Source: Pseudomonas protegens (lineage in GTDB: Bacteria > Pseudomonadota > Gammaproteobacteria > Pseudomonadales > Pseudomonadaceae). From it: DNA of 64,000 nt. Both the position numbers and the translations under genes were made by a program. Below the pieces are notes generated by a model, which was not told where the DNA came from, made no database searches, and worked only from the letters and a program-made list of their open reading frames with translations. The stretch's first letter is position 1; every line of letters starts with the position of its first letter. Shown in pieces: positions 1 to 64,000 of the stretch. The DNA is taken from NCBI RefSeq assembly GCF_013407925.2, contig NZ_CP060201.1, positions 1,736,001-1,800,000 on the forward strand, given 5' to 3'.

Positions 1-13
1 TAGGAGCGTTGTA

Positions 14-933
14 ATGCCTGACATCTATCACTTTTTCCAACAGCTGGTTAACGGTCTGACCGTTGGCAGCACGTATGCCCTGATCGCCATCGGCTATACG
101 ATGGTCTACGGCATCATTGGAATGATCAACTTCGCCCACGGCGAGGTGTACATGATCGGCTCCTACGTGGCGTTCATCGCCATCGCCGGGCTGGCCATGA
201 TGGGACTCGACAGTGTCCCGCTGTTGATGACCGCAGCCTTCATCGCGAGCATCGTCGTTACCAGTGCCTACGGCTACAGCATCGAACGGATCGCCTACCG
301 CCCCTTGCGTGGCAGCAACCGTTTGATTCCGCTGATTTCGGCCATCGGCATGTCGATCTTCCTGCAGAACACCGTTCTGTTGGCGCAGGACTCCAAGGAC
401 AAATCCATTCCCAACCTGATCCCGGGCAACTTCTCCATCGGGCCAGGCGGCGCACATGAAGTGCTGATTTCCTACATGCAGATCGTGGTATTCGTGGTGA
501 CCCTCATCGCCATGCTCGGCCTGACGCTGTTCATCTCCCGTTCTCGCCTGGGACGCGCCTGCCGCGCCTGCGCCGAGGACATCAAGATGGCCAACCTCCT
601 GGGGATCAATACCAACAACATCATCGCCCTGACCTTCGTGATCGGCGCCGCACTGGCCGCCATCGCCGCCGTGCTGCTGAGCATGCAATACGGTGTGATC
701 AACCCCAACGCCGGTTTCCTGGTGGGCCTCAAGGCCTTCACCGCAGCGGTCTTGGGCGGCATCGGCAGCATTCCGGGCGCGATGCTCGGCGGGCTGGTGC
801 TGGGGGTGGCCGAAGCCTTTGGTGCCGACGTGTTCGGCGACCAGTACAAGGACGTCGTGGCGTTCGGCCTGTTGGTTCTGGTGCTGTTGTTCCGTCCGAC
901 CGGCATTCTGGGCCGTCCGGAGGTTGAGAAAGT

Positions 934-937
<4 letters not shown>
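14..937 (+). CDS. livH: Branched-chain amino acid ABC transporter permease LivH (BraD)
   Basis: This is an inner-membrane permease of the high-affinity Leu/Ile/Val ABC importer. The 307-residue protein is almost entirely hydrophobic helices with the typical LivH N-terminus ([20 protein letters not shown]) and the conserved GxxxNFAHGE segment near residue 38. The C-terminal [16 protein letters not shown] loop is the likely contact for the ATPases. A ribosome site (taggag) lies 7-9 nt upstream of the ATG. It overlaps livM by 4 nt (ATGA), showing translational coupling. The periplasmic binding protein gene (livK/braC) is not in the window and presumably lies just to the left. The family call is firm. 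Confidence 0.96.
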
Positions 938-2186
<1,249 letters not shown>

Positions 2187-2190
<4 letters not shown>

Positions 2191-2954
2191 GCCGCGAGAT
2201 CCTCAAAGTAACCGGCCTGTCGATGCGTTTCGGCGGCCTGCTGGCGGTCAATGGCGTGGCCCTGACCGTCAAGGAAAAACAAGTGGTGGCGCTGATCGGC
2301 CCGAACGGCGCCGGCAAGACCACGGTGTTCAACTGCCTCACCGGTTTCTACCAGCCCAGCGCCGGCAGCATCCTGCTGGACGGCGAGCCGATCGAAGGCC
2401 TGCCGGGCCATCAGATCGCCCGCAAGGGCGTGGTGCGGACCTTCCAGAACGTGCGCCTGTTCAAGGACATGACCGCGGTCGAGAACCTGTTGATCGCCCA
2501 GCACCGGCACCTGAACACCAACTTCCTGGCCGGTCTGTTCAAGACCCCGGCGTTCCGCAAGAGCGAGCGCGAGGCCATGGAATACGCCGGCTACTGGCTG
2601 GACAAGGTCAACCTGCGGGAGTTCGCCAACCGCCCCGCCGGGACCCTGGCCTACGGTCAGCAACGCCGTCTGGAAATCGCCCGCTGCATGATGACCCGTC
2701 CGCGGATCCTCATGCTCGACGAGCCGGCCGCCGGCCTCAACCCCAAGGAAACCGAGGACCTCAAAGCGCTGATCAGCGTGCTGCGCGAGGAGCACAACGT
2801 CACCGTGCTGCTGATCGAACACGACATGAAGCTGGTCATGAGCATTTCCGACCATATCGTGGTGATCAACCAGGGCACGCCCCTGGCCGACGGCACGCCG
2901 GAACAGATCCGCGACAATCCCGAAGTGATCAAAGCCTACCTGGGGGAAGCGTAA
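2187..2954 (+). CDS. livG: Branched-chain amino acid ABC transporter ATPase LivG (BraF)
   Basis: This is one of the two cytoplasmic ATPases that power the Liv importer. The 255-residue ABC domain shows Walker A (GPNGAGKTT, about residue 38), a signature segment of the LivG type ([13 protein letters not shown]), Walker B ([13 protein letters not shown]) and the switch His ([10 protein letters not shown]). The degenerate signature without LSGGQ is normal for LivG. It overlaps livM by 4 nt and abuts livF (TAA then ATG). Confidence 0.96.
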
Positions 2955-3656
2955 ATGCTGCAGTTCGAAAACGTTTCCACCTTCTACGGCAAGATCCAGG
3001 CGTTGCACAGCGTCAACGTCGAGATCCGCCAGGGCGAAATCGTCACCCTGATCGGCGCCAACGGTGCCGGCAAATCCACCCTGCTGATGACCCTCTGCGG
3101 CTCGCCCCAGGCCCACAGCGGCAGCATCCGCTACCTGGGTGAAGAGCTGGTGGGGCAAAGCTCGGCGCAGATCATGCGCAAGAGCATTGCCGTGGTCCCC
3201 GAAGGCCGCCGGGTATTCGCCCGCCTGACCGTGGAAGAAAACCTCGCCATGGGCGGTTTCTTCACCGACAAGGGCGACTACCAGGAGCAGATGGACAAGG
3301 TCCTGGGGTTGTTCCCACGGCTCAAGGAACGCTTCACCCAGCGCGGCGGCACCATGTCCGGCGGCGAACAGCAGATGCTCGCCATCGGCCGGGCGCTGAT
3401 GAGCAAGCCCAAGCTGTTGCTGCTGGACGAACCGTCCCTGGGCCTGGCGCCGATCATCATCCAGCAGATCTTCGACATCATCGAACAGCTGCGCCGCGAC
3501 GGCGTGACGGTGTTCCTGGTGGAGCAGAACGCCAACCAGGCGCTGAAGATCGCCGACCGCGCCTACGTGCTGGAAAACGGCCGGGTGGTGATGCAAGGCA
3601 CCGGCGAGGCGCTGCTGACCGATCCGAAGGTGCGCGAAGCCTATCTGGGCGGCTAA
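2955..3656 (+). CDS. livF: Branched-chain amino acid ABC transporter ATPase LivF (BraG)
   Basis: This is the second ATPase of the Liv importer, 233 residues, the usual length. Visible motifs are Walker A GANGAGKST, signature MSGGEQQMLAIGRAL, Walker B LLLLDEPSLGLAP and the switch His region VFLVEQNANQAL (the family has Gln/Asn here rather than His-Asp). It is the last gene of the operon and is followed 16 nt later by a strong intrinsic terminator. Confidence 0.96.
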   Translation: MLQFENVSTFYGKIQALHSVNVEIRQGEIVTLIGANGAGKSTLLMTLCGSPQAHSGSIRYLGEELVGQSSAQIMRKSIAVVPEGRRVFARLTVEENLAMGGFFTDKGDYQEQMDKVLGLFPRLKERFTQRGGTMSGGEQQMLAIGRALMSKPKLLLLDEPSLGLAPIIIQQIFDIIEQLRRDGVTVFLVEQNANQALKIADRAYVLENGRVVMQGTGEALLTDPKVREAYLGG

Positions 3657-3671
3657 GCACTCGCGTCAATG

Positions 3672-3698
3672 AAAACGGCCCTTCGGGGCCGTTTTTTT
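3672..3698 (+). terminator. Rho-independent terminator after livF
   Basis: A 10-bp stem (AAAACGGCCC / GGGCCGTTTT) closes a TTCG tetraloop and runs into a T tract. It separates the liv operon from the bufferin operon. Confidence 0.9.
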
Positions 3699-3728
3699 CA
3701 TGGCGCAATAAAAAACTCCGCCCCGGGC

Positions 3729-3757
3729 TGTAACAAATCCCCAGGTGCCTTCTCTAC
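3729..3757 (+). promoter_or_regulatory. Candidate ECF-sigma promoter of the buf operon
   Basis: TGTAAC at 3729-3734 is followed after 16 nt by TCTCTACAGG, about 55 nt before the bufA start. The AAC-type -35 and this spacing fit ECF sigma factors rather than sigma-70. No ECF sigma or anti-sigma gene lies next to the operon in this window, so the regulator would act in trans. This is pattern-based inference only. Confidence 0.4.
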
Positions 3758-3812
3758 AGGGATAAGCAAGCACACACGCTTTCTTAAACCCACCCCGATC
3801 CGGAGAAACACC

Positions 3813-4115
3813 ATGAGCACCACTCGCACCCTGTCCGCCACCGCCCTGGTCCTGGCCCTGGGCTCCGCCCTGAGCATCGCTGCGGTGTCCACCACTGCCC
3901 ATGCCGCCGACGACATGGAGAAGTGCTTCGGCGTGGCCATGAAAGGCAAGAACGATTGCGCCGCGGGCGCCGGCACCACCTGCGCCGGGACCTCCAAGGT
4001 CAACGATCAGGCCAATGCCTGGAAACTGGTGCCCAAGGGCACTTGCGAAAAAACCGCCAGCAGCACCTCGCCCACCGGCTTCGGCCAGCTCGAAGCCTTC
4101 AAAGCCAAGTCCTGA
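3813..4115 (+). CDS. bufA: BufA1/DUF2282-type bufferin precursor peptide
   Basis: This is the precursor of a periplasmic, copper-sequestering modified peptide (bufferin). The 100-residue product has a Sec signal peptide ending near AHA (residues 29-31). A short mature part follows with four Cys at 38, 49, 57 and 78 in the family contexts EKCFG, NDC, TTCAG and GTCEK. In studied members, Cys residues are converted to thiooxazoles by the BufB/BufC enzyme. The start is set by GGAG eight nt upstream of ATG 3813; a longer frame from 3669 begins inside the liv terminator and lacks a ribosome site. It heads an operon with bufB, bufC and a DoxX gene. Family assignment is from recognised sequence pattern; copper binding is known for homologues, not shown here. 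Confidence 0.88.
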
Positions 4116-4140
4116 TCCCGCATTAGCCTGAGTGTCGAAG

Positions 4141-5031
4141 ATGAACAGCGCCCTGATCCACAACACCCGCCACGACATTCAGGCGTGCGCCCCGAGCCTG
4201 CCGCCCCGCGCAGGCCTGGGGCTCAAGAGCGAACACTTCAAGGACGTCCTCGAACAGCGGCCCGATATCGGCTTTTTCGAGGTGCATGCCGAGAACTACA
4301 TGGTGGCGGGCGGGCCCTTCCATCATTATCTGGGGTTGATCCGCGCAGACTATTCGCTGTCGCTGCACGGCGTCGGCCTGTCCATCGGTGGCGAAGGCCC
4401 CCTGGACAGCGAGCACCTGCGGCGCCTGGCGGTCTTGATCGAGCGCTATCAACCCCAGTCCTTTTCCGAACACCTGGCCTGGTCCAGCCATGGCCCGGTG
4501 TTTCTCAACGACTTGCTGCCCCTGGCCTACGATGTGCCGACCCTGCAGCGGGTCTGCGAACATATCGACCAACTGCAGAATCACCTGGGGCGCACCATGC
4601 TGCTGGAAAACCCCGCTACCTACCTGCAGTTCCAACGCTCGACCCTGGACGAGACGGACTTCATCCGCGAGGTGATCCAGCGCAGCGGTTGCGGCCTGCT
4701 GCTGGACGTCAACAACCTCTACGTTTCCTGCATCAACCACCAGCGCGATCCCCAGGCCTATCTGCAGGCACTGCCGCTGCACGCGGTGGGCGAGATTCAC
4801 CTGGCCGGGTTCGCCGAAGACCAGGACAGCCTCGGCGACCGTCTGTTGATCGACGATCACGGCGCCCCGGTGGACCGGGAAGTCTGGGCCCTGTACCAGC
4901 AGGTGTTGGAACGGATCGGCCCCATGGCCACCCTGATCGAACGAGACAATCAGGTGCCGAGCCTGACCACCCTGCTGGGGGAGGCCGCTCAGGCACAGGC
5001 GCTGTTGCACCAGGCGCAGGTGCAGCCATGA
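4141..5031 (+). CDS. bufB: BufB: DUF692 multinuclear non-haem iron oxidase (MNIO)
   Basis: This is the probable Cys-modifying enzyme acting on the BufA precursor before export. The roughly 296-residue TIM-barrel protein of the DUF692/MNIO family shows clustered iron-ligand motifs: [52 protein letters not shown] and DDHGAPV. The ATG at 4141 is chosen; a GTG at 4132 in frame is an alternative adding three residues. It sits 25 nt after bufA and overlaps bufC by 4 nt (ATGA), so enzyme and partner are coupled. Confidence 0.9.
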
Positions 5032-5798
5032 GTAACCACGCCTGTTTTGCCCAGGCGCTACTGAGCGCCGAATCCACCTGCCCGGCGGGGCTTTGCAGCA
5101 GTAACGGCGCCAATCCGGCCAGCCGCTTCGCGGTCTATCGCAACAACGTGCAAGGCTCGCTGATCAACGCCCTCGCCGAGGCCTATCCGGTGGTGGCGCA
5201 ACTGGTGGGACAGACATTCTTCAACGCCATGGCCCGTCTGTACGTGCAGGATTTCCCCCCGCACAGCCCGTTGCTCAACGACTACGGCCAGGACCTGGCG
5301 GACTTCATCCAGGGCTTCGCTCCGGCGGCGGCCCTGCCTTATCTGGCCGATATGGCGCGCCTGGAACGGCTGCGGGTCGAGGCTTATCACGCCGCCGACG
5401 CCGAACCTCTGCCACCGGCCCGGTTGCTGGCGGCAATGAACCAGCCCGATCGCCTCGGCCAGCTCTGCCTGCGGCTGCATCCGTCACTGCGCACCCTGCA
5501 CTCGGCGTTCGCCGTCGTCAGCCTGTGGGCCGCTCACCAGAGCGACGCCGCCTGGCCAGCGTTCGACCTGCACCAGGGCCAGCACGCCCTGGTGCTGCGC
5601 AACGCTTTGGACGTCGAGGTGATTGCCGTGGACCTGGGCGCCATGACCTTTATCGACGCTCTGCGCAATCACTGGCCGCTGGAAGTCGCGGCGGCCTATG
5701 CCCTGGATGCCCAGGCCAGCTTCGACCTGGGCCAGTGCCTGGGCCTGCTGCTGGCCCACGGTGCCCTTATCGATCTGCAACCTCACCAGAAGGCTTGA
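5028..5798 (+). CDS. bufC: BufC: DUF2063 partner protein of the MNIO enzyme
   Basis: This is a 256-residue protein with the N-terminal DUF2063 domain ([29 protein letters not shown], then [13 protein letters not shown]). DUF2063 is often labelled putative DNA-binding. In MNIO systems it acts as a RiPP recognition partner that presents the precursor to BufB. The start ATG overlaps the bufB stop. The remaining domain has no obvious catalytic motif. Role is inferred from operon context and family knowledge. Confidence 0.85.
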
Positions 5799-5800
5799 CC

Positions 5801-6310
5801 ATGAACACCCAGACAAAAACGCCCATTAGCGGATTGCTGACTCAAATCATTCAAGGGTTCGAGCGCATTCCCTACAGCCTGATCGCCTTTATTGCGCGTT
5901 TTTCCATCGCCGCGGTGTTCTGGAAATCCGGCCAGACCAAGGTCGAGGGGCTGGCCATCGACCTGTTCGGCGGCACCTTCCAACTGGGCTGGCCACGTCT
6001 GGCGGACTCCACCATTCCCCTGTTCCAGAGCGAATACCACGTGCCACTGCTGAGCCCGGAAGTGGCGGCGCACCTGGCGGCCTTCGCCGAACACTTTTTC
6101 CCGGTACTGATCCTGCTGGGACTGGCCACGCGCTTTTCCGCCCTGGCGCTGCTGGGGATGACCCTGACCATCCAGCTCTTCGTCTACCCCGACGCCTACC
6201 CGACCCACGGCACCTGGGCGGCGATCCTGCTGCTGTTGATGGCCCGTGGCCCGGGCGTGTTTTCCCTCGACCACCTGCTGGCCCGGCATTTTCAACACCG
6301 CCCTCTGTAG
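5801..6310 (+). CDS. DoxX-family membrane protein of the buf operon
   Basis: A 169-residue integral membrane protein with four hydrophobic segments and the DoxX-type RFSIAAVFWKSGQTKV segment near residue 34. It starts two nt after the bufC stop, so it is the fourth gene of the operon. DoxX proteins commonly accompany DUF2282/DUF692/DUF2063 genes; their role in copper handling is unknown. Its TAG stop is supplied by the left arm of a palindromic repeat that also holds the stop of the convergent LysR gene. Confidence 0.88.
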   Translation: MNTQTKTPISGLLTQIIQGFERIPYSLIAFIARFSIAAVFWKSGQTKVEGLAIDLFGGTFQLGWPRLADSTIPLFQSEYHVPLLSPEVAAHLAAFAEHFFPVLILLGLATRFSALALLGMTLTIQLFVYPDAYPTHGTWAAILLLLMARGPGVFSLDHLLARHFQHRPL

Positions 6311-6387
6311 CCGCTGCCGCAGGCTGCGAACAGGGCCATAGGCCCTCTAACCGATTCAAGTTCGCAACCCATTGGCCGCGACTACAG
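6305..6387. repeat. Inverted repeat between convergent genes, holding both stop codons
   Basis: Outer arms CTGTAGCCGCTGCC (6305-6318) and GGCCGCGACTACAG (6374-6387) are imperfect inverted copies. Inner arms TGCGAAC / GTTCGCA and an AGGGCC/GGCCCT core complete a large hairpin. The TAG stop of the DoxX gene and the TAG stop of the LysR gene lie in the two outer arms. It may act as a bidirectional terminator. Confidence 0.7.
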
Positions 6388-7290
6388 GCGATCCAGCGCC
6401 TCACCGCTGCGGCGGAACCAGTCCATCAGGTAATCGGCCAGCACCTGGGTACGCCTGGGCAGGCCGCCCTGATAGGGATGCACCAGGTACATCGGCATGC
6501 TGCGGGTCTGGTAGTCCCGCAACAGCCAGCGCAAGCGGCCATCGGCCAACTCGCTGTGCAGCACGTAGGACGGCAGCCGGGCGATTCCCGCCCCTACCAG
6601 GGCGGCCTTCTTCAGCAGGTTGTAGTGATTGCTGGCAAAAGGCCCGGAAACCCGCACCCGCAGCAGCTCATGGCGCTGGTGATACAGCCATTCCTCGCGC
6701 CCGCTGTAGTGGCTGTTGAGCAGGCAGCGGTGCTCGGCCAGCTCCGCGGGGGTCTGCGGCTCACCGTATTGCTCCAGATAGGCCGGGCTGGCGCAGGTCA
6801 TTTCATGCCAGGCCAGCAGCGGCCGGGCCACCAGGCGCTGGTCACTGGCCACCTCGGAACGCACGGCCAGGTCAAACCCTTCCCGGTTCAGGTCGCGGTA
6901 GCTGTTGTTCAGGTCCAGCTCGATCTGCACCTGGGGATAGTGCCGGGAGAACTCCAGCAGCAGGCCGTCGAAAAAGGTTTCGCCCAGGGACACCGGCACC
7001 GTCAGGCGCACCGGCCCGGCCATGTCGTCCTTGAGCCGCGCCAGGGCCTGATGCGCGCGTTCGACTTGAGCCACCAGCGCCTGGGCCTGGGGCAGCAAGG
7101 CCGCGCCGGCAGCGGTCAGGTCCAGGCGCCGGGTGGTGCGTTGCAACAGCACCACGGCGTAGCGCGCCTCCAGGGCGCTGAGGCGCTTGGACAACTGGCC
7201 CTTGCTGCACCCCAGGCGCTGGGCCGCCAGGGTAAAGCTGCCCGCCTCCACCAGCACGGCAAACGCCGCCAGGTCATCCATCTCGCTCAT
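6382..7290 (-). CDS. LysR-family transcriptional regulator
   Basis: A 302-residue LysR regulator. The N-terminal winged HTH covers residues 1-60 (AFAVLVEAGSFTLAAQRLGCSKGQLSKRLSALE) and is followed by a substrate-binding domain. GGAAACA six nt upstream supports the ATG at 7290 rather than the TTG-type extension at 7314. It is transcribed away from the SDR gene at 7395 with a 104-nt shared region, so that gene is the likely target. The sensed ligand cannot be told. Confidence 0.9.
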   Translation of the reverse strand: MSEMDDLAAFAVLVEAGSFTLAAQRLGCSKGQLSKRLSALEARYAVVLLQRTTRRLDLTAAGAALLPQAQALVAQVERAHQALARLKDDMAGPVRLTVPVSLGETFFDGLLLEFSRHYPQVQIELDLNNSYRDLNREGFDLAVRSEVASDQRLVARPLLAWHEMTCASPAYLEQYGEPQTPAELAEHRCLLNSHYSGREEWLYHQRHELLRVRVSGPFASNHYNLLKKAALVGAGIARLPSYVLHSELADGRLRWLLRDYQTRSMPMYLVHPYQGGLPRRTQVLADYLMDWFRRSGEALDRL

Positions 7291-7394
7291 GGATTGTTTC
7301 CATTTGAAAACCAAAGGTTGCCTATTAGCGCGTTAATCCATGGAAAAAACCACTCTAGACTGCAATCTCTTCCCCCCTTTTCGAGGAACAGCCC

Positions 7395-7994
7395 ATGAAG
7401 ATTCTCTTGATCGGTGCCAACGGCACCATTGGTTCGGCGGTTGACCGGGAACTGTCCCAGCGTCACGAGGTGATCCGGATTGGCCGTAGCAGCGGCGACT
7501 TTCAGGTGGACATCAGTGATGCCCAGTCGATTCGCGCCCTGTTCGAGAAGACCGGGCGCTTCGATGCGCTGGTCTGCGCCGCCGGCAACGTGACCTTCGC
7601 GCCCCTGGCGGACATGACCGCCGAGCACTTCAGCCTGGGCCTCAAGGACAAGCTGATGGGCCAGGTCAACCTGCTGCTGATCGGCCGCGAGTACGCCAAC
7701 GACGGCGCCTCGTTCACCTTCACCACCGGCATCTTGAGCCACGACCCGATCCGCAGCGGGGCCTCGGCGGCCCTGGTCAATGGCGCCCTCGACAGCTTCG
7801 TGCGCGCCGCCGCCATCGAACTGCCGCGGGGCCTGCGGGTCAACTCGATCAGCCCCAACGTGCTGGTGGAAGCCATGGACAGCTACGCCCCGTACTTTCG
7901 TGGCTTCAAGCCGGTGCCGGCGGCCGACGTGGCCCTGGCCTACGCCAAGAGCGTGGAAGGCCTGCAGACTGGCCAGACCTATCGCGTCGGCTGA
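7395..7994 (+). CDS. Short-chain dehydrogenase/reductase-like protein (short form)
   Basis: A 199-residue Rossmann protein with GANGTIG at residues 7-13. The usual YxxxK catalytic pair is not visible: the equivalent stretch reads ASAALVNGALDSF, with Ala and Asn at those places. The family seems to keep the NAD(P) fold and the AAG strand motif (CAAGNVTF) but not the standard SDR chemistry, so activity is uncertain. A ribosome site (cgaggaacag) precedes the ATG. Its divergent neighbour is a LysR gene. Confidence 0.85.
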   Translation: MKILLIGANGTIGSAVDRELSQRHEVIRIGRSSGDFQVDISDAQSIRALFEKTGRFDALVCAAGNVTFAPLADMTAEHFSLGLKDKLMGQVNLLLIGREYANDGASFTFTTGILSHDPIRSGASAALVNGALDSFVRAAAIELPRGLRVNSISPNVLVEAMDSYAPYFRGFKPVPAADVALAYAKSVEGLQTGQTYRVG

Positions 7995-8019
7995 TCCTGC
8001 TTGAGTGGGGCTGGCTTGT

Positions 8020-8101
8020 GTAGGAGCTGGCTTGCCAGCGAAGGCGTCCTCCCGAACCACACCAGACTCCAGGGCCTCTTCGCCGGCAAGCCGGCTCCTA
8101 C
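8020..8101. repeat. REPIN (paired REP palindromes)
   Basis: An 82-nt element with inverted REP arms GTAGGAGCTGGCTTGCCAGC and GCCGGCAAGCCGGCTCCTAC around a short spacer. A second copy of the same length and near-identical sequence lies at 10635-10716, on the other side of the oxidoreductase gene. Confidence 0.88.
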
Positions 8102-8184
8102 GGTTGATGGCGCTGCTGCGTTCAGTCCGGGGTTGTGGTGATCGGGCGGGCTGCGTAACGTGTCGGCTTCCGCTTGGAGGCCCG

Positions 8185-8865
8185 ATGATGCGCGCTGCCC
8201 GTTCACTGCTTTGTTTCGCCCTGTTGCCGCTGTTTGCCGGCTGCCAGATGCTGCCGATGTTCAACCCACAACCCCAGGCGCCGTCCATGGCCGGGCTGAC
8301 CCGGATGCAGGGTGAACTCAGTGCGGCGGACGGCAAGTTGCTGTTCAAGCCCTGCACTGAAGATCGCCGCTATGCGGTCAGTGACGGCGGCGGCACCAGC
8401 GTGCTGCAAGAGGCCGCTACCCTGGCGGAGAAGCAGGGCAAGCTGTTCGCCGACCTGCGGGGCAAGTTCTCCGCCAGTGGCAGCAGCGACGGCCAACTGG
8501 ACCTGCGCCAGCTGTACCGCGTCGAGCGTTCCGCCAGCGCCTGCGGCGACCCGAACTTCCAGCGTCTGATCCTGCGGGCCGGCAGCAAGAACCCGGCCTG
8601 GAACGTCGATGTCAGCGCCAAGGGCATGATGATCGAACGCGCCGGCCAGCCGACCCTGGCCCTGCCCTATCTGGAAGAACAGCTGGGCGACGGCCGTTTC
8701 AACCTCACCAGCGAAGCCAATCACCAGCGCGTGGAGCTCTGGGTGGCGCCGCAGCGCTGCGTCGACCCGGTGACCGGCAGCGTCCAGCACCTCAGTGCCG
8801 AGCTGCGGGTGGACGGTCAGGTGCAGCGCGGTTGCGGCTATTTCGGCGGCTCGCGCAACGACTGA
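8185..8865 (+). CDS. COG3650-type lipoprotein, function unknown
   Basis: A 226-residue secreted lipoprotein with signal peptide and lipobox LFAGC near residue 18. The mature part has several Cys (KPC, SAC, QRC, RGCGYFGG), suggesting disulphides in the periplasm. The ribosome site TTGGAGG ends at 8180; ATG at 8185 and ATG at 8188 are both possible and differ by one residue. The longer frame upstream translates the REPIN and is rejected. The COG3650 link is from the C-terminal QRGCGYFGG-like ending and is moderate. Confidence 0.75.
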   Translation: MMRAARSLLCFALLPLFAGCQMLPMFNPQPQAPSMAGLTRMQGELSAADGKLLFKPCTEDRRYAVSDGGGTSVLQEAATLAEKQGKLFADLRGKFSASGSSDGQLDLRQLYRVERSASACGDPNFQRLILRAGSKNPAWNVDVSAKGMMIERAGQPTLALPYLEEQLGDGRFNLTSEANHQRVELWVAPQRCVDPVTGSVQHLSAELRVDGQVQRGCGYFGGSRND

Positions 8866-8977
8866 TTCGACGAGCAGCGGTTTTAGCCTCACGGCCAGGG
8901 AAGATTGCGGCTTATAATCGCCGGTTTGTGCAAAGCAAGCCGGCGCACTGTTGCGCACCGCCTACCCGGACCCTGTC

Positions 8978-10591
8978 ATGTTACGAATCACCGAACTCAA
9001 GTTGCCGATCGACCATCCCGATGAAGACCTGCGCGCCGCCATCGTGCAGCGCCTGGGGATCGCCAGCGATGACCTGCTCGATTTCACCTTGTTCAAACGC
9101 AGCTACGATGCGCGCAAGAAGTCTTCCGAGCTGTGCTTCATCTACACCATCGACCTCAATGTGCGCGACGAAGCGCCGTTGCTGCTCAAGTTCGCCGACG
9201 ACCGTAACGTCAACCCGGCGCCGGATGTCAGCTACAAGGTGGTGGGCCAGGCCCCGGCAGAGCTGAATGAGCGGCCGATCGTGGTGGGTTTCGGCCCTTG
9301 CGGGATCTTTGCCGGCCTGTTGCTGGCGCAGATGGGCTTCAAGCCGATCATCCTCGAGCGCGGCAAGGAAGTACGCCAGCGCACCAAGGACACCTGGGGC
9401 CTGTGGCGCAAGAGCGTGCTCAACCCCGAGTCCAACGTGCAGTTCGGCGAAGGCGGTGCCGGAACCTTCTCCGACGGCAAGCTCTACAGCCAGATCAAGG
9501 ACCCGCAGCACCACGGTCGCAAGGTGCTCCACGAGTTCGTCAAGGCCGGCGCGCCGGACGAGATTCTCTACGTCAGCAAGCCGCACATCGGCACCTTCCG
9601 CCTGACCGGCGTGGTGGAAAACATGCGCCAGCAGATCATCGCCCTGGGCGGTGAAGTGCGCTTCGAGCAGCGGGTTACCGATGTGCTGATCGAAGACGGC
9701 CAACTGCAGGGCGTGGAACTGGCCAGCGGCGAACAGCTGCATTCCAAGCATGTAATCCTGGCCCTGGGCCACAGTGCCCGCGACACCTTCCGCATGCTCC
9801 ACAGCCGTGGCGTGTACATGGAAGCCAAGCCGTTCTCGGTGGGTTTCCGCATAGAACACCCGCAATCGCTGATCGACAGCGCGCGCCTGGGCAAGTACGC
9901 CGGCCACCCGAAACTCGGCGCCGCCGACTACAAGCTGGTGCACCACGCCAAGAACGGTCGTTCGGTCTACAGCTTCTGCATGTGCCCCGGCGGCACCGTG
10001 GTCGCGGCCACCTCCGAGCCGAACCGGGTGGTGACCAACGGCATGAGCCAGTACTCGCGCAACGAGCGCAACGCCAACTCCGGCATCGTCGTGGGCATCA
10101 CCCCGGAAGTGGATTACCCGGGCGGCCCGCTGGCGGGTATCGAGCTGCAGGAGCGCCTGGAGTCCCACGCCTTCGTCCTGGGCGGCAGCAACTACCAGGC
10201 CCCGGCGCAGCTGGTGGGCGATTTCATTGCCGGCAAGCCGACTACCGCCCTGGGCAGCGTCGAGCCGTCCTACAAGCCGGGGGTGAGCCTGGGTGACCTG
10301 GCCCTGGCCTTGCCGGACTTCGCCATCGAGGCGATTCGTGAGGCGCTGCCGGCTTTTGAACGGCAGATCAAGGGCTACTCGCTGCACGACGCGGTGCTGA
10401 CCGGCATCGAGACCCGCACCTCATCGCCGCTGCGCATTACTCGCGACGCCTCGATGCAGAGCTTGAATGTGAAGGGGCTGTACCCGGCCGGTGAAGGCGC
10501 CGGTTATGCCGGGGGTATTCTCTCCGCCGGGGTCGACGGGATTCGCATTGCCGAAGCGGTGGCCCGCGACATCCTCGGTATTCAGGCCTGA
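8978..10591 (+). CDS. NAD(P)/FAD-dependent oxidoreductase (COG2509-type)
   Basis: A 537-residue flavoprotein. After an N-terminal domain of about 90 residues (MLRITELKLPIDHPDED), a dinucleotide-binding motif VVGFGPCGIFAGLLLAQMG appears near residue 98. The GEGGAGTFSDGKLYS segment is typical of this dehydrogenase family. The C-terminal part has LYPAGEGAGYAGGILSAGVDG for FAD binding. The substrate is unknown. The start is the ATG at 8978; the upstream frame from 8951 lacks support. The gene stands alone between two REPINs. Confidence 0.9.
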   Translation: MLRITELKLPIDHPDEDLRAAIVQRLGIASDDLLDFTLFKRSYDARKKSSELCFIYTIDLNVRDEAPLLLKFADDRNVNPAPDVSYKVVGQAPAELNERPIVVGFGPCGIFAGLLLAQMGFKPIILERGKEVRQRTKDTWGLWRKSVLNPESNVQFGEGGAGTFSDGKLYSQIKDPQHHGRKVLHEFVKAGAPDEILYVSKPHIGTFRLTGVVENMRQQIIALGGEVRFEQRVTDVLIEDGQLQGVELASGEQLHSKHVILALGHSARDTFRMLHSRGVYMEAKPFSVGFRIEHPQSLIDSARLGKYAGHPKLGAADYKLVHHAKNGRSVYSFCMCPGGTVVAATSEPNRVVTNGMSQYSRNERNANSGIVVGITPEVDYPGGPLAGIELQERLESHAFVLGGSNYQAPAQLVGDFIAGKPTTALGSVEPSYKPGVSLGDLALALPDFAIEAIREALPAFERQIKGYSLHDAVLTGIETRTSSPLRITRDASMQSLNVKGLYPAGEGAGYAGGILSAGVDGIRIAEAVARDILGIQA

Positions 10592-10603
10592 CGCAACGGC
10601 CCT

Positions 10604-10626
10604 TTCGCCGGCAAGCCGGCTCCTAC
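10604..10626. repeat. Single REP palindrome
   Basis: A lone REP half (TTCGCCGGCAAGCCGGCTCCTAC) lies 13 nt after the oxidoreductase stop and directly before the REPIN at 10635. Confidence 0.8.
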
Positions 10627-10634
10627 CGCCTACC

Positions 10635-10716
10635 GTAGGAGCTGGCTTGCCAGCGAAGGCGTCGTCCAGAACAACGCAAGGCTCAAGGGCCTCTTCGCCG
10701 GCAAGCCGGCTCCTAC
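10635..10716. repeat. REPIN, near-identical to the one at 8020
   Basis: An 82-nt inverted REP pair. The arms are the same as in the element at 8020-8101, and the spacer differs at only a few positions. Same orientation and length suggest a recent common source. Confidence 0.88.
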
Positions 10717-10723
10717 GACAAGT

Positions 10724-11818
10724 TCAAATGCCGGCGCGCAATACGCTGGCCGGGAGTGCTTCGCCACGCTCGACGCTGGCCGCCACCGCATCGATCAACG
10801 CCGCCAGTTCATACCCCTGCTCCGCCAGCCACTGCTCATCGTAGTAGGTGGTCGCATAACGCTCGCCACCGTCACAGAGAATCGCCACGATCGAACCCGT
10901 CTCGCCGGCCGCGGCCATCTGCTGGGCGGCCATCAGGGCGCCGATCAGGTTGGTGCCGCTGGAACCACCAACCCGCCGCCCCAGGCGCTGGGCCAGGTAG
11001 TGCATGGCGGCCAGGGACAGGGCATCCGGCACCTTGACCATGGCGTCGATCACCTTGGGCAGGAATGAAGCCTCGACCCGTGGCCGACCAATGCCTTCGA
11101 TCCGCGAACCGCAATCCAGGCGCAGGCTGGCATCACCGCTCTGGTAGTAGTCGAAGAACACCGAACGCTCGGCATCGGCACACAGCACCCGGGTGCTGTG
11201 CTGGCGATAACGCACGTAGCGGCCCAGGGTCGCGGTGGTGCCACCGGTGCCCGGGCTGGAGATCAGCCAGCTGGGCTCCGGATACCGCTCGAAACGCAGC
11301 TGCTGGAAGATCGACTCGGCAATGTTGTTGTTGGCTCGCCAGTCGGTGGCGCGCTCGGCGTAGGTGAACTGATCCATGAAGTGGCCGCCACTTTCCCGGG
11401 CCAGGCGTTCGGACTCGGCATAGATCTGCGTCGGGTCCTGTACCAAATGGCTCTTGCCGCCGTAGAAAGCGATCTGGGCGATCTTTTCCTGGGACGTGCT
11501 GGCGGGCATCACGGCAATGAACGGCAGGCCCAGGAGACGGGCGAAATAGGCTTCGGAAATCGCCGTCGAGCCGCTGGACGCTTCGATCACCGGCGCACCG
11601 GGTTTGAGCCAGCCGTTGCACAGGGCATAGAGAAACAGCGAGCGAGCCAGGCGATGCTTGAGACTGCCGGTGGGATGGCTGGATTCATCCTTGAAATACA
11701 GCTCGATGCCCGGCTGCCCCGGCAGCGGCAATGGGATCAGATGGGTGTCGGCGCTGCGCTGGAAGTCGGCTTCGATGATGCGGATGGCCTCACGGGCCCA
11801 CTGGCGATTGTCGCTCAT
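10724..11818 (-). CDS. PLP-dependent cysteine synthase/desulfhydrase-like enzyme
   Basis: A 364-residue fold-type II PLP enzyme of the cysteine synthase superfamily. The PLP lysine is in [11 protein letters not shown] (Lys54), the substrate loop is [14 protein letters not shown], and a Gly-rich phosphate-binding stretch [15 protein letters not shown] follows. The N-terminus ([18 protein letters not shown]) matches the branch that includes L-cysteine desulfhydrase Cds1 of Mycobacterium, so H2S-producing cysteine breakdown is as likely as synthesis. It is a single gene reading away from nhaA. Confidence 0.85.
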
Positions 11819-12141
11819 GTTCTATTCTCGTCAGATCGAACGCCGTACCGGCGCAAGAAGATGAAATGCACCCGGCCTGGATAATCCGGGAAGTCGGGGC
11901 TGACAGGCGCTTTCCCCAGGAAAAACGGCCCGCAACGCCCCGAATCAGACATGTTATGAAATAACTTTCAGGGCTTACAGGTACAGCTGAGAAGCAATTG
12001 GAAACACAACTGCAAACGAGCATTTTTAAGCAGGCCCTTTAGCCTCTGCATATAACAAAAAAGAATATAATTTTTGTTTTAACAACTAACTGCACGGGTT
12101 AGGGTGTGCCACCTATTTTTAGATTTAGATGGAGAGCGACC
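11819..12141. other. 323-nt intergenic region between cysteine synthase-like gene and nhaA
   Basis: A divergent promoter region, AT-rich from 12050 to 12100, followed by the nhaA ribosome site GGAGAG at 12131-12136. No further gene or clear motif is seen. Confidence 0.5.
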
Positions 12142-13329
12142 TTGCCTCTGCGTAGCACTTTCACTCGTTTCTTTGCCATGGAAGCTGCCAGCGGTCTGTT
12201 ATTGATCGCCGCTGCCATCCTGGCTCTCATCATCAACAACTCACCGCTGTCCTGGCTGTACAACGGCTTGCTGGAAACCCCGGTGGTGGTCCAGATCGGC
12301 GCCTTGAAGATCGCCAAACCGCTGTTGCTGTGGATCAACGATGGCCTGATGGCGCTGTTCTTCCTGCTGATCGGCCTTGAGGTCAAGCGCGAGGTCCTGG
12401 AAGGCCAGCTGTCCAAGCCTTCGCAGATCGTCCTGCCGGGCATGGCGGCCATTGGCGGGATGCTGGTCCCGGCGCTGATCTACTGGTTTCTCAACCGCGA
12501 CAATCCGGCAGCGCTCAATGGCTGGGCGATTCCCACCGCCACCGACATCGCCTTCGCCCTGGGGGTCCTGGCCCTGCTGGGCAAGCGGGTGCCAACCTCG
12601 CTGAAGCTGTTCCTCATGACCCTGGCGATCATCGATGACCTGGGGGCCATCGTGATCATCGCGATCTTCTACTCCGGCGCCCTGTCGACCCTGTCGCTGC
12701 TGCTGGCGGCCGCCTGCATCGCCGCCCTGGTGGCAATGAACCGCATGGGGGTGGTGAAACTCGGGCCGTACATGATCATCGGCCTGATTCTCTGGGTTTG
12801 CGTACTCAAGAGTGGCGTCCATGCCACCCTGGCCGGCGTGACCCTGGCCTTCTGCATTCCCCTGCGCACCCGCAATGCCGAGCCCTCGCCCTCACAGGCC
12901 CTGGAACATGCGCTGCACCCCTGGGTGGCGTTCGGCATCCTGCCACTGTTCGCCTTCGCCAACGCTGGTCTGTCGCTGAGCGGCGTAACCCTGGAGAGCT
13001 TCACCCACCATGTCCCCATGGGCATCGCCATCGGCCTGTTGCTGGGCAAGACCATCGGCGTGTTCGGCCTCAGCTGGCTGGCAGTCAAAGCCGGACTTAC
13101 GGCCTTGCCGGCCGGCGCCAACTGGGGGCAGATCCTCGGGGTGGCGATTCTCTGCGGTATCGGCTTCACCATGAGCCTGTTCGTCGGCTCCCTGGCCTTT
13201 GAGCCCGGCAGCAGCGACTACGCAGGCATGGATCGCATGGGAATTCTCACCGGCTCGCTGCTCGCGGCACTGATCGGTTACGCCGTCACCGCGGCTGCCA
13301 GTCGCAAGAACACGGCGCTGAGCTCCTGA
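12142..13329 (+). CDS. nhaA: Na+/H+ antiporter NhaA
   Basis: An inner-membrane sodium/proton antiporter for pH and sodium homeostasis, 395 residues with about 12 membrane helices. The paired ion-binding aspartates are in [19 protein letters not shown], and [21 protein letters not shown] is the family hallmark. The start is decided by GGAGAG at 12131-12136, which places a TTG at 12142 (giving [11 protein letters not shown], the common N-terminus of Pseudomonas NhaA). The upstream in-frame GTG at 12106 has no ribosome site. Confidence 0.93.
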
Positions 13330-13357
13330 TCAAACAGGATCCAGCCGCCTGAAAACA

Positions 13358-13391
13358 CAAAACCCCGACCAGTTGCCTGGCCGGGGTTTTG
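13358..13391. terminator. Bidirectional terminator between nhaA and the glycine-zipper gene
   Basis: CAAAACCCCG(A)CC pairs with GGCCGGGGTTTTG. A-rich and T-rich flanks on either side allow use from both convergent genes. Confidence 0.85.
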
Positions 13392-13407
13392 TTTTGCAGC
13401 ACAGGTA

Positions 13408-13872
13408 TCAGCGGGTAACGCGGCTGGTACCGTTGACGGTCATGATGCGCACACGATCACCAACCCGGAACACTTCGTTTTCCTGCACCTGCTGCACATA
13501 GGCACGCATGCTGCCGTCGTCTTCACGCACGGTGATTTCAACGCCCTGGGTACGGGTCAGGCCTTCTTCAGTGGCCGAGCCCAGCAGACCGCCGGCTACC
13601 GCACCGATCACCGCGGTGACGATGCTGCCACGACCGCCGCCGATAGCGCTGCCACCCACACCGCCGATCACAGCGCCAGCAGCGCCGCCGATCGGGGTCT
13701 TGGTGCCTTCGATTTTCACCGGACGCAGGGATTCGATGGTGCCCATACGCACGGTTTGCACACGACGTGCTTCGTCACGGGAGTAGGAATCACCGGTCAG
13801 GTTAGAGGCACAACCGCCGAGCAACGTTGCCATCGCGGTGAAAGACGCAACCAGCAAAACAGACTTACGCAT
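13408..13872 (-). CDS. Glycine-zipper 2TM-domain outer membrane lipoprotein (SlyB/PcpY-like)
   Basis: A 154-residue lipoprotein with lipobox TLLGGC near residue 19. It carries a glycine-zipper stretch (GGAAGAVIGGVGGSAIGGG, then AVIGAVAGGLLGS) and a C-terminal beta-rich part ending VGDRVRIMTVNGTSRV. This is the SlyB-like envelope-integrity family. ATG 13872 has GGAG upstream (ttggagttgatcct). The longer frame from 13956 is not supported. Confidence 0.88.
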   Translation of the reverse strand: MRKSVLLVASFTAMATLLGGCASNLTGDSYSRDEARRVQTVRMGTIESLRPVKIEGTKTPIGGAAGAVIGGVGGSAIGGGRGSIVTAVIGAVAGGLLGSATEEGLTRTQGVEITVREDDGSMRAYVQQVQENEVFRVGDRVRIMTVNGTSRVTR

Positions 13873-14046
13873 AGGATCAACTCCAAAGGACAGATGGTCA
13901 TTAGACTCCGCAGCTTGACGCCTGTCACGGCGCAGCCCGGATAAAATTGGTTTCATTCAGCCGAAGTACAGACTGTATGAACGCTAAACCTTCTCAATAC
14001 GGTGACGCCAGTTTCCCGCAGAACGCCACCGAACAAAGGATTTTCC

Positions 14047-14283
14047 ATGGATTACTTCATCATCATCGTAACCACCGTCGCCGGTCTGTACTTCCACTGG
14101 TGGCTGTATGTACGCATCAAGCGCTGGACAGACCGGGACCTGGCACTGTCCATGGCCAGAAGCGATGAACAGAAGAAGCAATTCATGCTGCAACAACTGG
14201 CTGAGGCGCAACGCCAGAAAGTAAAACGCCGGGACCTGCCGCAATGGCTCGAAGCCGCTGCGGCCGGTTATCCCGGCGAGTAA
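14047..14283 (+). CDS. Small single-span membrane protein, unknown
   Basis: A 78-residue product with one N-terminal membrane helix (YFIIIVTTVAGLYFHWWLYVRI). It is followed by a charged, probably helical cytoplasmic tail rich in Arg/Lys/Gln. AAAGGA lies about 7 nt before the ATG. It is convergent with pdxH. I do not recognise a function. Confidence 0.7.
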   Translation: MDYFIIIVTTVAGLYFHWWLYVRIKRWTDRDLALSMARSDEQKKQFMLQQLAEAQRQKVKRRDLPQWLEAAAAGYPGE

Positions 14284-14293
14284 CCCACAGTCC

Positions 14294-14941
14294 TCAGGGA
14301 GCCAGACGTTCGCGGACCCACTGCTCGCCCAGCAGGCGATAGTTCAAACGATCATGCAGGCGACTGGGACGCCCCTGCCAGAATTCGATGCGTTCGGGCA
14401 GCAAACGATAACCACCCCAGTGTTCCGGGCAATCGGGCTGACTGTCGCTGAAGCGCGCCTCGGTGGCCTTGAGCAGTTCCTGCAACTCGTCGCGATCGGC
14501 GATCACCCGGCTTTGCGGTGACGCCCAGGCCCCCAGGCGGCTACCCAGAGGACGAACCTGGTAATAGGCATCGGACTCCTCGGGCGTGACCTTGGCCACC
14601 CGCCCCTCAATCCGCACCTGACGCTCCAGGGTTGGCCAGAAGAAGGTCATGGCGGCAAAGGGCCGCGCAGCCAGTTGCTGCCCCTTGGCACTCTCGTAGT
14701 TGGTGAAGAAGGTAAAACCTTGTTCATCCAACCCCTTGAGCAACAGGATGCGGCAATGGGGCCGACCCTCGGTATCGACGGTCGCCAGGGTCATGGCATT
14801 GGCCTCTACCGGGGGCTGCTCGGTTTTCACCGCTTCGGCAAACCACTGGTGGAACAGCGCAAAGGGTTCGTCCGGGGCCTGGGCCTCGGACAAACCATCG
14901 CGGGTGTAATCGCGGCGCATATCAGCCAGGGACTGAGTCAT
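14294..14941 (-). CDS. pdxH: Pyridoxamine 5'-phosphate oxidase PdxH
   Basis: An FMN enzyme that makes pyridoxal 5'-phosphate from PNP/PMP. At 215 residues it has the family features: [10 protein letters not shown] at the N-terminus, the FMN-binding block [32 protein letters not shown] in the middle, and the C-terminal [14 protein letters not shown] with the conserved Arg-Leu-His-Asp-Arg substrate motif. It lies 23 nt downstream of the OmpA-family gene on the same strand, so co-transcription is possible. Confidence 0.96.
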
Positions 14942-14964
14942 GCCTGCTTCCTTTTCCTTGAGAA

Positions 14965-16209
14965 TCAGTTGTTAGCTTGCGCGGTGGACGCGACTTTCTT
15001 CGCCGGAGCTGCTGCCTTTTTCGCCGGAGCCTTCTTGGCGGCGGGCTTTTTGGCAACGGTGGACTTCTTCGCTGGCGCTGCGGCCTTTTTGCCGGTTGCA
15101 GCAGGCACAGGCGGCTTGGCGTCCTGCACGGCGACCATTTCGGTCTCGGATGGCGTCGGCTGGTTGTACTTGCTCAGCAGGCCCAACAGCGTGCTGCGCT
15201 GGGTCAGCATGATTTCCACGCGACGGTTCAGCGAACGGCCCTGGGGGCTGTCGTTGGCGGCGCGCGGCATCACGGCGCCCATGCCACGCAGCATCAGGCG
15301 GTCCTGCTTCAAGCCGCTGAGGCTGAAGATGGCGGCAACGGACTGTGCCCGATCGCGGCTCAGTTTCTGGTTGGCCAGGGTCGGACCGGTGGCATCGGCA
15401 TGACCGAGGATCAGCACGGCCGTCTTGGGATCGCCTTCAACCGCCTTGGCTACGCGGGTGAACGGGCCCAGGGTCACAGGCAGCAGCATGGCCGGACGAT
15501 CCGGGTTGAAGGAGGCGTCGACCAGTGCCGTGACCACCAGCACGTTTTCACGACGTTCCACTTGCAGCTTGCTGTCCTTCACCGCTTCACGCAGGCGTGG
15601 CTCGTAGTCGTCCAGCCAGGCCTGGGTGATTTTCGGATCGGGCATCGGCACGTCCGCCACATTCACTTTGCTCAGAGGCTTGGGCTCGCTCTTGGCAAAC
15701 GGCCACCACCAGTGAGTCTCGGAATCCGCGGCCTTGGCCACTGCAGGAGCGGGAGCCGGCTCGGCTTTCTTGGCTTCGGCGACCGGCTTGTCGGCGGAGT
15801 CCTTGGAGGAGAACGGCCACCACCAGCTGCTGCTCTCGGCCTTCGCGGCGGGCGCGGCTGGGGCTGCGGCCACAGGAGCGGGCGCGGGCGCCGGTTCGGC
15901 AGCCGCAACGGCGGGCTTGGCGGCCGCCGCAGCTTTGCCGGCTGGCGCTGCAGGTTTGGCAGAAGCGGTGGCTTTGGCGGCAGGCGCCGGCGCAGCGGCT
16001 TTGGCCGCTACCGCCGGTTTGCCCGCAGGAGCGGCAGGCGCCGCTTCGGCTGCGGCCGGTTTCTCGGCCGCTTGCGGGGCTTGATTGCTGCTGCTCTTGT
16101 CGGACCCGAACGACCACCAATGGCCGCCATCCGCTTCATTTTGTGGGGTTTGTGCACAACCGGTGACGGTCAGGCAGATGGCCAAGGCTAGAGACTTGTT
16201 TGACGACAT
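14965..16209 (-). CDS. OmpA-family lipoprotein with Trp-rich repeats and Lys/Ala/Pro tail
   Basis: A 414-residue envelope protein. A lipoprotein signal with VTGCAQ ends at Cys18. A very long Ala/Pro/Lys linker follows (residues 45-165) in which three short Trp motifs stand out: HWWSF near 30, SWWWPF near 128 and HWWWPF near 166, each followed by Ser/Lys/Asp. The OmpA C-like peptidoglycan-binding domain covers about 225-345 ([28 protein letters not shown]). The last 40 residues are [17 protein letters not shown], resembling histone H1/AlgP tails. The core domain is secure; the roles of the repeats and tail are unknown. Confidence 0.85.
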
Positions 16210-16349
16210 GGGATATCCACAAAATGAGATAAAAAATTCGGTCTAAATAACCGCTACAAACAGACGCTTGGAAATTATAAAAGCCACAGGGTTGATGCCT
16301 GCAGCTTTTCCAGCATGTTTAAGCAAAAAAGTTCTTAACAGCAACCTTT

Positions 16350-17495
16350 TTACAGACAATCCGACAAAACCCGCACCAGCTTCTGTGCCCGTGGATCCAT
16401 CAAGACATAAGGCCCCAGGGTGTTTGTCACAAAACCGAAGGCCACGTCATGTTCCGGGTCAGCAAATCCGATGGAACCGCCCGCTCCCGGATGCCCGAAT
16501 GCCCGGGCGCCCAGGCCGAAAGTGGCATTGGCGACCTGGGGCTGGTCGAGCATGCATCCCAGGCCGAACCGGGTCTGGGTCAGCAAGGTCTTGTCCATGC
16601 CCAGGCTGTGCTCACGGGTCAGCTCTTCGAGCATGTCGGCCTCCAGCAAACTGCCGTCCAGCAAGCCGCTATAGAAACCGGCAAGGCTGCGGGCATTGCC
16701 ATGGCCATTGGCCGCCGGCTGCTGCATGCGCCGCCACTCGGGTTTATTGGTGCTGGTCATGATAGACGGCGGATTGGTAAAGGCCCGGGTGGTCATCGCC
16801 GTGGGCTCGCGCATGGTCACTTGCAACAGGCGCTGGGCCGCGGCATCGCCGACATTGCCCTTGCCACGGGCGATATGCGCGACCCGATGAAACTCCTCGT
16901 CAGCCAGCCCCACATGAAAATCCAGCCCCAAAGGCTTGGCCACCCGGGCCACGATCGACTCCCCCGGGCCACGGCCGTCGGCCCGCCGGATCAGTTCCCC
17001 CACCAACCAGCCATAGGTGATGGCGGCGTAACCGTGCCCGTCACCCGGCGTCCACCAGGGCTGCTCCGCCGCCAGGGCATCCACCATGGTTTGCCAGTCG
17101 TACAGGGCTTCGGGGGGCAGCAACTCACGCAGGGCCGGCAGCCCGGCCTGGTGGCAGAGCAACTGACGCAGGGTAATCGCGGCCTTGCCCGAGGCGGCGA
17201 ACGCCGGCCAGTAATCGGCCACTGGCGCATCCAGCTTGAGTTTGCCTTCGGCCACCAACTGCAGCGCGGTGACTGCGGTGAAGGTCTTGGTGCAGGAAAA
17301 CAGGTTGGCGATGGTGTCGCTGTGCCAGGCCTCGGCGCCATCCTTGTCGGCGGTGCCGGCCCAGAGGTCGATGACGGTTTCTCCACCGATCTGGATGCAC
17401 AACGCCGCGCCGCGCTCCTGGGGATCCTCGAACAATGCCGCGAAGGCCTCGCGTACCGCCTCGAATTTAAGTTCGTAATGACCCTGAATCTGCAC
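16350..17495 (-). CDS. Serine hydrolase, beta-lactamase/EstB family
   Basis: A 381-residue class C beta-lactamase-like esterase. The SxxK active-site motif is FSCTK (Ser67, Lys70). A YGW segment gives the Tyr, and the C-terminal FGHPGAGGSIGFADP replaces KTG as usual in EstB-type carboxylesterases. Start: GTG at 17495, preceded by GGGGGAG six nt upstream; the ATG-type extension to 17537 has no ribosome site. No signal peptide is seen, so it is probably cytoplasmic. It is more likely an esterase than a true beta-lactamase. Confidence 0.85.
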   Translation of the reverse strand: MQIQGHYELKFEAVREAFAALFEDPQERGAALCIQIGGETVIDLWAGTADKDGAEAWHSDTIANLFSCTKTFTAVTALQLVAEGKLKLDAPVADYWPAFAASGKAAITLRQLLCHQAGLPALRELLPPEALYDWQTMVDALAAEQPWWTPGDGHGYAAITYGWLVGELIRRADGRGPGESIVARVAKPLGLDFHVGLADEEFHRVAHIARGKGNVGDAAAQRLLQVTMREPTAMTTRAFTNPPSIMTSTNKPEWRRMQQPAANGHGNARSLAGFYSGLLDGSLLEADMLEELTREHSLGMDKTLLTQTRFGLGCMLDQPQVANATFGLGARAFGHPGAGGSIGFADPEHDVAFGFVTNTLGPYVLMDPRAQKLVRVLSDCL

Positions 17496-17607
17496 CCTGA
17501 CTCCCCCAGCACATTTGCTCGACAACGAGGCGCGCATTGTTCCAGCCCGTAACGGATTTGGGAACAGCCGACGGGGCTGCGCTCATGACGCCAGGGCCCC
17601 CGGCCGA

Positions 17608-20004
17608 TCAGTGACCGTTAGCGGAGTGCCCTCCGGCATGCCCGCCGGTGTCCTTGGCGTCGTGCCCCTTGCCGCCATCAGCAGCGTCATGGGCGGCGGC
17701 GCCGGCCTGTTGCGCCTGAACCTGGGCCTTCTGTGCGTCCCTGGCCAGTTGCTCAAGCGCCTGCAGGTTGCTCTTGCGCACAGTGTCGACAAAACCCTGG
17801 AACGGCACATCGGTAATGCCCACCAGGCCGAAATGCCCGTTCTCACCGTCCAGCAAGCGCCCGGTCACGGGCTGGTCGAGGTACTGGAACCAATGCACAC
17901 CGACAATCGACGACTCGCTCAGCGCCTGCTTGAGGAAGTTGGCGTAGGCCGGGCCACGGTCCTCTTCCCGGGCCAGTTCGGTGACACCGCCCCAGAACGG
18001 ACCGCGATCCCGCGAGCCGAAGTTGAATTCGGTCACCAGTACCGGCTTGTCCAGGCTGCGCAGATAGGCGAAGTCCTGACCATCCTGGGGCTTGAGGGTG
18101 TAGAGGTTGAAACTCAGCACATCGCAATACTGGGCACAGGCCGCCACCGCTTCGGGGTTGCTGACGGCAAAACGACCGCCCAGCAGCAGGTGATTGGGGG
18201 CATGCCACTTCAGCGAGTCGGCGATGGTCTTGAAATAAGTCTCGGCAAACACCTTCTGGAAATACTTGAAGTCAGCCTCGATTTCCGGGTGTTCGGGGCT
18301 CGGCAACGGCGGCACGAAGCCCGGGTCTTCCATCAGTTCCCAGGCCGGCAGATCGATGCCCCAGGCTTTCGACAGGCCCGCCTGATTGCGGTACTTGTCC
18401 CGCAGTTGCTTGAGGAAGGCGCGCTTGGCCGGGACGTCGGTGGTCAGGCGCAACGTGCCGTAGGCCAGGGCATAGCGGGCTTTCGGATCGTCCCCCGGAC
18501 CGGCCCAGGCCAGTTCGTTGTCGGCAAAGTAGCCGATCAGCCAGGGATCGTCGCGATGATCGCGGGCGGCAATGGCCACCGCGCGCTCGGTGGCCATGGC
18601 AAAGCGCGGGTCGAAGGGATCGGGCATGCCGCCCCACCAGTCGCTGCCGGTGCTGATACTGGCGTAGTCGCCGACGATGGACAGCGGCAGGGTGTAGGGC
18701 ACACGGTCAGCCAGCCCCAGGGCCGGCGCGCTCCAGTTGCCGATGGTGTTGAACCCCCAGGCCTGCAGACGATCCAGGGCGTGCTCGACCCAGCGCTTCT
18801 CGTCAAACGCCGGCGGCGCGCACGGAACGACCGCTTCCGAAGCCGCAGGCTGGGCTTGGTTGGCGGACGCCCCGTCCGCCGCCGGGTCGTCGTGGGAGCA
18901 GGGCTTGCCATACGTGCGCTGCAGGTTGGCCCGGTAGAAGTCGTACCAACGGCCGGCGTTATAGCCACGCCCCTGGTCGGCACCGTTGCCACCGCGGTTG
19001 TCGCCCTCGCCGTAATAGGCGGCCAGGGGCTCGCCGTCCTTGGGCAAGGCGCTGAACATCCACTCGCGCCCGGCGACATAGGTCTGGCTGTTGTCCGGGG
19101 CCACGGTATTGACCCCCAGGGAGTAGAACGGATGCCCCTGCGGAGTCACCAGGAACCAGCGGCCATCGCGCTTTTCGGTGCGGAAGAAGCCGCTGGCCTT
19201 GAAGCTCAGCCCCTGGTTCCAGCCACCGAACTTGTCCAGCGGGGCCTTCTCCCGTTCACCGAGCCAGCCCTTGAGCTGTTGCTGCTCCTTGGCATCGGCC
19301 GCCTTGAGCTGATCGTCGCTGCTGACTTTTTCCGGCCAACGGGCCCGGGTCGACTGACCGTAGCCATCCACCAGCGAGCCGTAGACCGCCTTGACCACGC
19401 CCTCACCGTCCAGCACGCCGAAGCGCTCGAGAAGGATGCTCTGGGTCGCCTTGGGGTTATCCAGGGACAGGGTGACCGACACCACCTGACTGCGGTCCAG
19501 TTGCCCTTCGCTACTGGCCAGCAGAATGCGCTGGCCGTCCACGGTCATCGGCATCGGCGGCGCGGCCTTCATGCCCTGGCTCAGGGGACCGCTGGCCTCC
19601 AGGGGCACCAGCAGGGTCTGCGCCGGACCGGCCGGCAGGTCGACGCGGCTGACCAGGGTCTTGCCGTCGTTGCTCTGGATGGTCACGTAGAGGGTCAGGG
19701 CCCAGTTCATCGCACTCTGGATGCGCAAGGCCATCATCCCCGACTGCGACCAGTCCCAGGCGCCGCTCTGCGGCGTCAGGCTCAGGCTCGGCTTGGCGGT
19801 GGGGTTGAAGGTGATCCGCCGCAGCACTTCGCCCTCGGCCGTCTGCTCCGCATTGGACTGCGGCAGGCTGGCATCTTGTGTCGCCACCTGCACCACGGCG
19901 GCAGGTCGGACAAAGTTGAACAGCGTCTGTTGTCCGGCTGGGGCCGCCAGTACCGGCGCGGCAAACAACAGGGCAAATACAGTGGGCAACGAACGGCGAA
20001 TCAT
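17608..20004 (-). CDS. Secreted agarase-like glycoside hydrolase with His-rich C-terminal tail
   Basis: A 798-residue exported protein with signal peptide to about residue 20 (FAAPVLA). An N-terminal beta-sandwich region (about 25-215) precedes a TIM-barrel region starting at GFFRTEKRDGRWFLVTPQGHPFYSLGVN. Candidate catalytic acids are Glu497 in YFADNELAW and Glu659 in VLVTEFNFGS, the spacing of clan GH-A retaining enzymes; annotation in relatives is beta-agarase (GH50-like). The final 27 residues (772-798) are Gly/His/Asp/Lys-rich with six His and follow a Gln/Ala helix, not part of the catalytic fold. True substrate is unknown; Pseudomonas is not an obvious agar degrader. Confidence 0.75.
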   Translation of the reverse strand: MIRRSLPTVFALLFAAPVLAAPAGQQTLFNFVRPAAVVQVATQDASLPQSNAEQTAEGEVLRRITFNPTAKPSLSLTPQSGAWDWSQSGMMALRIQSAMNWALTLYVTIQSNDGKTLVSRVDLPAGPAQTLLVPLEASGPLSQGMKAAPPMPMTVDGQRILLASSEGQLDRSQVVSVTLSLDNPKATQSILLERFGVLDGEGVVKAVYGSLVDGYGQSTRARWPEKVSSDDQLKAADAKEQQQLKGWLGEREKAPLDKFGGWNQGLSFKASGFFRTEKRDGRWFLVTPQGHPFYSLGVNTVAPDNSQTYVAGREWMFSALPKDGEPLAAYYGEGDNRGGNGADQGRGYNAGRWYDFYRANLQRTYGKPCSHDDPAADGASANQAQPAASEAVVPCAPPAFDEKRWVEHALDRLQAWGFNTIGNWSAPALGLADRVPYTLPLSIVGDYASISTGSDWWGGMPDPFDPRFAMATERAVAIAARDHRDDPWLIGYFADNELAWAGPGDDPKARYALAYGTLRLTTDVPAKRAFLKQLRDKYRNQAGLSKAWGIDLPAWELMEDPGFVPPLPSPEHPEIEADFKYFQKVFAETYFKTIADSLKWHAPNHLLLGGRFAVSNPEAVAACAQYCDVLSFNLYTLKPQDGQDFAYLRSLDKPVLVTEFNFGSRDRGPFWGGVTELAREEDRGPAYANFLKQALSESSIVGVHWFQYLDQPVTGRLLDGENGHFGLVGITDVPFQGFVDTVRKSNLQALEQLARDAQKAQVQAQQAGAAAHDAADGGKGHDAKDTGGHAGGHSANGH

Positions 20005-20097
20005 ATGAACCTGGCTCTCCCTAAAGGCCGATGAACGGCCGGTGCTGAAGCGGTGACGTGAAATAGACAGCACGGCGCGCAAAGGTGCGCGCCGTGC

Positions 20098-22242
20098 TCA
20101 GGATATTTCTCGGCGAAATGGCGGCAAGGCATTGAGGATAGCCTTGCCATAGCGCTGGGTGACCAGGCGGCGGTCCAGCAGGGTGATGGTGCCGCGGTCC
20201 TGTTCGGTGCGCAGCAGGCGACCGCAGGCCTGGACCAGCTTGAGAGACGCATCCGGCACCGAGATCTCCATGAACGGATTGCCGCCCCGGGCCTCGATCC
20301 ACTCCGCCAGCGCCGCTTCCACTGGATCGTCCGGCACCGAGAACGGGATCTTGGCGATCACCACGTGCTCACAGTAGGCACCGGGCAGGTCCACCCCTTC
20401 GGCAAAGCTCGCCAGACCGAACAAGACGCTGGAGTCACCACCGTCGACCCGGGCCTTGTGCTTGTTCAGGGTTTCCTGCTTGGACAGGTTGCCCTGGATG
20501 AACACCTGCTTGCGCCAGTCGCGATCCAGGCCGTCGAACACGTCCTGCATCTGCTTGCGCGAGGAGAACAGCACCAGGGTGCCGCGGGAGCCCTCCACCA
20601 GCTCCGGCAGGTCGCGGATGATCGCCGCGGTATGCGCTGGCGCATCCCGCGGGTCGGCCCGCAGGTCGGGCACCCGCAGCACCCCGGCATCGGCGTGGTG
20701 GAACGGGCTGGGCACCACGGCGGTCACGGCTTTCTTCGGCAGCCCGGCGCGCATGCGGAAACGGTCGAAGGTGCCCAGGGCGGTCAGGGTCGCCGACGTC
20801 ACCAGGGCGCCGTAGGCCACGTTCCACAGATTGCGCCGGAGCATCTCCGCCGCGAGGATCGGGCTGGCGTTGACCTCGATGTCGAACAGCGAGCCGCTCT
20901 CGGCCAGGGTCAGCCAGCGGGCCATGGGCGGGTTGTCTTCCGGGTCCTCGACGGTGAACGCGGTCCACAGCTCCCAGTTGCCCGAGGCCCGGGCCAGCAG
21001 GCTGCCGAACAGCGGGTACCACTCTTCGGCCTGGTTGCTGGCGATGCCGATATTGACCTCGCCATCCATGCCTTCCTTGAGCAGCTCGGTGAGACGGGTG
21101 AACAGGTCGGTGAGACGGGAGAAGCCTTTTTTCAGCTCGATGCCCATCTCGCGCATGTGCTCGGGAATCAGCCCGCCGACGAAGCGATGACGCGGCCGTT
21201 CGCGGCCTTCCATGTCTTCGCCGGTCTTGAAGTCGGCGATCTGCTCGCAAGCGCTGAACATGAACTGCTGCTGGGTCTTGATCTCCCGCGCCAGCTCCGG
21301 CACTTGCTCGATCAGGCGCCCCAGGTCGCCCGGCAGCGGGTGCTGGGCCAGCAGCTTGGTGAGGTTCTTGGCGGTCTGCTCCAGCCAGTCGGCGGTGGAG
21401 CGCAGCCGGGTGTAATGGGCAAAGTGGCCGATGGCCTTGTCCGGCAAGTGGTGGCCTTCGTCGAACACATAAAGGGTGTCGCGCGGGTCCGGCAGCACGG
21501 CGCCGCCGCCCAGGGCCAGGTCGGCCAGGACCATGTCGTGGTTGGTGACAATCACGTCGACCTTGCCCATGCCTTCGCGGGCCTTGTAGAAGGCGCACTG
21601 GCCAAAGTTCGGGCAATGGCGGTTGGTGCACTGGCTGTGATCGGTGGTCAGGCGCGCCCAGTCAGCGTCTTCCAAGGCCGTGGGCCAGCTGTCGCGGTCA
21701 CCGTCCCATTTATTCCCGGCGAGCTTCTCGATCATGCTGGTGAACAGCTTCTGGCTGGCCTCATCCACTTCGATCTTGAAGCCTTCTTCCTCGAACAGCT
21801 GGGCCGTGGCGGTCTGCGCGTGGCCTTCCTGAAGCAGCATGTCGAGCTTGGACAGGCACATGTAGCGCCCCCGGCCCTTGGCCAGGGAAAAGCTGAAGTT
21901 CAGCCCGCTGTTGCGCATCAGGTCCGGCAGGTCCTTGTAGACGATCTGTTCCTGCAGGGCGACGGTGGCGGTGGCGATCACCAGGCGCTTGCCGGCGGCC
22001 TTGGCCGTGGGAATCGCCGCCAGGCTGTAGGCCACGGTCTTGCCGGTGCCGGTGCCGGCTTCCACCGCGACCACCGCCGGGTCGCCACTGCGCCGGCCTT
22101 CGTCGTCGGTGTCGATATCACCCAGGACCTTGGCCACTTCGGCGATCATCAGGCGCTGGCCATAACGCGGCTTGAGGCTCTTGGCTTCGAGAAAACGCGA
22201 ATAGGCGCCCTGGATCGTGGTTTTGAGTTCGTTGCTGATCAT
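20098..22242 (-). CDS. dinG: ATP-dependent DNA helicase DinG
   Basis: A 714-residue superfamily 2, XPD-like helicase. Walker A is EAGTGTGKT at residues 61-69, the DEAH-like box is YVFDEGHHL, and motif VI is VQACGRLLRTEQDRG. Four cysteines in YMCLSK and QCTNRHCPNFGQC match the Fe-S cluster of DinG. It resolves R-loops and D-loops. The start is ATG 22242. It is a single gene. I see no clear LexA box upstream. Confidence 0.93.
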   Translation of the reverse strand: MISNELKTTIQGAYSRFLEAKSLKPRYGQRLMIAEVAKVLGDIDTDDEGRRSGDPAVVAVEAGTGTGKTVAYSLAAIPTAKAAGKRLVIATATVALQEQIVYKDLPDLMRNSGLNFSFSLAKGRGRYMCLSKLDMLLQEGHAQTATAQLFEEEGFKIEVDEASQKLFTSMIEKLAGNKWDGDRDSWPTALEDADWARLTTDHSQCTNRHCPNFGQCAFYKAREGMGKVDVIVTNHDMVLADLALGGGAVLPDPRDTLYVFDEGHHLPDKAIGHFAHYTRLRSTADWLEQTAKNLTKLLAQHPLPGDLGRLIEQVPELAREIKTQQQFMFSACEQIADFKTGEDMEGRERPRHRFVGGLIPEHMREMGIELKKGFSRLTDLFTRLTELLKEGMDGEVNIGIASNQAEEWYPLFGSLLARASGNWELWTAFTVEDPEDNPPMARWLTLAESGSLFDIEVNASPILAAEMLRRNLWNVAYGALVTSATLTALGTFDRFRMRAGLPKKAVTAVVPSPFHHADAGVLRVPDLRADPRDAPAHTAAIIRDLPELVEGSRGTLVLFSSRKQMQDVFDGLDRDWRKQVFIQGNLSKQETLNKHKARVDGGDSSVLFGLASFAEGVDLPGAYCEHVVIAKIPFSVPDDPVEAALAEWIEARGGNPFMEISVPDASLKLVQACGRLLRTEQDRGTITLLDRRLVTQRYGKAILNALPPFRREIS

Positions 22243-22341
22243 GGTTTTTCGGGCGCACAAAACGCTGGATAAATTTTCAGTGGTTCGAATCGGCCGCTAT
22301 CATACCCCGCTAATTCATGTCGCGCAGAACGGAGTACCCGA

Positions 22342-22806
22342 ATGACCGCTTTCGCCCTTGCCTACACCCTGCATGTGCTGGCCGCCCTGGTTTGGGTCGG
22401 CGGCATGTTTTTCGCCTGGATGGTCCTGCGCCCCGCGGCCGTGGCGGCCCTTGAGGGACCGGCTCGACTGCAGCTCTGGACGCAAGTGTTTCCGCGTTTT
22501 TTCGTCTGGGTCTGGGCGGCGGTGGTGCTGTTGCCGATCAGCGGTATCGGCCTGCTGCATTTGCGCTTCAGCGGCTTTGAAACCGCGCCCAAGTATGTGC
22601 AGATCATGATGGGGCTGTATCTGGTGATGACCGCCCTGTTCATCCGCATCCAGTCCCTGCAACTGCCGGAACTGCGCAAGGCCGTGGCGGCGCAGGACTG
22701 GCCGGCCGGCGCCGCGGCGCTGGGCAAGATCCGCCGGCTGGTGGGCAGCAACCTGATCATCGGCCTGGTGCTGGTGGCCCTGGCCGCGGCCCGACCGACC
22801 TTCTGA
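22342..22806 (+). CDS. CopD-family membrane protein
   Basis: A 154-residue protein with four membrane helices (LAYTLHVLAALVWVGGMFFAWMVL at the start, LIIGLVLVALAAA at the end). The His and Trp-Gly-Gly of helix 1 are typical of the CopD/DUF2269-like group. Copper transport is often claimed for the family but is not proven. It is divergent from dinG. A GC hairpin at 22813-22835 without a T tract follows. Confidence 0.8.
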   Translation: MTAFALAYTLHVLAALVWVGGMFFAWMVLRPAAVAALEGPARLQLWTQVFPRFFVWVWAAVVLLPISGIGLLHLRFSGFETAPKYVQIMMGLYLVMTALFIRIQSLQLPELRKAVAAQDWPAGAAALGKIRRLVGSNLIIGLVLVALAAARPTF

Positions 22807-22863
22807 ATGCAAGCGCCCGCTACATGAGCGGGCGCCTGGTAAACCGCGGCCTCAAGCCGCCTG

Positions 22864-23622
22864 TTACAAACGCTGGACCGTCAACGAGCCCGCTTCTCCC
22901 GCGGGCCCTGGCTGGCCTTGAGCGCCGGGACGTCCACTCTTGCCGCCGTCGGTGCGATACACCAGGCAGCCCTTGGACTTGCCCCCGGCCCCCGGCTTGC
23001 CGCCGGCACCGGCCAGGCCACCGGCACCGCCATCGACCAGCACCTTGATCTGCTCGCCGGGGAAGTCGCGGGGCAACTCAAGCCGGACCTGGGCGCCCGC
23101 CGCCCCTGGTCGTCCGTTGCCGCCGTTGTCACCATCGGCGCCGCGACCGGCCTGGCCCCAGGTGCACCCCGGCTCCTCGCCATTGGCGCCGTCGAGGCCG
23201 ACATAGCCGGGAACACCGGCACCGCCTCGAGCGTCCACCGACAAGGTCTCGGCCTTCAGGGATTCGAACCGCAGGTTCAGATTGCGCCCCGGCTTGGGCG
23301 CCTTTTCATAGGTGCCCGGCGCGCCGCGGGAGCTGATCTGGCTGCCGCTGTCCAGCTCTGCACGCCGGACAATCAATTGCAGGCTTGGCCCGGTGGGCAC
23401 GATGGCGATCCGCGCCTCGCGCCCCAGGTGCAGCTCATCGACCTTGAGCTCGGTGACATTGGCCGGAATCAGCAAGGTGCCGTAGTCGGCCACGTCGAGG
23501 CGCTCCAACTGCAGGGTGCTGGCGGTATTGGGCAGGCGCATGAAGGAGTTGCTTTCGACCTGCACCACCTGGGCCACGGCCAGGGGACTGCAGAACAGGG
23601 CCAGCAGGCAGAGCTTACGCAT
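22864..23622 (-). CDS. Secreted glycine-rich, collagen-like protein
   Basis: A 252-residue exported protein (signal peptide MRKLCLLALFCSPLAVAQ). Residues 20-125 look like a beta-rich domain. Then comes a Gly/Pro-rich part with patches of G-x-y triplets (GLDGANGEEPG, GRGADGDNGGNGRPGAAGAQ, GAGGLAGAGGKPGAGGKSKG, GRPGAQGQPGPAGEAG). It starts 8 nt inside the end of the upstream DUF1145 gene, so the two are co-translated. The triplets are interrupted by a non-collagenous RLELPRDFPGEQIKVLVD strand, so a full collagen helix is unlikely. Confidence 0.78.
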   Translation of the reverse strand: MRKLCLLALFCSPLAVAQVVQVESNSFMRLPNTASTLQLERLDVADYGTLLIPANVTELKVDELHLGREARIAIVPTGPSLQLIVRRAELDSGSQISSRGAPGTYEKAPKPGRNLNLRFESLKAETLSVDARGGAGVPGYVGLDGANGEEPGCTWGQAGRGADGDNGGNGRPGAAGAQVRLELPRDFPGEQIKVLVDGGAGGLAGAGGKPGAGGKSKGCLVYRTDGGKSGRPGAQGQPGPAGEAGSLTVQRL

Positions 23623-23896
23623 GATCGGTCTCGACAGCAGGAGCAGCAGCGGGAAGGGTTTGCAGGTGGAAGATGCCCACGAGCAGGATTTGCCAACGAT
23701 CACGCCAGGGATGCGGACGGTCCTTGAGGCTGCCATTGAACAGCAGCAGTTCCAGCAGATGGGTCAACAGCAACAGACTGCCCGCCAGATTGACCAGCAG
23801 GTGCAATGGATTGATCAATGGCTTGGCCAGATTGATCAGCACCACCAGCCAAAAAACCAAGGTCAGACATTTACCCATCCCCCACAAGAACTTCAT
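23615..23896 (-). CDS. DUF1145-type small membrane protein
   Basis: A 93-residue protein with two hydrophobic segments (CLTLVFWLVVLINLAKPL and LLLTHLLELLLF). This is the layout of the DUF1145 family, function unknown. The ATG at 23896 is chosen over a frame extension to 23929. It overlaps the Gly-rich gene by 8 nt. Confidence 0.8.
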   Translation of the reverse strand: MKFLWGMGKCLTLVFWLVVLINLAKPLINPLHLLVNLAGSLLLLTHLLELLLFNGSLKDRPHPWRDRWQILLVGIFHLQTLPAAAPAVETDHA

Positions 23897-24144
23897 ACGC
23901 TCCCCTCGTGAATTATTCTTTGCGCGCACAGTAACGATTTATCCCGGGGGGACGCCAGAGGAGGATGAAAATTCTTGCCCAAGCCTCTGTTTAGCCGCTC
24001 GATCGACGAGGATCACTCGCCACGGCCGAACTCGGCGGAGAGATGAAGAACACCGGGAAGACAGGCGCCGACCTGGACACCCATGCCCAGCGCCGGGAGC
24101 CGAAACGACCCTGCGCGGCAGTGGCGCCGCGCAGGTCATGGGTT

Positions 24145-24834
24145 TCAGCGGTTGATCTGAATCTCCGTGCGACGGTTCATGGCTCGGCCTTCGGCGGTCT
24201 TGTTGTCCGCCACCGGCTTGCTTTCACCAGCGCCGGTCACCGAGACGAAGCTGTTGCGTGGAATGCCGTTGCTGATCAGGTACTCCACCACCGAGTGGGC
24301 CCGTTTTTCCGAGAGCTTCTGGTTGTAGGCGTCGCTGCCGACGCTGTCGGTGTGGCCGGTCACTCGCAGTTGCGCGCTCGGCGCCTCCTGTTTCAGGCGG
24401 GTGACGATGGTATTGAGCTTGGACTTGTCGGCGTCGGTCAGCTTGGCCGAGTCGAAATGGAAGTACACGTCGCGAATGACGATGGTTTCTTCCTTGACCA
24501 CGACCACCTCTTCCACCACCGGTGGCGGTGGTGGGCAGCCGTTGGCATCGACCTTCACGCCCCTTGGGGTATGCGGGCACTTGTCACGGCTGTCCGGCAC
24601 ACCATCGCCGTCCTCGTCGCCATCACCTTTTACCCAGCAATAGGCGCCGGCCAGGCCACCGACCAGCAACGCGCCACCGCCCGCCCACGAGGAGCTTTCG
24701 GTGGCGCCCAGCGCCGCGCCCGTGACACCGCCCACCGCGGCACAGATCGGCCAGTCGGTTTTCTGCAAACCTGCACAACCAGTCAACACACTGGTTAACA
24801 GAACCAAGGGTACTGCCGTCCGAATGATGCTCAT
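24145..24834 (-). CDS. OmpA-family lipoprotein with glycine zipper and type-3-like calcium motif
   Basis: A 229-residue lipoprotein (lipobox VLTGC). It has a glycine-zipper-like hydrophobic region (AAVGGVTGAALGA... GGALLVGGLAGAY) and a thrombospondin type-3-like acidic motif DGDEDGDGVPDSRDKCP. A Pro/Val/Glu linker follows, then a C-terminal OmpA domain (VYFHFDSAKLTDADK, VTGHTDSVGSDAYNQKLSEKRA, NRRTEIQI). It anchors the outer membrane to peptidoglycan. ATG 24834 has GGAGAAATC upstream. Confidence 0.9.
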   Translation of the reverse strand: MSIIRTAVPLVLLTSVLTGCAGLQKTDWPICAAVGGVTGAALGATESSSWAGGGALLVGGLAGAYCWVKGDGDEDGDGVPDSRDKCPHTPRGVKVDANGCPPPPPVVEEVVVVKEETIVIRDVYFHFDSAKLTDADKSKLNTIVTRLKQEAPSAQLRVTGHTDSVGSDAYNQKLSEKRAHSVVEYLISNGIPRNSFVSVTGAGESKPVADNKTAEGRAMNRRTEIQINR

Positions 24835-25024
24835 CTGATTTCTCCTGAGGGATCGGCTCAAGGCCGATTCACGGAGTAAAGACCCCGGCAATGATCTGCG
24901 CCAGCACCGGGCCATCGCCGGTTTCACCCCGTAAACACGGGGGCGTCGCGTAATAAGTGGTGAACCGCTCTAGGCCCGAGGGTGGCGGCACGCTAGTCTT
25001 GGGCGTTCTGATCGAGGAGCTAAG

Positions 25025-25522
25025 ATGAGCGCCGGCATTTCTACTCGCACACCCCAGCAGGCCCTGGCGGCCCTGCTGGATCGCTATGCACCGCAACAGC
25101 TGCTGCTGATCGGCGCCAGCGACTTCCCGGCCCTGACGGCCTTCAAGGACGCCCACCCCGGTACTCAGGTCGCTCAGGCGGCGCCTGGCCCCCTGCCCGC
25201 GGAGCTGGCGGCCCGGCGTTTCGACCTGGCCCTGGCGGTGGACTGCCTGGAGCATTTGCCCAAGCGCGACGGCCTGAACCTGCTGGGGGGCATCCGCAAC
25301 CTCAATGCCAGTCGGATCGCGGTACTGGCCGACCTGTCCGCCTGCGGCTGGCAGGAAACCGACTTTTTCTCCCTGGCCCTGCAGGCCAGCGAACGCTTCC
25401 AGCGGGAACAGCAGGTACTGACCCTGTTTACCTATGATCTGCTTGAATACAAACAGGTGCCCGACTGGCTCAATTCACGCTTCTGGGCGAACCCGGAAAA
25501 CTTTGGAAAGTATTGGTGGTAA
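25025..25522 (+). CDS. DUF6231-type protein, methyltransferase-like fold
   Basis: A 165-residue cytoplasmic protein. The pattern LLLIGASD... [19 protein letters not shown] resembles the first and fourth strands of class I SAM methyltransferases, but the glycine-rich SAM loop is degenerate. Function is unknown. A ribosome site (gaggagctaag) precedes the ATG. The ychJ-like gene starts 5 nt after its stop, so they form an operon. Confidence 0.82.
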
Positions 25523-25526
25523 GACG

Positions 25527-26003
25527 ATGAGCGCCTCGATTTGTCCCTGCGGCAGCGGCAACCTGCTGGATGCCTGCTGCGGCCACTACCATGCCGGCCA
25601 TCCCGCGCCCTGCGCCGAGGCCTTGATGCGTTCGCGCTACAGCGCCTACGTGCTGGGCCAGGTGGATTACCTGCTGGCCACTACCCTGCCGGCGCAGCAG
25701 GCCGGGCTGGATCGCCAGTCCATCAGCGACTGGAGCGCGCAAAGCACCTGGCTGGGACTGCAAGTGGAAAGCTCGGAGGTCTTCGGTGGCCAGCCGGAGC
25801 ACGCCTTCGTCACCTTCACCGCTCGCTGGCACGACAGCCAGGGCGAGCACAGCCACCGTGAGCGCTCGTCCTTCGTGCAGAACCAGGGACGCTGGTACTT
25901 CATCGATCCGACGGTCCCTCTCAAGGCCGGACGCAACGACGCCTGCCCTTGTGGCAGCGGGCAAAAATTCAAGAAGTGCTGCGCCAGCTACTTCACCCGC
26001 TGA
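25527..26003 (+). CDS. YchJ-family protein with two SEC-C metal motifs
   Basis: A 158-residue UPF0225/YchJ protein. A SEC-C zinc motif is present at each end: [17 protein letters not shown] at the N-terminus and [13 protein letters not shown] at the C-terminus. An NTF2-like central domain ([23 protein letters not shown]) lies between them. Biochemical role is unknown. It is the second gene after the DUF6231-like gene. Confidence 0.92.
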
Positions 26004-26059
26004 ACCAGGAATGTCCAGAGGCCCAGGACGGGCCCGGGGAATTCAAAGGGAGTCCTGCC

Positions 26060-26545
26060 ATGATCGTTGAACTACGCATCCTTCGAAGCCTCTGCCTGCT
26101 CGGACTGTTGAGCCTGTCGGGGTGCGTGTCCTGGTTCACCGCTGAGGAACAGGATCCCGCGGTGCATCTGGTGAAAGTCGAGGTGGTGAAAGCCAACCTG
26201 CTGGAACAGCGCTTCACCCTGCACCTGCGGGTGGACAACCCCAACGACAGCGACCTGACCGTGCGCCGCCTGACTTACCGGGTCTACCTGGAGCGCTTCC
26301 TGCTCAGCGAGGGCGAGCACGAGCACTGGTTCACCGTCACGCCCCACAGCAGCCGCTTCTTCAAGGTGCCGGTACGCACCAACCTGTGGCCGCAGATCCG
26401 CGACGTGGTGAAACTGCTGCGCAAGCCGGAACGCCCCATTCCCTATCGCCTGGAGGGCGAACTGGAAATCGGATTATTCATCGGCAAGGACGTGCACCTG
26501 AAGCGCAATGGCGTGATAATTCCCGGCGATTTTATTCCGGAGTAA
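26060..26545 (+). CDS. LEA type-2 family lipoprotein
   Basis: A 161-residue lipoprotein (lipobox LSGC near residue 20). It contains one LEA-2/WHy-type beta-sandwich: VEVVKANLLEQRFTLHLRVDNPNDSDLTVRRLTYRVYLE with the family NPN motif. Relatives are stress-linked, but bacterial function is not established. AAAGGGAG precedes the ATG. Confidence 0.87.
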   Translation: MIVELRILRSLCLLGLLSLSGCVSWFTAEEQDPAVHLVKVEVVKANLLEQRFTLHLRVDNPNDSDLTVRRLTYRVYLERFLLSEGEHEHWFTVTPHSSRFFKVPVRTNLWPQIRDVVKLLRKPERPIPYRLEGELEIGLFIGKDVHLKRNGVIIPGDFIPE

Positions 26546-26551
26546 CCCGCA

Positions 26552-26752
26552 ATGACCCAGCAACCTCATGTCCATGGCCCTGACTGCAACCACGATCATG
26601 ACCACCACGATCACGACCATGGCCATGTTCACGGCCCGCACTGCAACCACGCGCACCAGGAGCCGGTGCGCAACGCGCTGAAGGACGTTGGCCGCAACGA
26701 CCCTTGCCCTTGCGGCAGCAGCAAGAAGTTCAAGAAGTGCCACGGCGCTTGA
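26552..26752 (+). CDS. Small His-rich SEC-C domain protein
   Basis: A 66-residue protein made of a His/Asp-rich N-terminus (15 His in the first 36 residues, with two HGPxCNH repeats) and a C-terminal SEC-C zinc motif [17 protein letters not shown]. It starts 6 nt after the LEA-2 gene, so it is in the same transcript. The composition suggests zinc or nickel binding or storage; this is inference. Confidence 0.85.
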
Positions 26753-27180
26753 TCTGAGCCCGGACCAGACTGCCAGGGCGCTACGCCGTCAGCGGCAGCG
26801 CGGCCCGATCTCTGCGGCCAGGAGCTGTTCCTGGCTCAGGACGGTGGCGTACTCGCCCTGCAGATTGGCCAGCGACATGGCATGCACCTCCTCGGCAGTG
26901 CGGGCCCGACCGGCCACGGAACGGGTCTGTACCCTGGTCGAGCAGGTCAATCCTGCCACCTGAGCATCACTCTGCAGGAGCCGGCTTGCCAGGACGGTGC
27001 AAGCCGATAAAACCTGTTCGCCGGCAAGCCGGCTCCTACGCGCTCTGGCCACTGTCGACGTACCGGCGCTGGCTATTTGCAGCACCATCAAGAAATACCT
27101 CCTGCCCCCGCTTGCGCGGCACTCGCCCGCTCACTAACGTAGCGCCTTTATCGACGTTACCCCCCCGCAGGAGCTTGACC
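26753..27180. other. 428-nt gap with a REPIN, no clear gene
   Basis: It holds the REPIN at 26974-27039 and the promoter region of the acylase. A minus-strand frame over 26789-27091 reads plausibly only near its C-terminus ([18 protein letters not shown]), and its N-terminal part is translated REP sequence, so I do not call it. Confidence 0.5.
26974..27039. repeat. REPIN, short-spacer form
   Basis: Arms GCAGGAGCCGGCTTGCC and GCCGGCAAGCCGGCTCCTAC flank a 29-nt spacer. The left arm is slightly degraded. Confidence 0.82.
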
Positions 27181-29610
27181 ATGGCCTCGCCAGCCCTTTC
27201 ACATTTTCTTCCCCGGCTCGGCGTTGCCGCGGCTGTGGCCGGTGCCTTGAGCCTGGCCGGTTGCCAGTCCTGGAACTCACAGAGCAGCCTGCCCCCGACG
27301 TCTGGCGTGCAGCCTCTCAAGGGCCTGGCGCAGAACGTCTCGGTGCGCCGCAACGCGGTGGGCGTGCCGCTGATCGAAAGCAGCAGCTTCCATGACGCGC
27401 TGTTCACCCTGGGCTACGTGCACGCCAGCGACCGCATCGGCGAAATGGTCACCCTGCGCCTGCTGGCCCAGGGCCGCCTGGCCGAGATGTACGGCGCCGA
27501 GGTGCTGGATGTCGACCGCCTGATGCGCGCGGTGAATCTGAAGAAAAGCGCCGACGAGCTATACAAGGCCTCGTCGCCACGGATCAAGCGCTTCTTCGAA
27601 GTCTACGCCCGGGGGGTCAACGCCTACCTGTTCCGCTATCGCGACAAGCTGCCGCCGGATCTGGCGGCGACTGGCTATACCCCCGAGTACTGGAAGGCCG
27701 AGGACTCGGCGCTGATCTTCTGCCTGCTGAATTTCGGCCAGTCCGCCAACCTGCTGGAAGAGATCAACGCCCTGGTCCTGGCGCAAAAGGTCGGCAGCGA
27801 CAAGCTGCCGTGGCTGACGCCGAGCTACCCCGATGAACCCTTGCCGCTGGCCGAGGCCGACAAACTCAAGGGGCTGAACCTCACCATTCCCGGGCTGAAC
27901 GAAGTCAGCCGTGCCGCCAACCGCATGGCCCAGCTCAACAGCCTGGGCGTGCGCGGCGGCAGCAACCTGGCCATCGCCCCGCAGCGCAGCCGCACCGGCC
28001 GCAGCCTGCTGGCCGTCGACAGCCACCTGCCCGCCTGGTACTACGCGCAGATCCGCGCACCGAAGTACCAGGCCGCCGGTGCCTCCATCGCCGGTTTGCC
28101 AGCGATTCTCCAGGGCTTCAACGGCAAGGTGGCCTGGAGCCTGAGTTCGGTGGAAGGCGACAACCAGGACCTGTTCCTGGAGAAACTCAAACGCCAGGGC
28201 AACGCCCTGTACTACCAGAACAACGGTAAATGGCAGCCGGTGGCCGTGCGCAACGAAACCTATTTCGTCAAAGGCCAGCGGCCGATTCGCGAAGCGGTGT
28301 ATGAAACCCGCCACGGCCCGTTGCTCAACAGCGCCCTGGGCGCGGCTTCGGGCAGCGGTTTCGGCCTGGCCCTGCAAACGCCGGAGCTCAAGGACGACAA
28401 GACCCTGGACGCCTTCTTCGACCTGTCCCGGGCGCAGAACGTCGAGAAAGCCTCGGACGCCAGCCGGGAAATCCGCGCCATCGCCCTGAACATGGTGTTC
28501 GCCGATGCCAGCAACATCGGCTGGCAGGTCACCGGGCGCTTCCCCAACCGTCGCGAAGGCGAAGGCCTGCTGCCTTCCCCGGGCTGGGACGGCCGCTACG
28601 ACTGGGACGGCTACGCCGACCCGATGCTCCACCCCTATGACCAGGACCCGCCCCAGGGCTGGATCGCCACCGCCAACCAGCGGGTGATTTCCCGCGGCTA
28701 CGGCATGCAGTTGTCCAACTCCTGGCAGGCCCCGGAACGGGCCGAGCGCATGGCCGAACTGGCCTCCAGCGGCAAGCAGGACAACCGCAGCCTGATCGCC
28801 CTGCAATACGACCAGAGCACCCTGTTCGCCGCCAAGCTGAAGAAGATGTTCGAAGCCCCGGGCATGGCTCAATCACTGAAGAAGGCCATCGAGGCATTGC
28901 CCGATGCCGACCGCGCCAAGGCCCGGGAGGCCTACAGCCGCCTGCTGGCGTTCGATGGCAAGGTCACTGCCGGCTCAGCCGACGCGGCGCTGTACGAATT
29001 GTTCCTGCAGGAAAGCGCCAAGCAGATCTTCCTCGACAAACTGGGCCCGGAATCCGGCAGCGCCTGGCAGGCCTTCGTCGCCAACGGCAACCTGTCCTAC
29101 TCAGCCCAGGCCGACCACCTGCTGGGTCAGGAAGACAGCCCGTTCTGGGACGATTCGCGCAGCGCGCAAAAGGAAGACAAACCGGCGATCCTCGCCCGCA
29201 GCCTGGTGGCAGCCATCAATGCCGGCGAGCAACTGCTGGGAGCCGACCGCAAGGCCTGGCAATGGGGCAAGCTGCACAGCTACTCATGGACCAGCAGCAG
29301 TGGCCGGCAGATCCGCGCCCCGATGCAGGCCGGAGGCGATCACAACACCCTCAACAGCGCCGCTTACCATTGGGGGCAGGACTTCGTCATCCGCGACACC
29401 CCGGCCCTGCGCTTGATCGTGGATTTCGGCCTCAGCGAACCCTTGATGGGCCTCAACAGCAGCGGCCAGTCCGGCAACCCGGCAAGCCCGAACTACGCCA
29501 ATGGCATCGACGGCTGGCTCAAGGCCCAATACCTGAGCCTGCCGATGCAGCCGCAGAACTTCGAGCGCAGCTACGGCAAGACCCGCCTGACCCTGGTTCC
29601 GGGCAAGTAA
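27181..29610 (+). CDS. Penicillin-acylase-family N-terminal nucleophile hydrolase, QuiP-like
   Basis: An 809-residue exported acylase most like QuiP, the acyl-homoserine-lactone acylase of P. aeruginosa. It has a lipoprotein-like N-terminus (SLAGCQS), an alpha-subunit with [20 protein letters not shown], then the autoprocessing junction G-G-Ser261-Asn, where Ser would be the new N-terminal nucleophile. The strong C-terminal block [25 protein letters not shown] is conserved. Oddities: the residues after the nucleophile read SNLAIAP instead of the usual SNxWAIAP, and the following HLP segment and a region near residue 725 appear shorter than in QuiP. Processing and AHL activity are therefore uncertain. 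Confidence 0.85.
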
Positions 29611-29941
29611 GCGCCCGACACTCTGCCACCCGCTTGCCCATCCGGTGCAAGCGGGCCTGCCCCAAAACGAACAACCCGCCCCCGCCGCCTGCGCTACGCC
29701 CCAGCGTGATCCCCAAGCCAGCGCCTCCGGCGATCGACTGTGCACCTTGCACCCTATTGGCGCCCGCGCCAAAACACGCCCCATTTCAGCGCGCGCCAGC
29801 CCTGAAGCCGGCACCCCAAGGGTTTTAAAACACTTGTTCGGGACTCTGGTTCGGAAATTGCTACTTTCAATATGTCTTATGCGTTCCAGTAACAGTACTC
29901 ATGCGCCACAAGCGCTCATATTGGTTCTTAGGGATTGAATA
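29611..29941. other. 331-nt intergenic region before the aot-like operon
   Basis: A perfect 9-bp hairpin CCCGCTTGC / GCAAGCGGG at 29629-29655 lies just after the acylase and may end its transcript without a T tract. The rest is the likely promoter and leader of the transporter operon. No gene is seen. Confidence 0.5.
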
Positions 29942-30724
29942 ATGAAAAAAGCATTGCTGACCCTTTCCGCACTGGCTCTCTGCATGGCCGCCGGCTCCGC
30001 GCTGGCCAAGGAATACAAGGAACTGCGCTTTGGCGTCGACCCGTCCTATGCACCCTTCGAATCCAAGGCCGCCGACGGCAGCCTGGTGGGCTTCGACATC
30101 GACCTGGGCAATGCCATCTGCGCTGAGCTGAAGGTCAAGTGCAAATGGGTCGAAAGTGACTTCGACGGCATGATTCCCGGCCTCAAAGCCAACAAGTTCG
30201 ACGGTGTGATCTCTTCCATGACCGTGACCCCGGCCCGCGAAAAAGTCATCGATTTCTCCAGCGAGCTGTTCTCCGGTCCCACCTCGTTCGTGTTCAAGAA
30301 GGGCTCGGGCCTGAGCGCAGACACCGCCTCGCTCAAGGGCAAGACCGTGGGCTATGAGCAGGGCACCATTCAGGAAGCCTATGCCAAGGCCGTACTGGAC
30401 AAGGCCGGGGTCAAGACCCAGGCCTATCAGAACCAGGACCAGGTCTACGCCGACCTGACTTCCGGGCGCCTCGACGCCTCGATCCAGGACATGCTGCAAG
30501 CCGAGCTGGGCTTCCTCAAATCGCCACAGGGCGCGGACTACGAAGTCAGCAAGCCGGTGGAAGACCCCCTGCTGCCGGCCAAGACCGCCGTCGGTATCTC
30601 GAAAGGTAACAAAGAGCTGAAAGCGCTCCTGGATAAAGGTATCAAAGCGTTACACGATGATGGCACCTACGCCACCATCCAGAAAAAACACTTCGGTGAC
30701 CTGAACCTCTACAGCGGTAAATAA
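29942..30724 (+). CDS. Basic amino acid ABC transporter periplasmic binding protein (AotJ/HisJ-like)
   Basis: A 260-residue solute-binding protein with a clear signal peptide (MKKALLTLSALALCMAAGSALA). It has the cluster 3 signature LRFGVDPSYAPFESKAADGSLVGFDIDLG. Arg/ornithine/Lys/His is the expected ligand class from the AotJ/ArgT likeness. The following genes match the aotJQMOP order of P. aeruginosa, but argR is absent after the last gene, so this may be a paralogue of the arginine operon. Confidence 0.88.
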   Translation: MKKALLTLSALALCMAAGSALAKEYKELRFGVDPSYAPFESKAADGSLVGFDIDLGNAICAELKVKCKWVESDFDGMIPGLKANKFDGVISSMTVTPAREKVIDFSSELFSGPTSFVFKKGSGLSADTASLKGKTVGYEQGTIQEAYAKAVLDKAGVKTQAYQNQDQVYADLTSGRLDASIQDMLQAELGFLKSPQGADYEVSKPVEDPLLPAKTAVGISKGNKELKALLDKGIKALHDDGTYATIQKKHFGDLNLYSGK

Positions 30725-30730
30725 CCGGTC

Positions 30731-30760
30731 GGCGCCCATCTTCGATGGGCGCCTTTTTTA
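30731..30760 (+). terminator. Intra-operon terminator/attenuator between binding protein and permease
   Basis: A perfect 10-bp stem GGCGCCCATC / GATGGGCGCC with a 3-nt loop is followed by six T. Placed after the binding protein gene, it would reduce permease expression relative to the binding protein. Confidence 0.85.
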
Positions 30761-30780
30761 TCGCGACGGGTCACTGATCG

Positions 30781-31509
30781 ATGCTCGAAGAACTTCTAAA
30801 AAACCTGGGGCTTTCCGCCTTCAGCCTGAAGGGTTTCGGCCCCCTGCTGCTGGAAGGCACCTGGATGACCATCAAATTGTCGGTGTTGTCGCTCCTGGTC
30901 AGCGTCCTGCTCGGCCTGATCGGCGCCAGCGCCAAACTCTCCAGCCTGGCCTTGCTGCGGGTTCCGGCCCAGCTCTACACCACCCTGATCCGCGGCGTGC
31001 CGGACCTGGTGCTGATGCTGCTGATTTTCTACAGCCTGCAGACCTGGCTGACCTCCTTCACCGATTTCATGGAGTGGGAATACATCGAGATCAACCCCTT
31101 CAGCGCCGGGGTGATCACCCTGGGCTTCATCTATGGCGCCTACTTCACCGAAACCTTTCGCGGGGCGATCCTGGCGGTGCCCCGGGGCCAGGTGGAAGCG
31201 GCCACCGCCTATGGCCTCAAACGCGGCCAGCGCTTTCGCTTCGTGGTCTTCCCGCAGATGATGCGCTTCGCCCTGCCGGGCATCGGCAACAACTGGATGG
31301 TGATGCTCAAGGCCACGGCCCTGGTGTCGATCATCGGCCTGGCCGACCTGGTCAAGGCCGCCCAGGACGCCGGCAAGAGCACCTATCAGCTGTTCTACTT
31401 TCTGGTCCTGGCGGCGCTGATCTACCTGTTGATCACCAGCGCCTCCAACGTTGTCCTGCGCAAGCTTGAACGGCGTTACGCCGCCGGCGCCCGGGAGGCC
31501 GTGCGATGA
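30781..31509 (+). CDS. Basic amino acid ABC transporter permease (AotQ/HisQ-like)
   Basis: A 242-residue inner-membrane permease with about five helices. It carries the EAA loop of the family (EAATAYGLKRGQRFRFVVFPQMMRFALPGIGN). The N-terminal LLEGTWMTIKLSVLSLLVSVLLGLIGA matches HisQ-type subunits. It overlaps the next permease by 4 nt (ATGA). Confidence 0.9.
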   Translation: MLEELLKNLGLSAFSLKGFGPLLLEGTWMTIKLSVLSLLVSVLLGLIGASAKLSSLALLRVPAQLYTTLIRGVPDLVLMLLIFYSLQTWLTSFTDFMEWEYIEINPFSAGVITLGFIYGAYFTETFRGAILAVPRGQVEAATAYGLKRGQRFRFVVFPQMMRFALPGIGNNWMVMLKATALVSIIGLADLVKAAQDAGKSTYQLFYFLVLAALIYLLITSASNVVLRKLERRYAAGAREAVR

Positions 31510-32216
31510 TCGAACTCCTGCAGGAATACTGGCGTCCCTTCCTTTACAGCGACGGTTACCACATGACCGGGCTGGCCATGACCATGTGGCTGCTCACAGC
31601 GTCGATCTGCATTGGCTTTCTGGTGTCGATCCCGCTGTCCATCGCCCGGGTTTCACCCAAGCGCTACATCCGCTGGCCGGTGCAGTTCTACACCTACCTG
31701 TTTCGCGGCACGCCGCTCTATATCCAGTTGCTGATCTGCTACACCGGGATCTACAGCATCGCCGCGATCCGCGCGCAACCGCTGCTGGATGCGTTCTTTC
31801 GCGACGCGATGAACTGCACCATCCTCGCCTTCGCCCTGAACACCTGTGCCTACACCACGGAAATTTTCGCCGGGGCGATCCGCAGCATGGCCCACGGCGA
31901 AGTCGAAGCGGCCAAGGCCTACGGCCTGAGCGGCTGGAAGCTGTATGCCTACGTGATCATGCCCTCGGCCCTGCGCCGCTCGCTGCCTTACTACAGCAAC
32001 GAAGTGATCCTGATGCTGCACTCCACCACGGTGGCCTTCACCGCGACCATTCCCGACATTCTGAAAATCGCCCGGGACGCCAACTCGGCGACCTTCCTGA
32101 CCTTTCAGTCGTTCGGTATTGCCGCCCTCATCTACCTGTGCGTGACCTTCACCCTGGTGGGTCTGTTCCGTCTCGCCGAGCGCCGCTGGCTGGCCTTTCT
32201 CGGACCGACCCACTAG
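31506..32216 (+). CDS. Basic amino acid ABC transporter permease (AotM/HisM-like)
   Basis: A 236-residue second permease, with FRGTPLYIQLLICYTGIYS and an EAA loop GEVEAAKAYGLSGWKLYAYVIMPSALRRSLPYYSN. The start overlaps the stop of the preceding permease. It pairs with it to form the membrane channel. Confidence 0.9.
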   Translation: MIELLQEYWRPFLYSDGYHMTGLAMTMWLLTASICIGFLVSIPLSIARVSPKRYIRWPVQFYTYLFRGTPLYIQLLICYTGIYSIAAIRAQPLLDAFFRDAMNCTILAFALNTCAYTTEIFAGAIRSMAHGEVEAAKAYGLSGWKLYAYVIMPSALRRSLPYYSNEVILMLHSTTVAFTATIPDILKIARDANSATFLTFQSFGIAALIYLCVTFTLVGLFRLAERRWLAFLGPTH

Positions 32217-32240
32217 GACTTGCAGCAGGAAAAACCGTCA

Positions 32241-33359
32241 ATGCGCCACGAGATCCACGACCTGATCGCCCCCCTGCCGGGCACCGCGCGCCAGGTCCAC
32301 AGCTTTCATTTCGGCCCCGCCCAGGCCCCGGGCAAGATCTACATCCAGTCCTCCCTGCATGCCGATGAACTGCCCGGCATGCTGGTGGCCTGGCACCTCA
32401 AGCAGCGCCTGACGGAACTGGAAGCCGAAGGTCGCCTGCGGCATGCAATCGCTCTGGTGCCGGTGGCCAACCCGGTAGGCCTGGAACAGATACTGATGGA
32501 CGTGCCCCTGGGTCGCTATCAGTTGGAGAGCGGGCAGAACTTCAATCGCGGCTTCGTCGATCTCAGCGAAGAGGTGGGCAACGCCGTCGAAGGACTGCTC
32601 AATCACGATCCCCAGCACAACCTCGGTCTGGTGCGCCGGCACCTGGCCGACGCCCTGGCCCGGCAACGACCCGAGACGCAACTGCAATCCCTGCGCCTGA
32701 CCCTGCAACGGCTGGCCTGCGACGCCGACATGGTGCTGGACCTGCACTGCGACTTCGAAGCCGTGGCGCACCTGTACACCACCCCCCAAGCCTGGCCACA
32801 GGTCGAGCCCCTGGCCCGCTACATCGGCGCCCAAGCCTGCCTGCTGGCCACCGACTCGGCGGCCTGGTCGTTCGATGAATGCTTCAGTCTGCTGTGGTGG
32901 CAACTGCAACAGCGCTTCGGCGAACGCTTTGCCATTCCCACGGGCAGCTTTGCGGTCACCGTCGAACTGCGCGGCCAAGGCGACGTCAATCATGACCTGG
33001 CCCGTCTCGACTGCCAGGCCATGCTGGATTACCTGACCCATGTCGGCGCCATCGCCGCCGAGGCGCCGCCCTTGCCTGAGCTGCCCTTCCCGGCCACGCC
33101 GCTGGCGGGAGTGGAACCGCTAGCAACGCCGGTGGGCGGGCTGCTGGTGTTCACCGCACTGCCGGGGCAATACCTGCAAGCCGGACAGCAGGTGGCTGAA
33201 ATCATCGACCCGATCCACGACCGGGTCACCCCTATCCATTGCAACAACGCCGGGCTCCTGTACGCCCGCTCGCTGCGGCGCATGGCCACCGCCGGCATGG
33301 TGATCGCCCATGTCGCCGGCCGCGAAGCCTATCGCAGCGGCTATCTACTTTCGCCTTGA
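32241..33359 (+). CDS. Succinylglutamate desuccinylase/aspartoacylase-family protein (AotO-like)
   Basis: A 372-residue zinc carboxypeptidase-like (M14 superfamily) protein inside the transporter operon. Probable zinc ligands are His40 and Glu43 in QSSLHADELPG and the His of LDLHCDFEAVAH. The C-terminal beta domain holds GGLLVFTALPGQYLQAGQQVAEI. AotO of P. aeruginosa sits at the same operon place and is dispensable for uptake there. A deacylase for imported N-acyl amino acids is a possible role, but this is inference. ATG 32241 is chosen over a TTG at 32220. Confidence 0.85.
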   Translation: MRHEIHDLIAPLPGTARQVHSFHFGPAQAPGKIYIQSSLHADELPGMLVAWHLKQRLTELEAEGRLRHAIALVPVANPVGLEQILMDVPLGRYQLESGQNFNRGFVDLSEEVGNAVEGLLNHDPQHNLGLVRRHLADALARQRPETQLQSLRLTLQRLACDADMVLDLHCDFEAVAHLYTTPQAWPQVEPLARYIGAQACLLATDSAAWSFDECFSLLWWQLQQRFGERFAIPTGSFAVTVELRGQGDVNHDLARLDCQAMLDYLTHVGAIAAEAPPLPELPFPATPLAGVEPLATPVGGLLVFTALPGQYLQAGQQVAEIIDPIHDRVTPIHCNNAGLLYARSLRRMATAGMVIAHVAGREAYRSGYLLSP

Positions 33360-33373
33360 GGATGCAAGCCACC

Positions 33374-34138
33374 ATGTACAAATTGACCGTTGAAGGCCTG
33401 CACAAATGCTATGGCGACAATGAAGTGCTCAAAGGTGTGTCTCTGAAGGCCAAGACCGGCGACGTGATCAGCCTGATCGGCGCCAGCGGCTCGGGTAAAA
33501 GCACCTTCCTGCGCTGCATCAACTTTCTCGAAACCCCGGACGACGGCGCCATGAGCCTGGATGGCCAGCCGATCCGCATGGTCAGCGATCGTCACGGCAT
33601 GCACGTGGCCGACCCGGCCGAGCTGCAGCGGATCCGCACGCGCCTGGCGATGGTGTTCCAGCATTTCAACCTGTGGAGCCACATGACCGTGCTGGAAAAC
33701 ATCACCATGGCCCCGCGCCGGGTGCTGGGGGTCAGTACCAAGGAGGCCGAGGAGCGCGCCCGGCGCTATCTGGACAAGGTCGGCCTGCCGGCCCGGGTCG
33801 CCGGCCAGTACCCGGCCTTCCTGTCCGGCGGCCAGCAACAGCGGGTGGCCATCGCCCGGGCATTGGCCATGGAACCGGAGGTCATGCTGTTCGACGAACC
33901 GACCTCGGCCCTGGACCCGGAGCTGGTGGGCGAGGTGCTCAAGGTGATCCAGGGCCTGGCCGAAGAAGGCCGGACCATGATCATGGTCACCCACGAGATG
34001 AGCTTTGCACGCAAGGTGTCGAGCCAGGTGCTGTTTCTGCACAAGGGCCTGGTGGAAGAGGAAGGCGCCCCGGAGGAGGTGCTGGGTCACCCGAAAAGCG
34101 AGCGCCTGCAGCAGTTTCTCAGCGGCAACCTGAAGTAG
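33374..34138 (+). CDS. Basic amino acid ABC transporter ATPase (AotP/HisP-like)
   Basis: A 254-residue ABC ATPase. Visible motifs: Walker A GASGSGKST, the HisP-type insertion ADPAELQRIRTRLAMVFQHFNLWSHMTVLEN, signature LSGGQQQRVAIARAL, Walker B VMLFDEPTSALDPELVGEV, and switch MVTHEMSFA. ATG 33374 (MYKLTVEGLHKCYG) matches the family N-terminus; ATG 33362 sits right on the GAGG ribosome site and is less likely. It is the last gene of the operon. Confidence 0.9.
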   Translation: MYKLTVEGLHKCYGDNEVLKGVSLKAKTGDVISLIGASGSGKSTFLRCINFLETPDDGAMSLDGQPIRMVSDRHGMHVADPAELQRIRTRLAMVFQHFNLWSHMTVLENITMAPRRVLGVSTKEAEERARRYLDKVGLPARVAGQYPAFLSGGQQQRVAIARALAMEPEVMLFDEPTSALDPELVGEVLKVIQGLAEEGRTMIMVTHEMSFARKVSSQVLFLHKGLVEEEGAPEEVLGHPKSERLQQFLSGNLK

Positions 34139-34207
34139 CGAACACCCATAATGCCCCCGTCCGCACCGATGTGCCGCGGGCGGGGCGTCGAGCGGCGACG
34201 GGAAGGT

Positions 34208-34420
34208 TCAGGCCACGGGCGCGGGTGGCGGCTCGTCGGGCAAGGTCGGCTCGCCTGGTTCCTGGGGTTCGAGGGGTTGCGGGGTATCCGGGTCGGGCTG
34301 ACCGGGAATGCCACCCGCCATCTCGACGCTGGGATGAGCCAGCAGGGTCCAGGCCAAGAGCCCGACCTGATTGGGTTCCAGCTTGGCCAAGGTGGCGCTG
34401 ATTCGCGGATCTATCTTCAT
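34208..34420 (-). CDS. Small hypothetical protein with Pro-rich tail
   Basis: A 70-residue product: a short helical start (MKIDPRISATLAKLEPNQVGLLAWTLLAHPS), then an acidic Pro-rich tail with repeated DxPxPxEP units to the end. GGAG lies 6-7 nt before the ATG. It is oriented towards the ABC operon. No family is recognised. Confidence 0.6.
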   Translation of the reverse strand: MKIDPRISATLAKLEPNQVGLLAWTLLAHPSVEMAGGIPGQPDPDTPQPLEPQEPGEPTLPDEPPPAPVA

Positions 34421-34525
34421 GGGGCACTCCTGAGCGGGGCCCGGCATGCCTCGCGCATACCGGAAATACACCCAATAGAGTGTGGGTCCGCTCAGGAATT
34501 CCCGCTATTTGTCAGACGGACGCAC

Positions 34526-35092
34526 TCAGGTGCGCGGCAGGGTTACGCCACGCTGGCCCTGGTACTTGCCACCGCGGTCCTTGTAGGACACTTCGCACTC
34601 TTCGTCCGACTCCAGGAACAGCATCTGCGCCACGCCTTCGTTGGCGTAGATCTTCGCCGGCAAGGTGGTGGTGTTGGAGAATTCCAGGGTCACGTGGCCT
34701 TCCCACTCGGGTTCCAGCGGGGTCACGTTGACGATGATGCCGCACCGGGCATAGGTGCTCTTGCCCAGGCAGATGGTCAGTACGTTGCGCGGAATGCGGA
34801 AGTACTCGACGGTGCGGGCCAGGGCAAAGGAGTTCGGCGGGATGATGCAGACGTCGCTCTTGATGTCGACGAAGCTCTTTTCATCGAAGTTCTTCGGATC
34901 GACGGTGGCCGAATTGATGTTGGTGAACACCTTGAATTCATCGGCGCAACGCACGTCGTAGCCGTAGCTCGACACCCCGAAGGAGATCAGCCGATCCGGG
35001 CCTTCGCCACGCATCTGGCGCTCTACGAAGGGCTCGATCATGCCGTGCTCTTGCGCCATGCGGCGAATCCACTTGTCCGATTTGATGCTCAT
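34526..35092 (-). CDS. dcd: dCTP deaminase Dcd
   Basis: A 188-residue enzyme converting dCTP to dUTP for thymidylate synthesis, with the trimeric dUTPase-like fold. Visible blocks: [16 protein letters not shown], the catalytic-type segment [33 protein letters not shown], and the C-terminal [18 protein letters not shown]. The length is standard. It is a single gene. Confidence 0.96.
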
Positions 35093-35443
35093 GGCGGGTG
35101 TCCTGAAATAGCGAGGTGAAAAAAACGGTCAGGCATCTTACCGGGGCGCGGGGTCGGGTTCAAAGTCCGGGGCGTTTTTCTCGCCTGACACCAGGTTTTT
35201 CAAGGGTTCGGCGACGAACGACGGGCCGTCAGTCACGAAAACCGAGAAACCTTGGCTCTAGCCATTGGCACGTTCAGGAAAAAGGGTTAAGGTGGCGCCA
35301 CTGTGCTGCTTGTGTCACTGAGAATCTCTACACGATGTTGAATTTCGATCCAACCATCTCCAAGAATTTTTCCTGCTCTTTGCACTCAGTCTCGGCCAGG
35401 GCTTTTCCTGAGTCGCAGTTAACTTTGTCCAAGGAGATACACC
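35093..35443. other. 351-nt region: dcd promoter and long 5' leader of the cold shock gene
   Basis: Divergent genes flank this stretch. The part from about 35300 to 35443 reads as an A/T- and pyrimidine-rich leader ending in AAGGAGATACACC before the cold shock gene, as is usual for csp mRNAs with temperature-sensitive 5' UTRs. No exact cold-box was identified. Confidence 0.5.
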
Positions 35444-35653
35444 ATGTCTAATCGCCAAACCGGTACCGTTAAGTGGTTCAACGATGAAAAAGGCTTCGGC
35501 TTCATCACTCCACAATCCGGTGACGACCTGTTCGTACACTTCAAAGCTATCCAATCCGACGGCTTCAAAAGCCTGAAAGAAGGCCAACAGGTTTCTTTCA
35601 TCGCTACCCGCGGTCAGAAAGGCATGCAAGCTGAAGAAGTACAAGTTATCTAA
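35444..35653 (+). CDS. CspA-family cold shock RNA chaperone
   Basis: A 69-residue OB-fold protein with RNP1 KGFGFITP and RNP2 DLFVHF, starting [26 protein letters not shown] is 8 nt upstream. It is one of several csp paralogues normal for Pseudomonas. A strong terminator follows. Confidence 0.95.
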
Positions 35654-35669
35654 CTTGTACTGATCCAGT

Positions 35670-35703
35670 AAAAAGCCCCGCCCTCAACAGCGGGGCTTTT
35701 TTG
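35670..35703 (+). terminator. Terminator of the cold shock gene
   Basis: AAAAGCCCCG / CGGGGCTTTT stem with an 11-nt loop and T tract. It can also serve the convergent DUF481 gene. Confidence 0.88.
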
Positions 35704-35759
35704 TGCCCGGTGTTTTTTTGTCGGCACCCTCACGAGAAAGGCGCCCGGGCCACCCAGGG

Positions 35760-36767
35760 TTACCAGGTCACGCCAAAGCCCACGGTATAGCGGGTCTTGT
35801 CCAGATCGCTGTCTTCGGTGCCGCGAATCAGGTCCTTTTCCGCCTTCAGGTTCAACGACGCCCAGTCGGTAACCTTGTAGCGCAGCCCCATCTCGGCATC
35901 CAACGCATAGTCGGCCACCCCGGAAAGCGGTCGCCCGATTTCGCCATTGGTGAAGAACTCTACCCGTTTGCCGATCAGATAGCGGTTGTAATCCCACTTC
36001 ATCGCCAGGGAATAGAAGTTGTCCTTGCCGCCATCGGCGTATTCGTAATCTGTACGGTTAAGCAGCGAGCCCAGGGAGAACGCCCCCAATTCATCATCCC
36101 AGAACTGGTAGCCAGGGCCGGTACCCACCACCCGCTGTCGCGACAACTCCTCGACCTTGTCACGCTTGTAGGTCAGGCGTCCTTCCCAGAACCATTTTTC
36201 AGTGATGAAACGGTCCAGGGCATATTCGGCACTCCAGTTGTCGGTGGTCACCACGTGATTCTGGAACTCACGGTTGTACTCACCCTGCGCATTGTGGCGC
36301 CAAGCGCCATGGCGCGCCGACGTCTTGAAGTCGATGTCGTAGTCATCGGTATCCTTCTCGGCGCGCTTGTAGTCCATCGCCACGTCGATATTGCCCTTCC
36401 ACACCATGTCCTCGACCAGCGGCCTGGGCTTCATGATCTGCTGGATACTCGCCAGCTCCACAGTCTTGGGCGCTTCACCATTGGCAAGAATGACCTTGCC
36501 CTCCTCCGCCGCCTGCAGCGACTTGGCCTTCTCCCCGATGTAGGCATCCTGCTTGACCAGCAGTTCCTGATCGCTTTCCAGGGTCTTGACCTGTTTCCAG
36601 TCGATGGAAATGGCGCCGCCATAGTCGGTCTGGAGCAATAGCTTGCCGCCATCGAAAACCTTGATCTTGCCGCTCAGGCGGTCACCGTTCTTCAACCAGA
36701 CGGTATCAGCCAGGACAGGCATGGAGGCGCTGAGCACCGCGAAACACAACAACGTTCTAGGCAACAT
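35760..36767 (-). CDS. DUF481 outer membrane beta-barrel protein (YdiY-like)
   Basis: A 335-residue exported protein. From ATG 36767 it starts MLPRTLLCFAVLSASMPVLAD, a good signal peptide. Residues 22-100 form a small domain (WLKNGDRLSGKIKVFDGGKLLLQTDYGG) seen upstream of DUF481 barrels. The rest has alternating beta strands with Trp/Tyr pairs ending in the C-terminal aromatic YTVGFGVTW, as outer-membrane proteins do. An alternative ATG at 36806 has a better ribosome site (AGGA) but lengthens the signal peptide. Function unknown. Confidence 0.85.
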   Translation of the reverse strand: MLPRTLLCFAVLSASMPVLADTVWLKNGDRLSGKIKVFDGGKLLLQTDYGGAISIDWKQVKTLESDQELLVKQDAYIGEKAKSLQAAEEGKVILANGEAPKTVELASIQQIMKPRPLVEDMVWKGNIDVAMDYKRAEKDTDDYDIDFKTSARHGAWRHNAQGEYNREFQNHVVTTDNWSAEYALDRFITEKWFWEGRLTYKRDKVEELSRQRVVGTGPGYQFWDDELGAFSLGSLLNRTDYEYADGGKDNFYSLAMKWDYNRYLIGKRVEFFTNGEIGRPLSGVADYALDAEMGLRYKVTDWASLNLKAEKDLIRGTEDSDLDKTRYTVGFGVTW

Positions 36768-36926
36768 AGGTAATACAGGGCTCGATCTTGCGAAAAAAAA
36801 CGGCATTATTCCTGCTGAACACGCCTTAGTCAGGACTGACCCGGGTATTGAGAATGAGTTCAATATGCAGTCAGTCCTTATCCTCTGAACCGATCCACGG
36901 CCCTTCATTAATCTGGAACCGCGAAT

Positions 36927-37280
36927 GTGACCGAACACGGCGAAGCCCCGCAGGACCCGGCGCAAATCCGACGCACGGCGCTGTACCTGACCCTGGCCCA
37001 GGTTCCCACAGGCAAAGTGGTGAGCTACGGCCAGCTGGCAGAAATGGCTGGCCTGGGCCGCGCCGCGCGCTGGGTTGGCCGCACCCTCAGCCAGTTGCCG
37101 GCCGACACCCGCCTGCCGTGGCACCGGGTATTGGGCGCCGGCGGCCGCATCAGCCTGCCGGTCGGCAGCCCATCAGGCGACGAGCAGCGCGCCAGACTGC
37201 GCGATGAAGGCGTCACTATCCGGAATAATCGCGTGGATATTCAGCGCCATGGCTGGCGCCCGGTAGAGCACAGCGGTTAG
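36927..37280 (+). CDS. Alkyltransferase-like protein (ATL), MGMT family without active Cys
   Basis: A 117-residue single-domain DNA-binding protein of the O6-methylguanine-DNA methyltransferase family. The helix-turn-helix and Arg finger region GRAARWVGRTLSQLP is present. The active-site PCHR is replaced by PWHR (Trp65), so it cannot accept alkyl groups. Such ATLs bind O6-alkylguanine and hand it to nucleotide excision repair. It begins with GTG at 36927. Confidence 0.9.
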   Translation: MTEHGEAPQDPAQIRRTALYLTLAQVPTGKVVSYGQLAEMAGLGRAARWVGRTLSQLPADTRLPWHRVLGAGGRISLPVGSPSGDEQRARLRDEGVTIRNNRVDIQRHGWRPVEHSG

Positions 37281-37322
37281 AGTGCGCGCTTTGTTTCCGT
37301 AACCTGAGGCAGACTTCAGCCC

Positions 37323-38888
37323 ATGCCCCGTAAAACCTGGCGCGCCGCACTTGCCGCCTATGCCAGCCCCTCGACGCTCGTGCTGTTGCTGCTTGGTTTC
37401 GCTGCCGGCATGCCTTACATGCTGGTGTTCTCGACTCTTTCGGTGTGGTTGCGCGAGGCCGGTGTGGCCCGCGAAACCATCGGTTATGCCAGCCTGATCG
37501 GTTTGGCCTATGCCTTTAAATGGGTGTGGTCCCCGCTGCTTGACCAATGGCGCCTGCCCATACTGGGCAAGCTCGGGCGGCGCCGCTCCTGGCTGGTACT
37601 GGCCCAGACCCTGGTGATTCTCGGCCTGATCGGCATGGGCTTCTGTGACCCGCAAAAGCACCTGTCCTGGCTGATCGCCATTGCCGTGATCGTGGCCTTT
37701 GCCTCGGCGACCCAGGACATCGCCATCGACGCCTACCGCCTGGAAATCGCCGACGACAGCCGCCAGGCCGCCCTGGCCGCCAGCTACATGTCCGGCTATC
37801 GGGTCGCGGTACTGCTGGCCACTGCCGGCGCGCTGTTCTTCGCCGAAGGCTTCGGCTCCACCGGCTTCAGCTACAAGCATTCAGCCTGGACCGGCACCTA
37901 CGTGCTGTTCGGCGTGCTGATGATCCCCGCGCTGATCACCACCCTGCTGATGCGTGAACCAGCAGTGCCATTGCGCACTCAACTGTCGGCAGGGCGCTAC
38001 AGCTTCGCTCACCAGTTGATCTCGGTATTCGTCCTGATCGTGCTGCTGGTGTCGGTGCCCGCGACCTTCACCCAGCTCTACAACACCGACTTCGCCAGCG
38101 TGATCTTCGATGGCATGAGCCTGCTGGACCTGCTGCTGGAAGACCGCGCCTTCCTGCGGGCAATCCTCTATATCACCCTCACCACCCTGTGCCTGTCGGC
38201 CATGGGCCGCCGGGGGCTGGCGCCAGTGCTGACACCGGTCAACGACTTCATCCTGCGCTATCGCTGGCAAGCCTTCCTGCTGCTGGGACTGATTGCCACC
38301 TATCGCATGTCGGACACGGTCATGGGCGTCATGGCCAACGTGTTCTACATCGACCAGGGCTTCACCAAGGACCAGATTGCCGGGGTCAGCAAGATCTTCG
38401 GCCTGATCATGACCCTGCTCGGGGCTGGCATGGGCGGCCTGCTGATCGTGCGCTTCGGCATCCTGCCGATCCTGTTTATTGGCGGCGCCGCCTCCGCCGC
38501 CACCAACCTGCTGTTCCTCATGCTCGCCGGCATGGGCCCGAACCTGGAAATGCTGGTTGTCACCATTTCCCTGGACAACTTCAGTTCAGGCATGGCCACT
38601 TCAGCCTTCGTCGCCTACCTGTCGAGCCTGACCAACCTCAAGTTCTCCGCCACCCAGTACGCCCTGCTCAGCTCGATCATGCTGTTGCTGCCGCGCCTGA
38701 TCGGCGGCTATTCCGGAGTCATGGTGGAAAAGTTCGGCTACCACGACTTCTTCCTTATCACCGCGATACTCGGGGTGCCGACGCTGATCCTGATCGCCAT
38801 TCACTGGTTCCAGGAGAGCCGCCGTGCCGGGCCCAAACCCGAGCCGGAAAGCCCCGCCAACAGCACCGCCGTCGGCGAAGAATCGTAG
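37323..38888 (+). CDS. AmpG-family MFS muropeptide permease
   Basis: A 521-residue membrane protein with 12-14 helices. The start STLVLLLLGFAAGMPYMLVFSTLSVWLREAGV is characteristic of AmpG, as is ASATQDIAIDAYRLEI in the first half. It imports anhydro-muropeptides in cell-wall recycling and feeds AmpC beta-lactamase induction. Pseudomonas has two AmpG-like proteins, so ampG versus ampP cannot be decided here. Confidence 0.88.
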   Translation: MPRKTWRAALAAYASPSTLVLLLLGFAAGMPYMLVFSTLSVWLREAGVARETIGYASLIGLAYAFKWVWSPLLDQWRLPILGKLGRRRSWLVLAQTLVILGLIGMGFCDPQKHLSWLIAIAVIVAFASATQDIAIDAYRLEIADDSRQAALAASYMSGYRVAVLLATAGALFFAEGFGSTGFSYKHSAWTGTYVLFGVLMIPALITTLLMREPAVPLRTQLSAGRYSFAHQLISVFVLIVLLVSVPATFTQLYNTDFASVIFDGMSLLDLLLEDRAFLRAILYITLTTLCLSAMGRRGLAPVLTPVNDFILRYRWQAFLLLGLIATYRMSDTVMGVMANVFYIDQGFTKDQIAGVSKIFGLIMTLLGAGMGGLLIVRFGILPILFIGGAASAATNLLFLMLAGMGPNLEMLVVTISLDNFSSGMATSAFVAYLSSLTNLKFSATQYALLSSIMLLLPRLIGGYSGVMVEKFGYHDFFLITAILGVPTLILIAIHWFQESRRAGPKPEPESPANSTAVGEES

Positions 38889-39017
38889 AAAATCCCGGGA
38901 GTTACGAGCCGCTTTCCGTCGCTCCCGCCCCTTCCAAGCGCAATCCTGTACGCCAGCGGAACTCGCCCGTACAATGCTCCGTCACTTCCAGTCTTCAGCA
39001 ACCGACAACGGCCTACC

Positions 39018-40733
39018 ATGCGTACCAGTCAATATTTGCTCGCCACACAGAAAGAAACGCCTTCCGACGCGGTCGTGATCAGCCACCAGCTGATGCTGCG
39101 CGCCGGCATGATCCGTAAACTGGCTTCCGGCCTGTACACCTGGCTGCCGATGGGCTTGCGGGTGATGCGCAAGGTTGAAGCCATCGTTCGCGAAGAAATG
39201 AACGCCGCGGGCGCGCTTGAAGTGTTGATGCCGAGCACTCAGCCGGCTGAGCTGTGGCAGGAATCCGGTCGCTGGGAAGAGTACGGCCCGGAGCTGCTGC
39301 GCTTCAAAGACCGTCACGGTCGCGATTTCTGCGCCGGCCCGACCCACGAAGAAGTGATCACCGATCTGGCGCGCAACGAGCTGAGCAGCTACAAGCAGCT
39401 GCCGCTGAACCTGTACCAGATCCAGACCAAATTCCGCGATGAAATCCGCCCACGCTTCGGCTTGATGCGCGGCCGCGAGTTCATCATGAAGGACGCCTAC
39501 TCCTTCCACGCCGACCAGGCGTCCCTGCAGATCACCTACGACCGCATGCACCAGGCTTATTGCAACGTCTTCACCCGCCTGGGCCTGAAGTTCCGCCCGG
39601 TTGAAGCAGACAACGGCTCCATCGGCGGCGCCGGCTCCCACGAATTCCACGTACTGGCCGAGTCCGGCGAAGACGATATCGTCTTCAGCAACGGCTCCGA
39701 CTACGCCGCGAACATCGAGAAGGCCGAAGCCGTGCCGCGCGAAACCTCGCGCCCGGCGCCGACCGAAGAGATGCGCCTGGTTGACACCCCAGACGCGAAA
39801 ACCATCGCCCAGCTGGTGGAAGGCTACAACCTGCCAATCGAGAAGACCGTCAAGACCCTGGTGGTGCACGCCGAGGAAGCCGGCAAGCTGATCGCCCTGA
39901 TCATCCGTGGCGACCACGAACTGAACGAAATCAAGGCCGCCAACCAGCCTGGCGTCGCCAGTCCGCTGGTCATGGCCTCCGAAGCCGAACTGCGTGCCGC
40001 CATTGGCGCTGGCGCCGGTTCCCTGGGCCCGGTGAACCTGCCACTGCCGATCATCATCGACCGTTCGGTGGCGCTGATGAGCGACTTCGGCGTCGGTGCC
40101 AACATCGACGACAAGCACTACTTCGGCGTCAACTGGGAGCGCGACCTGCCGGTTCCAACCGTGGCCGACCTGCGCAACGTAGTGGCCGGCGACCCGAGCC
40201 CTGATGGCAAGGGCACCCTGGAAATCAAGCGCGGCATCGAAGTCGGGCACATCTTCCAGCTGGGCAACAAGTACAGCAAGGCGATGAAGTGCGAAGTGCT
40301 GGGCGAGAACGGCAAGCCGGTGACCCTGGAAATGGGCTGCTACGGCATTGGCGTGTCCCGCGTGGTGGCTGCCGCCATCGAACAGAACAACGATGAAAAC
40401 GGCATCATCTGGAGCGACACCCTGGCACCGTTCCAGATCGCCCTGGTACCGCTGCGCTACGAAACCGAGCAGGTTCGCGAAGCCACCGACAAACTCTACG
40501 CAGAACTGACTGCCGCCGGCTTTGAAGTGCTGCTGGACGACCGCGACAAGAAAACCAGCCCGGGCATCAAGTTCGCGGACATGGAGCTGATCGGCATTCC
40601 TCACCGGATCGTGGTCAGTGACCGCGGTCTTGCCGAAGGCAACCTGGAATACAAGAGCCGTACCGAAGCCCAGGCGCAAGCGCTGCCCGTGGCCGACGTA
40701 TTGTCCTTCCTCCAAGCCCGTATCCGTCGCTGA
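39018..40733 (+). CDS. proS: Prolyl-tRNA synthetase ProS
   Basis: A 571-residue class II synthetase of the bacterial type with the INS editing insertion (about residues 225-400). Motif 2 is [26 protein letters not shown], motif 3 is [17 protein letters not shown], and the N-terminus [15 protein letters not shown] is typical. The anticodon-binding domain lies at the C-terminus ([26 protein letters not shown]). Confidence 0.97.
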
Positions 40734-40750
40734 AACCAGATAGAGAAGTC

Positions 40751-41704
40751 ATGTTCAAGCGAAATACCTTAAGCCTCGGGGGCGCCGCCTTGTGCGGCGC
40801 CCTGCTGGTCAGCGGCTGCGCCAATCAGATGTCGCAACGCAGCGAGCACGAGGAACGGATCGAGCGCAAATTGCTCGACCACAGCCTGCAGATCGATGTC
40901 GGTGAGCCAAAGGTGCTTGAGCTGCCGCAACGCCGGGTACGCATCCACGAGCAGAAGACCTTCGAAGTCACCGAATTCGAGGTCACTCGCCGCTACGATC
41001 GCTATACGCCCTATCAACCCTGGCGGGAAATCTACGAGATCCCGCTGGGCGCGGTAGCCCTGGTGGCCGGCGTCGGTGCCAATGTGGTCAACGTGTTCGC
41101 TCTGGGCAACCTGCCCGACAGTGTCACCAAGGACTGGGTCAGCTACGGCGTGTCCGGGCTCAACCCGTTCATGAACATGCCGTCCCACGGTCGTGCCCAG
41201 CAGAACCTGGCGGCCATCGATGAAGTCCAGCGTGACAAACGCCTGGAGTATTCGAGCCTGCCCTGGAGCGAACGCCCGGTACAGGTCAAGGCCGGCAAGC
41301 AGACCTACGACATGAGCACCGATCGCAATGGCGTGCTGCGCTTGAACCTGCTGGACGCGCCGTTCTCCGAACAGGACCTGAACCACATCGGCAAATTGCA
41401 GATCAGTGTCGAAGACGCCCAGGACGAAGTGCATTCCGACTCCTCCCTGAGCCTGAGCAGCAGCCTGCGCGGCAAGCTGGTGGAAGCTCATGCACTGATC
41501 TACGACGACCTGGAAGATGACGAAGTGAGCCAATGGGTGCACCGAGTCAAGCGCCTGTCGGAACTGGGCCTGGAAGAAGAAGCCAGCGAACTGGAGCAAA
41601 GCCTGATCGAGCTGACCCGCAACGATCCGGAACTGCAGAGCGAGTTTCTCAAGTCCCTGACCAAGAACGCCGGCCGCCTGGTCGCCGACCCCGGCAACAA
41701 CTGA
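40751..41704 (+). CDS. Lipoprotein of unknown function
   Basis: A 317-residue lipoprotein (lipobox LLVSGC near residue 20). One hydrophobic stretch is seen at about 98-115 (IPLGAVALVAGVGANVVNVFALG), with a charged, Glu-rich helical C-terminal third. It starts 17 nt after proS, so it may be co-transcribed. No family recognised. Confidence 0.75.
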   Translation: MFKRNTLSLGGAALCGALLVSGCANQMSQRSEHEERIERKLLDHSLQIDVGEPKVLELPQRRVRIHEQKTFEVTEFEVTRRYDRYTPYQPWREIYEIPLGAVALVAGVGANVVNVFALGNLPDSVTKDWVSYGVSGLNPFMNMPSHGRAQQNLAAIDEVQRDKRLEYSSLPWSERPVQVKAGKQTYDMSTDRNGVLRLNLLDAPFSEQDLNHIGKLQISVEDAQDEVHSDSSLSLSSSLRGKLVEAHALIYDDLEDDEVSQWVHRVKRLSELGLEEEASELEQSLIELTRNDPELQSEFLKSLTKNAGRLVADPGNN

Positions 41705-41712
41705 CACCCCCT

Positions 41713-41773
41713 GTAGGAGCCGGCTTGTCGGCGAAAGCGATGCAGCAGATGGATCGCAACCGCCGGCCCCTAC
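41713..41773. repeat. REP-type inverted repeat overlapping the dinB stop
   Basis: Arms GTAGGAGCCGGCTTGTCGGCG and CGCCGGCCCCTAC. The reverse-strand TAG stop of dinB (41770-41772) lies inside the right arm. Confidence 0.7.
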
Positions 41774-42837
41774 AACATGCCTCGGAACAGCTCCAGCTGC
41801 TCATGAGCGCCACGCAGATCCTGCAAACGCACCCCAATGCCCAGCAAACGCACCGGCTTGCCACCGCGCTTGAAGGCCTGGGTCAGCAACTGCCGATAAC
41901 TCTCCAGATCCCGCCCCGCCCCCGCCTGCTCCAGGGTGGTCTGGGTAAAGTCATGGAACTTCACTTTGACGAACGGCTTGCCCGGGCGGTAGCTGGCGTC
42001 GATCCGGGTCATGCGCCCGGCCAGCGTCTCCATCAACTCCGGTAGCTTCTGCAGGCAGCTGTCCAGATCCGGCAGATCCACGTCATAGGTGTTTTCCACG
42101 CTGATGGACTGGCGCCGACTGTCATTCTGCACCGGCCGCTCGTCGATCCCCCTGGCCAGACTCCACAGGCGCTCGCCGAAACTGCCGAATTCGCGCACCA
42201 GCGCCAGCTTGCTCCAGTCGCGCAACTGCAGGCAGTCGACAATCCCCAGGCGACCCAGTTTGTCCGCCGTGACCTTGCCCACCCCATGCAACTTGCTCAC
42301 CGGCAATTCGGAGACAAAATCCTCCACCCGATCCGGAGTGATCACGAACAGGCCGTTGGGCTTTTTCCAGTCGCTGGCGATCTTGGCCAGAAACTTGTTG
42401 GGCGCGACCCCGGCCGAGACCGTGATATGCAGCTGATTGGAAACCCGCCGACGAATGTCCTGGGCGATGCGCGTGGCACTGCCGGCGAAGTTCGGGCTGT
42501 CGGAAACGTCCAGGTAGGCCTCGTCCAGGGACAAGGGCTCGATCAGGTCGGTGTAATCACGAAAGATCGTATGAATCTCTTTCGACGCCTCGCGATAGGC
42601 ATCCATGCGCGGTTTGACGATCACCAGGTCCGGGCACAGGGTCAACGCGTGCCGCGACGACATGGCCGAGCGCACGCCATAGGCCCGCGCCTCATAGTTG
42701 CAGGTGGCAATCACCCCCCGTCGATCCGCGGAGCCGCCCACGGCCAGCGGCTTGCCGGCCAGCTGCGGGTCATCGCGCATTTCGATGGCGGCGTAGAAGC
42801 AATCACAGTCAATGTGGATGATTTTGCGCTGCATCAT
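41770..42837 (-). CDS. dinB: DNA polymerase IV DinB
   Basis: A Y-family translesion polymerase of about 355 residues. Catalytic motifs: HIDCDCFYAAIEM, the SLDEAYLDVS acid pair, and the steric-gate region CDCFYAA. The little finger domain ends in QLELF, a beta-clamp binding motif. ATG at 42837 or 42834 (MMQRKII) begins the known N-terminus; the frame extends to 43002 but that part is not conserved-looking. No LexA box was spotted just upstream. Confidence 0.94.
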   Translation of the reverse strand: MMQRKIIHIDCDCFYAAIEMRDDPQLAGKPLAVGGSADRRGVIATCNYEARAYGVRSAMSSRHALTLCPDLVIVKPRMDAYREASKEIHTIFRDYTDLIEPLSLDEAYLDVSDSPNFAGSATRIAQDIRRRVSNQLHITVSAGVAPNKFLAKIASDWKKPNGLFVITPDRVEDFVSELPVSKLHGVGKVTADKLGRLGIVDCLQLRDWSKLALVREFGSFGERLWSLARGIDERPVQNDSRRQSISVENTYDVDLPDLDSCLQKLPELMETLAGRMTRIDASYRPGKPFVKVKFHDFTQTTLEQAGAGRDLESYRQLLTQAFKRGGKPVRLLGIGVRLQDLRGAHEQLELFRGML

Positions 42838-43091
42838 ATAAAGGCAGAGATCATGGAAGGCGAACGTCGCAATGAAGGCAGGACGCAAGTATCTACCGAC
42901 ACCTGTATATAGCACCAGTACCTTGCATCTTCGCACTCCTTCACACAGCCTCCGGCGCAATTTATTTGCGCAATGGCCGCAAAACCTCCAATAGAGCTGC
43001 AAGCCCCGTTCTATCTAGCCCCAAGCCACCTTAAAAGCCCGCCGCAGGACGCTAAGCGATTGAACCGGAAGCAGTTTTCAAAATTTAATGG

Positions 43092-43119
43092 TTGACAGAA
43101 TCTGACCGTTCTGTAGAAT
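43092..43119 (+). promoter_or_regulatory. Sigma-70 promoter of the first initiator tRNA gene
   Basis: TTGACA at 43092-43097, 16-nt spacer, TAGAAT at 43114-43119. The tRNA begins 15 nt later. Confidence 0.85.
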
Positions 43120-43133
43120 TCGGCACTATCAGA

Positions 43134-43210
<77 letters not shown>

Positions 43211-43220
43211 AACATCGAAG

Positions 43221-43249
43221 AAGGCCACTTGAAAAAGTGGCCTTTTTTG
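43221..43249 (+). terminator. Terminator of tRNA-fMet copy 1
   Basis: AAGGCCACTT, GAAA loop, AAGTGGCCTT, then T tract. Confidence 0.92.
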
Positions 43250-43364
43250 TGCGCGTGAGTTTTCTGCTCGACCCTTCCCCCCCTGCAAAACTCCTTGCCT
43301 GTCCATGACTTAAGCCGGCCAACGGGTATTTCGACGTTAATTTGACCTCTTGGACCATTAACGG

Positions 43365-43392
43365 TTGACACTCACTCGATCGTCTGTAGAAT
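43365..43392 (+). promoter_or_regulatory. Sigma-70 promoter of the second initiator tRNA gene
   Basis: TTGACA at 43365-43370, 16-nt spacer, TAGAAT at 43387-43392, the same layout as the promoter of copy 1. Confidence 0.85.
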
Positions 43393-43405
43393 GCCGCCAC
43401 ACAGA

Positions 43406-43482
<77 letters not shown>

Positions 43483-43491
43483 AACATCAAA

Positions 43492-43521
43492 AAAGGCTGC
43501 TCGAAAGAGTGGCCTTTTTTG
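43492..43521 (+). terminator. Terminator of tRNA-fMet copy 2
   Basis: AAGGCTGCTC, GAAA loop, GAGTGGCCTT with two G-U pairs, then T tract; a diverged copy of the terminator of the first unit. Confidence 0.88.
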
Positions 43522-43759
43522 TATCTGTTGAAAAAGTCCTTTCGCAACAATGGCCTGAGAAAGTGTTGCGAACCGTAAGCGGTGCTTCGACCCTTCAAGA
43601 TGCGAGCTATGCTCTGTCTCGAGCAACCACCCGGCGGCAAGCGCCCAGGGTCGCCGGGCCACGGTGAGACGCGTTAATATCTGAAACTATTTTTCCTACA
43701 GGGATTGGTAACTTGGCTGGATACCCCCATCCTGTCGCGCACAATCCACGAGGTGATTG

Positions 43760-46411
43760 ATGCGCGCCAACATGTCTGATTCACAAGACAGCGATACCAC
43801 CGCTACCGCCACTCAACCTGTGACAGCCACTCGCTTGCGCTGGCTGGACCTGTTGAGCAAATACCGCCAGCCACTGGGCCTGGCCGTTACCCTGTTGCTG
43901 TTCGCCATTGCCCTGATCGCTTGCCGTCATTTGCTCAGCGAACTGGACTTCTACGCGCTGCACGACTCGATCCTCGAGGTGCCCAAGCCGGCCCTGCTCG
44001 GCGCCCTGGGCGCGACCATCGTCGGCTTTATCATTCTGCTGGGCTACGAGTGGTCCGCCAGCCGCTATGCCGGCGTCAGCCTGCCCGGTCGCACCCTGGC
44101 CCTGGGCGGCTTCACCGCCTTCGCCATCGGCAACGCCATCGGCCTGTCGCTGCTGTCCGGCGGCTCGGTGCGTTATCGCCTGTACGCGCGCCACGGGCTG
44201 GGGGCCTCCGATGTCGCCCACATGACCCTGTTCGCCAGCCTCTCCCTGGGCTGCGCCTTGCCACCGCTGGCGGCCCTGGCCACCCTGAGCAACCTGCCGG
44301 CCGCGTCGGCGGCCCTGCGCCTGCCCGAGAGCCTGTTGGCCGGTATCGCCCTGGCCATCCTGCTGCTGGGCGCGGTACTGGCTGTCGGCATCTATCGCCG
44401 ACGCCTGCCGGAGCAGCCCCTGCGCGATAACCTGCTGGTCCGGGTCGGACGCCGCACCCTGCGCCTGCCAGGACGCCGCCTGACCTTCCTGCAACTGATC
44501 ATCACCGCCCTGGACGTCGCCGCAGCCGCCACCGTGCTCTACCTGCTGCTGCCGGAAGCACCGCCCTTCGGCGCCTTCCTGCTGGTCTACCTGCTGGCCC
44601 TGGCCGCGGGCGTGCTCAGCCACGTGCCAGGTGGCGTCGGGGTGTTCGAAGCGATCCTGCTGGCGGCCTTCGCCGACAAGCTCGGTGCCGCGCCGCTGGC
44701 CGCCGCGCTACTGCTGTACCGCCTGATCTACGTGGTGCTGCCAATGCTGGCGGCCTGCATCCTGCTGCTGATCAACGAAGCCCAGCGCCTGTTCCAGACC
44801 CGGCAATCGCTGCGGGTAGCGTCCGGCCTGGCAGCGCCAATTCTGGCGGTGCTGGTGTTCCTGTCCGGCGTGGTCCTGCTGTTCTCCGGCGCCACCCCGG
44901 AAATCGATACCCGCCTGCAACACATCGGCTTTCTCATTCCCCATCGCCTGGTGGACGCTTCGCACTTCGGCGCCAGCCTGATCGGCGTGCTCTGCCTGCT
45001 GCTGGCCCAGGGCCTGCGTCGGCGCCTGTCGGCGGCCTGGATGCTCACCACCATTCTATTGCTGGTGGGCGCCGTGCTTTCGTTGCTCAAGGGGTTCGAC
45101 TGGGAAGAAGCCTGCCTGATGACCCTCACCGCCAGTCTGCTGGCGGTGTTCCGGCGCTCGTTCTATCGTCCCAGCCGCCTGACTGAACTGCCCTTCTCGC
45201 CGCTGTACCTGGTGGCCAGTGTCTGCGTGCTCGGCGCCTCCATCTGGCTGCTGCTGTTCGCCTATCAGGACGTTCCTTACAGCCATCAACTGTGGTGGCA
45301 GTTCACCCTCGACGCCGACGCCCCTCGTGGCCTGCGCTCGCTGCTGGGCGCCGCGGTGCTGCTGCTGGTGGTGTCCCTGACCTGGCTGCTGCGCACCGCG
45401 CGCCCGGTGATCCACCTGCCCACCCGCGAGGAGCTGGACAAGGCGGCGCAGATCCTCATGGCCTCGTCCCAGCCCGACGGTGGCCTGGCCCTGACCGGCG
45501 ACAAGGCGCTGCTGTTCCACCCCAACGACGACGCCTTCCTGATGTACGCCCGTCGCGGCCGCAGCCTGGTGGCGCTGTACGACCCCATCGGCCCGACCCA
45601 GCAGCGCGCGGAAATGATCTGGCAGTTCCGCGACCTGTGCGACGTGCACCATGCGCGCCCGGTGTTCTACCAGGTCCGGGCGGAAAACCTGCCCTACTAC
45701 ATGGACATCGGCCTGACCGCGATCAAACTCGGCGAAGAAGCCCGGGTCGATCTCAAGCGCTTTGATCTCGAAGCCAAGGGCAAGGAGATGAAAGACCTGC
45801 GCTACACCTGGAACCGCGGCACCCGCGACGGCCTGTCGCTGGAGATCCACGAACCCGGGCAAGCGCCGATGGACGAGCTGAAGGTCATCTCCGACGCCTG
45901 GCTGACCGGCAAGAACGTCCGCGAGAAAGGCTTCTCCCTGGGCCGCTTCAGCGACGACTACCTCAAGTACTTCCGCATCGCCATCATTCGTTTCGAAGGA
46001 CGCCCGGTGGCCTTCGCCAACCTGCTCGAAACCTACAGCCACGACCTGGCCAGCCTCGACCTGATGCGCGCGCACCCGGACGCGCCGAAGCTGACCATGG
46101 AATTCATGATGGTCGGCCTGATCCAGCATTATAAAAATCATGGATACGCCCGTTTCAGCCTGGGCATGGTGCCGCTGTCCGGCCTGCAACCCCGGCGTGG
46201 CGCGCCGTTGACCCAGCGTCTGGGCTCGATGGTCTTCCGCCGTGGCGAGCAACTGTATAACTTCCAAGGTTTGCGCCGCTTCAAAGACAAGTTCCAGCCC
46301 GACTGGGAACCCCGTTACATGGCTGTGCCGGCCGGGCTTGACCCGCTGGTAGCACTGGCCGACACCGCCGCCCTGATCGCAGGCGGCCTGACTGGATTGG
46401 TGAAACGCTGA
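43760..46411 (+). CDS. mprF: MprF: aminoacyl-phosphatidylglycerol synthase/flippase
   Basis: An 883-residue inner-membrane protein that transfers Ala or Lys from aminoacyl-tRNA to phosphatidylglycerol and moves the lipid outward, lowering surface negative charge. The first 550 residues hold about 14 membrane helices. The C-terminal cytoplasmic DUF2156 acyltransferase-like domain has LALTGDKALLFHPNDDAFLMYARRGRSLVALYDPIGP and FMMVGLIQHYKNHGYARFSLGM. ATG 43760 follows GAGGTG by 5 nt. It overlaps the hydrolase gene by one nt. Homologues PA0920/PA0919 make and remove alanyl-PG, so Ala is the likelier substrate. Confidence 0.93.
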   Translation: MRANMSDSQDSDTTATATQPVTATRLRWLDLLSKYRQPLGLAVTLLLFAIALIACRHLLSELDFYALHDSILEVPKPALLGALGATIVGFIILLGYEWSASRYAGVSLPGRTLALGGFTAFAIGNAIGLSLLSGGSVRYRLYARHGLGASDVAHMTLFASLSLGCALPPLAALATLSNLPAASAALRLPESLLAGIALAILLLGAVLAVGIYRRRLPEQPLRDNLLVRVGRRTLRLPGRRLTFLQLIITALDVAAAATVLYLLLPEAPPFGAFLLVYLLALAAGVLSHVPGGVGVFEAILLAAFADKLGAAPLAAALLLYRLIYVVLPMLAACILLLINEAQRLFQTRQSLRVASGLAAPILAVLVFLSGVVLLFSGATPEIDTRLQHIGFLIPHRLVDASHFGASLIGVLCLLLAQGLRRRLSAAWMLTTILLLVGAVLSLLKGFDWEEACLMTLTASLLAVFRRSFYRPSRLTELPFSPLYLVASVCVLGASIWLLLFAYQDVPYSHQLWWQFTLDADAPRGLRSLLGAAVLLLVVSLTWLLRTARPVIHLPTREELDKAAQILMASSQPDGGLALTGDKALLFHPNDDAFLMYARRGRSLVALYDPIGPTQQRAEMIWQFRDLCDVHHARPVFYQVRAENLPYYMDIGLTAIKLGEEARVDLKRFDLEAKGKEMKDLRYTWNRGTRDGLSLEIHEPGQAPMDELKVISDAWLTGKNVREKGFSLGRFSDDYLKYFRIAIIRFEGRPVAFANLLETYSHDLASLDLMRAHPDAPKLTMEFMMVGLIQHYKNHGYARFSLGMVPLSGLQPRRGAPLTQRLGSMVFRRGEQLYNFQGLRRFKDKFQPDWEPRYMAVPAGLDPLVALADTAALIAGGLTGLVKR

Positions 46412-47709
46412 TGATTCAACGCTCTTGGCGGTATCTGCTGGCCACACTGGTGGTGCTGGCTGTGATGGCGGGTGGCGGCTACTGGTGGTGGAACCGCCCC
46501 GCCCCTGAACCGACCCTGGAACAACTGACCCAGGCCGACGGCTCGACCCTGACCCGTGTGACCCCGGGCACCAAGGCCAAGGCCCGGGTGGTGGTGGCGG
46601 TGCTGCCTGACGCCACCCTGACCGACAAGCAACTGCTGGCCCTGAGCCGCAGCGGCGCGGCGCAGATTGTCCAGGTGGTCCTGCCCAAGGACGACTGCAA
46701 GCTGCAGGAACAAGCCCTGCAAGACGCCCTGCCCCAGCTCAGTGGCCCGGCCACCCTGGTCAGCGGCATCGGCCCGGGCGCGGCCCTGGCCTGGCGCTGG
46801 ATCGCGACCCAGAACGACGACAAGGCCCAGGCGGTGTCGGTAGGCTTCACCATCAACCCGGCCCCCGGCTGCACCGATCCACTGCCCAAGACCCTGGCCC
46901 ACGGCCACTGGCTGGTGGCCTGGAACGACAACCCGGATGACGAAAGCGCCGGCTTCGTGCGTGACACCCCCAACGCCACCACCAGCATCAGCGACTACGA
47001 CATCCACCTGCCCCAGGTGCTGAACAACGAGCTGCGCAAGCTGCTGGTGGGTTCGGAAAACGGCGGCCTGAGCATCCCCGTGGTGGAAGTCCCGGCCGGC
47101 CAGGCCAAGGACACCGTGACCCTGTTCCTCTCCGGCGACGGCGGCTGGCGCGACCTGGACCGCGACGTGGCCGGCGAGATGGCCAAGATCGGCTACCCGG
47201 TGGTGGGCATCGACACCCTGCGCTACTACTGGCAGCACAAGACCCCGGAACAGAGCGCCATCGACCTCACCGAGCTGATGCAGCACTACCGGCAGAAGTG
47301 GGGCACCAAACGCTTCGTGCTGACCGGCTACTCCTTCGGCGCCGACGTGCTGCCGGCCATCTACAACCGCCTGCCGGAAGCCGAGCAACAGCGCATCGAC
47401 GCCATTATCCTGCTGGCCTTCGCCCGCACCGGCAGCTTCGAGATCGAAGTCGAAGGCTGGCTGGGCAACGCCGGCAAGGAAGCCGCCACCGGCCCGGAAA
47501 TGGCCAAGCTGCCTGCGGCCAAGGTGGTGTGCATCTATGGCGTGGAAGAGGTCGACGAAAGCGGTTGTACCGACAAGACCGCCGTGGGTGAAGCCATGAA
47601 GCTGCCAGGGGGCCATCACTTCGATGAGAACTACCCGGCACTGGCCAAGCGCCTGGTGGATGCCATCGAGAAGCGTCAGGTCAAGGATCAGGCTACTGCT
47701 CAAGAATGA
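46411..47709 (+). CDS. AcvB/VirJ-family aminoacyl-phosphatidylglycerol hydrolase
   Basis: A 432-residue exported alpha/beta-hydrolase with an N-terminal membrane anchor (YLLATLVVLAVMAGGGYWWW). The nucleophile motif is GYSFG with Ser308, preceded by the family segment FLSGDGGWRDLD. Members remove the amino acid from Lys-PG or Ala-PG in the periplasm. It overlaps mprF by one nt, so synthase and hydrolase are made together. Confidence 0.92.
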   Translation: MIQRSWRYLLATLVVLAVMAGGGYWWWNRPAPEPTLEQLTQADGSTLTRVTPGTKAKARVVVAVLPDATLTDKQLLALSRSGAAQIVQVVLPKDDCKLQEQALQDALPQLSGPATLVSGIGPGAALAWRWIATQNDDKAQAVSVGFTINPAPGCTDPLPKTLAHGHWLVAWNDNPDDESAGFVRDTPNATTSISDYDIHLPQVLNNELRKLLVGSENGGLSIPVVEVPAGQAKDTVTLFLSGDGGWRDLDRDVAGEMAKIGYPVVGIDTLRYYWQHKTPEQSAIDLTELMQHYRQKWGTKRFVLTGYSFGADVLPAIYNRLPEAEQQRIDAIILLAFARTGSFEIEVEGWLGNAGKEAATGPEMAKLPAAKVVCIYGVEEVDESGCTDKTAVGEAMKLPGGHHFDENYPALAKRLVDAIEKRQVKDQATAQE

Positions 47710-47726
47710 GCTGAGCCTCGCTCCAT

Positions 47727-47764
47727 AAAAGCCCCCGCAGCCTTGAAGCTGCGGGGGCTTTTTT
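47727..47764 (+). terminator. Terminator of the mprF operon
   Basis: A long perfect stem AAAAGCCCCCGCAGC / GCTGCGGGGGCTTTT and T tract. Confidence 0.93.
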
Positions 47765-47924
47765 ACATCAGCTGCCCCGTTGAAGACGGCTTAATTGCGG
47801 ATGACTACCGCGCAGCTTGTAGGCAAACTCCGAGAGTTGCGTAAGGGGTGCGTTTTGGGCACTTTGCTGCCTTGTTGGCCTTGGCTTCGACGGGCTAGGC
47901 TCCGGGAGTCGCTGAGCATTCAGT

Positions 47925-48131
47925 GACCGGGCTTGGAAACCCGAAGAACCTTGGCAACTAGCGCCCCGCTTGATTGCAGATAAATTTTGCGCCTGCAATC
48001 CATCTGTTATGGCGGCTGTGCGTGGGAGACCTTCGGGTCTGCCGGTTTCCTTGGTTTCCGGTTTTCCAACCTGCGCATAGCTGCCACCCATTCGCTTGGA
48101 AACGAACGTGGTAGCTCCTCAAACCTTGGAG
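47925..48131 (+). ncRNA. Structured RNA leader of the DUF3077 gene, candidate cis-regulatory element
   Basis: A multi-hairpin region directly before the start codon. P1: CGGG-CTTGGAAA-CCCG (47928-47943). P2: GATTGCAG / CTGCAATC (47972-47979 with 47993-48000). P3: a 12-bp closing stem GGCGGCTGTGCG (48011-48022) with CGCATAGCTGCC (48074-48085), enclosing a UUCG hairpin AGACC/GGTCT (48027-48040) and a CCGG/CCGG arm (48042-48045 with 48058-48061). P4: AGCTGCCAC (48079-48087) with GTGGTAGCT (48108-48116), capped by TTCG-CTTGGAAA-CGAA. P3 and P4 share 48079-48085, so they exclude each other. CTTGGA recurs over the ribosome site (48125-48130). Structure was read by eye, not computed. Confidence 0.7.
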
Positions 48132-48138
48132 TTGAACC

Positions 48139-48414
48139 ATGAACAATACAAACCCGCCTCAACTTTCAAATCTTAAAACAGTCGGCTTAAGCACTTTCCT
48201 TTACTGCTCGGAACGCCCGCTGTTCCAGGTCTGCCCCGGCCTGCCCATCGGCGACGCCCTGGCCCAAGCCTCCGATCTGCTGTCCCTGGCCAAGGCCTTC
48301 GCCGAGGACGCCGCCTACAGCAAGGACAGCGACCGTCACGCCTGGGCCGCGCACTACCTGACCGCCATGGGCAAGGCGGTGGTGGACGATGTGGTGCAGG
48401 CGCTCGCCGCGTAA
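48139..48414 (+). CDS. DUF3077 small protein
   Basis: A 91-residue soluble protein with the DUF3077 pattern LFQVCPGLPIGDALAQASDLLSLAKAFAED... HAWAAHYLTAMGKAVVDDV, mostly helical. The family is found mainly in Pseudomonas, often with several paralogues; the function is unknown. The ribosome site TTGGAG (48126-48131) lies 7 nt before the ATG and repeats the CTTGGA found in two upstream hairpin loops, suggesting translational control. Confidence 0.85.
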   Translation: MNNTNPPQLSNLKTVGLSTFLYCSERPLFQVCPGLPIGDALAQASDLLSLAKAFAEDAAYSKDSDRHAWAAHYLTAMGKAVVDDVVQALAA

Positions 48415-48479
48415 CGCGCGAGGGGCGGTCTCGCGAAAGCGTTCTGTTATCGGCATTGATGTTGGCTGTCGGGCCGTTA

Positions 48480-48502
48480 TCGCGAGCAAGCTCGCTCCTA
48501 CA
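48480..48502. repeat. Short palindromic repeat (GCGAGCAAGCTCGC type)
   Basis: TCGCGAGCAAGCTCGCTCCTACAG, a common Pseudomonas REP variant. A related copy is at 54895-54915. Confidence 0.7.
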
Positions 48503-48516
48503 GGGTCCGTGAAACG

Positions 48517-48553
48517 AAAAAGCCCCCGCTGCCGGCAGGCAACGGGGGCTTTT
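48517..48553 (-). terminator. Terminator of kup, usable from both sides
   Basis: AAAAGCCCCCG / CGGGGGCTTTT stem around a GCCGGC-containing loop. T tract on the minus strand follows the kup stop. Confidence 0.85.
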
Positions 48554-48565
48554 AGGGGCTCGGGT

Positions 48566-50467
48566 TTATATCTCGACCTGGGTGCCCAGTTCGATCACCC
48601 GGTTCACCGGCAGTTTGAAGAAGCGCAGGTTGCCGTTGGCGTTCTTCAACATGAAGGCGAACAGCGCCTCGCGCCAGCGGGCCATGCCTTCGAGCTTGGA
48701 GGCGATCACCGTCTCGCGGCTGAGGAAGTAGGTGGTGCGCATCGGGCTGAAGTCCAGTTCATCCAGGTGGCACAGCTTGAGGGCTTCCGGTACGTCCGGC
48801 TCGTCGGTGAAACCAAAATGCAGGATCACCCGGAAGAAGCCTTCGCCGTAGGAATCCACCTCGAAACGCCGCTGCGCAGGGACCCGGGGAATGTCCTCGT
48901 AGACCACGGTCAACAGCACCACTTGCTCATGCAGCACCTGGTTGTGCAGCAGGTTGTGCAGCAAGGCGTGGGGCACGGCGTCCGGACGCGCGGTGAGGAA
49001 CACTGCGGTGCCCTGGACCCGATGCGGCGGCTGCACGCGGATGCTGCCGATGAAGATCGGCAGCGGCAGCCCGCCTTCGTCCAGGCGGTCCACCAGCAGC
49101 TCCTTGCCGCGTTTCCAGGTGGTCATGAGGATGAACAGCACGATCCCCGCCAGTACCGGGAAGGCACCGCCCTGGACGATCTTCGGCACGTTGGCGGCGA
49201 AGAACAGCCCGTCCACCAGCAGGAAGCCCACCAAAATCGGCACGGTCAGCACCGGCGGCCATTTCCACAGCAGCAGCATCACCGCCGACACCAGGATGCT
49301 GGTGATCAGCATGGTCCCGGTCACCGCCACGCCGTAGGCCGAGGCCAGGGCGCCGGAGGACTCGAAACCGAGCACCAGCAGGATCACGCCCACCATCAGC
49401 GACCAGTTGACCGCGCCGATGTAGATCTGCCCCTGCTCGGCACTGGAGGTGTGCTGAATGTACATGCGCGGGATGTAGCCCAGTTGGATCGCCTGACGGG
49501 TCAGGGAGAAGGCCCCGGAAATCACCGCCTGGGAGGCGATCACCGTGGCCAGGGTCGCCAGCACCACCAGCGGAATCAGGGCCCAGCCCGGCGCCAGCAG
49601 GTAGAACGGGTTGCGCGCTGCGTCGGGGTTCTCCAGCAGCAACGCGCCCTGGCCGAAGTAGTTCAGCACCAGGGCCGGCAGCACCAGGGCGAACCAGGCC
49701 CGGGCAATCGGCTTGCGACCAAAGTGGCCCATGTCGGCGTACAGGGCCTCAGCGCCAGTCAGCGCCAGCACCACGGCGCCGAGAATGGCCACGCCCATGC
49801 CGGGATGGACGATGAAGAAGCGCACGCCCCACACCGGGTTCAGTGCCTGCAGCACTTCCGGATGCTGGAGAATGCCGTTGACCCCCAAGCCGCCCAGCAC
49901 CAGGAACCAGGCCACCATCACCGGGCCAAACAGCTTGCCGATGCGGTCGGTGCCGTGTTTCTGGATCAGAAACAGCGCCACCAGCACCACCAGCGCCATG
50001 GGCACCACCCAGTGCTCCAGGCCGCTGAACGCCAGTTCCAGCCCTTCCACCGCCGACAATACCGAGATCGCCGGGGTGATCATGCTGTCGCCGTAGAACA
50101 AGGCGGCGCCGATCAAGCCGAGAATCACCAGCACCGAACGCAGGCGTGGATAGGAGCCGGCCGCACGCCGGGCCAGTGCCGTCAGGGCCATGATGCCGCC
50201 CTCGCCCTGGTTGTCGGCGCGCAGGATGAACAGCACGTACTTGATCGAAACGACCCAGATCAACGACCAGAAAATCAGCGCCAGGATGCCAAACACCCCA
50301 TCGTGGTTGACCTGAACGCCATAACTGCCGGAAAACACCTCTTTGAGGGTATAGAGCGGGCTGGTGCCAATATCGCCGTACACCACCCCGACCGCCGCCA
50401 CCAGCATCCCCAGAGGCTTAGCCCCGGAGTGCTCGCCACTCACCGCCTGACCATTTGCCTGACCCAT
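48566..50467 (-). CDS. kup: Kup low-affinity K+ transporter
   Basis: A 633-residue potassium uptake protein with about 12 membrane helices and a C-terminal cytoplasmic domain. The N-terminal block [19 protein letters not shown] and helix motif [18 protein letters not shown] are diagnostic of KUP/HAK. ATG 50467 follows AGGAG by 6 nt; the TTG one codon upstream is not needed. Confidence 0.95.
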
Positions 50468-50787
50468 CAATGACTCCTACTACCAAGACCGGGGCTTCTT
50501 ATATAGAAAGCGTAAGGTTATACAAGGCCTATTCTCTAAACTTGTGCAGTTTTACAGGTCACTTGCAGATTTTTATTACCACTGAGTGCCTAACTTACGC
50601 CGCATGAAAACCACCGGGCATAACGCGAGGAAGCATAGTCCAGCGCTCGTCGTATTTCCCCTGCATAAAGCTGGTCAAGCGCGTCGACCATCGCTAGAAT
50701 TGCGCACTTTTTGATCAGAGGCGCAGCCAGCGCCCAACTGTCGCACTTGCCCCCCAAGTGGCTCGACACCCAATACCGAGGTTAGAC
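50468..50787. other. 320-nt divergent intergenic region kup/rimO
   Basis: Promoter region for both genes, AT-rich around 50495-50585. No gene, repeat or confident motif found. Confidence 0.5.
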
Positions 50788-52125
50788 ATGTCCACCCCCT
50801 CCGCGCCGGCCAACCCGAAAGTCGGCTTCGTATCCCTGGGTTGCCCAAAAGCTCTGGTCGACTCCGAGCGCATCCTCACTCAACTGCGCATGGAAGGCTA
50901 TGACGTGGTGTCCACCTACCAGGACGCCGATGTCGTGGTGGTCAACACCTGCGGTTTCATCGACTCGGCCAAGGCCGAATCCCTGGAAGTGATCGGCGAA
51001 GCCATCAAGGAAAACGGCAAGGTCATCGTCACCGGCTGCATGGGCGTCGAAGAAGGCAATATCCGTGACGTGCACCCCAGCGTGCTGGCCGTGACCGGTC
51101 CGCAGCAGTACGAGCAGGTGGTCAATGCCGTGCACGAAGTGGTGCCGCCGAAACAGGACCACAACCCGCTGATCGACCTGGTGCCGCCGCAAGGCATCAA
51201 GCTGACCCCGCGCCACTACGCCTACCTGAAGATTTCCGAAGGCTGCAACCACAGCTGCAGCTTCTGCATCATCCCGTCGATGCGCGGCAAGCTGGTCAGC
51301 CGCCCGGTGGGCGATGTGCTCGACGAGGCCCAGCGCCTGGTCAAGTCCGGGGTCAAGGAACTGCTGGTGATCTCCCAGGACACCAGCGCCTACGGCGTCG
51401 ACGTCAAGTACCGCACCGGCTTCTGGAACGGCGCGCCGGTGAAGACCCGCATGACCGAGCTCTGCGAAGCCCTGAGCACCCTGGGGGTCTGGGTACGTCT
51501 GCACTACGTGTACCCGTACCCGCACGTGGACGAGCTGATTCCGCTGATGGCCGCCGGCAAGATCCTGCCGTACCTGGACATCCCGTTCCAGCACGCCAGC
51601 CCGAAAGTGCTCAAGGCCATGAAGCGTCCGGCCTTCGAAGACAAGACCCTGGCGCGGATCAAGGCCTGGCGCGAGATCTGCCCGGAGCTGATCATCCGTT
51701 CGACCTTTATCGTCGGCTTCCCCGGCGAAACCGAGGAAGACTTCCAGTACCTGCTCAACTGGCTGACTGAAGCCCAGCTGGACCGTGTTGGTTGCTTCCA
51801 GTACTCGCCGGTGGAAGGCGCTCCGGCCAACGACCTGGACCTGGAAGTGGTCCCGGACGAGGTCAAGCAGGACCGTTGGGAGCGCTTCATGGCGCACCAG
51901 CAGGAAATCAGCTCGGCGCGCCTGCAACAGCGCATCGGCAAAGAGATCGAAGTGCTGATCGACGAAGTGGATGAGAATGGCGCCGTGGGCCGCTGCTTCT
52001 TCGATGCCCCGGAGATCGACGGCAATGTGTTCATCGACGGCGCGGGCGACCTGAAGCCGGGCGACAAGGTTTGGTGCCGGGTCACCGACGCCGACGAATA
52101 CGACCTCTGGGCCGAAACCCTGTAA
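50788..52125 (+). CDS. rimO: Ribosomal protein S12 methylthiotransferase RimO
   Basis: A 445-residue radical SAM enzyme that adds a methylthio group to Asp88/89 of ribosomal protein S12. The N-terminal UPF0004 domain starts [20 protein letters not shown]. The radical SAM motif is CNHSCSFC, and a C-terminal TRAM domain follows ([11 protein letters not shown]... [16 protein letters not shown]). GAGG precedes ATG 50788. The cluster Cys in the first domain (VNTCGF, TGCMG) are present. Confidence 0.97.
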
Positions 52126-52142
52126 GGCGTAAAAAAACTGCC

Positions 52143-52178
52143 AAGCCCCGCTCTCGTCACGAGATGCGGGGCTTTTTT
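52143..52178 (+). terminator. Terminator of rimO
   Basis: GCCCCGC / GCGGGGC outer stem with an inner CTCG/CGAG, then a T6 tract. Confidence 0.9.
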
Positions 52179-52222
52179 CGGTCTATCGTTAGCCCTTGCC
52201 AATCACCTCAGGGGCACACCGC

Positions 52223-52696
52223 ATGCGCCACCACTCGGTCATCCACACCCCCAAACTCAGCGACTACCCGGAACTGGTGCGCGTCTGGGAAGCCTCGGTG
52301 CGCGCCACCCACGACTTTCTTCCGGACAGCTATATAGAGCAGCTGAGGAACCTGGTGCTGACCCGCTACCTGGACGCGGTGATGTTGATCTGTACCCGGG
52401 ATCAGCGCCAGCGCATCACCGGTTTTGCTGGCGTGGCGGCGGGCAAGATCGAGATGCTGTTCATCGACCCGGCCCATCGTGGCCAGGGCCTGGGCCGACA
52501 ATTGCTGCACTACGCGGTGGAGCACTTGAACGCCTATCAGTTGGACGTCAACGAACAGAATCCCCAGGCCTTGGGTTTCTACTTCAAGCAGGGGTTCGAA
52601 GTGGTCGGCCGCTCGGAACAGGACGGCCTGGGCCAGCCCTACCCGCTGCTGCACATGCGCCTGAAACAGCCGCAGCGACAGGCCTTGCGCGGCTAA
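52223..52696 (+). CDS. GNAT-family N-acetyltransferase (YjaB-like)
   Basis: A 157-residue acetyltransferase with the acetyl-CoA loop DPAHRGQGLGRQLL and LDVNEQNPQALGFYFKQGFEVVGR in the C-terminal half, as in YjaB-type enzymes. The substrate is unknown. ATG 52223 is chosen with CAGGGG upstream. Confidence 0.88.
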   Translation: MRHHSVIHTPKLSDYPELVRVWEASVRATHDFLPDSYIEQLRNLVLTRYLDAVMLICTRDQRQRITGFAGVAAGKIEMLFIDPAHRGQGLGRQLLHYAVEHLNAYQLDVNEQNPQALGFYFKQGFEVVGRSEQDGLGQPYPLLHMRLKQPQRQALRG

Positions 52697-52778
52697 AAGC
52701 CACAGCCGGCAAATGGACCCGCGATTAACCGGCGCCAGGCAGGTACAATAGCCGCCCTCTTTTGATACGGCCCCTGAC

Positions 52779-53489
52779 ATGACTGACCCGATTCGTCTCT
52801 CCAAACGCCTCATCGAACTGGTCGGCTGCTCCCGCCGGGAGGCTGAGCTGTTCATCGAGGGCGGCTGGGTCACCGTAGACGGCGAAGTCATCGACGAACC
52901 GCAGTTCAAGGTCGGCGCGCAAACCGTCGTGCTCGACCCCGAGGCCAAGGCCACCGCACCGGAGCCGGTGACCATCCTGCTCAACGTACCCGCTGGCCAG
53001 GACCTGGACAGCGCCCTGCAATCCATCAGCGCCGACAGCCTGTCGGACGAGCACCGCTACGGCAAACGTCCGCTGCGCGGGCACTTCCTGCGCCTGACCG
53101 CCAGTGAAGACCTGCAGCCCAACGCCAGCGGCCTGCTGGTGTTCACCCAGGACTGGAAGGTGCTGCGCAAGCTGACCGCGGACGCGGCCAAGATCGAGCA
53201 GGAATACGTGGTCGAGGTCGAAGGCGAGATGATCGACCACGGCCTCAACCGCCTGAACCACGGCCTGACCTACAAGGGTCGCGAGCTGCCGCCGGTCAAA
53301 GCCAGCTGGCAGAACGAAAACCGCCTGCGCTTCGCTCTGAAGAACCCGCAGCCGGGGGTGATCGCGCTGTTTTGCCAGGCCGTCGGCCTCAAGGTCGTCG
53401 CCATTCGCCGCATCCGGATCGGCGGCGTGTCCATCGGCAAGGTGCCGCTGGGCCAGTGGCGCTACCTGTCGGCCAAAGAGAAGTTCTAA
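52779..53489 (+). CDS. RsuA-family rRNA pseudouridine synthase homologue lacking the catalytic Asp
   Basis: A 236-residue protein with an N-terminal S4 RNA-binding domain (LSKRLIELVGCSRREAELFIEGGWVTVDGEVI) and a RsuA/RluB/E-type domain. The family motif R-L-D-x-x-T-S-G-L-L is here D-L-Gln113-P-N-A-S-G-L-L: the catalytic Asp position holds Gln and no nearby Asp aligns. The C-terminal VVAIRRIRIGGVSIGKVPLGQWRYL is well kept. It may bind RNA without modifying it. The annotation as active enzyme should be doubted. Confidence 0.85.
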   Translation: MTDPIRLSKRLIELVGCSRREAELFIEGGWVTVDGEVIDEPQFKVGAQTVVLDPEAKATAPEPVTILLNVPAGQDLDSALQSISADSLSDEHRYGKRPLRGHFLRLTASEDLQPNASGLLVFTQDWKVLRKLTADAAKIEQEYVVEVEGEMIDHGLNRLNHGLTYKGRELPPVKASWQNENRLRFALKNPQPGVIALFCQAVGLKVVAIRRIRIGGVSIGKVPLGQWRYLSAKEKF

Positions 53490-53555
53490 AGCCGCCCCCA
53501 TTCAGACGCCGTGCCCTGGCACGGCGCTCCACGCGCATTGATCAGGACTGTAACC

Positions 53556-54017
53556 ATGATTCATAACGATGTACTGCGCAGCGTGCGCTACATGCTCGAC
53601 ATCAGCGACAAGAAGGTCGTGGACATCATCAAGCTCACCGGCTTCAAGGTCAGCCTGAACGACATCGTCAGCTACCTGAAGAAGGACGAGGAAGAAGGCT
53701 TCGTGCACTGCCCGGACGAAGTCATGGCGCACTTCCTCGATGGCCTGGTGATCTTCAAGCGCGGCAAGGACGAAAGCCGTCCGCCACTGCCGATCGAACT
53801 GCCGGTGACCAACAACATCATCCTGAAGAAGCTGCGGGTGGCCTTCGAACTCAAGGAAGAGGACATGCACGCGGTGCTCAAGGCCGCCGACTTCCCGGTG
53901 TCCAAGCCCGAGCTGAGCGCGCTGTTTCGCAAGTTCGGCCACACCAACTACCGCCCCTGCGGCGACCAGTTGCTGCGCAACTTCCTCAAGGGCCTGACCC
54001 TGCGGGTTAGAGCTTAA
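53556..54017 (+). CDS. DUF1456 (YehS-like) protein
   Basis: A 153-residue protein made of two similar helical repeats, each with NDVLRSVRYMLDISDKKVVDIIKLTGFKVS / NNIILKKLRVAFELKEEDMHAVLKAADFPVS. This is the DUF1456/YehS signature. Function unknown. ATG 53556 lies after AGGACTG. Confidence 0.92.
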   Translation: MIHNDVLRSVRYMLDISDKKVVDIIKLTGFKVSLNDIVSYLKKDEEEGFVHCPDEVMAHFLDGLVIFKRGKDESRPPLPIELPVTNNIILKKLRVAFELKEEDMHAVLKAADFPVSKPELSALFRKFGHTNYRPCGDQLLRNFLKGLTLRVRA

Positions 54018-54092
54018 GACAGCTGCAAGCTTCAAGCTGCCCGTTCAACGCTTGTAGCTTGCGGCTTGTGGCTCAAAGCTTGAGGCTTGCCA
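54018..54092. repeat. Short degenerate AGCTT/GCTTG repeat tract
   Basis: Repeated copies of AGCTT/GCTTG/GGCTTG in both senses (GCTGCAAGCTTCAAGCTGC, CTTGTAGCTTGCGGCTTGTGGC, AAAGCTTGAGGCTTGCC) between two co-directional genes. It can fold into several hairpins. Confidence 0.6.
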
Positions 54093-54093
54093 A

Positions 54094-54789
54094 ATGACCT
54101 ACAGCGTTTCCCCCATCGGCTTCGTGCGCTCCTGCTTCAAGGAGAAGTTCGCCATCCCGCGCCAGCCGCAACTGGCGCCGGCCGCTCGCGGCGTATTGGA
54201 ACTGGTGGCGCCCTTCGATCAGGGCGATGCGGTGCAAGGGCTGGAGCAGGTCAGCCATGTCTGGCTGCTGTTCCTGTTTCACCAGGCCCTGGAAGACAAG
54301 CCGCGGCTCAAGGTGCGCCCGCCGCGCCTGGGGGGCAACAAGTCCATGGGGGTCTTTGCCACCCGCGCCACCCACCGCCCCAATGGCATCGGCCAGTCGG
54401 TGGTGAAGCTGGACAAGGTCGAGGCCAATCGCCTATGGATCTCCGGCATCGACCTGCTGGACGGCACGCCGATCCTCGATATCAAGCCCTACGTGCCTTA
54501 CGCCGACATCATTCCCGCAGCGAGCAATGAGATCGCCAGCGCCGCACCGCAGATTATTCCGGTGCAGTGGCAGGACAATGCCCGGCAACAGGCTCAGATC
54601 CACGCTCAGCGGCTCCAGGAGCCCCTAGTGGAACTGATCGAACAGTGCCTGGCCCAGGACCCGCGTCCGGCCTATCAGGTGCCTACTGCCGAGCGGGAAT
54701 ACGGCGCGCAGTTCTGGGACCTTGATGTGCGCTGGCATTACCCCGAGCCGGGGCTGATCCGGGTGCTGGAAGTGGTCCCGGCGGGCTGA
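54094..54789 (+). CDS. trmO: tRNA (t6A37) methyltransferase TrmO (TsaA)
   Basis: A 231-residue SAM enzyme that N6-methylates t6A37 in tRNA-Thr. It shows SPIGFVRSCFKEKFAIPRQP, SHVWLLFLFH and PRLGGNKSMGVFATRATHRPNGIGQS, all hallmarks of the UPF0066/TsaA fold, plus a C-terminal extension. Confidence 0.93.
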   Translation: MTYSVSPIGFVRSCFKEKFAIPRQPQLAPAARGVLELVAPFDQGDAVQGLEQVSHVWLLFLFHQALEDKPRLKVRPPRLGGNKSMGVFATRATHRPNGIGQSVVKLDKVEANRLWISGIDLLDGTPILDIKPYVPYADIIPAASNEIASAAPQIIPVQWQDNARQQAQIHAQRLQEPLVELIEQCLAQDPRPAYQVPTAEREYGAQFWDLDVRWHYPEPGLIRVLEVVPAG

Positions 54790-54801
54790 ACCGCGGAAAC
54801 G

Positions 54802-54841
54802 AAAAAGCCCGCGTTGCCTTTCCAGGCAACGCGGGCTTTTC
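54802..54841 (+). terminator. Terminator of trmO
   Basis: A perfect 17-bp stem AAAAGCCCGCGTTGCCT / AGGCAACGCGGGCTTTT with a TTCC loop and T tract. It is symmetrical, so it can also end fpr transcripts. Confidence 0.93.
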
Positions 54842-54894
54842 TGTATTCGGGAGATCGCGCCCAATCAGCACCAATGCGCTGCTTGGGCGATCTT

Positions 54895-54915
54895 CGCGAG
54901 CAAGCTCGCTGCTAC
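54895..54915. repeat. Short palindromic repeat at the 3' end of fpr
   Basis: TTCGCGAGCAAGCTCGCTGCTA, of the same type as at 48480. Its last bases contain the fpr stop codon (CTA at 54912-54914). Confidence 0.65.
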
Positions 54916-55691
54916 TTTTCGACGAAGGCGCGTTCGATCAGGTAGTCGCCCGGTTCGCGCATGCGCGGCGAAACGGTCAGGCCGAAGCTGTTGAGCACTT
55001 CGCTGGTTTCTTCCAGCATGCTCGGGCTGCCGCACAGCATGGCGCGGTCGTCCTGCGGGTTGATCGGTGGCAGACCGATGTCGCGGAACAGCTTGCCGCT
55101 GCGCATCAGGTCGGTGAGACGGCCTTCGTTCTCGAACGGCTCGCGGGTGACGGTGGGGTAGTAGATCAACTTCTCACGCAGTGCTTCGCCGAAGAACTCG
55201 TTCTGTGGCAGATGCTCGGTGATGAACTCGCGGTAGGCGACTTCGTTGACGTAGCGAACGCCGTGGCACAGGATCACTTTTTCGAAACGCTCGTAGGTTT
55301 CCGGATCCTGGATCACGCTCATAAACGGCGCCAGGCCGGTGCCGGTGCTGAGCAGATACAGGTGTTTGCCCGGCTTCAAGTCATCCAGCACCAGGGTGCC
55401 GGTAGGCTTCTTGCTGATGATGATCTCGTCGCCTTCCTTCAGATGCTGCAACTGGGAAGTCAACGGACCGTCTGGAACCTTGATGCTGAAGAATTCGAGA
55501 TGCTCTTCCCAGTTCGGGCTGGCAATGGAGTAGGCACGCATAAGCGGACGGCCATTGGGCTGTTGCAGGCCGATCATCACGAACTGACCGTTCTCGAAGC
55601 GCAGACCCGGGTCGCGGGTGCACTTGAAGCTGAACAGAGTGTCATTCCAGTGATGAACACTGAGGACACGCTCGTGGTTCATGTTGCTCAT
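54912..55691 (-). CDS. fpr: Ferredoxin/flavodoxin-NADP+ reductase Fpr
   Basis: A 259-residue FAD enzyme that passes electrons between NADPH and ferredoxin and aids oxidative stress defence. FAD-binding RAYSIASP, NADP-binding STGTGLAPFMSVI, and the C-terminal AMLCGSPSMLEETSEVLNSFG and YLIERAFVEK fit bacterial subclass Fpr. It is divergent from the LysR gene finR, its known activator in Pseudomonas. Confidence 0.95.
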   Translation of the reverse strand: MSNMNHERVLSVHHWNDTLFSFKCTRDPGLRFENGQFVMIGLQQPNGRPLMRAYSIASPNWEEHLEFFSIKVPDGPLTSQLQHLKEGDEIIISKKPTGTLVLDDLKPGKHLYLLSTGTGLAPFMSVIQDPETYERFEKVILCHGVRYVNEVAYREFITEHLPQNEFFGEALREKLIYYPTVTREPFENEGRLTDLMRSGKLFRDIGLPPINPQDDRAMLCGSPSMLEETSEVLNSFGLTVSPRMREPGDYLIERAFVEK

Positions 55692-55810
55692 GTACGGGGG
55701 CTCCTAGAAATTGCCTGCGCTGACCATGAGCGCAATTGCACAGCATTCTAATGGCGGCGACAATATCTGTTAACTGGATTATTAAGATAAGGGTTATCGG
55801 TTATATCGAT

Positions 55811-56737
55811 ATGCGATTTACTCTCCGTCAACTGCAAGTCTTCGTCGCCGTCGCCCAGCAAGAGAGTGTTTCTCGTGCTGCGGGGCTGCTGTCCCTATCG
55901 CAATCCGCGGCGAGCACCTCAATCACCGAACTCGAACGCCAATCCAGTTGCCAGCTGTTCGACCGTGCCGGCAAGCGCCTGAGCCTCAACGCCCTGGGCA
56001 AACAGCTCTTGCCACAAGCGGTGGCGCTGCTGGACCAGGCCAAGGAGATCGAGGACCTGCTCAACGGCAAGTCCGGCTTCGGCTCGCTGTCGGTGGGCGC
56101 AACCCTGACCATTGGCAACTACCTGGCCACCCTGCTGATCGGCAGCTTCATGCAGGTGCACCCGGAGAGCCAGGTGAAGCTCCATGTGCAGAACACCGCG
56201 CATATCGTGCAACAGGTGGCCCACTACGAAATTGATCTGGGTCTAATCGAAGGCGACTGCAGCCACCCGGATATCGAGGTACAGACCTGGGTCGAGGATG
56301 AGCTGGTGGTGTTCTGCGCGCCCCAGCATCCACTGGCCAAACGCGGTCACGCCAGCATGGAGGAGTTGACTCACGAAGCCTGGATTCTCCGCGAACAGGG
56401 CTCAGGCACCCGCCTGACCTTCGACCAGGCCATGCGTCATCATCGCAGCGCGCTGAACATCCGTCTGGAACTGGAGCACACCGAGGCGATCAAGCGCGCG
56501 GTGGAGTCGGGATTGGGAATTGGCTGCATCTCCCGCCTGGCGCTGCGCGATGCGTTTCGCCGCGGCAGCCTGGTGCCGGTGGAAACGCCGGGCCTGGATC
56601 TGGCCCGGCAGTTCTACTTCATCTGGCACAAGCAGAAGTACCAGACCTCGGCCATGCGCGAATTTCTCGAACTGTGCCGTGCCTTTACCGCCGGGGTACA
56701 GCGCAGCGACGAGATCGTCCTGCCGAGCATTCCTTAG
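55811..56737 (+). CDS. finR: LysR-family regulator FinR
   Basis: A 308-residue LysR protein (MRFTLRQLQVFVAVAQQESVSRAAGLLSLSQSAASTSITELE). Its divergent place next to fpr matches FinR, which activates fpr under superoxide or NADPH-depleting conditions in P. putida and P. aeruginosa. The shared 119-nt region holds both promoters. It overlaps the convergent dgkA by 4 nt. The symbol rests on context plus sequence likeness. Confidence 0.88.
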   Translation: MRFTLRQLQVFVAVAQQESVSRAAGLLSLSQSAASTSITELERQSSCQLFDRAGKRLSLNALGKQLLPQAVALLDQAKEIEDLLNGKSGFGSLSVGATLTIGNYLATLLIGSFMQVHPESQVKLHVQNTAHIVQQVAHYEIDLGLIEGDCSHPDIEVQTWVEDELVVFCAPQHPLAKRGHASMEELTHEAWILREQGSGTRLTFDQAMRHHRSALNIRLELEHTEAIKRAVESGLGIGCISRLALRDAFRRGSLVPVETPGLDLARQFYFIWHKQKYQTSAMREFLELCRAFTAGVQRSDEIVLPSIP

Positions 56738-57096
56738 ATCAGGATCACCGCCCAGACGATAGTGATCATGCTCAAGGCGACAAACTGCGCGGCACTGCCC
56801 ATGTCCTTGGCGTTCTTGGACAGTGGGTGGCGATCCAGGGAAATGCGATCGATCGCCGCCTCAACAGCCGAATTGAGCAGCTCGACAATCAGCGCCAGCA
56901 GGCACACGGCAATCAGCAGCGCGCGCTCGACCCGGCTGACATGGAGCAGAAAGCTCAAGGGAATCAGGATCACGTTGAGCAGCACCAGTTGACGAAAGGC
57001 TGCCTCGCCGGTGAAGGCGGCGCGCAAGCCATCGAACGAATAGCCGGCGGCGTTAAGGATGCGTTTAAGACCGGTTTGACCTTTGAAAGGCGACAT
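56734..57096 (-). CDS. dgkA: Diacylglycerol kinase DgkA
   Basis: A 120-residue integral membrane kinase with three helices. The family block is ELLNSAVEAAIDRI with the catalytic Glu, followed by HPLSKNAKDMGSAAQFVAL. It recycles diacylglycerol to phosphatidic acid. It lies downstream of erdR on the same strand. Confidence 0.95.
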   Translation of the reverse strand: MSPFKGQTGLKRILNAAGYSFDGLRAAFTGEAAFRQLVLLNVILIPLSFLLHVSRVERALLIAVCLLALIVELLNSAVEAAIDRISLDRHPLSKNAKDMGSAAQFVALSMITIVWAVILI

Positions 57097-57171
57097 AAGC
57101 AGGGCAACTGAAGAAAAAGGAGTGGGGAAGCTAGTTCAACCAAAGTCAAAAAAGCGTGAACCAACGGCCGG

Positions 57172-57822
57172 TTAATGGCTGGAAATTGACTCAAGTTGTT
57201 GCAAGAGCAAAGCCGCCTGGGTGCGGGTGCGAACCCCGAGTTTGCGGAAAATTGCCGTCACGTGAGCCTTGATCGTCGCTTCCGACACACTCAGTTCATA
57301 GGCGATCTGCTTGTTCAGCAAACCTTCACAGACCATGGTCAAGACCCGGAACTGCTGGGGCGTCAGGCTGGCCAGGCCTTCGCTGGCGGCCTTGGCTTCC
57401 GCGGAAACACTGACTTCTTCAAACGCTTGCGGCGGCCACCAGACATCACCGTCCAGCACACTGCGCACCGCCTCTTGAATGACTTCCAGGGAACTGGACT
57501 TGGGAATGAAACCGCTGGCCCCAAACTCGCGGGAACGGACCATGACGGAGGCTTCTTCCTGGGCCGAGACCATCACCACCGGAATCTGCGGGTATTGCCC
57601 GCGCAACAGCACCAGGCCGGAAAAGCCGTAGGCGCCGGGCATGTTCAGATCCAGCAGGACCAGGTCCCAGTCGGCTTTTTCGGTAAGGCGGGTTTCCAGT
57701 TCGGCGATGCTCGCCACTTCCACCAGACGCACATCAGGCCCCAGGCCCAGGGTGACGGCTTGATGCAGCGCACTGCGAAACAGCGGGTGGTCATCGGCAA
57801 TCAGGATTTCGTATGTGGCCAT
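57172..57822 (-). CDS. erdR: Response regulator ErdR (NarL/LuxR type)
   Basis: A 216-residue two-component regulator. The receiver has the acidic pair ADD, phospho-Asp in LVLLDLNMPG and Lys in GFIPKSSS. The C-terminal LuxR HTH is LTPQQFRVLTMVCEGLLNKQIAYELSVSEATIKAHVTAIFRKLGVRTRTQA. It matches ErdR, which governs ethanol/acetate-linked genes in Pseudomonas. No sensor kinase is adjacent. Confidence 0.9.
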   Translation of the reverse strand: MATYEILIADDHPLFRSALHQAVTLGLGPDVRLVEVASIAELETRLTEKADWDLVLLDLNMPGAYGFSGLVLLRGQYPQIPVVMVSAQEEASVMVRSREFGASGFIPKSSSLEVIQEAVRSVLDGDVWWPPQAFEEVSVSAEAKAASEGLASLTPQQFRVLTMVCEGLLNKQIAYELSVSEATIKAHVTAIFRKLGVRTRTQAALLLQQLESISSH

Positions 57823-58060
57823 TTTTCAAATGATCCTGTTTTTCATGGCAGGACTGATGCATTCAGCCCTCATCCAGGCAACACGAGTGCTCGCCAGAGT
57901 GCGACACCCAAAGAGCACGAACACCGCGAAAAGCCTGAGCAAAACGGTGGTTCAAACAGCGCTGGCGCCCTAATCGGCGCCAAGCATGCCCAGCGCAGCC
58001 GGGGTGGTCAAGCGTGAAGCTTTGCGGCATCTTAGCCGGCTAACTAATAAGAGAGCCCTC

Positions 58061-58969
58061 ATGCGAAGCCAAGCCTTGCGTGCCGATGTCCTGATGCTGA
58101 TCACCGCCGTCATCTGGGGATCGGCGTTTGTCGCCCAAACCTCCGGCATGGATCATATTGGTCCCTTCCTTTATTCCGGACTGCGCTTCGCTCTGGGTTC
58201 ACTCTGCCTGCTACCGCTGGTCCTGCGCAGGACGGCCACCGATCGCCCTGCCGAACCACTGCTCAATCGCGGCCTGTTGCTGGGCGGCATGCTCATGGGA
58301 CTGGCCCTTGCCCTGGGGATCAACCTGCAGCAGGTCGGTCTGATGTTTACCAGCGTCACCAATGCGGGGTTCATCACTGGGCTCTACGTCATTGTAGTTC
58401 CGCTGCTGGGATTGCTGATTGGCCACAAGACCGGCCTGGGGACCTGGCTCGGCGCGGTGCTGGCCGTGGTGGGGATGTTCCTGTTGAGCGTCGGTGACGG
58501 CTTTCAGGTGGCCGCCGGCGACTGGCTGCAATTGATCGGTGCCTTTGTCTGGGGTGGGCACGTGATTCTGGTAGGTGTATTCGCCAGCCGCCACGACCCG
58601 ATTCGCCTGGCATTCCTGCAATTTGCCACCTGTTCAGTGGTGAGCCTGATCCTGGCGCTGTGCCTGGAGCCGATTCACTGGAGCGCGATTGTCGCTGCCG
58701 GTCCAGCCATTCTTTATGGCGGTGTGATTGCGGTCGGCGTCGGTTACACCCTGCAGGTGATCGCCCAAAAGGATGCGATTGCCTCCCACGCCGCGATCAT
58801 CCTCTCCCTCGAAGCCGTGTTCGCCGCCATCGCCGGGGCCTGGCTGCTGGATGAGTCGCTGCAGATGCGTGGCTATTTCGGCTGCGCCCTGATGCTCGGC
58901 GGCATGCTGGTCGCCCAGCTATGGCCGCAAAAAAACCAGACCAGCACCGCCACTACACAAAGGGCTTGA
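58061..58969 (+). CDS. EamA/DMT-family permease
   Basis: A 302-residue protein with ten membrane helices in two EamA repeats (ADVLMLITAVIWGSAFVAQTSGMDHIGPFLYSGLRFALG; second half ending ALMLGGMLVAQLW). Drug/metabolite exporter superfamily; substrate unknown. ATG 58061 follows AGAG. The 3' end overlaps the convergent tapT by 17 nt. Confidence 0.9.
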   Translation: MRSQALRADVLMLITAVIWGSAFVAQTSGMDHIGPFLYSGLRFALGSLCLLPLVLRRTATDRPAEPLLNRGLLLGGMLMGLALALGINLQQVGLMFTSVTNAGFITGLYVIVVPLLGLLIGHKTGLGTWLGAVLAVVGMFLLSVGDGFQVAAGDWLQLIGAFVWGGHVILVGVFASRHDPIRLAFLQFATCSVVSLILALCLEPIHWSAIVAAGPAILYGGVIAVGVGYTLQVIAQKDAIASHAAIILSLEAVFAAIAGAWLLDESLQMRGYFGCALMLGGMLVAQLWPQKNQTSTATTQRA

Positions 58970-59663
58970 GCCGGGAGTGCACTTCATCCAGGGGATCGAT
59001 GGCCTTCTGGAACTTCGCCGACAGGTAATGGGTGCTGAACACATCAAGGTAGGCATCCAGCACCTGACTAACCTGTTCATCCCCCGCCAGCTCCAGGCAC
59101 AACGCGGCAACCTCGGCGGTACAGAAGTGGTCGTCGCGCTTGGAGCGGCGCAGTTTGTAGCGCGAGAGCTTCTCCGACGACAGGCTCAAAACCGGCAGGT
59201 GCTCAAGATACGGGCTCTTGCGAAACATCTTGCGCGCTTCGCTCCAGGTGGCATCCAACAGAATGAACAGCGGGCGCTTGCCTTCTTGCCGCCGGACCTC
59301 ACTGACCACCCGCTCGGGGGCCACGAACTCGCCGGGGAATACGATATACGGCTGCCACTGCGGATCCGCCAGCAAGGCCAGCAACTGTGGATCGACCTCG
59401 GTACGGGACCAGTGAAACGCCCAGGTGTCGGCAATCACATCGGCGATCAACCACCCGGTATTGCTCGGCTTGAGCGGTTCCACATCGTGCATCACCAAGC
59501 ACATGGCCGATTGGGCGCTGACCGTTGGCCGCCAGGCGCATAGGCAATGACTGGGAATCACGCGGCAGCGCGGGCAGCGCTCGGCTCGTGAGCCTCGGGC
59601 GAAAAAGGGTTTGACCGCACGGGCCATACGTAGATCACGTAGGCGAGATACCGCATGGCTCAT
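58953..59663 (-). CDS. tRNA-uridine aminocarboxypropyltransferase TapT (DTW domain)
   Basis: A 236-residue DTW-domain enzyme forming acp3U47 in tRNA. The DxTW motif is LLDATWSEARKM. Zinc-type cysteines CPRCRVIPSHCLC lie near residue 30. CTAEVAALCLEL is also typical. ATG 59663 is selected; the in-frame extension to 59711 is unsupported. Confidence 0.9.
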   Translation of the reverse strand: MSHAVSRLRDLRMARAVKPFFARGSRAERCPRCRVIPSHCLCAWRPTVSAQSAMCLVMHDVEPLKPSNTGWLIADVIADTWAFHWSRTEVDPQLLALLADPQWQPYIVFPGEFVAPERVVSEVRRQEGKRPLFILLDATWSEARKMFRKSPYLEHLPVLSLSSEKLSRYKLRRSKRDDHFCTAEVAALCLELAGDEQVSQVLDAYLDVFSTHYLSAKFQKAIDPLDEVHSRLKPFV

Positions 59664-59854
59664 TGCGGGCCACACCGGAAGAGGGCAGGAATCAACACGT
59701 GAAAAACTCAAAGCGGAAAAAAGTCGGACAAGTTTATCAGAGCTATCTGTTCAAACCTGTACCGCCTTCCTGGCTCTCCCCCTATAATTCGTCGCCACTG
59801 AACGCACAGTCGAGTGACTGGTCGAAGCTTCAGTCATTGCACCAGGAGAGTTTC

Positions 59855-60280
59855 ATGTTGCGCTTTACCATTCCTACCGTCGCCCTTCTGCTGGCCTTGC
59901 CTCTGGGAGTCCAGGCTGCGTCTTTGCAAGAGTTCGAACTGAGCAAAATGCTGGAGAAGGTCGCTGCGGAAAGCAACGTCGGCACTCCCCGGGAAATCAA
60001 CGAAAACATCCTCGATCAGGGTTATACCGTTGAAGGCAAAGAGCTGATCAACCACCTCAGCGTCCAGGCCGGCCACGCCGCCCAGATGCGCGCCAATCCC
60101 AAGGCGGTCTACCTGCAACTGGGTGCCAGCGTCTGCCGCAACCCCAACTACCGCAAGCTGATGGCCAAAGGCGCAATCATGCGCTACGAATTTACCGAGA
60201 ACCGCACCAATCGCCCGGTGGCCTCGGCACGCTTCCAGGAATCGGACTGCCCCTCCCAGAACACTCCCAAGAAGAAGTAA
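59855..60280 (+). CDS. PA3611-like quorum-sensing-regulated secreted factor
   Basis: A 141-residue exported protein (signal peptide MLRFTIPTVALLLALPLGVQA). It is similar in sequence pattern to P. aeruginosa PA3611, a small virulence-linked protein under quorum control. Two Cys in the mature part (VCRN, SDCPS) could pair. Strong AGGAGAG ribosome site. Confidence 0.85.
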   Translation: MLRFTIPTVALLLALPLGVQAASLQEFELSKMLEKVAAESNVGTPREINENILDQGYTVEGKELINHLSVQAGHAAQMRANPKAVYLQLGASVCRNPNYRKLMAKGAIMRYEFTENRTNRPVASARFQESDCPSQNTPKKK

Positions 60281-60475
60281 TCAGGAGCGGGCCGCGCGTC
60301 GCTGCAAATCATCGGCGCGCAACTCCGCCACCAGGGCCTGCAGGTATCGCGAGTGCGGCTCCTCACCTGCCAGGCGCCGCCGGCACTCTTCCTCAAGGCT
60401 CACATCATGGGCCGCCGCCGCAGCTTGCAACCGCTGGTACAACCGCGGATCGATTTCCAGCACAACAGTGGTCAC
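60281..60475 (-). CDS. Small ribbon-helix-helix-like DNA-binding protein
   Basis: A 64-residue protein resembling FitA/Arc-type RHH antitoxins (TTVVLEIDPRLYQRLQAAAAAHDVSLEEECRRRLAG). It starts at GTG 60475, 6 nt after AGGAGG. No toxin (VapC/FitB-like PIN) gene is adjacent; its stop abuts the convergent PA3611-like stop. It is a lone antitoxin remnant or a small regulator. Confidence 0.7.
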   Translation of the reverse strand: MTTVVLEIDPRLYQRLQAAAAAHDVSLEEECRRRLAGEEPHSRYLQALVAELRADDLQRRAARS

Positions 60476-60916
60476 CCCTTGCCTCCTTGCCCTTGGCTGG
60501 CACGAATGAACGCCCGCGGCCCCTTCCTGGCCCCAGCGCTGTAACTTAGTAAATCAGGGACACAGCCCCCTGCCGCCGCGCCCGACCAATGGTGCACAAG
60601 CCGGTCAGTCCATCAAGAAGCGATTGCCAGCCAAGACTTTATGGGCACATGATCAAGTCATGTCCGAAGGTTTCCATCAATGCTTTGAGGACGGTTCAGG
60701 AGGCCGTCCCGGTGCGTCTTGCAGTGCCATTGTTTTCTCAATAAAGGAAAGCAGAACCTCTGTGGATATTTCGATTGCCTCCCAGCGACGGTCAGCAGCC
60801 ATCGGGTCAGGAGCGTTGCTCGCACGCTGGGCTGAGCAGGCAGCGACACAGGCAGTGTCGTGGCACATTCGAATACCTCGAGCGTGCGCAAGGTTCTGTG
60901 CAGAAGGAGAAGCTGA
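60476..60916. other. 441-nt region without a convincing gene
   Basis: Flanked by the RHH gene and the LOG gene. Frames here (for example 60624-60944 plus strand) lack codon bias and ribosome sites. Its end carries the AGAAGGAGA ribosome site of the LOG gene. Nothing else recognised. Confidence 0.5.
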
Positions 60917-62035
60917 ATGCCTTACCAATCGAATGACCTGTTAACCCGTCATTTTCAAAGCAAGGGCGCCGACCTCACGAGCCAGGTCGAAGCGCAACTC
61001 AACCAGATTGCCCCCAACAGCCCGAACATCCCTCTTTATCGCGACATGGTTCTCACTGTCCTGCGCATGGCCGAGGACGACCTCAATCGCTGGAATGCCA
61101 AGATCACCCTGCAAGCCCTGCGTGAACTGGAACATGCCTTCAGAGTCCTGGAACAGTTCAAGGGCCGGCGCAAGGTGACAGTGTTCGGCTCGGCGCGAAC
61201 CCCCAGCGAACATCCGCTGTACGCCATGGCCAAGGAACTGGGCGCTGCCCTGGCCCGCTCGGACCTGATGGTCATCACCGGCGCCGGAGGCGGCATCATG
61301 GCCGCCGCCCATGATGGCGCGGGCCTGGAGCACAGCCTGGGATTCAACATCACCCTGCCCTTCGAACAACATGCCAACCCGACTGTCGGCGGTACGGAGA
61401 ACCTGCTGTCATTCCACTTCTTCTTCACTCGCAAGCTGTTCTTCGTCAAGGAGGCCGATGCCCTGGTGCTCTGCCCCGGCGGATTCGGCACCCTGGATGA
61501 AGCACTGGAAGTCCTGACCCTGATCCAGACCGGCAAAAGCCCCTTGGTGCCGGTGGTGCTCTTGGACGTACCTGGCGGGCAATTCTGGCAAGGCGCCCTG
61601 GACTTCATCCGCAACCAGCTGGAAGCCAATCGCTACATCCTGCCCAGCGACCTGAAGCTAGTACGCCTGGTGCACAGCACCGAAGACGCCGTTAAGGAAA
61701 TCCAGCAGTTCTACGCCAACTTCCACTCCAGCCGCTGGCTGAAGCAGGAATTCGTCATTCGCATGCACCACAACCTCAATGAACAGGCACTGGCCCAGAT
61801 GCAGACGGAATTCTCCGACCTGTGCCTCAGTGGCGGGTTTCAGCAACATGCCTACCGTGGAGAGGAGCACGACGAAGCGCAGTTCAGCCATTTGACACGG
61901 CTGTCGTTCACTTTCAACGCTCGTGATAACGGCCGCCTGCGGGAACTGATCGACTTCATCAACCTGCCGCAGCACTGGGCCAGACAGCCGCCCAAGGCCC
62001 ACCAAAACGCAAGAGAAACCAGCAACGCCGACTGA
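60917..62035 (+). CDS. LOG-family/TIGR00730 Rossmann-fold nucleotide hydrolase
   Basis: A 372-residue protein with a LOG (lysine decarboxylase-like) core: VTVFGSARTPSEHPLY, ITGAGGGIMAAAHDGA and the catalytic CPGGFGTLDEALEVL. Small LOGs release cytokinin-type bases or act as nucleotide monophosphate phosphoribohydrolases. This version is longer, with an N-terminal helical part and a C-terminal extension of about 110 residues. AAGGAGA is upstream. Confidence 0.88.
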   Translation: MPYQSNDLLTRHFQSKGADLTSQVEAQLNQIAPNSPNIPLYRDMVLTVLRMAEDDLNRWNAKITLQALRELEHAFRVLEQFKGRRKVTVFGSARTPSEHPLYAMAKELGAALARSDLMVITGAGGGIMAAAHDGAGLEHSLGFNITLPFEQHANPTVGGTENLLSFHFFFTRKLFFVKEADALVLCPGGFGTLDEALEVLTLIQTGKSPLVPVVLLDVPGGQFWQGALDFIRNQLEANRYILPSDLKLVRLVHSTEDAVKEIQQFYANFHSSRWLKQEFVIRMHHNLNEQALAQMQTEFSDLCLSGGFQQHAYRGEEHDEAQFSHLTRLSFTFNARDNGRLRELIDFINLPQHWARQPPKAHQNARETSNAD

Positions 62036-62075
62036 TCAACAGCAGCGCCCGCGGCATCACGCAGCGGGTGCAGCC

Positions 62076-62543
62076 TCAGTCATCCTGCCCGCGGCCGCTC
62101 AACAGGCGGCCGATCATGTCCATGGAGTAGCCGCGATAACTCAGAAAGCGCCCTTGCTTGGCCCGTTCCCGAGCATCCGCAGGAAACTGCCCGGCAAACT
62201 TGCGCTGCCAGACGTCGCGCAATTGCGCTTGCCAATCGATGCCGCACTCACGCAATGCAAGATCGATATCACCTCGCTGCAAGCCGCGCTGACTGAGCTC
62301 TTCGCGAATACGCATCGGCCCGTAACCCGAGCGGGCACGGTAGGAAACAAAGCTTTCGAGATAACGGGATTCGGACAGCAGCCCCTCTTCCGTCAGACGG
62401 TCAAGGGCAGCTTCGATCATTTCAGGAGGGGCGCCGCGCTGACGCAGTTTACGCGTCAGCTCGACTCGACCGTGCTCGCGTCGCGCGAGCAGGTCCATTG
62501 CGGTTCGCCGCACCGCGACGAGGGTATCGAGTACGGCGGTCAT
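62076..62543 (-). CDS. recX: Regulatory protein RecX
   Basis: A 155-residue inhibitor of RecA filaments with tandem three-helix repeats ([65 protein letters not shown]). It starts 8 nt after the recA stop, in the same operon. Confidence 0.95.
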
Positions 62544-62551
62544 TGGATCAA

Positions 62552-63604
62552 TCAGATATCAGCGTCGGCCATATCGTCTTCGGTCTCTTTGACCGGATTG
62601 GCTTTGACGTCTGGCGAGGCCGTCAGCAGCTTCTCGCGAATCTGCTTCTCAAGCGCGTTGCCGATTTCCGGGTTGTCCTGCAGGAACTTGGCCGAGTTGG
62701 CCTTGCCCTGACCGATCTTGTTGCCCTGGTAGCTGTACCAGGCACCGGACTTCTCCAGGAAACCGTGCAGCACGCCCAGATCGATGATCTCGCCGTTGAG
62801 GTAGATGCCCTTGCCGTAAAGAATCTGGAACTCGGCCTGACGGAAGGGCGGAGCCACCTTGTTCTTGACGATCTTGACTCGGGTTTCGCTGCCCACCACT
62901 TCGTCGCCTTCCTTCACCGCGCCGGTACGGCGGATGTCCAGACGGACCGAAGCGTAGAACTTCAGCGCGTTACCACCGGTGGTGGTTTCCGGGCTGCCGA
63001 ACATCACACCGATCTTCATGCGGATCTGGTTGATGAAGATCACCAGGCAGTTGGCGTTCTTGATGTTACCGGTGATTTTACGCAGTGCCTGGGACATCAG
63101 GCGGGCTTGCAGGCCCACGTGCATGTCGCCCATTTCGCCTTCGATTTCAGCCTTGGGCACCAGGGCGGCCACGGAGTCGACGATGATCACGTCAACCGCG
63201 TTGGAACGCACCAGCATGTCGGTGATTTCCAGGGCCTGCTCACCGGTATCCGGCTGGGAAACCAGCAGGTCATCAACGTTCACACCCAGCTTGCCGGCGT
63301 ATTCCGGATCCAGCGCGTGCTCGGCATCGACGAAGGCACAAGTGGCACCGGCTTTCTGCGCCTGGGCGATGACCGACAGGGTCAGGGTGGTCTTACCGGA
63401 CGACTCAGGACCGTAGATTTCAACGATACGGCCTTTTGGCAGACCGCCAATGCCCAGAGCGATGTCCAGACCCAGAGAGCCGGTAGAAATGGCCGGGATC
63501 GCCTGACGGTCATGATCGCCCATACGCATTACGGCACCCTTGCCGAATTGACGTTCGATCTGACCCAGGGCCGCAGCCAAGGCTTTCTTCTTGTTGTCGT
63601 CCAT
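62552..63604 (-). CDS. recA: Recombinase RecA
   Basis: A 350-residue RecA with Walker [10 protein letters not shown] (residues 66-74), L1/L2 DNA loops ([50 protein letters not shown]) and the acidic C-terminus [14 protein letters not shown] 63604 is preceded by GAGGA; the start at 63616 is not used. A LexA box lies about 40 nt upstream. Confidence 0.98.
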
Positions 63605-63644
63605 TAAAGTCCTCACGTAATCAATAAGGCCTGACGGCCAACAC

Positions 63645-63660
63645 CTGTATAAGTAGCCAG
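63645..63660. promoter_or_regulatory. LexA (SOS) box upstream of recA
   Basis: CTGTATAAGTAGCCAG, i.e. CTG-N10-CAG, 41 nt before the recA start and between recA and the upstream cinA gene. It fits the Pseudomonas LexA consensus. Confidence 0.8.
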
Positions 63661-63687
63661 TATTATTCCACAGCGCTCAAGGATCGC

Positions 63688-64000
63688 CTACCCCTGATTT
63701 GCGATTTCTGCTGCGGCGTGTTGCAGCAGCCCCTCTAGCGCGGCCTTCACCGTTTGTCGGCGGACCTCATCGCGATTCCCGGGGAAGTGCCGGCACTCGC
63801 AGGTCAGCGTCTCTCCCGCACCCCAGGCCAGCCACACGGTCCCCACAGGCTTCTGTGCAGAACCGCCATCCGGCCCGGCGATACCACTGACCGCCACGGC
63901 GAAACGCGCATGGCTCTTGGCCTGCGCCCCGCGAACCATCGCCTCGACTACTTCACGACTGACCGCACCAACCGAGTCAAACAACCCGGCCGGTACATTC
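63688..64000 (-). CDS. CinA-family nicotinamide-nucleotide amidohydrolase PncC, 3' part only
   Basis: The C-terminal part of a CinA-type deamidase; the gene runs off the right end of the window, where the frame reads [25 protein letters not shown]. The family motif [27 protein letters not shown] is intact, and the protein ends AAEIANQG. It lies upstream of recA in the usual cinA-recA-recX order. Incomplete at the 5' end by the window border. Confidence 0.92.

Follow-up and report, generated by a model that had tools for sequence, protein, structure and literature searches.

The window, a stretch of 64,000 nt from Pseudomonas protegens, carried a gene for a 91-aa DUF3077 protein at the acvB–kup site, and the leader of this gene contained a C4 antisense RNA together with candidate target sites. 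A search of Rfam, which had been proposed in an earlier note on this DNA, gave C4 at 88.1 bits and c4-a1b1 at 48.3 bits. The C4 match covered the full length of the model (positions 1–87 of 87), and RF01394 isrK matched 47908–47975 below its cut-off (29.5 bits, cut-off 50). C4 is a phage immunity RNA, which is excised by RNase P in phage P1. The elements were arranged in the order a1, b1, C4, a2, b2 and DUF3077 gene, and the parts of the leader were as follows.

47872..47901, + strand: putative promoter-like sequence TTGTTG-N18-TAGGCT, immediately 5′ of the a1 element
47895..47947, + strand: c4-a1b1 upstream target region (RF03163; 48.3 bits, cut-off 46.7)
47928–47943, + strand: a1 hairpin CGGG-CTTGGAAA-CCCG (letters checked)
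47933..47939, + strand: a1 target TTGGAAA in the loop of hairpin 47928–47943, a perfect complement of the C4 linker a′
47947..47954, + strand: b1 target AACCTTGG, an 8-mer identical to b2 (b1 position according to phage P1)
48005..48091, + strand: C4 antisense RNA (RF01695; 88.1 bits, cut-off 45), with predicted fold
48010–48026 with 48070–48086, + strand: C4 stem P1, 17 bp (predicted fold)
48027–48040, + strand: C4 P2, a UUCG hairpin (predicted fold)
48041–48062, + strand: C4 P3 hairpin with a 12-nt loop (predicted fold)
48046..48057, + strand: antisense segment b′, the P3 loop TTTCCTTGGTTT (by homology)
48063..48069, + strand: antisense segment a′, the linker TTTCCAA, complementary to both a1 and a2 at all 7 nt
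48091..48106, + strand: a2 hairpin TTCG-CTTGGAAA-CGAA (letters checked; a2 position according to phage P1)
48096–48102, + strand: a2 target TTGGAAA, complementary to a′ at 7/7 nt
48108..48116, + strand: strand c2, GTGGTAGCT (pairing options by sequence and fold prediction)
48122..48131, + strand: b2 target AACCTTGGAG, overlapping the Shine–Dalgarno sequence (b2 position according to phage P1)
48125–48130, + strand: CTTGGA over the ribosome site, part of b2 (letters checked)
48139..48414, + strand: DUF3077 gene, 91 aa, downstream of the leader (PF11275, E 2.2e-29)

The two hairpins with an identical loop and the CTTGGA on the Shine–Dalgarno sequence, both described in the earlier note, were confirmed in the letters. 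The 12-bp stem that it had reported was real and belonged to the 17-bp stem of C4, and its 9-bp stem (48079–48087 with 48108–48116) can form with one G–U from bases that overlap those of the longer stem. The suggestion of a structured leader also held, and the C4 and its target sites appear to be positioned for translational control of the DUF3077 gene. Sequences of the form TTG...TAnnnT, resembling 47872..47901, were seen by eye before a1 in many paralogues; a consensus scan of 47300–49000 returned no promoter-like sites. The b′ loop faced two sites, namely b2 (AACCTTGGAG, over the ribosome site) and the upstream b1 (AACCTTGG). The pairing of b1 with b′ was imperfect, and CCTTGG of b′ did not match AACCTTGG of b2, where two central U–U oppositions occurred. 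Only the a pairing was perfect in the window because these two U–U oppositions interrupt the b pairing.

The predicted fold of the leader was 4 sd below that of dinucleotide shuffles. For the isolated leader, the pair probability was 0.97 for the 17-bp C4 stem and 0.02 for the alternative 9-bp stem, and the a1 and a2 hairpins, both of 4 bp, were weak (0.07 and 0.15, respectively). Two folds are possible, as had been proposed, with an alternative stem that recurs across loci and is rare in the prediction for the window. Moreover, a predicted hairpin (48107–48118 with 48128–48141) closes the Shine–Dalgarno sequence and the start codon. The c2 strand, which follows a2, may pair with the 3′ strand of stem P1 (48079–48087); alternatively, c2 and adjacent bases may pair with the start codon and the ribosome site. 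Since this predicted hairpin would close the ribosome site even without C4, C4 is perhaps not the sole lock.

The genome to which the window belongs (6.82 Mb, one contig) contained 28 C4 matches, all above the cut-off, and none was found in the 14 control genomes. A protein of family A, B or C was present within 700 nt behind all 28, as judged with family B and C profiles that were built from members of this same genome; two of the 28 copies were degenerate (L039 and L040). The partners were family A (DUF3077) in 7 cases, family B (DUF6124-like) in 10 and family C (unnamed) in 11. Homology between DUF3077 and family B was supported by hhalign (probability 91, E 1.1e-6). For family C, hhalign did not establish homology to DUF3077 (probability 5.8) or to family B (probability 0.1), and the models of family C and DUF3077 were each predicted to consist mainly of two long helices. 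Family C proteins had about 86–106 aa and the pattern M..YMPITGHDC...LLRDGCDLLDV. Their loci, with C4 at about position 1501, were L007, L009, L011, L014, L015, L017, L018, L033, L035, L038 and L039, and two relatives (L041 and L044) were without a scored C4. No Pfam match at E ≤ 1 was obtained for the four family C members scanned, and no NCBIfam match for the two scanned. The short-chain dehydrogenase name of some family C entries is unlikely because the proteins have only about 90 aa. Fold searches gave no PDB match at E ≤ 0.001, three proteins had no match in an anti-phage defence library, and the window protein had no tblastn match on plasmids at E ≤ 0.01.

Several arrangements in this genome departed from the complete cassette. 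Three genes of families B and C had an a1b1 element without C4 (L032, 1295–1387; L042, 1001–1078; L041, 1501–1614), and such genes could be targets for the C4s of other loci. L010 and L019 (G000:C1:3365550-3366623) were neighbouring cassettes, separated by about 1 kb, that had an identical a code, an identical 117-aa protein and different b codes, which is a recent duplication with divergence of the code. The top-scoring DUF6124 match of this genome (L030) was without a nearby C4 and adjoined a PrrF sRNA gene (168 bits). In 14 of the 28 own copies the stretch from b1 to C4 held a terminator-like site, compared with 6% of base shuffles; because of this site, these 14 copies could plausibly give rise to a short decoy RNA. 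No terminator-like site followed b1 in the window, and terminator-based attenuation ahead of C4 was accordingly rejected for the window.

The antisense segments and their targets were compared among the 26 intact paralogues, that is, the own copies minus L039 and L040. The a′ segment was a perfect 7-nt complement of a1 in 25 and of a2 in 25, with 14 different codes in use, and the a1 and a2 loops were equal in 24. Double-sided changes were present at 19 of the 28 base pairs of C4. Pairing energies were evaluated with ungapped helices at 27 loci. The mean for self pairs was −16.1 versus −10.2 kcal/mol for non-self pairs between b′ and the downstream region, and −14.0 versus −9.7 kcal/mol between a′ and the downstream region. 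The corresponding values for the upstream region were −14.4 versus −10.9 for b′ and −13.8 versus −10.6 for a′, and all four self means were reached by 0 of 100,000 permutations. As a set, the C4s of the 27 paralogues preferred their own targets. For b′ downstream, self was the best target at 17 of the 27 loci and ranked in the top three at 21. The own b site of the window ranked 13 of 27, and its a + b self-pairing (−20.2) was the weakest among the 26 intact loci. Ungapped helices replaced gapped duplex energies because long bulges blurred the signal, a choice made after the gapped result; the gapped energies gave the same 0/100,000 for b′ and a′ downstream and a′ upstream, 73/100,000 versus 0 for b′ upstream, and self as the best b′ target downstream at 6/27 versus 17/27 loci. 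For the 51 distinct P3 loops among 79 loci, 0 of 20,000 permutations reached the self value in all four comparisons, and 23 of the 51 had self as the top-ranked target of b′ downstream.

A scan of genome contigs gave 57 relatives of the DUF3077 protein, all in Pseudomonas, and a C4 lay upstream on the same strand in 52 of them; in 49 cases the match was almost full-length and no more than 170 nt away. Other Pseudomonas DUF3077 genes thus have similar leaders, as the earlier note had stated. Six orthologues occupied the same acvB–kup site, where the leader was largely conserved and b′ and b2 changed together, as judged by eye; examples were CTTAACTC/GAGTTAAG and CTTGACTC/GAGTCAAG, and the correspondence was weaker and imperfect in L079. 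The dN/dS values of ten pairs, drawn from the window and four orthologues, were 0.15–0.53, indicating purifying selection. Among 29 other kup loci, a C4 was present at the acvB–kup site in 4, and 15 had acvB at most 700 nt from kup and lacked an intervening C4; the remaining 10 were left unjudged, as acvB was missing from the stretch in 9 and a 764-nt gap without C4 was seen in 1. The cassette is therefore a small insert that the acvB–kup site has in some cases and lacks in others.

The distribution of C4 was broad in the genus. At least 184 of 199 sampled Pseudomonas genomes, the own genome included, had a C4 (up to 20 candidates scored per genome, so that high counts are lower bounds), as did at least 17 of 273 other genomes in a class-wide draw (up to 15 candidates scored per genome). 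Among 30 C4 loci (out of 49 matches) from another six Pseudomonas genomes, 24 had family A or B within 700 nt, sometimes behind another small ORF, and 6 had no A, B or C protein within that distance. The 29 best-scoring loci of the genus had an A, B or C protein within 700 nt in 15 cases and none in 14, and the 17 profile-placed C4 loci of the class-wide draw gave one family C match (L135) and 16 without a match. Some of the remaining C4s preceded other small ORFs, and some preceded Bro-N proteins. Eight C4-following proteins from outside Pseudomonas, chosen by eye from 21 first ORFs, were scanned: six, from four genomes, were AntA, Rha (2), Bro-N (2) or P22_AR_N, and two matched nothing. Within Pseudomonas, the C4s of L065, L067 and L074 stood before 175-aa Bro-N-like antirepressor proteins (PF02498, E 5e-11 for L065; L067 and L074 were assigned by likeness).

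The three CTTGGA motifs, in the two hairpin loops and at the ribosome site, had been interpreted in the earlier note as sites at which RsmA/RsmE (CsrA family) binds GGA and represses translation, and known RsmA/RsmE leaders, like that of the window, have GGA both in loops and over the ribosome site. Unlike in those leaders, GGA was not conserved here, being found in 7/26 a1 loops and 7/26 a2 loops, whereas the loops tracked C4 with complementarity in 25/26. The repeats are targets of the intervening C4 on this evidence, and Rsm binding is a very improbable explanation because GGA occurs in so few loops and the loops follow C4; it could form an extra layer, though nothing here calls for one. 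The other proposal was a riboswitch with two exclusive folds that answers ligand or temperature. The alternative stem between the 3′ strand of stem P1 and 48108–48116 is present and recurrent, and the ribosome site is closed in the predicted hairpin, both of which would suit a riboswitch. However, the varying parts changed as antisense/target pairs, which is expected of RNA–RNA recognition and not of a ligand pocket, and the Rfam assignment was C4; we give this proposal hardly any credence. The earlier note was therefore supported in part, its observation being correct and its interpretation mostly not. A different possibility is that the window cassette is a decaying copy, the C4 of which drifted off its own b2 so that self-regulation was lost. 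The mismatch of b′ and b2, the lowest a + b self-pairing of the 26 loci and the degeneration of two other copies are consistent with decay, but the C4 fold was intact at 88 bits, the a pairing was perfect, b1 was the same as b2, and the DUF3077 protein was under purifying selection. Decay of the cassette is hence possible but unlikely.

A switch in cis was also considered, in which either C4 is folded and c2 closes the ribosome site, or c2 pairs with the 3′ strand of stem P1, so that C4 is destroyed and the site is open. Antisense and messenger would then be alternative products of a single transcript. The c2 strand resembles the 5′ strand of stem P1 and paired with the 3′ strand in most own copies, and this pairing was shared by loci of other genera as a set and, imperfectly, by phage P1, with double-sided changes in some copies (L011, L019 and L039). 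The alternative stem scored higher for self than for non-self: the self value was reached by 30 of 20,000 permutations for the 28 own loci, by 237 of 20,000 for 21 loci of other genera plus phage P1, and by 0 of 20,000 for 38 de-duplicated loci. In addition, the Shine–Dalgarno sequence was predicted to be mostly paired in 24 of 25 own copies, often with a CTCC beside c2, in folds from the end of C4 onward, a figure that comes without a shuffle baseline. Against the switch, the margin between self and non-self was small (16.8 versus 15.8 for own loci; 16.1 versus 14.9 for other genera and phage P1), only four contiguous pairs were formed in L017, L020, L034 and L037, and the alternative stem was rarely populated against the C4 stem in the predicted fold of the window. 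We hold the switch, and with it the notion of alternative products, to be doubtful. It is an addition to the C4 explanation and no contradiction of it, and in the accessible parts of the C4 literature no description was found of C4 and an open messenger as alternative fates.

The leader is very probably a C4 antisense cassette of the phage P1 type with matching target sites. A single transcript would start just 5′ of a1 and run through a1, b1, C4, a2 and b2 over the ribosome site into the DUF3077 gene, and C4 would be cut out of it, as by RNase P in phage P1. The freed C4 would pair through a′ with a2 and through the P3 loop b′ with b2, and ribosome entry would be blocked. The a1/b1 element would bind the same C4 and may serve as a decoy or feedback site.

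The cassette was compared with known systems. The annotation of the phage P1 record AF234172 gives the order promoters, a1, b1, C4, a2, b2 and icd. The window resembled the C4 of phages P1 and P7 with icd-ant (immI) in the order a1-b1-C4-a2-b2-small gene, the Rfam family (by name), the three-stem fold and the position of b2 just 5′ of the start codon. It differed in that DUF3077 is guarded instead of icd/ant, in its place on the chromosome with no repressor, Cro or Ogr relatives within 1.5 kb, and in being one among 28 copies; an immunity region of the P1 C4-icd-ant type, with icd/ant guarded in a phage, is hence not what this cassette belongs to. C4 has been described in Proteobacteria and phages, according to the available part of Weinberg 2010 (PMC2864571). 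The Group 1 sRNAs of Acinetobacter baumannii, as presented in the accessible text, comprise 21 similar C4-like sequences in one genome (PMC5320573), and they share with the present set the multi-copy chromosomal state and variable a′ segments. That text identifies no target for Group 1 and discusses phage or bacterial ones (PMC5320573); unlike these RNAs as there described, the C4s here matched their own adjacent genes as a set. In Gifsy-1, IsrK is a short RNA that activates a downstream operon in trans, in the portion of the report available (PMC4825925). The Salmonella Gifsy-1 IsrK-orf45-anrP region outlined there consists of a short RNA, the processed STnc1160 of about 80 nt, a small ORF and an antirepressor gene (PMC4825925), and on this partial account STnc1160 would correspond to C4. 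Unlike Gifsy-1 as so described, the window lacked a terminator-like site downstream of b1; half of the own copies (14 of 28) have one.

The link of DUF3077 to phages was explored in viral sequences. An alignment scan of IMG/VR contigs gave 26 DUF3077 loci, all with a C4 just upstream, and in 20 of them a common module with repressor (HTH_3), Cro-like and Ogr/Delta-like proteins (Pfam) lay 1–3.6 kb downstream. Because of Ogr, this module may be read as a P2-type prophage immunity region. Relatives of six prophage-module proteins were absent within 1.5 kb of the 28 own copies, and tblastn with four queries detected no DUF3077 relative among 50,697 named phage records. The window protein matched phrog_36471 (E 5e-12) and phrog_6327 (E 3e-7) in PHROGs, and the phage link rests on IMG/VR and PHROGs because the named phage records gave no match. 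The results suggest that viral DUF3077 controls lysogeny under the guard of C4 and that many copies, the window cassette among them, stand alone on chromosomes. Most likely, DUF3077 is a small protein of the antirepressor type with a role in lysogeny control, since prophage-like contigs have the cassette close to a repressor module and since C4 can precede antirepressors elsewhere. In Pseudomonas putida KT2440, the DUF3077 pseudogene PP_RS01475 became intact in a furfural-tolerant evolved strain, as stated in the available part of that study (PMC9630843), and its restoration possibly hints at an effect on growth.

The chromosomal C4s might further constitute an RNA immunity repertoire against C4-guarded prophages, an idea we regard as quite unlikely. 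If true, the C4 of the window would act on an infecting phage by shutting off its lysogeny-control gene, and the DUF3077 gene of the window itself would escape this silencing. The a code TTTCCAA of the window was shared with 8 of the 26 viral contigs, to which the predicted a + b pairing of its C4 was −22.3 to −28.3, compared with −20.2 to its own leader. For 12 of the 26 viral targets the window C4 ranked first, alone or tied, among the own copies, and averaged over the 26 its pairing was the strongest (−22.3, next −19.8). The score was free to pick the best downstream site, and in contigs whose a code differs the a′ part accordingly lay off a2. Since the viral set was found through the protein family of the window, closeness by descent is to be expected. 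The phages' own C4s mostly paired more strongly than the window C4, and other own copies also matched single contigs (L004 with L243). The C4 of L243 had a′ and b′ identical to those of the chromosomal L004; it is possibly host flank because the gene is at the contig end.

No paper on C4 with DUF3077- or DUF6124-type genes in Pseudomonas was found in a literature made up of main texts with few subscription papers. Multi-copy C4-like RNAs as such are already known from Acinetobacter, as the accessible text shows (PMC5320573). The present RNA belongs to a known family and the type of gene that it guards is new, and its high-copy, mostly privately coded chromosomal form was not found in print. 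In Pseudomonas, the likely targets of C4 can be read from the set-wise match to the own neighbour and from the mostly private codes. One genome thereby offers about two dozen predicted antisense/target pairs as a natural set. Furthermore, DUF3077 and DUF6124 gain a testable hypothesis, namely, that they may be C4-guarded lysogeny-control proteins.
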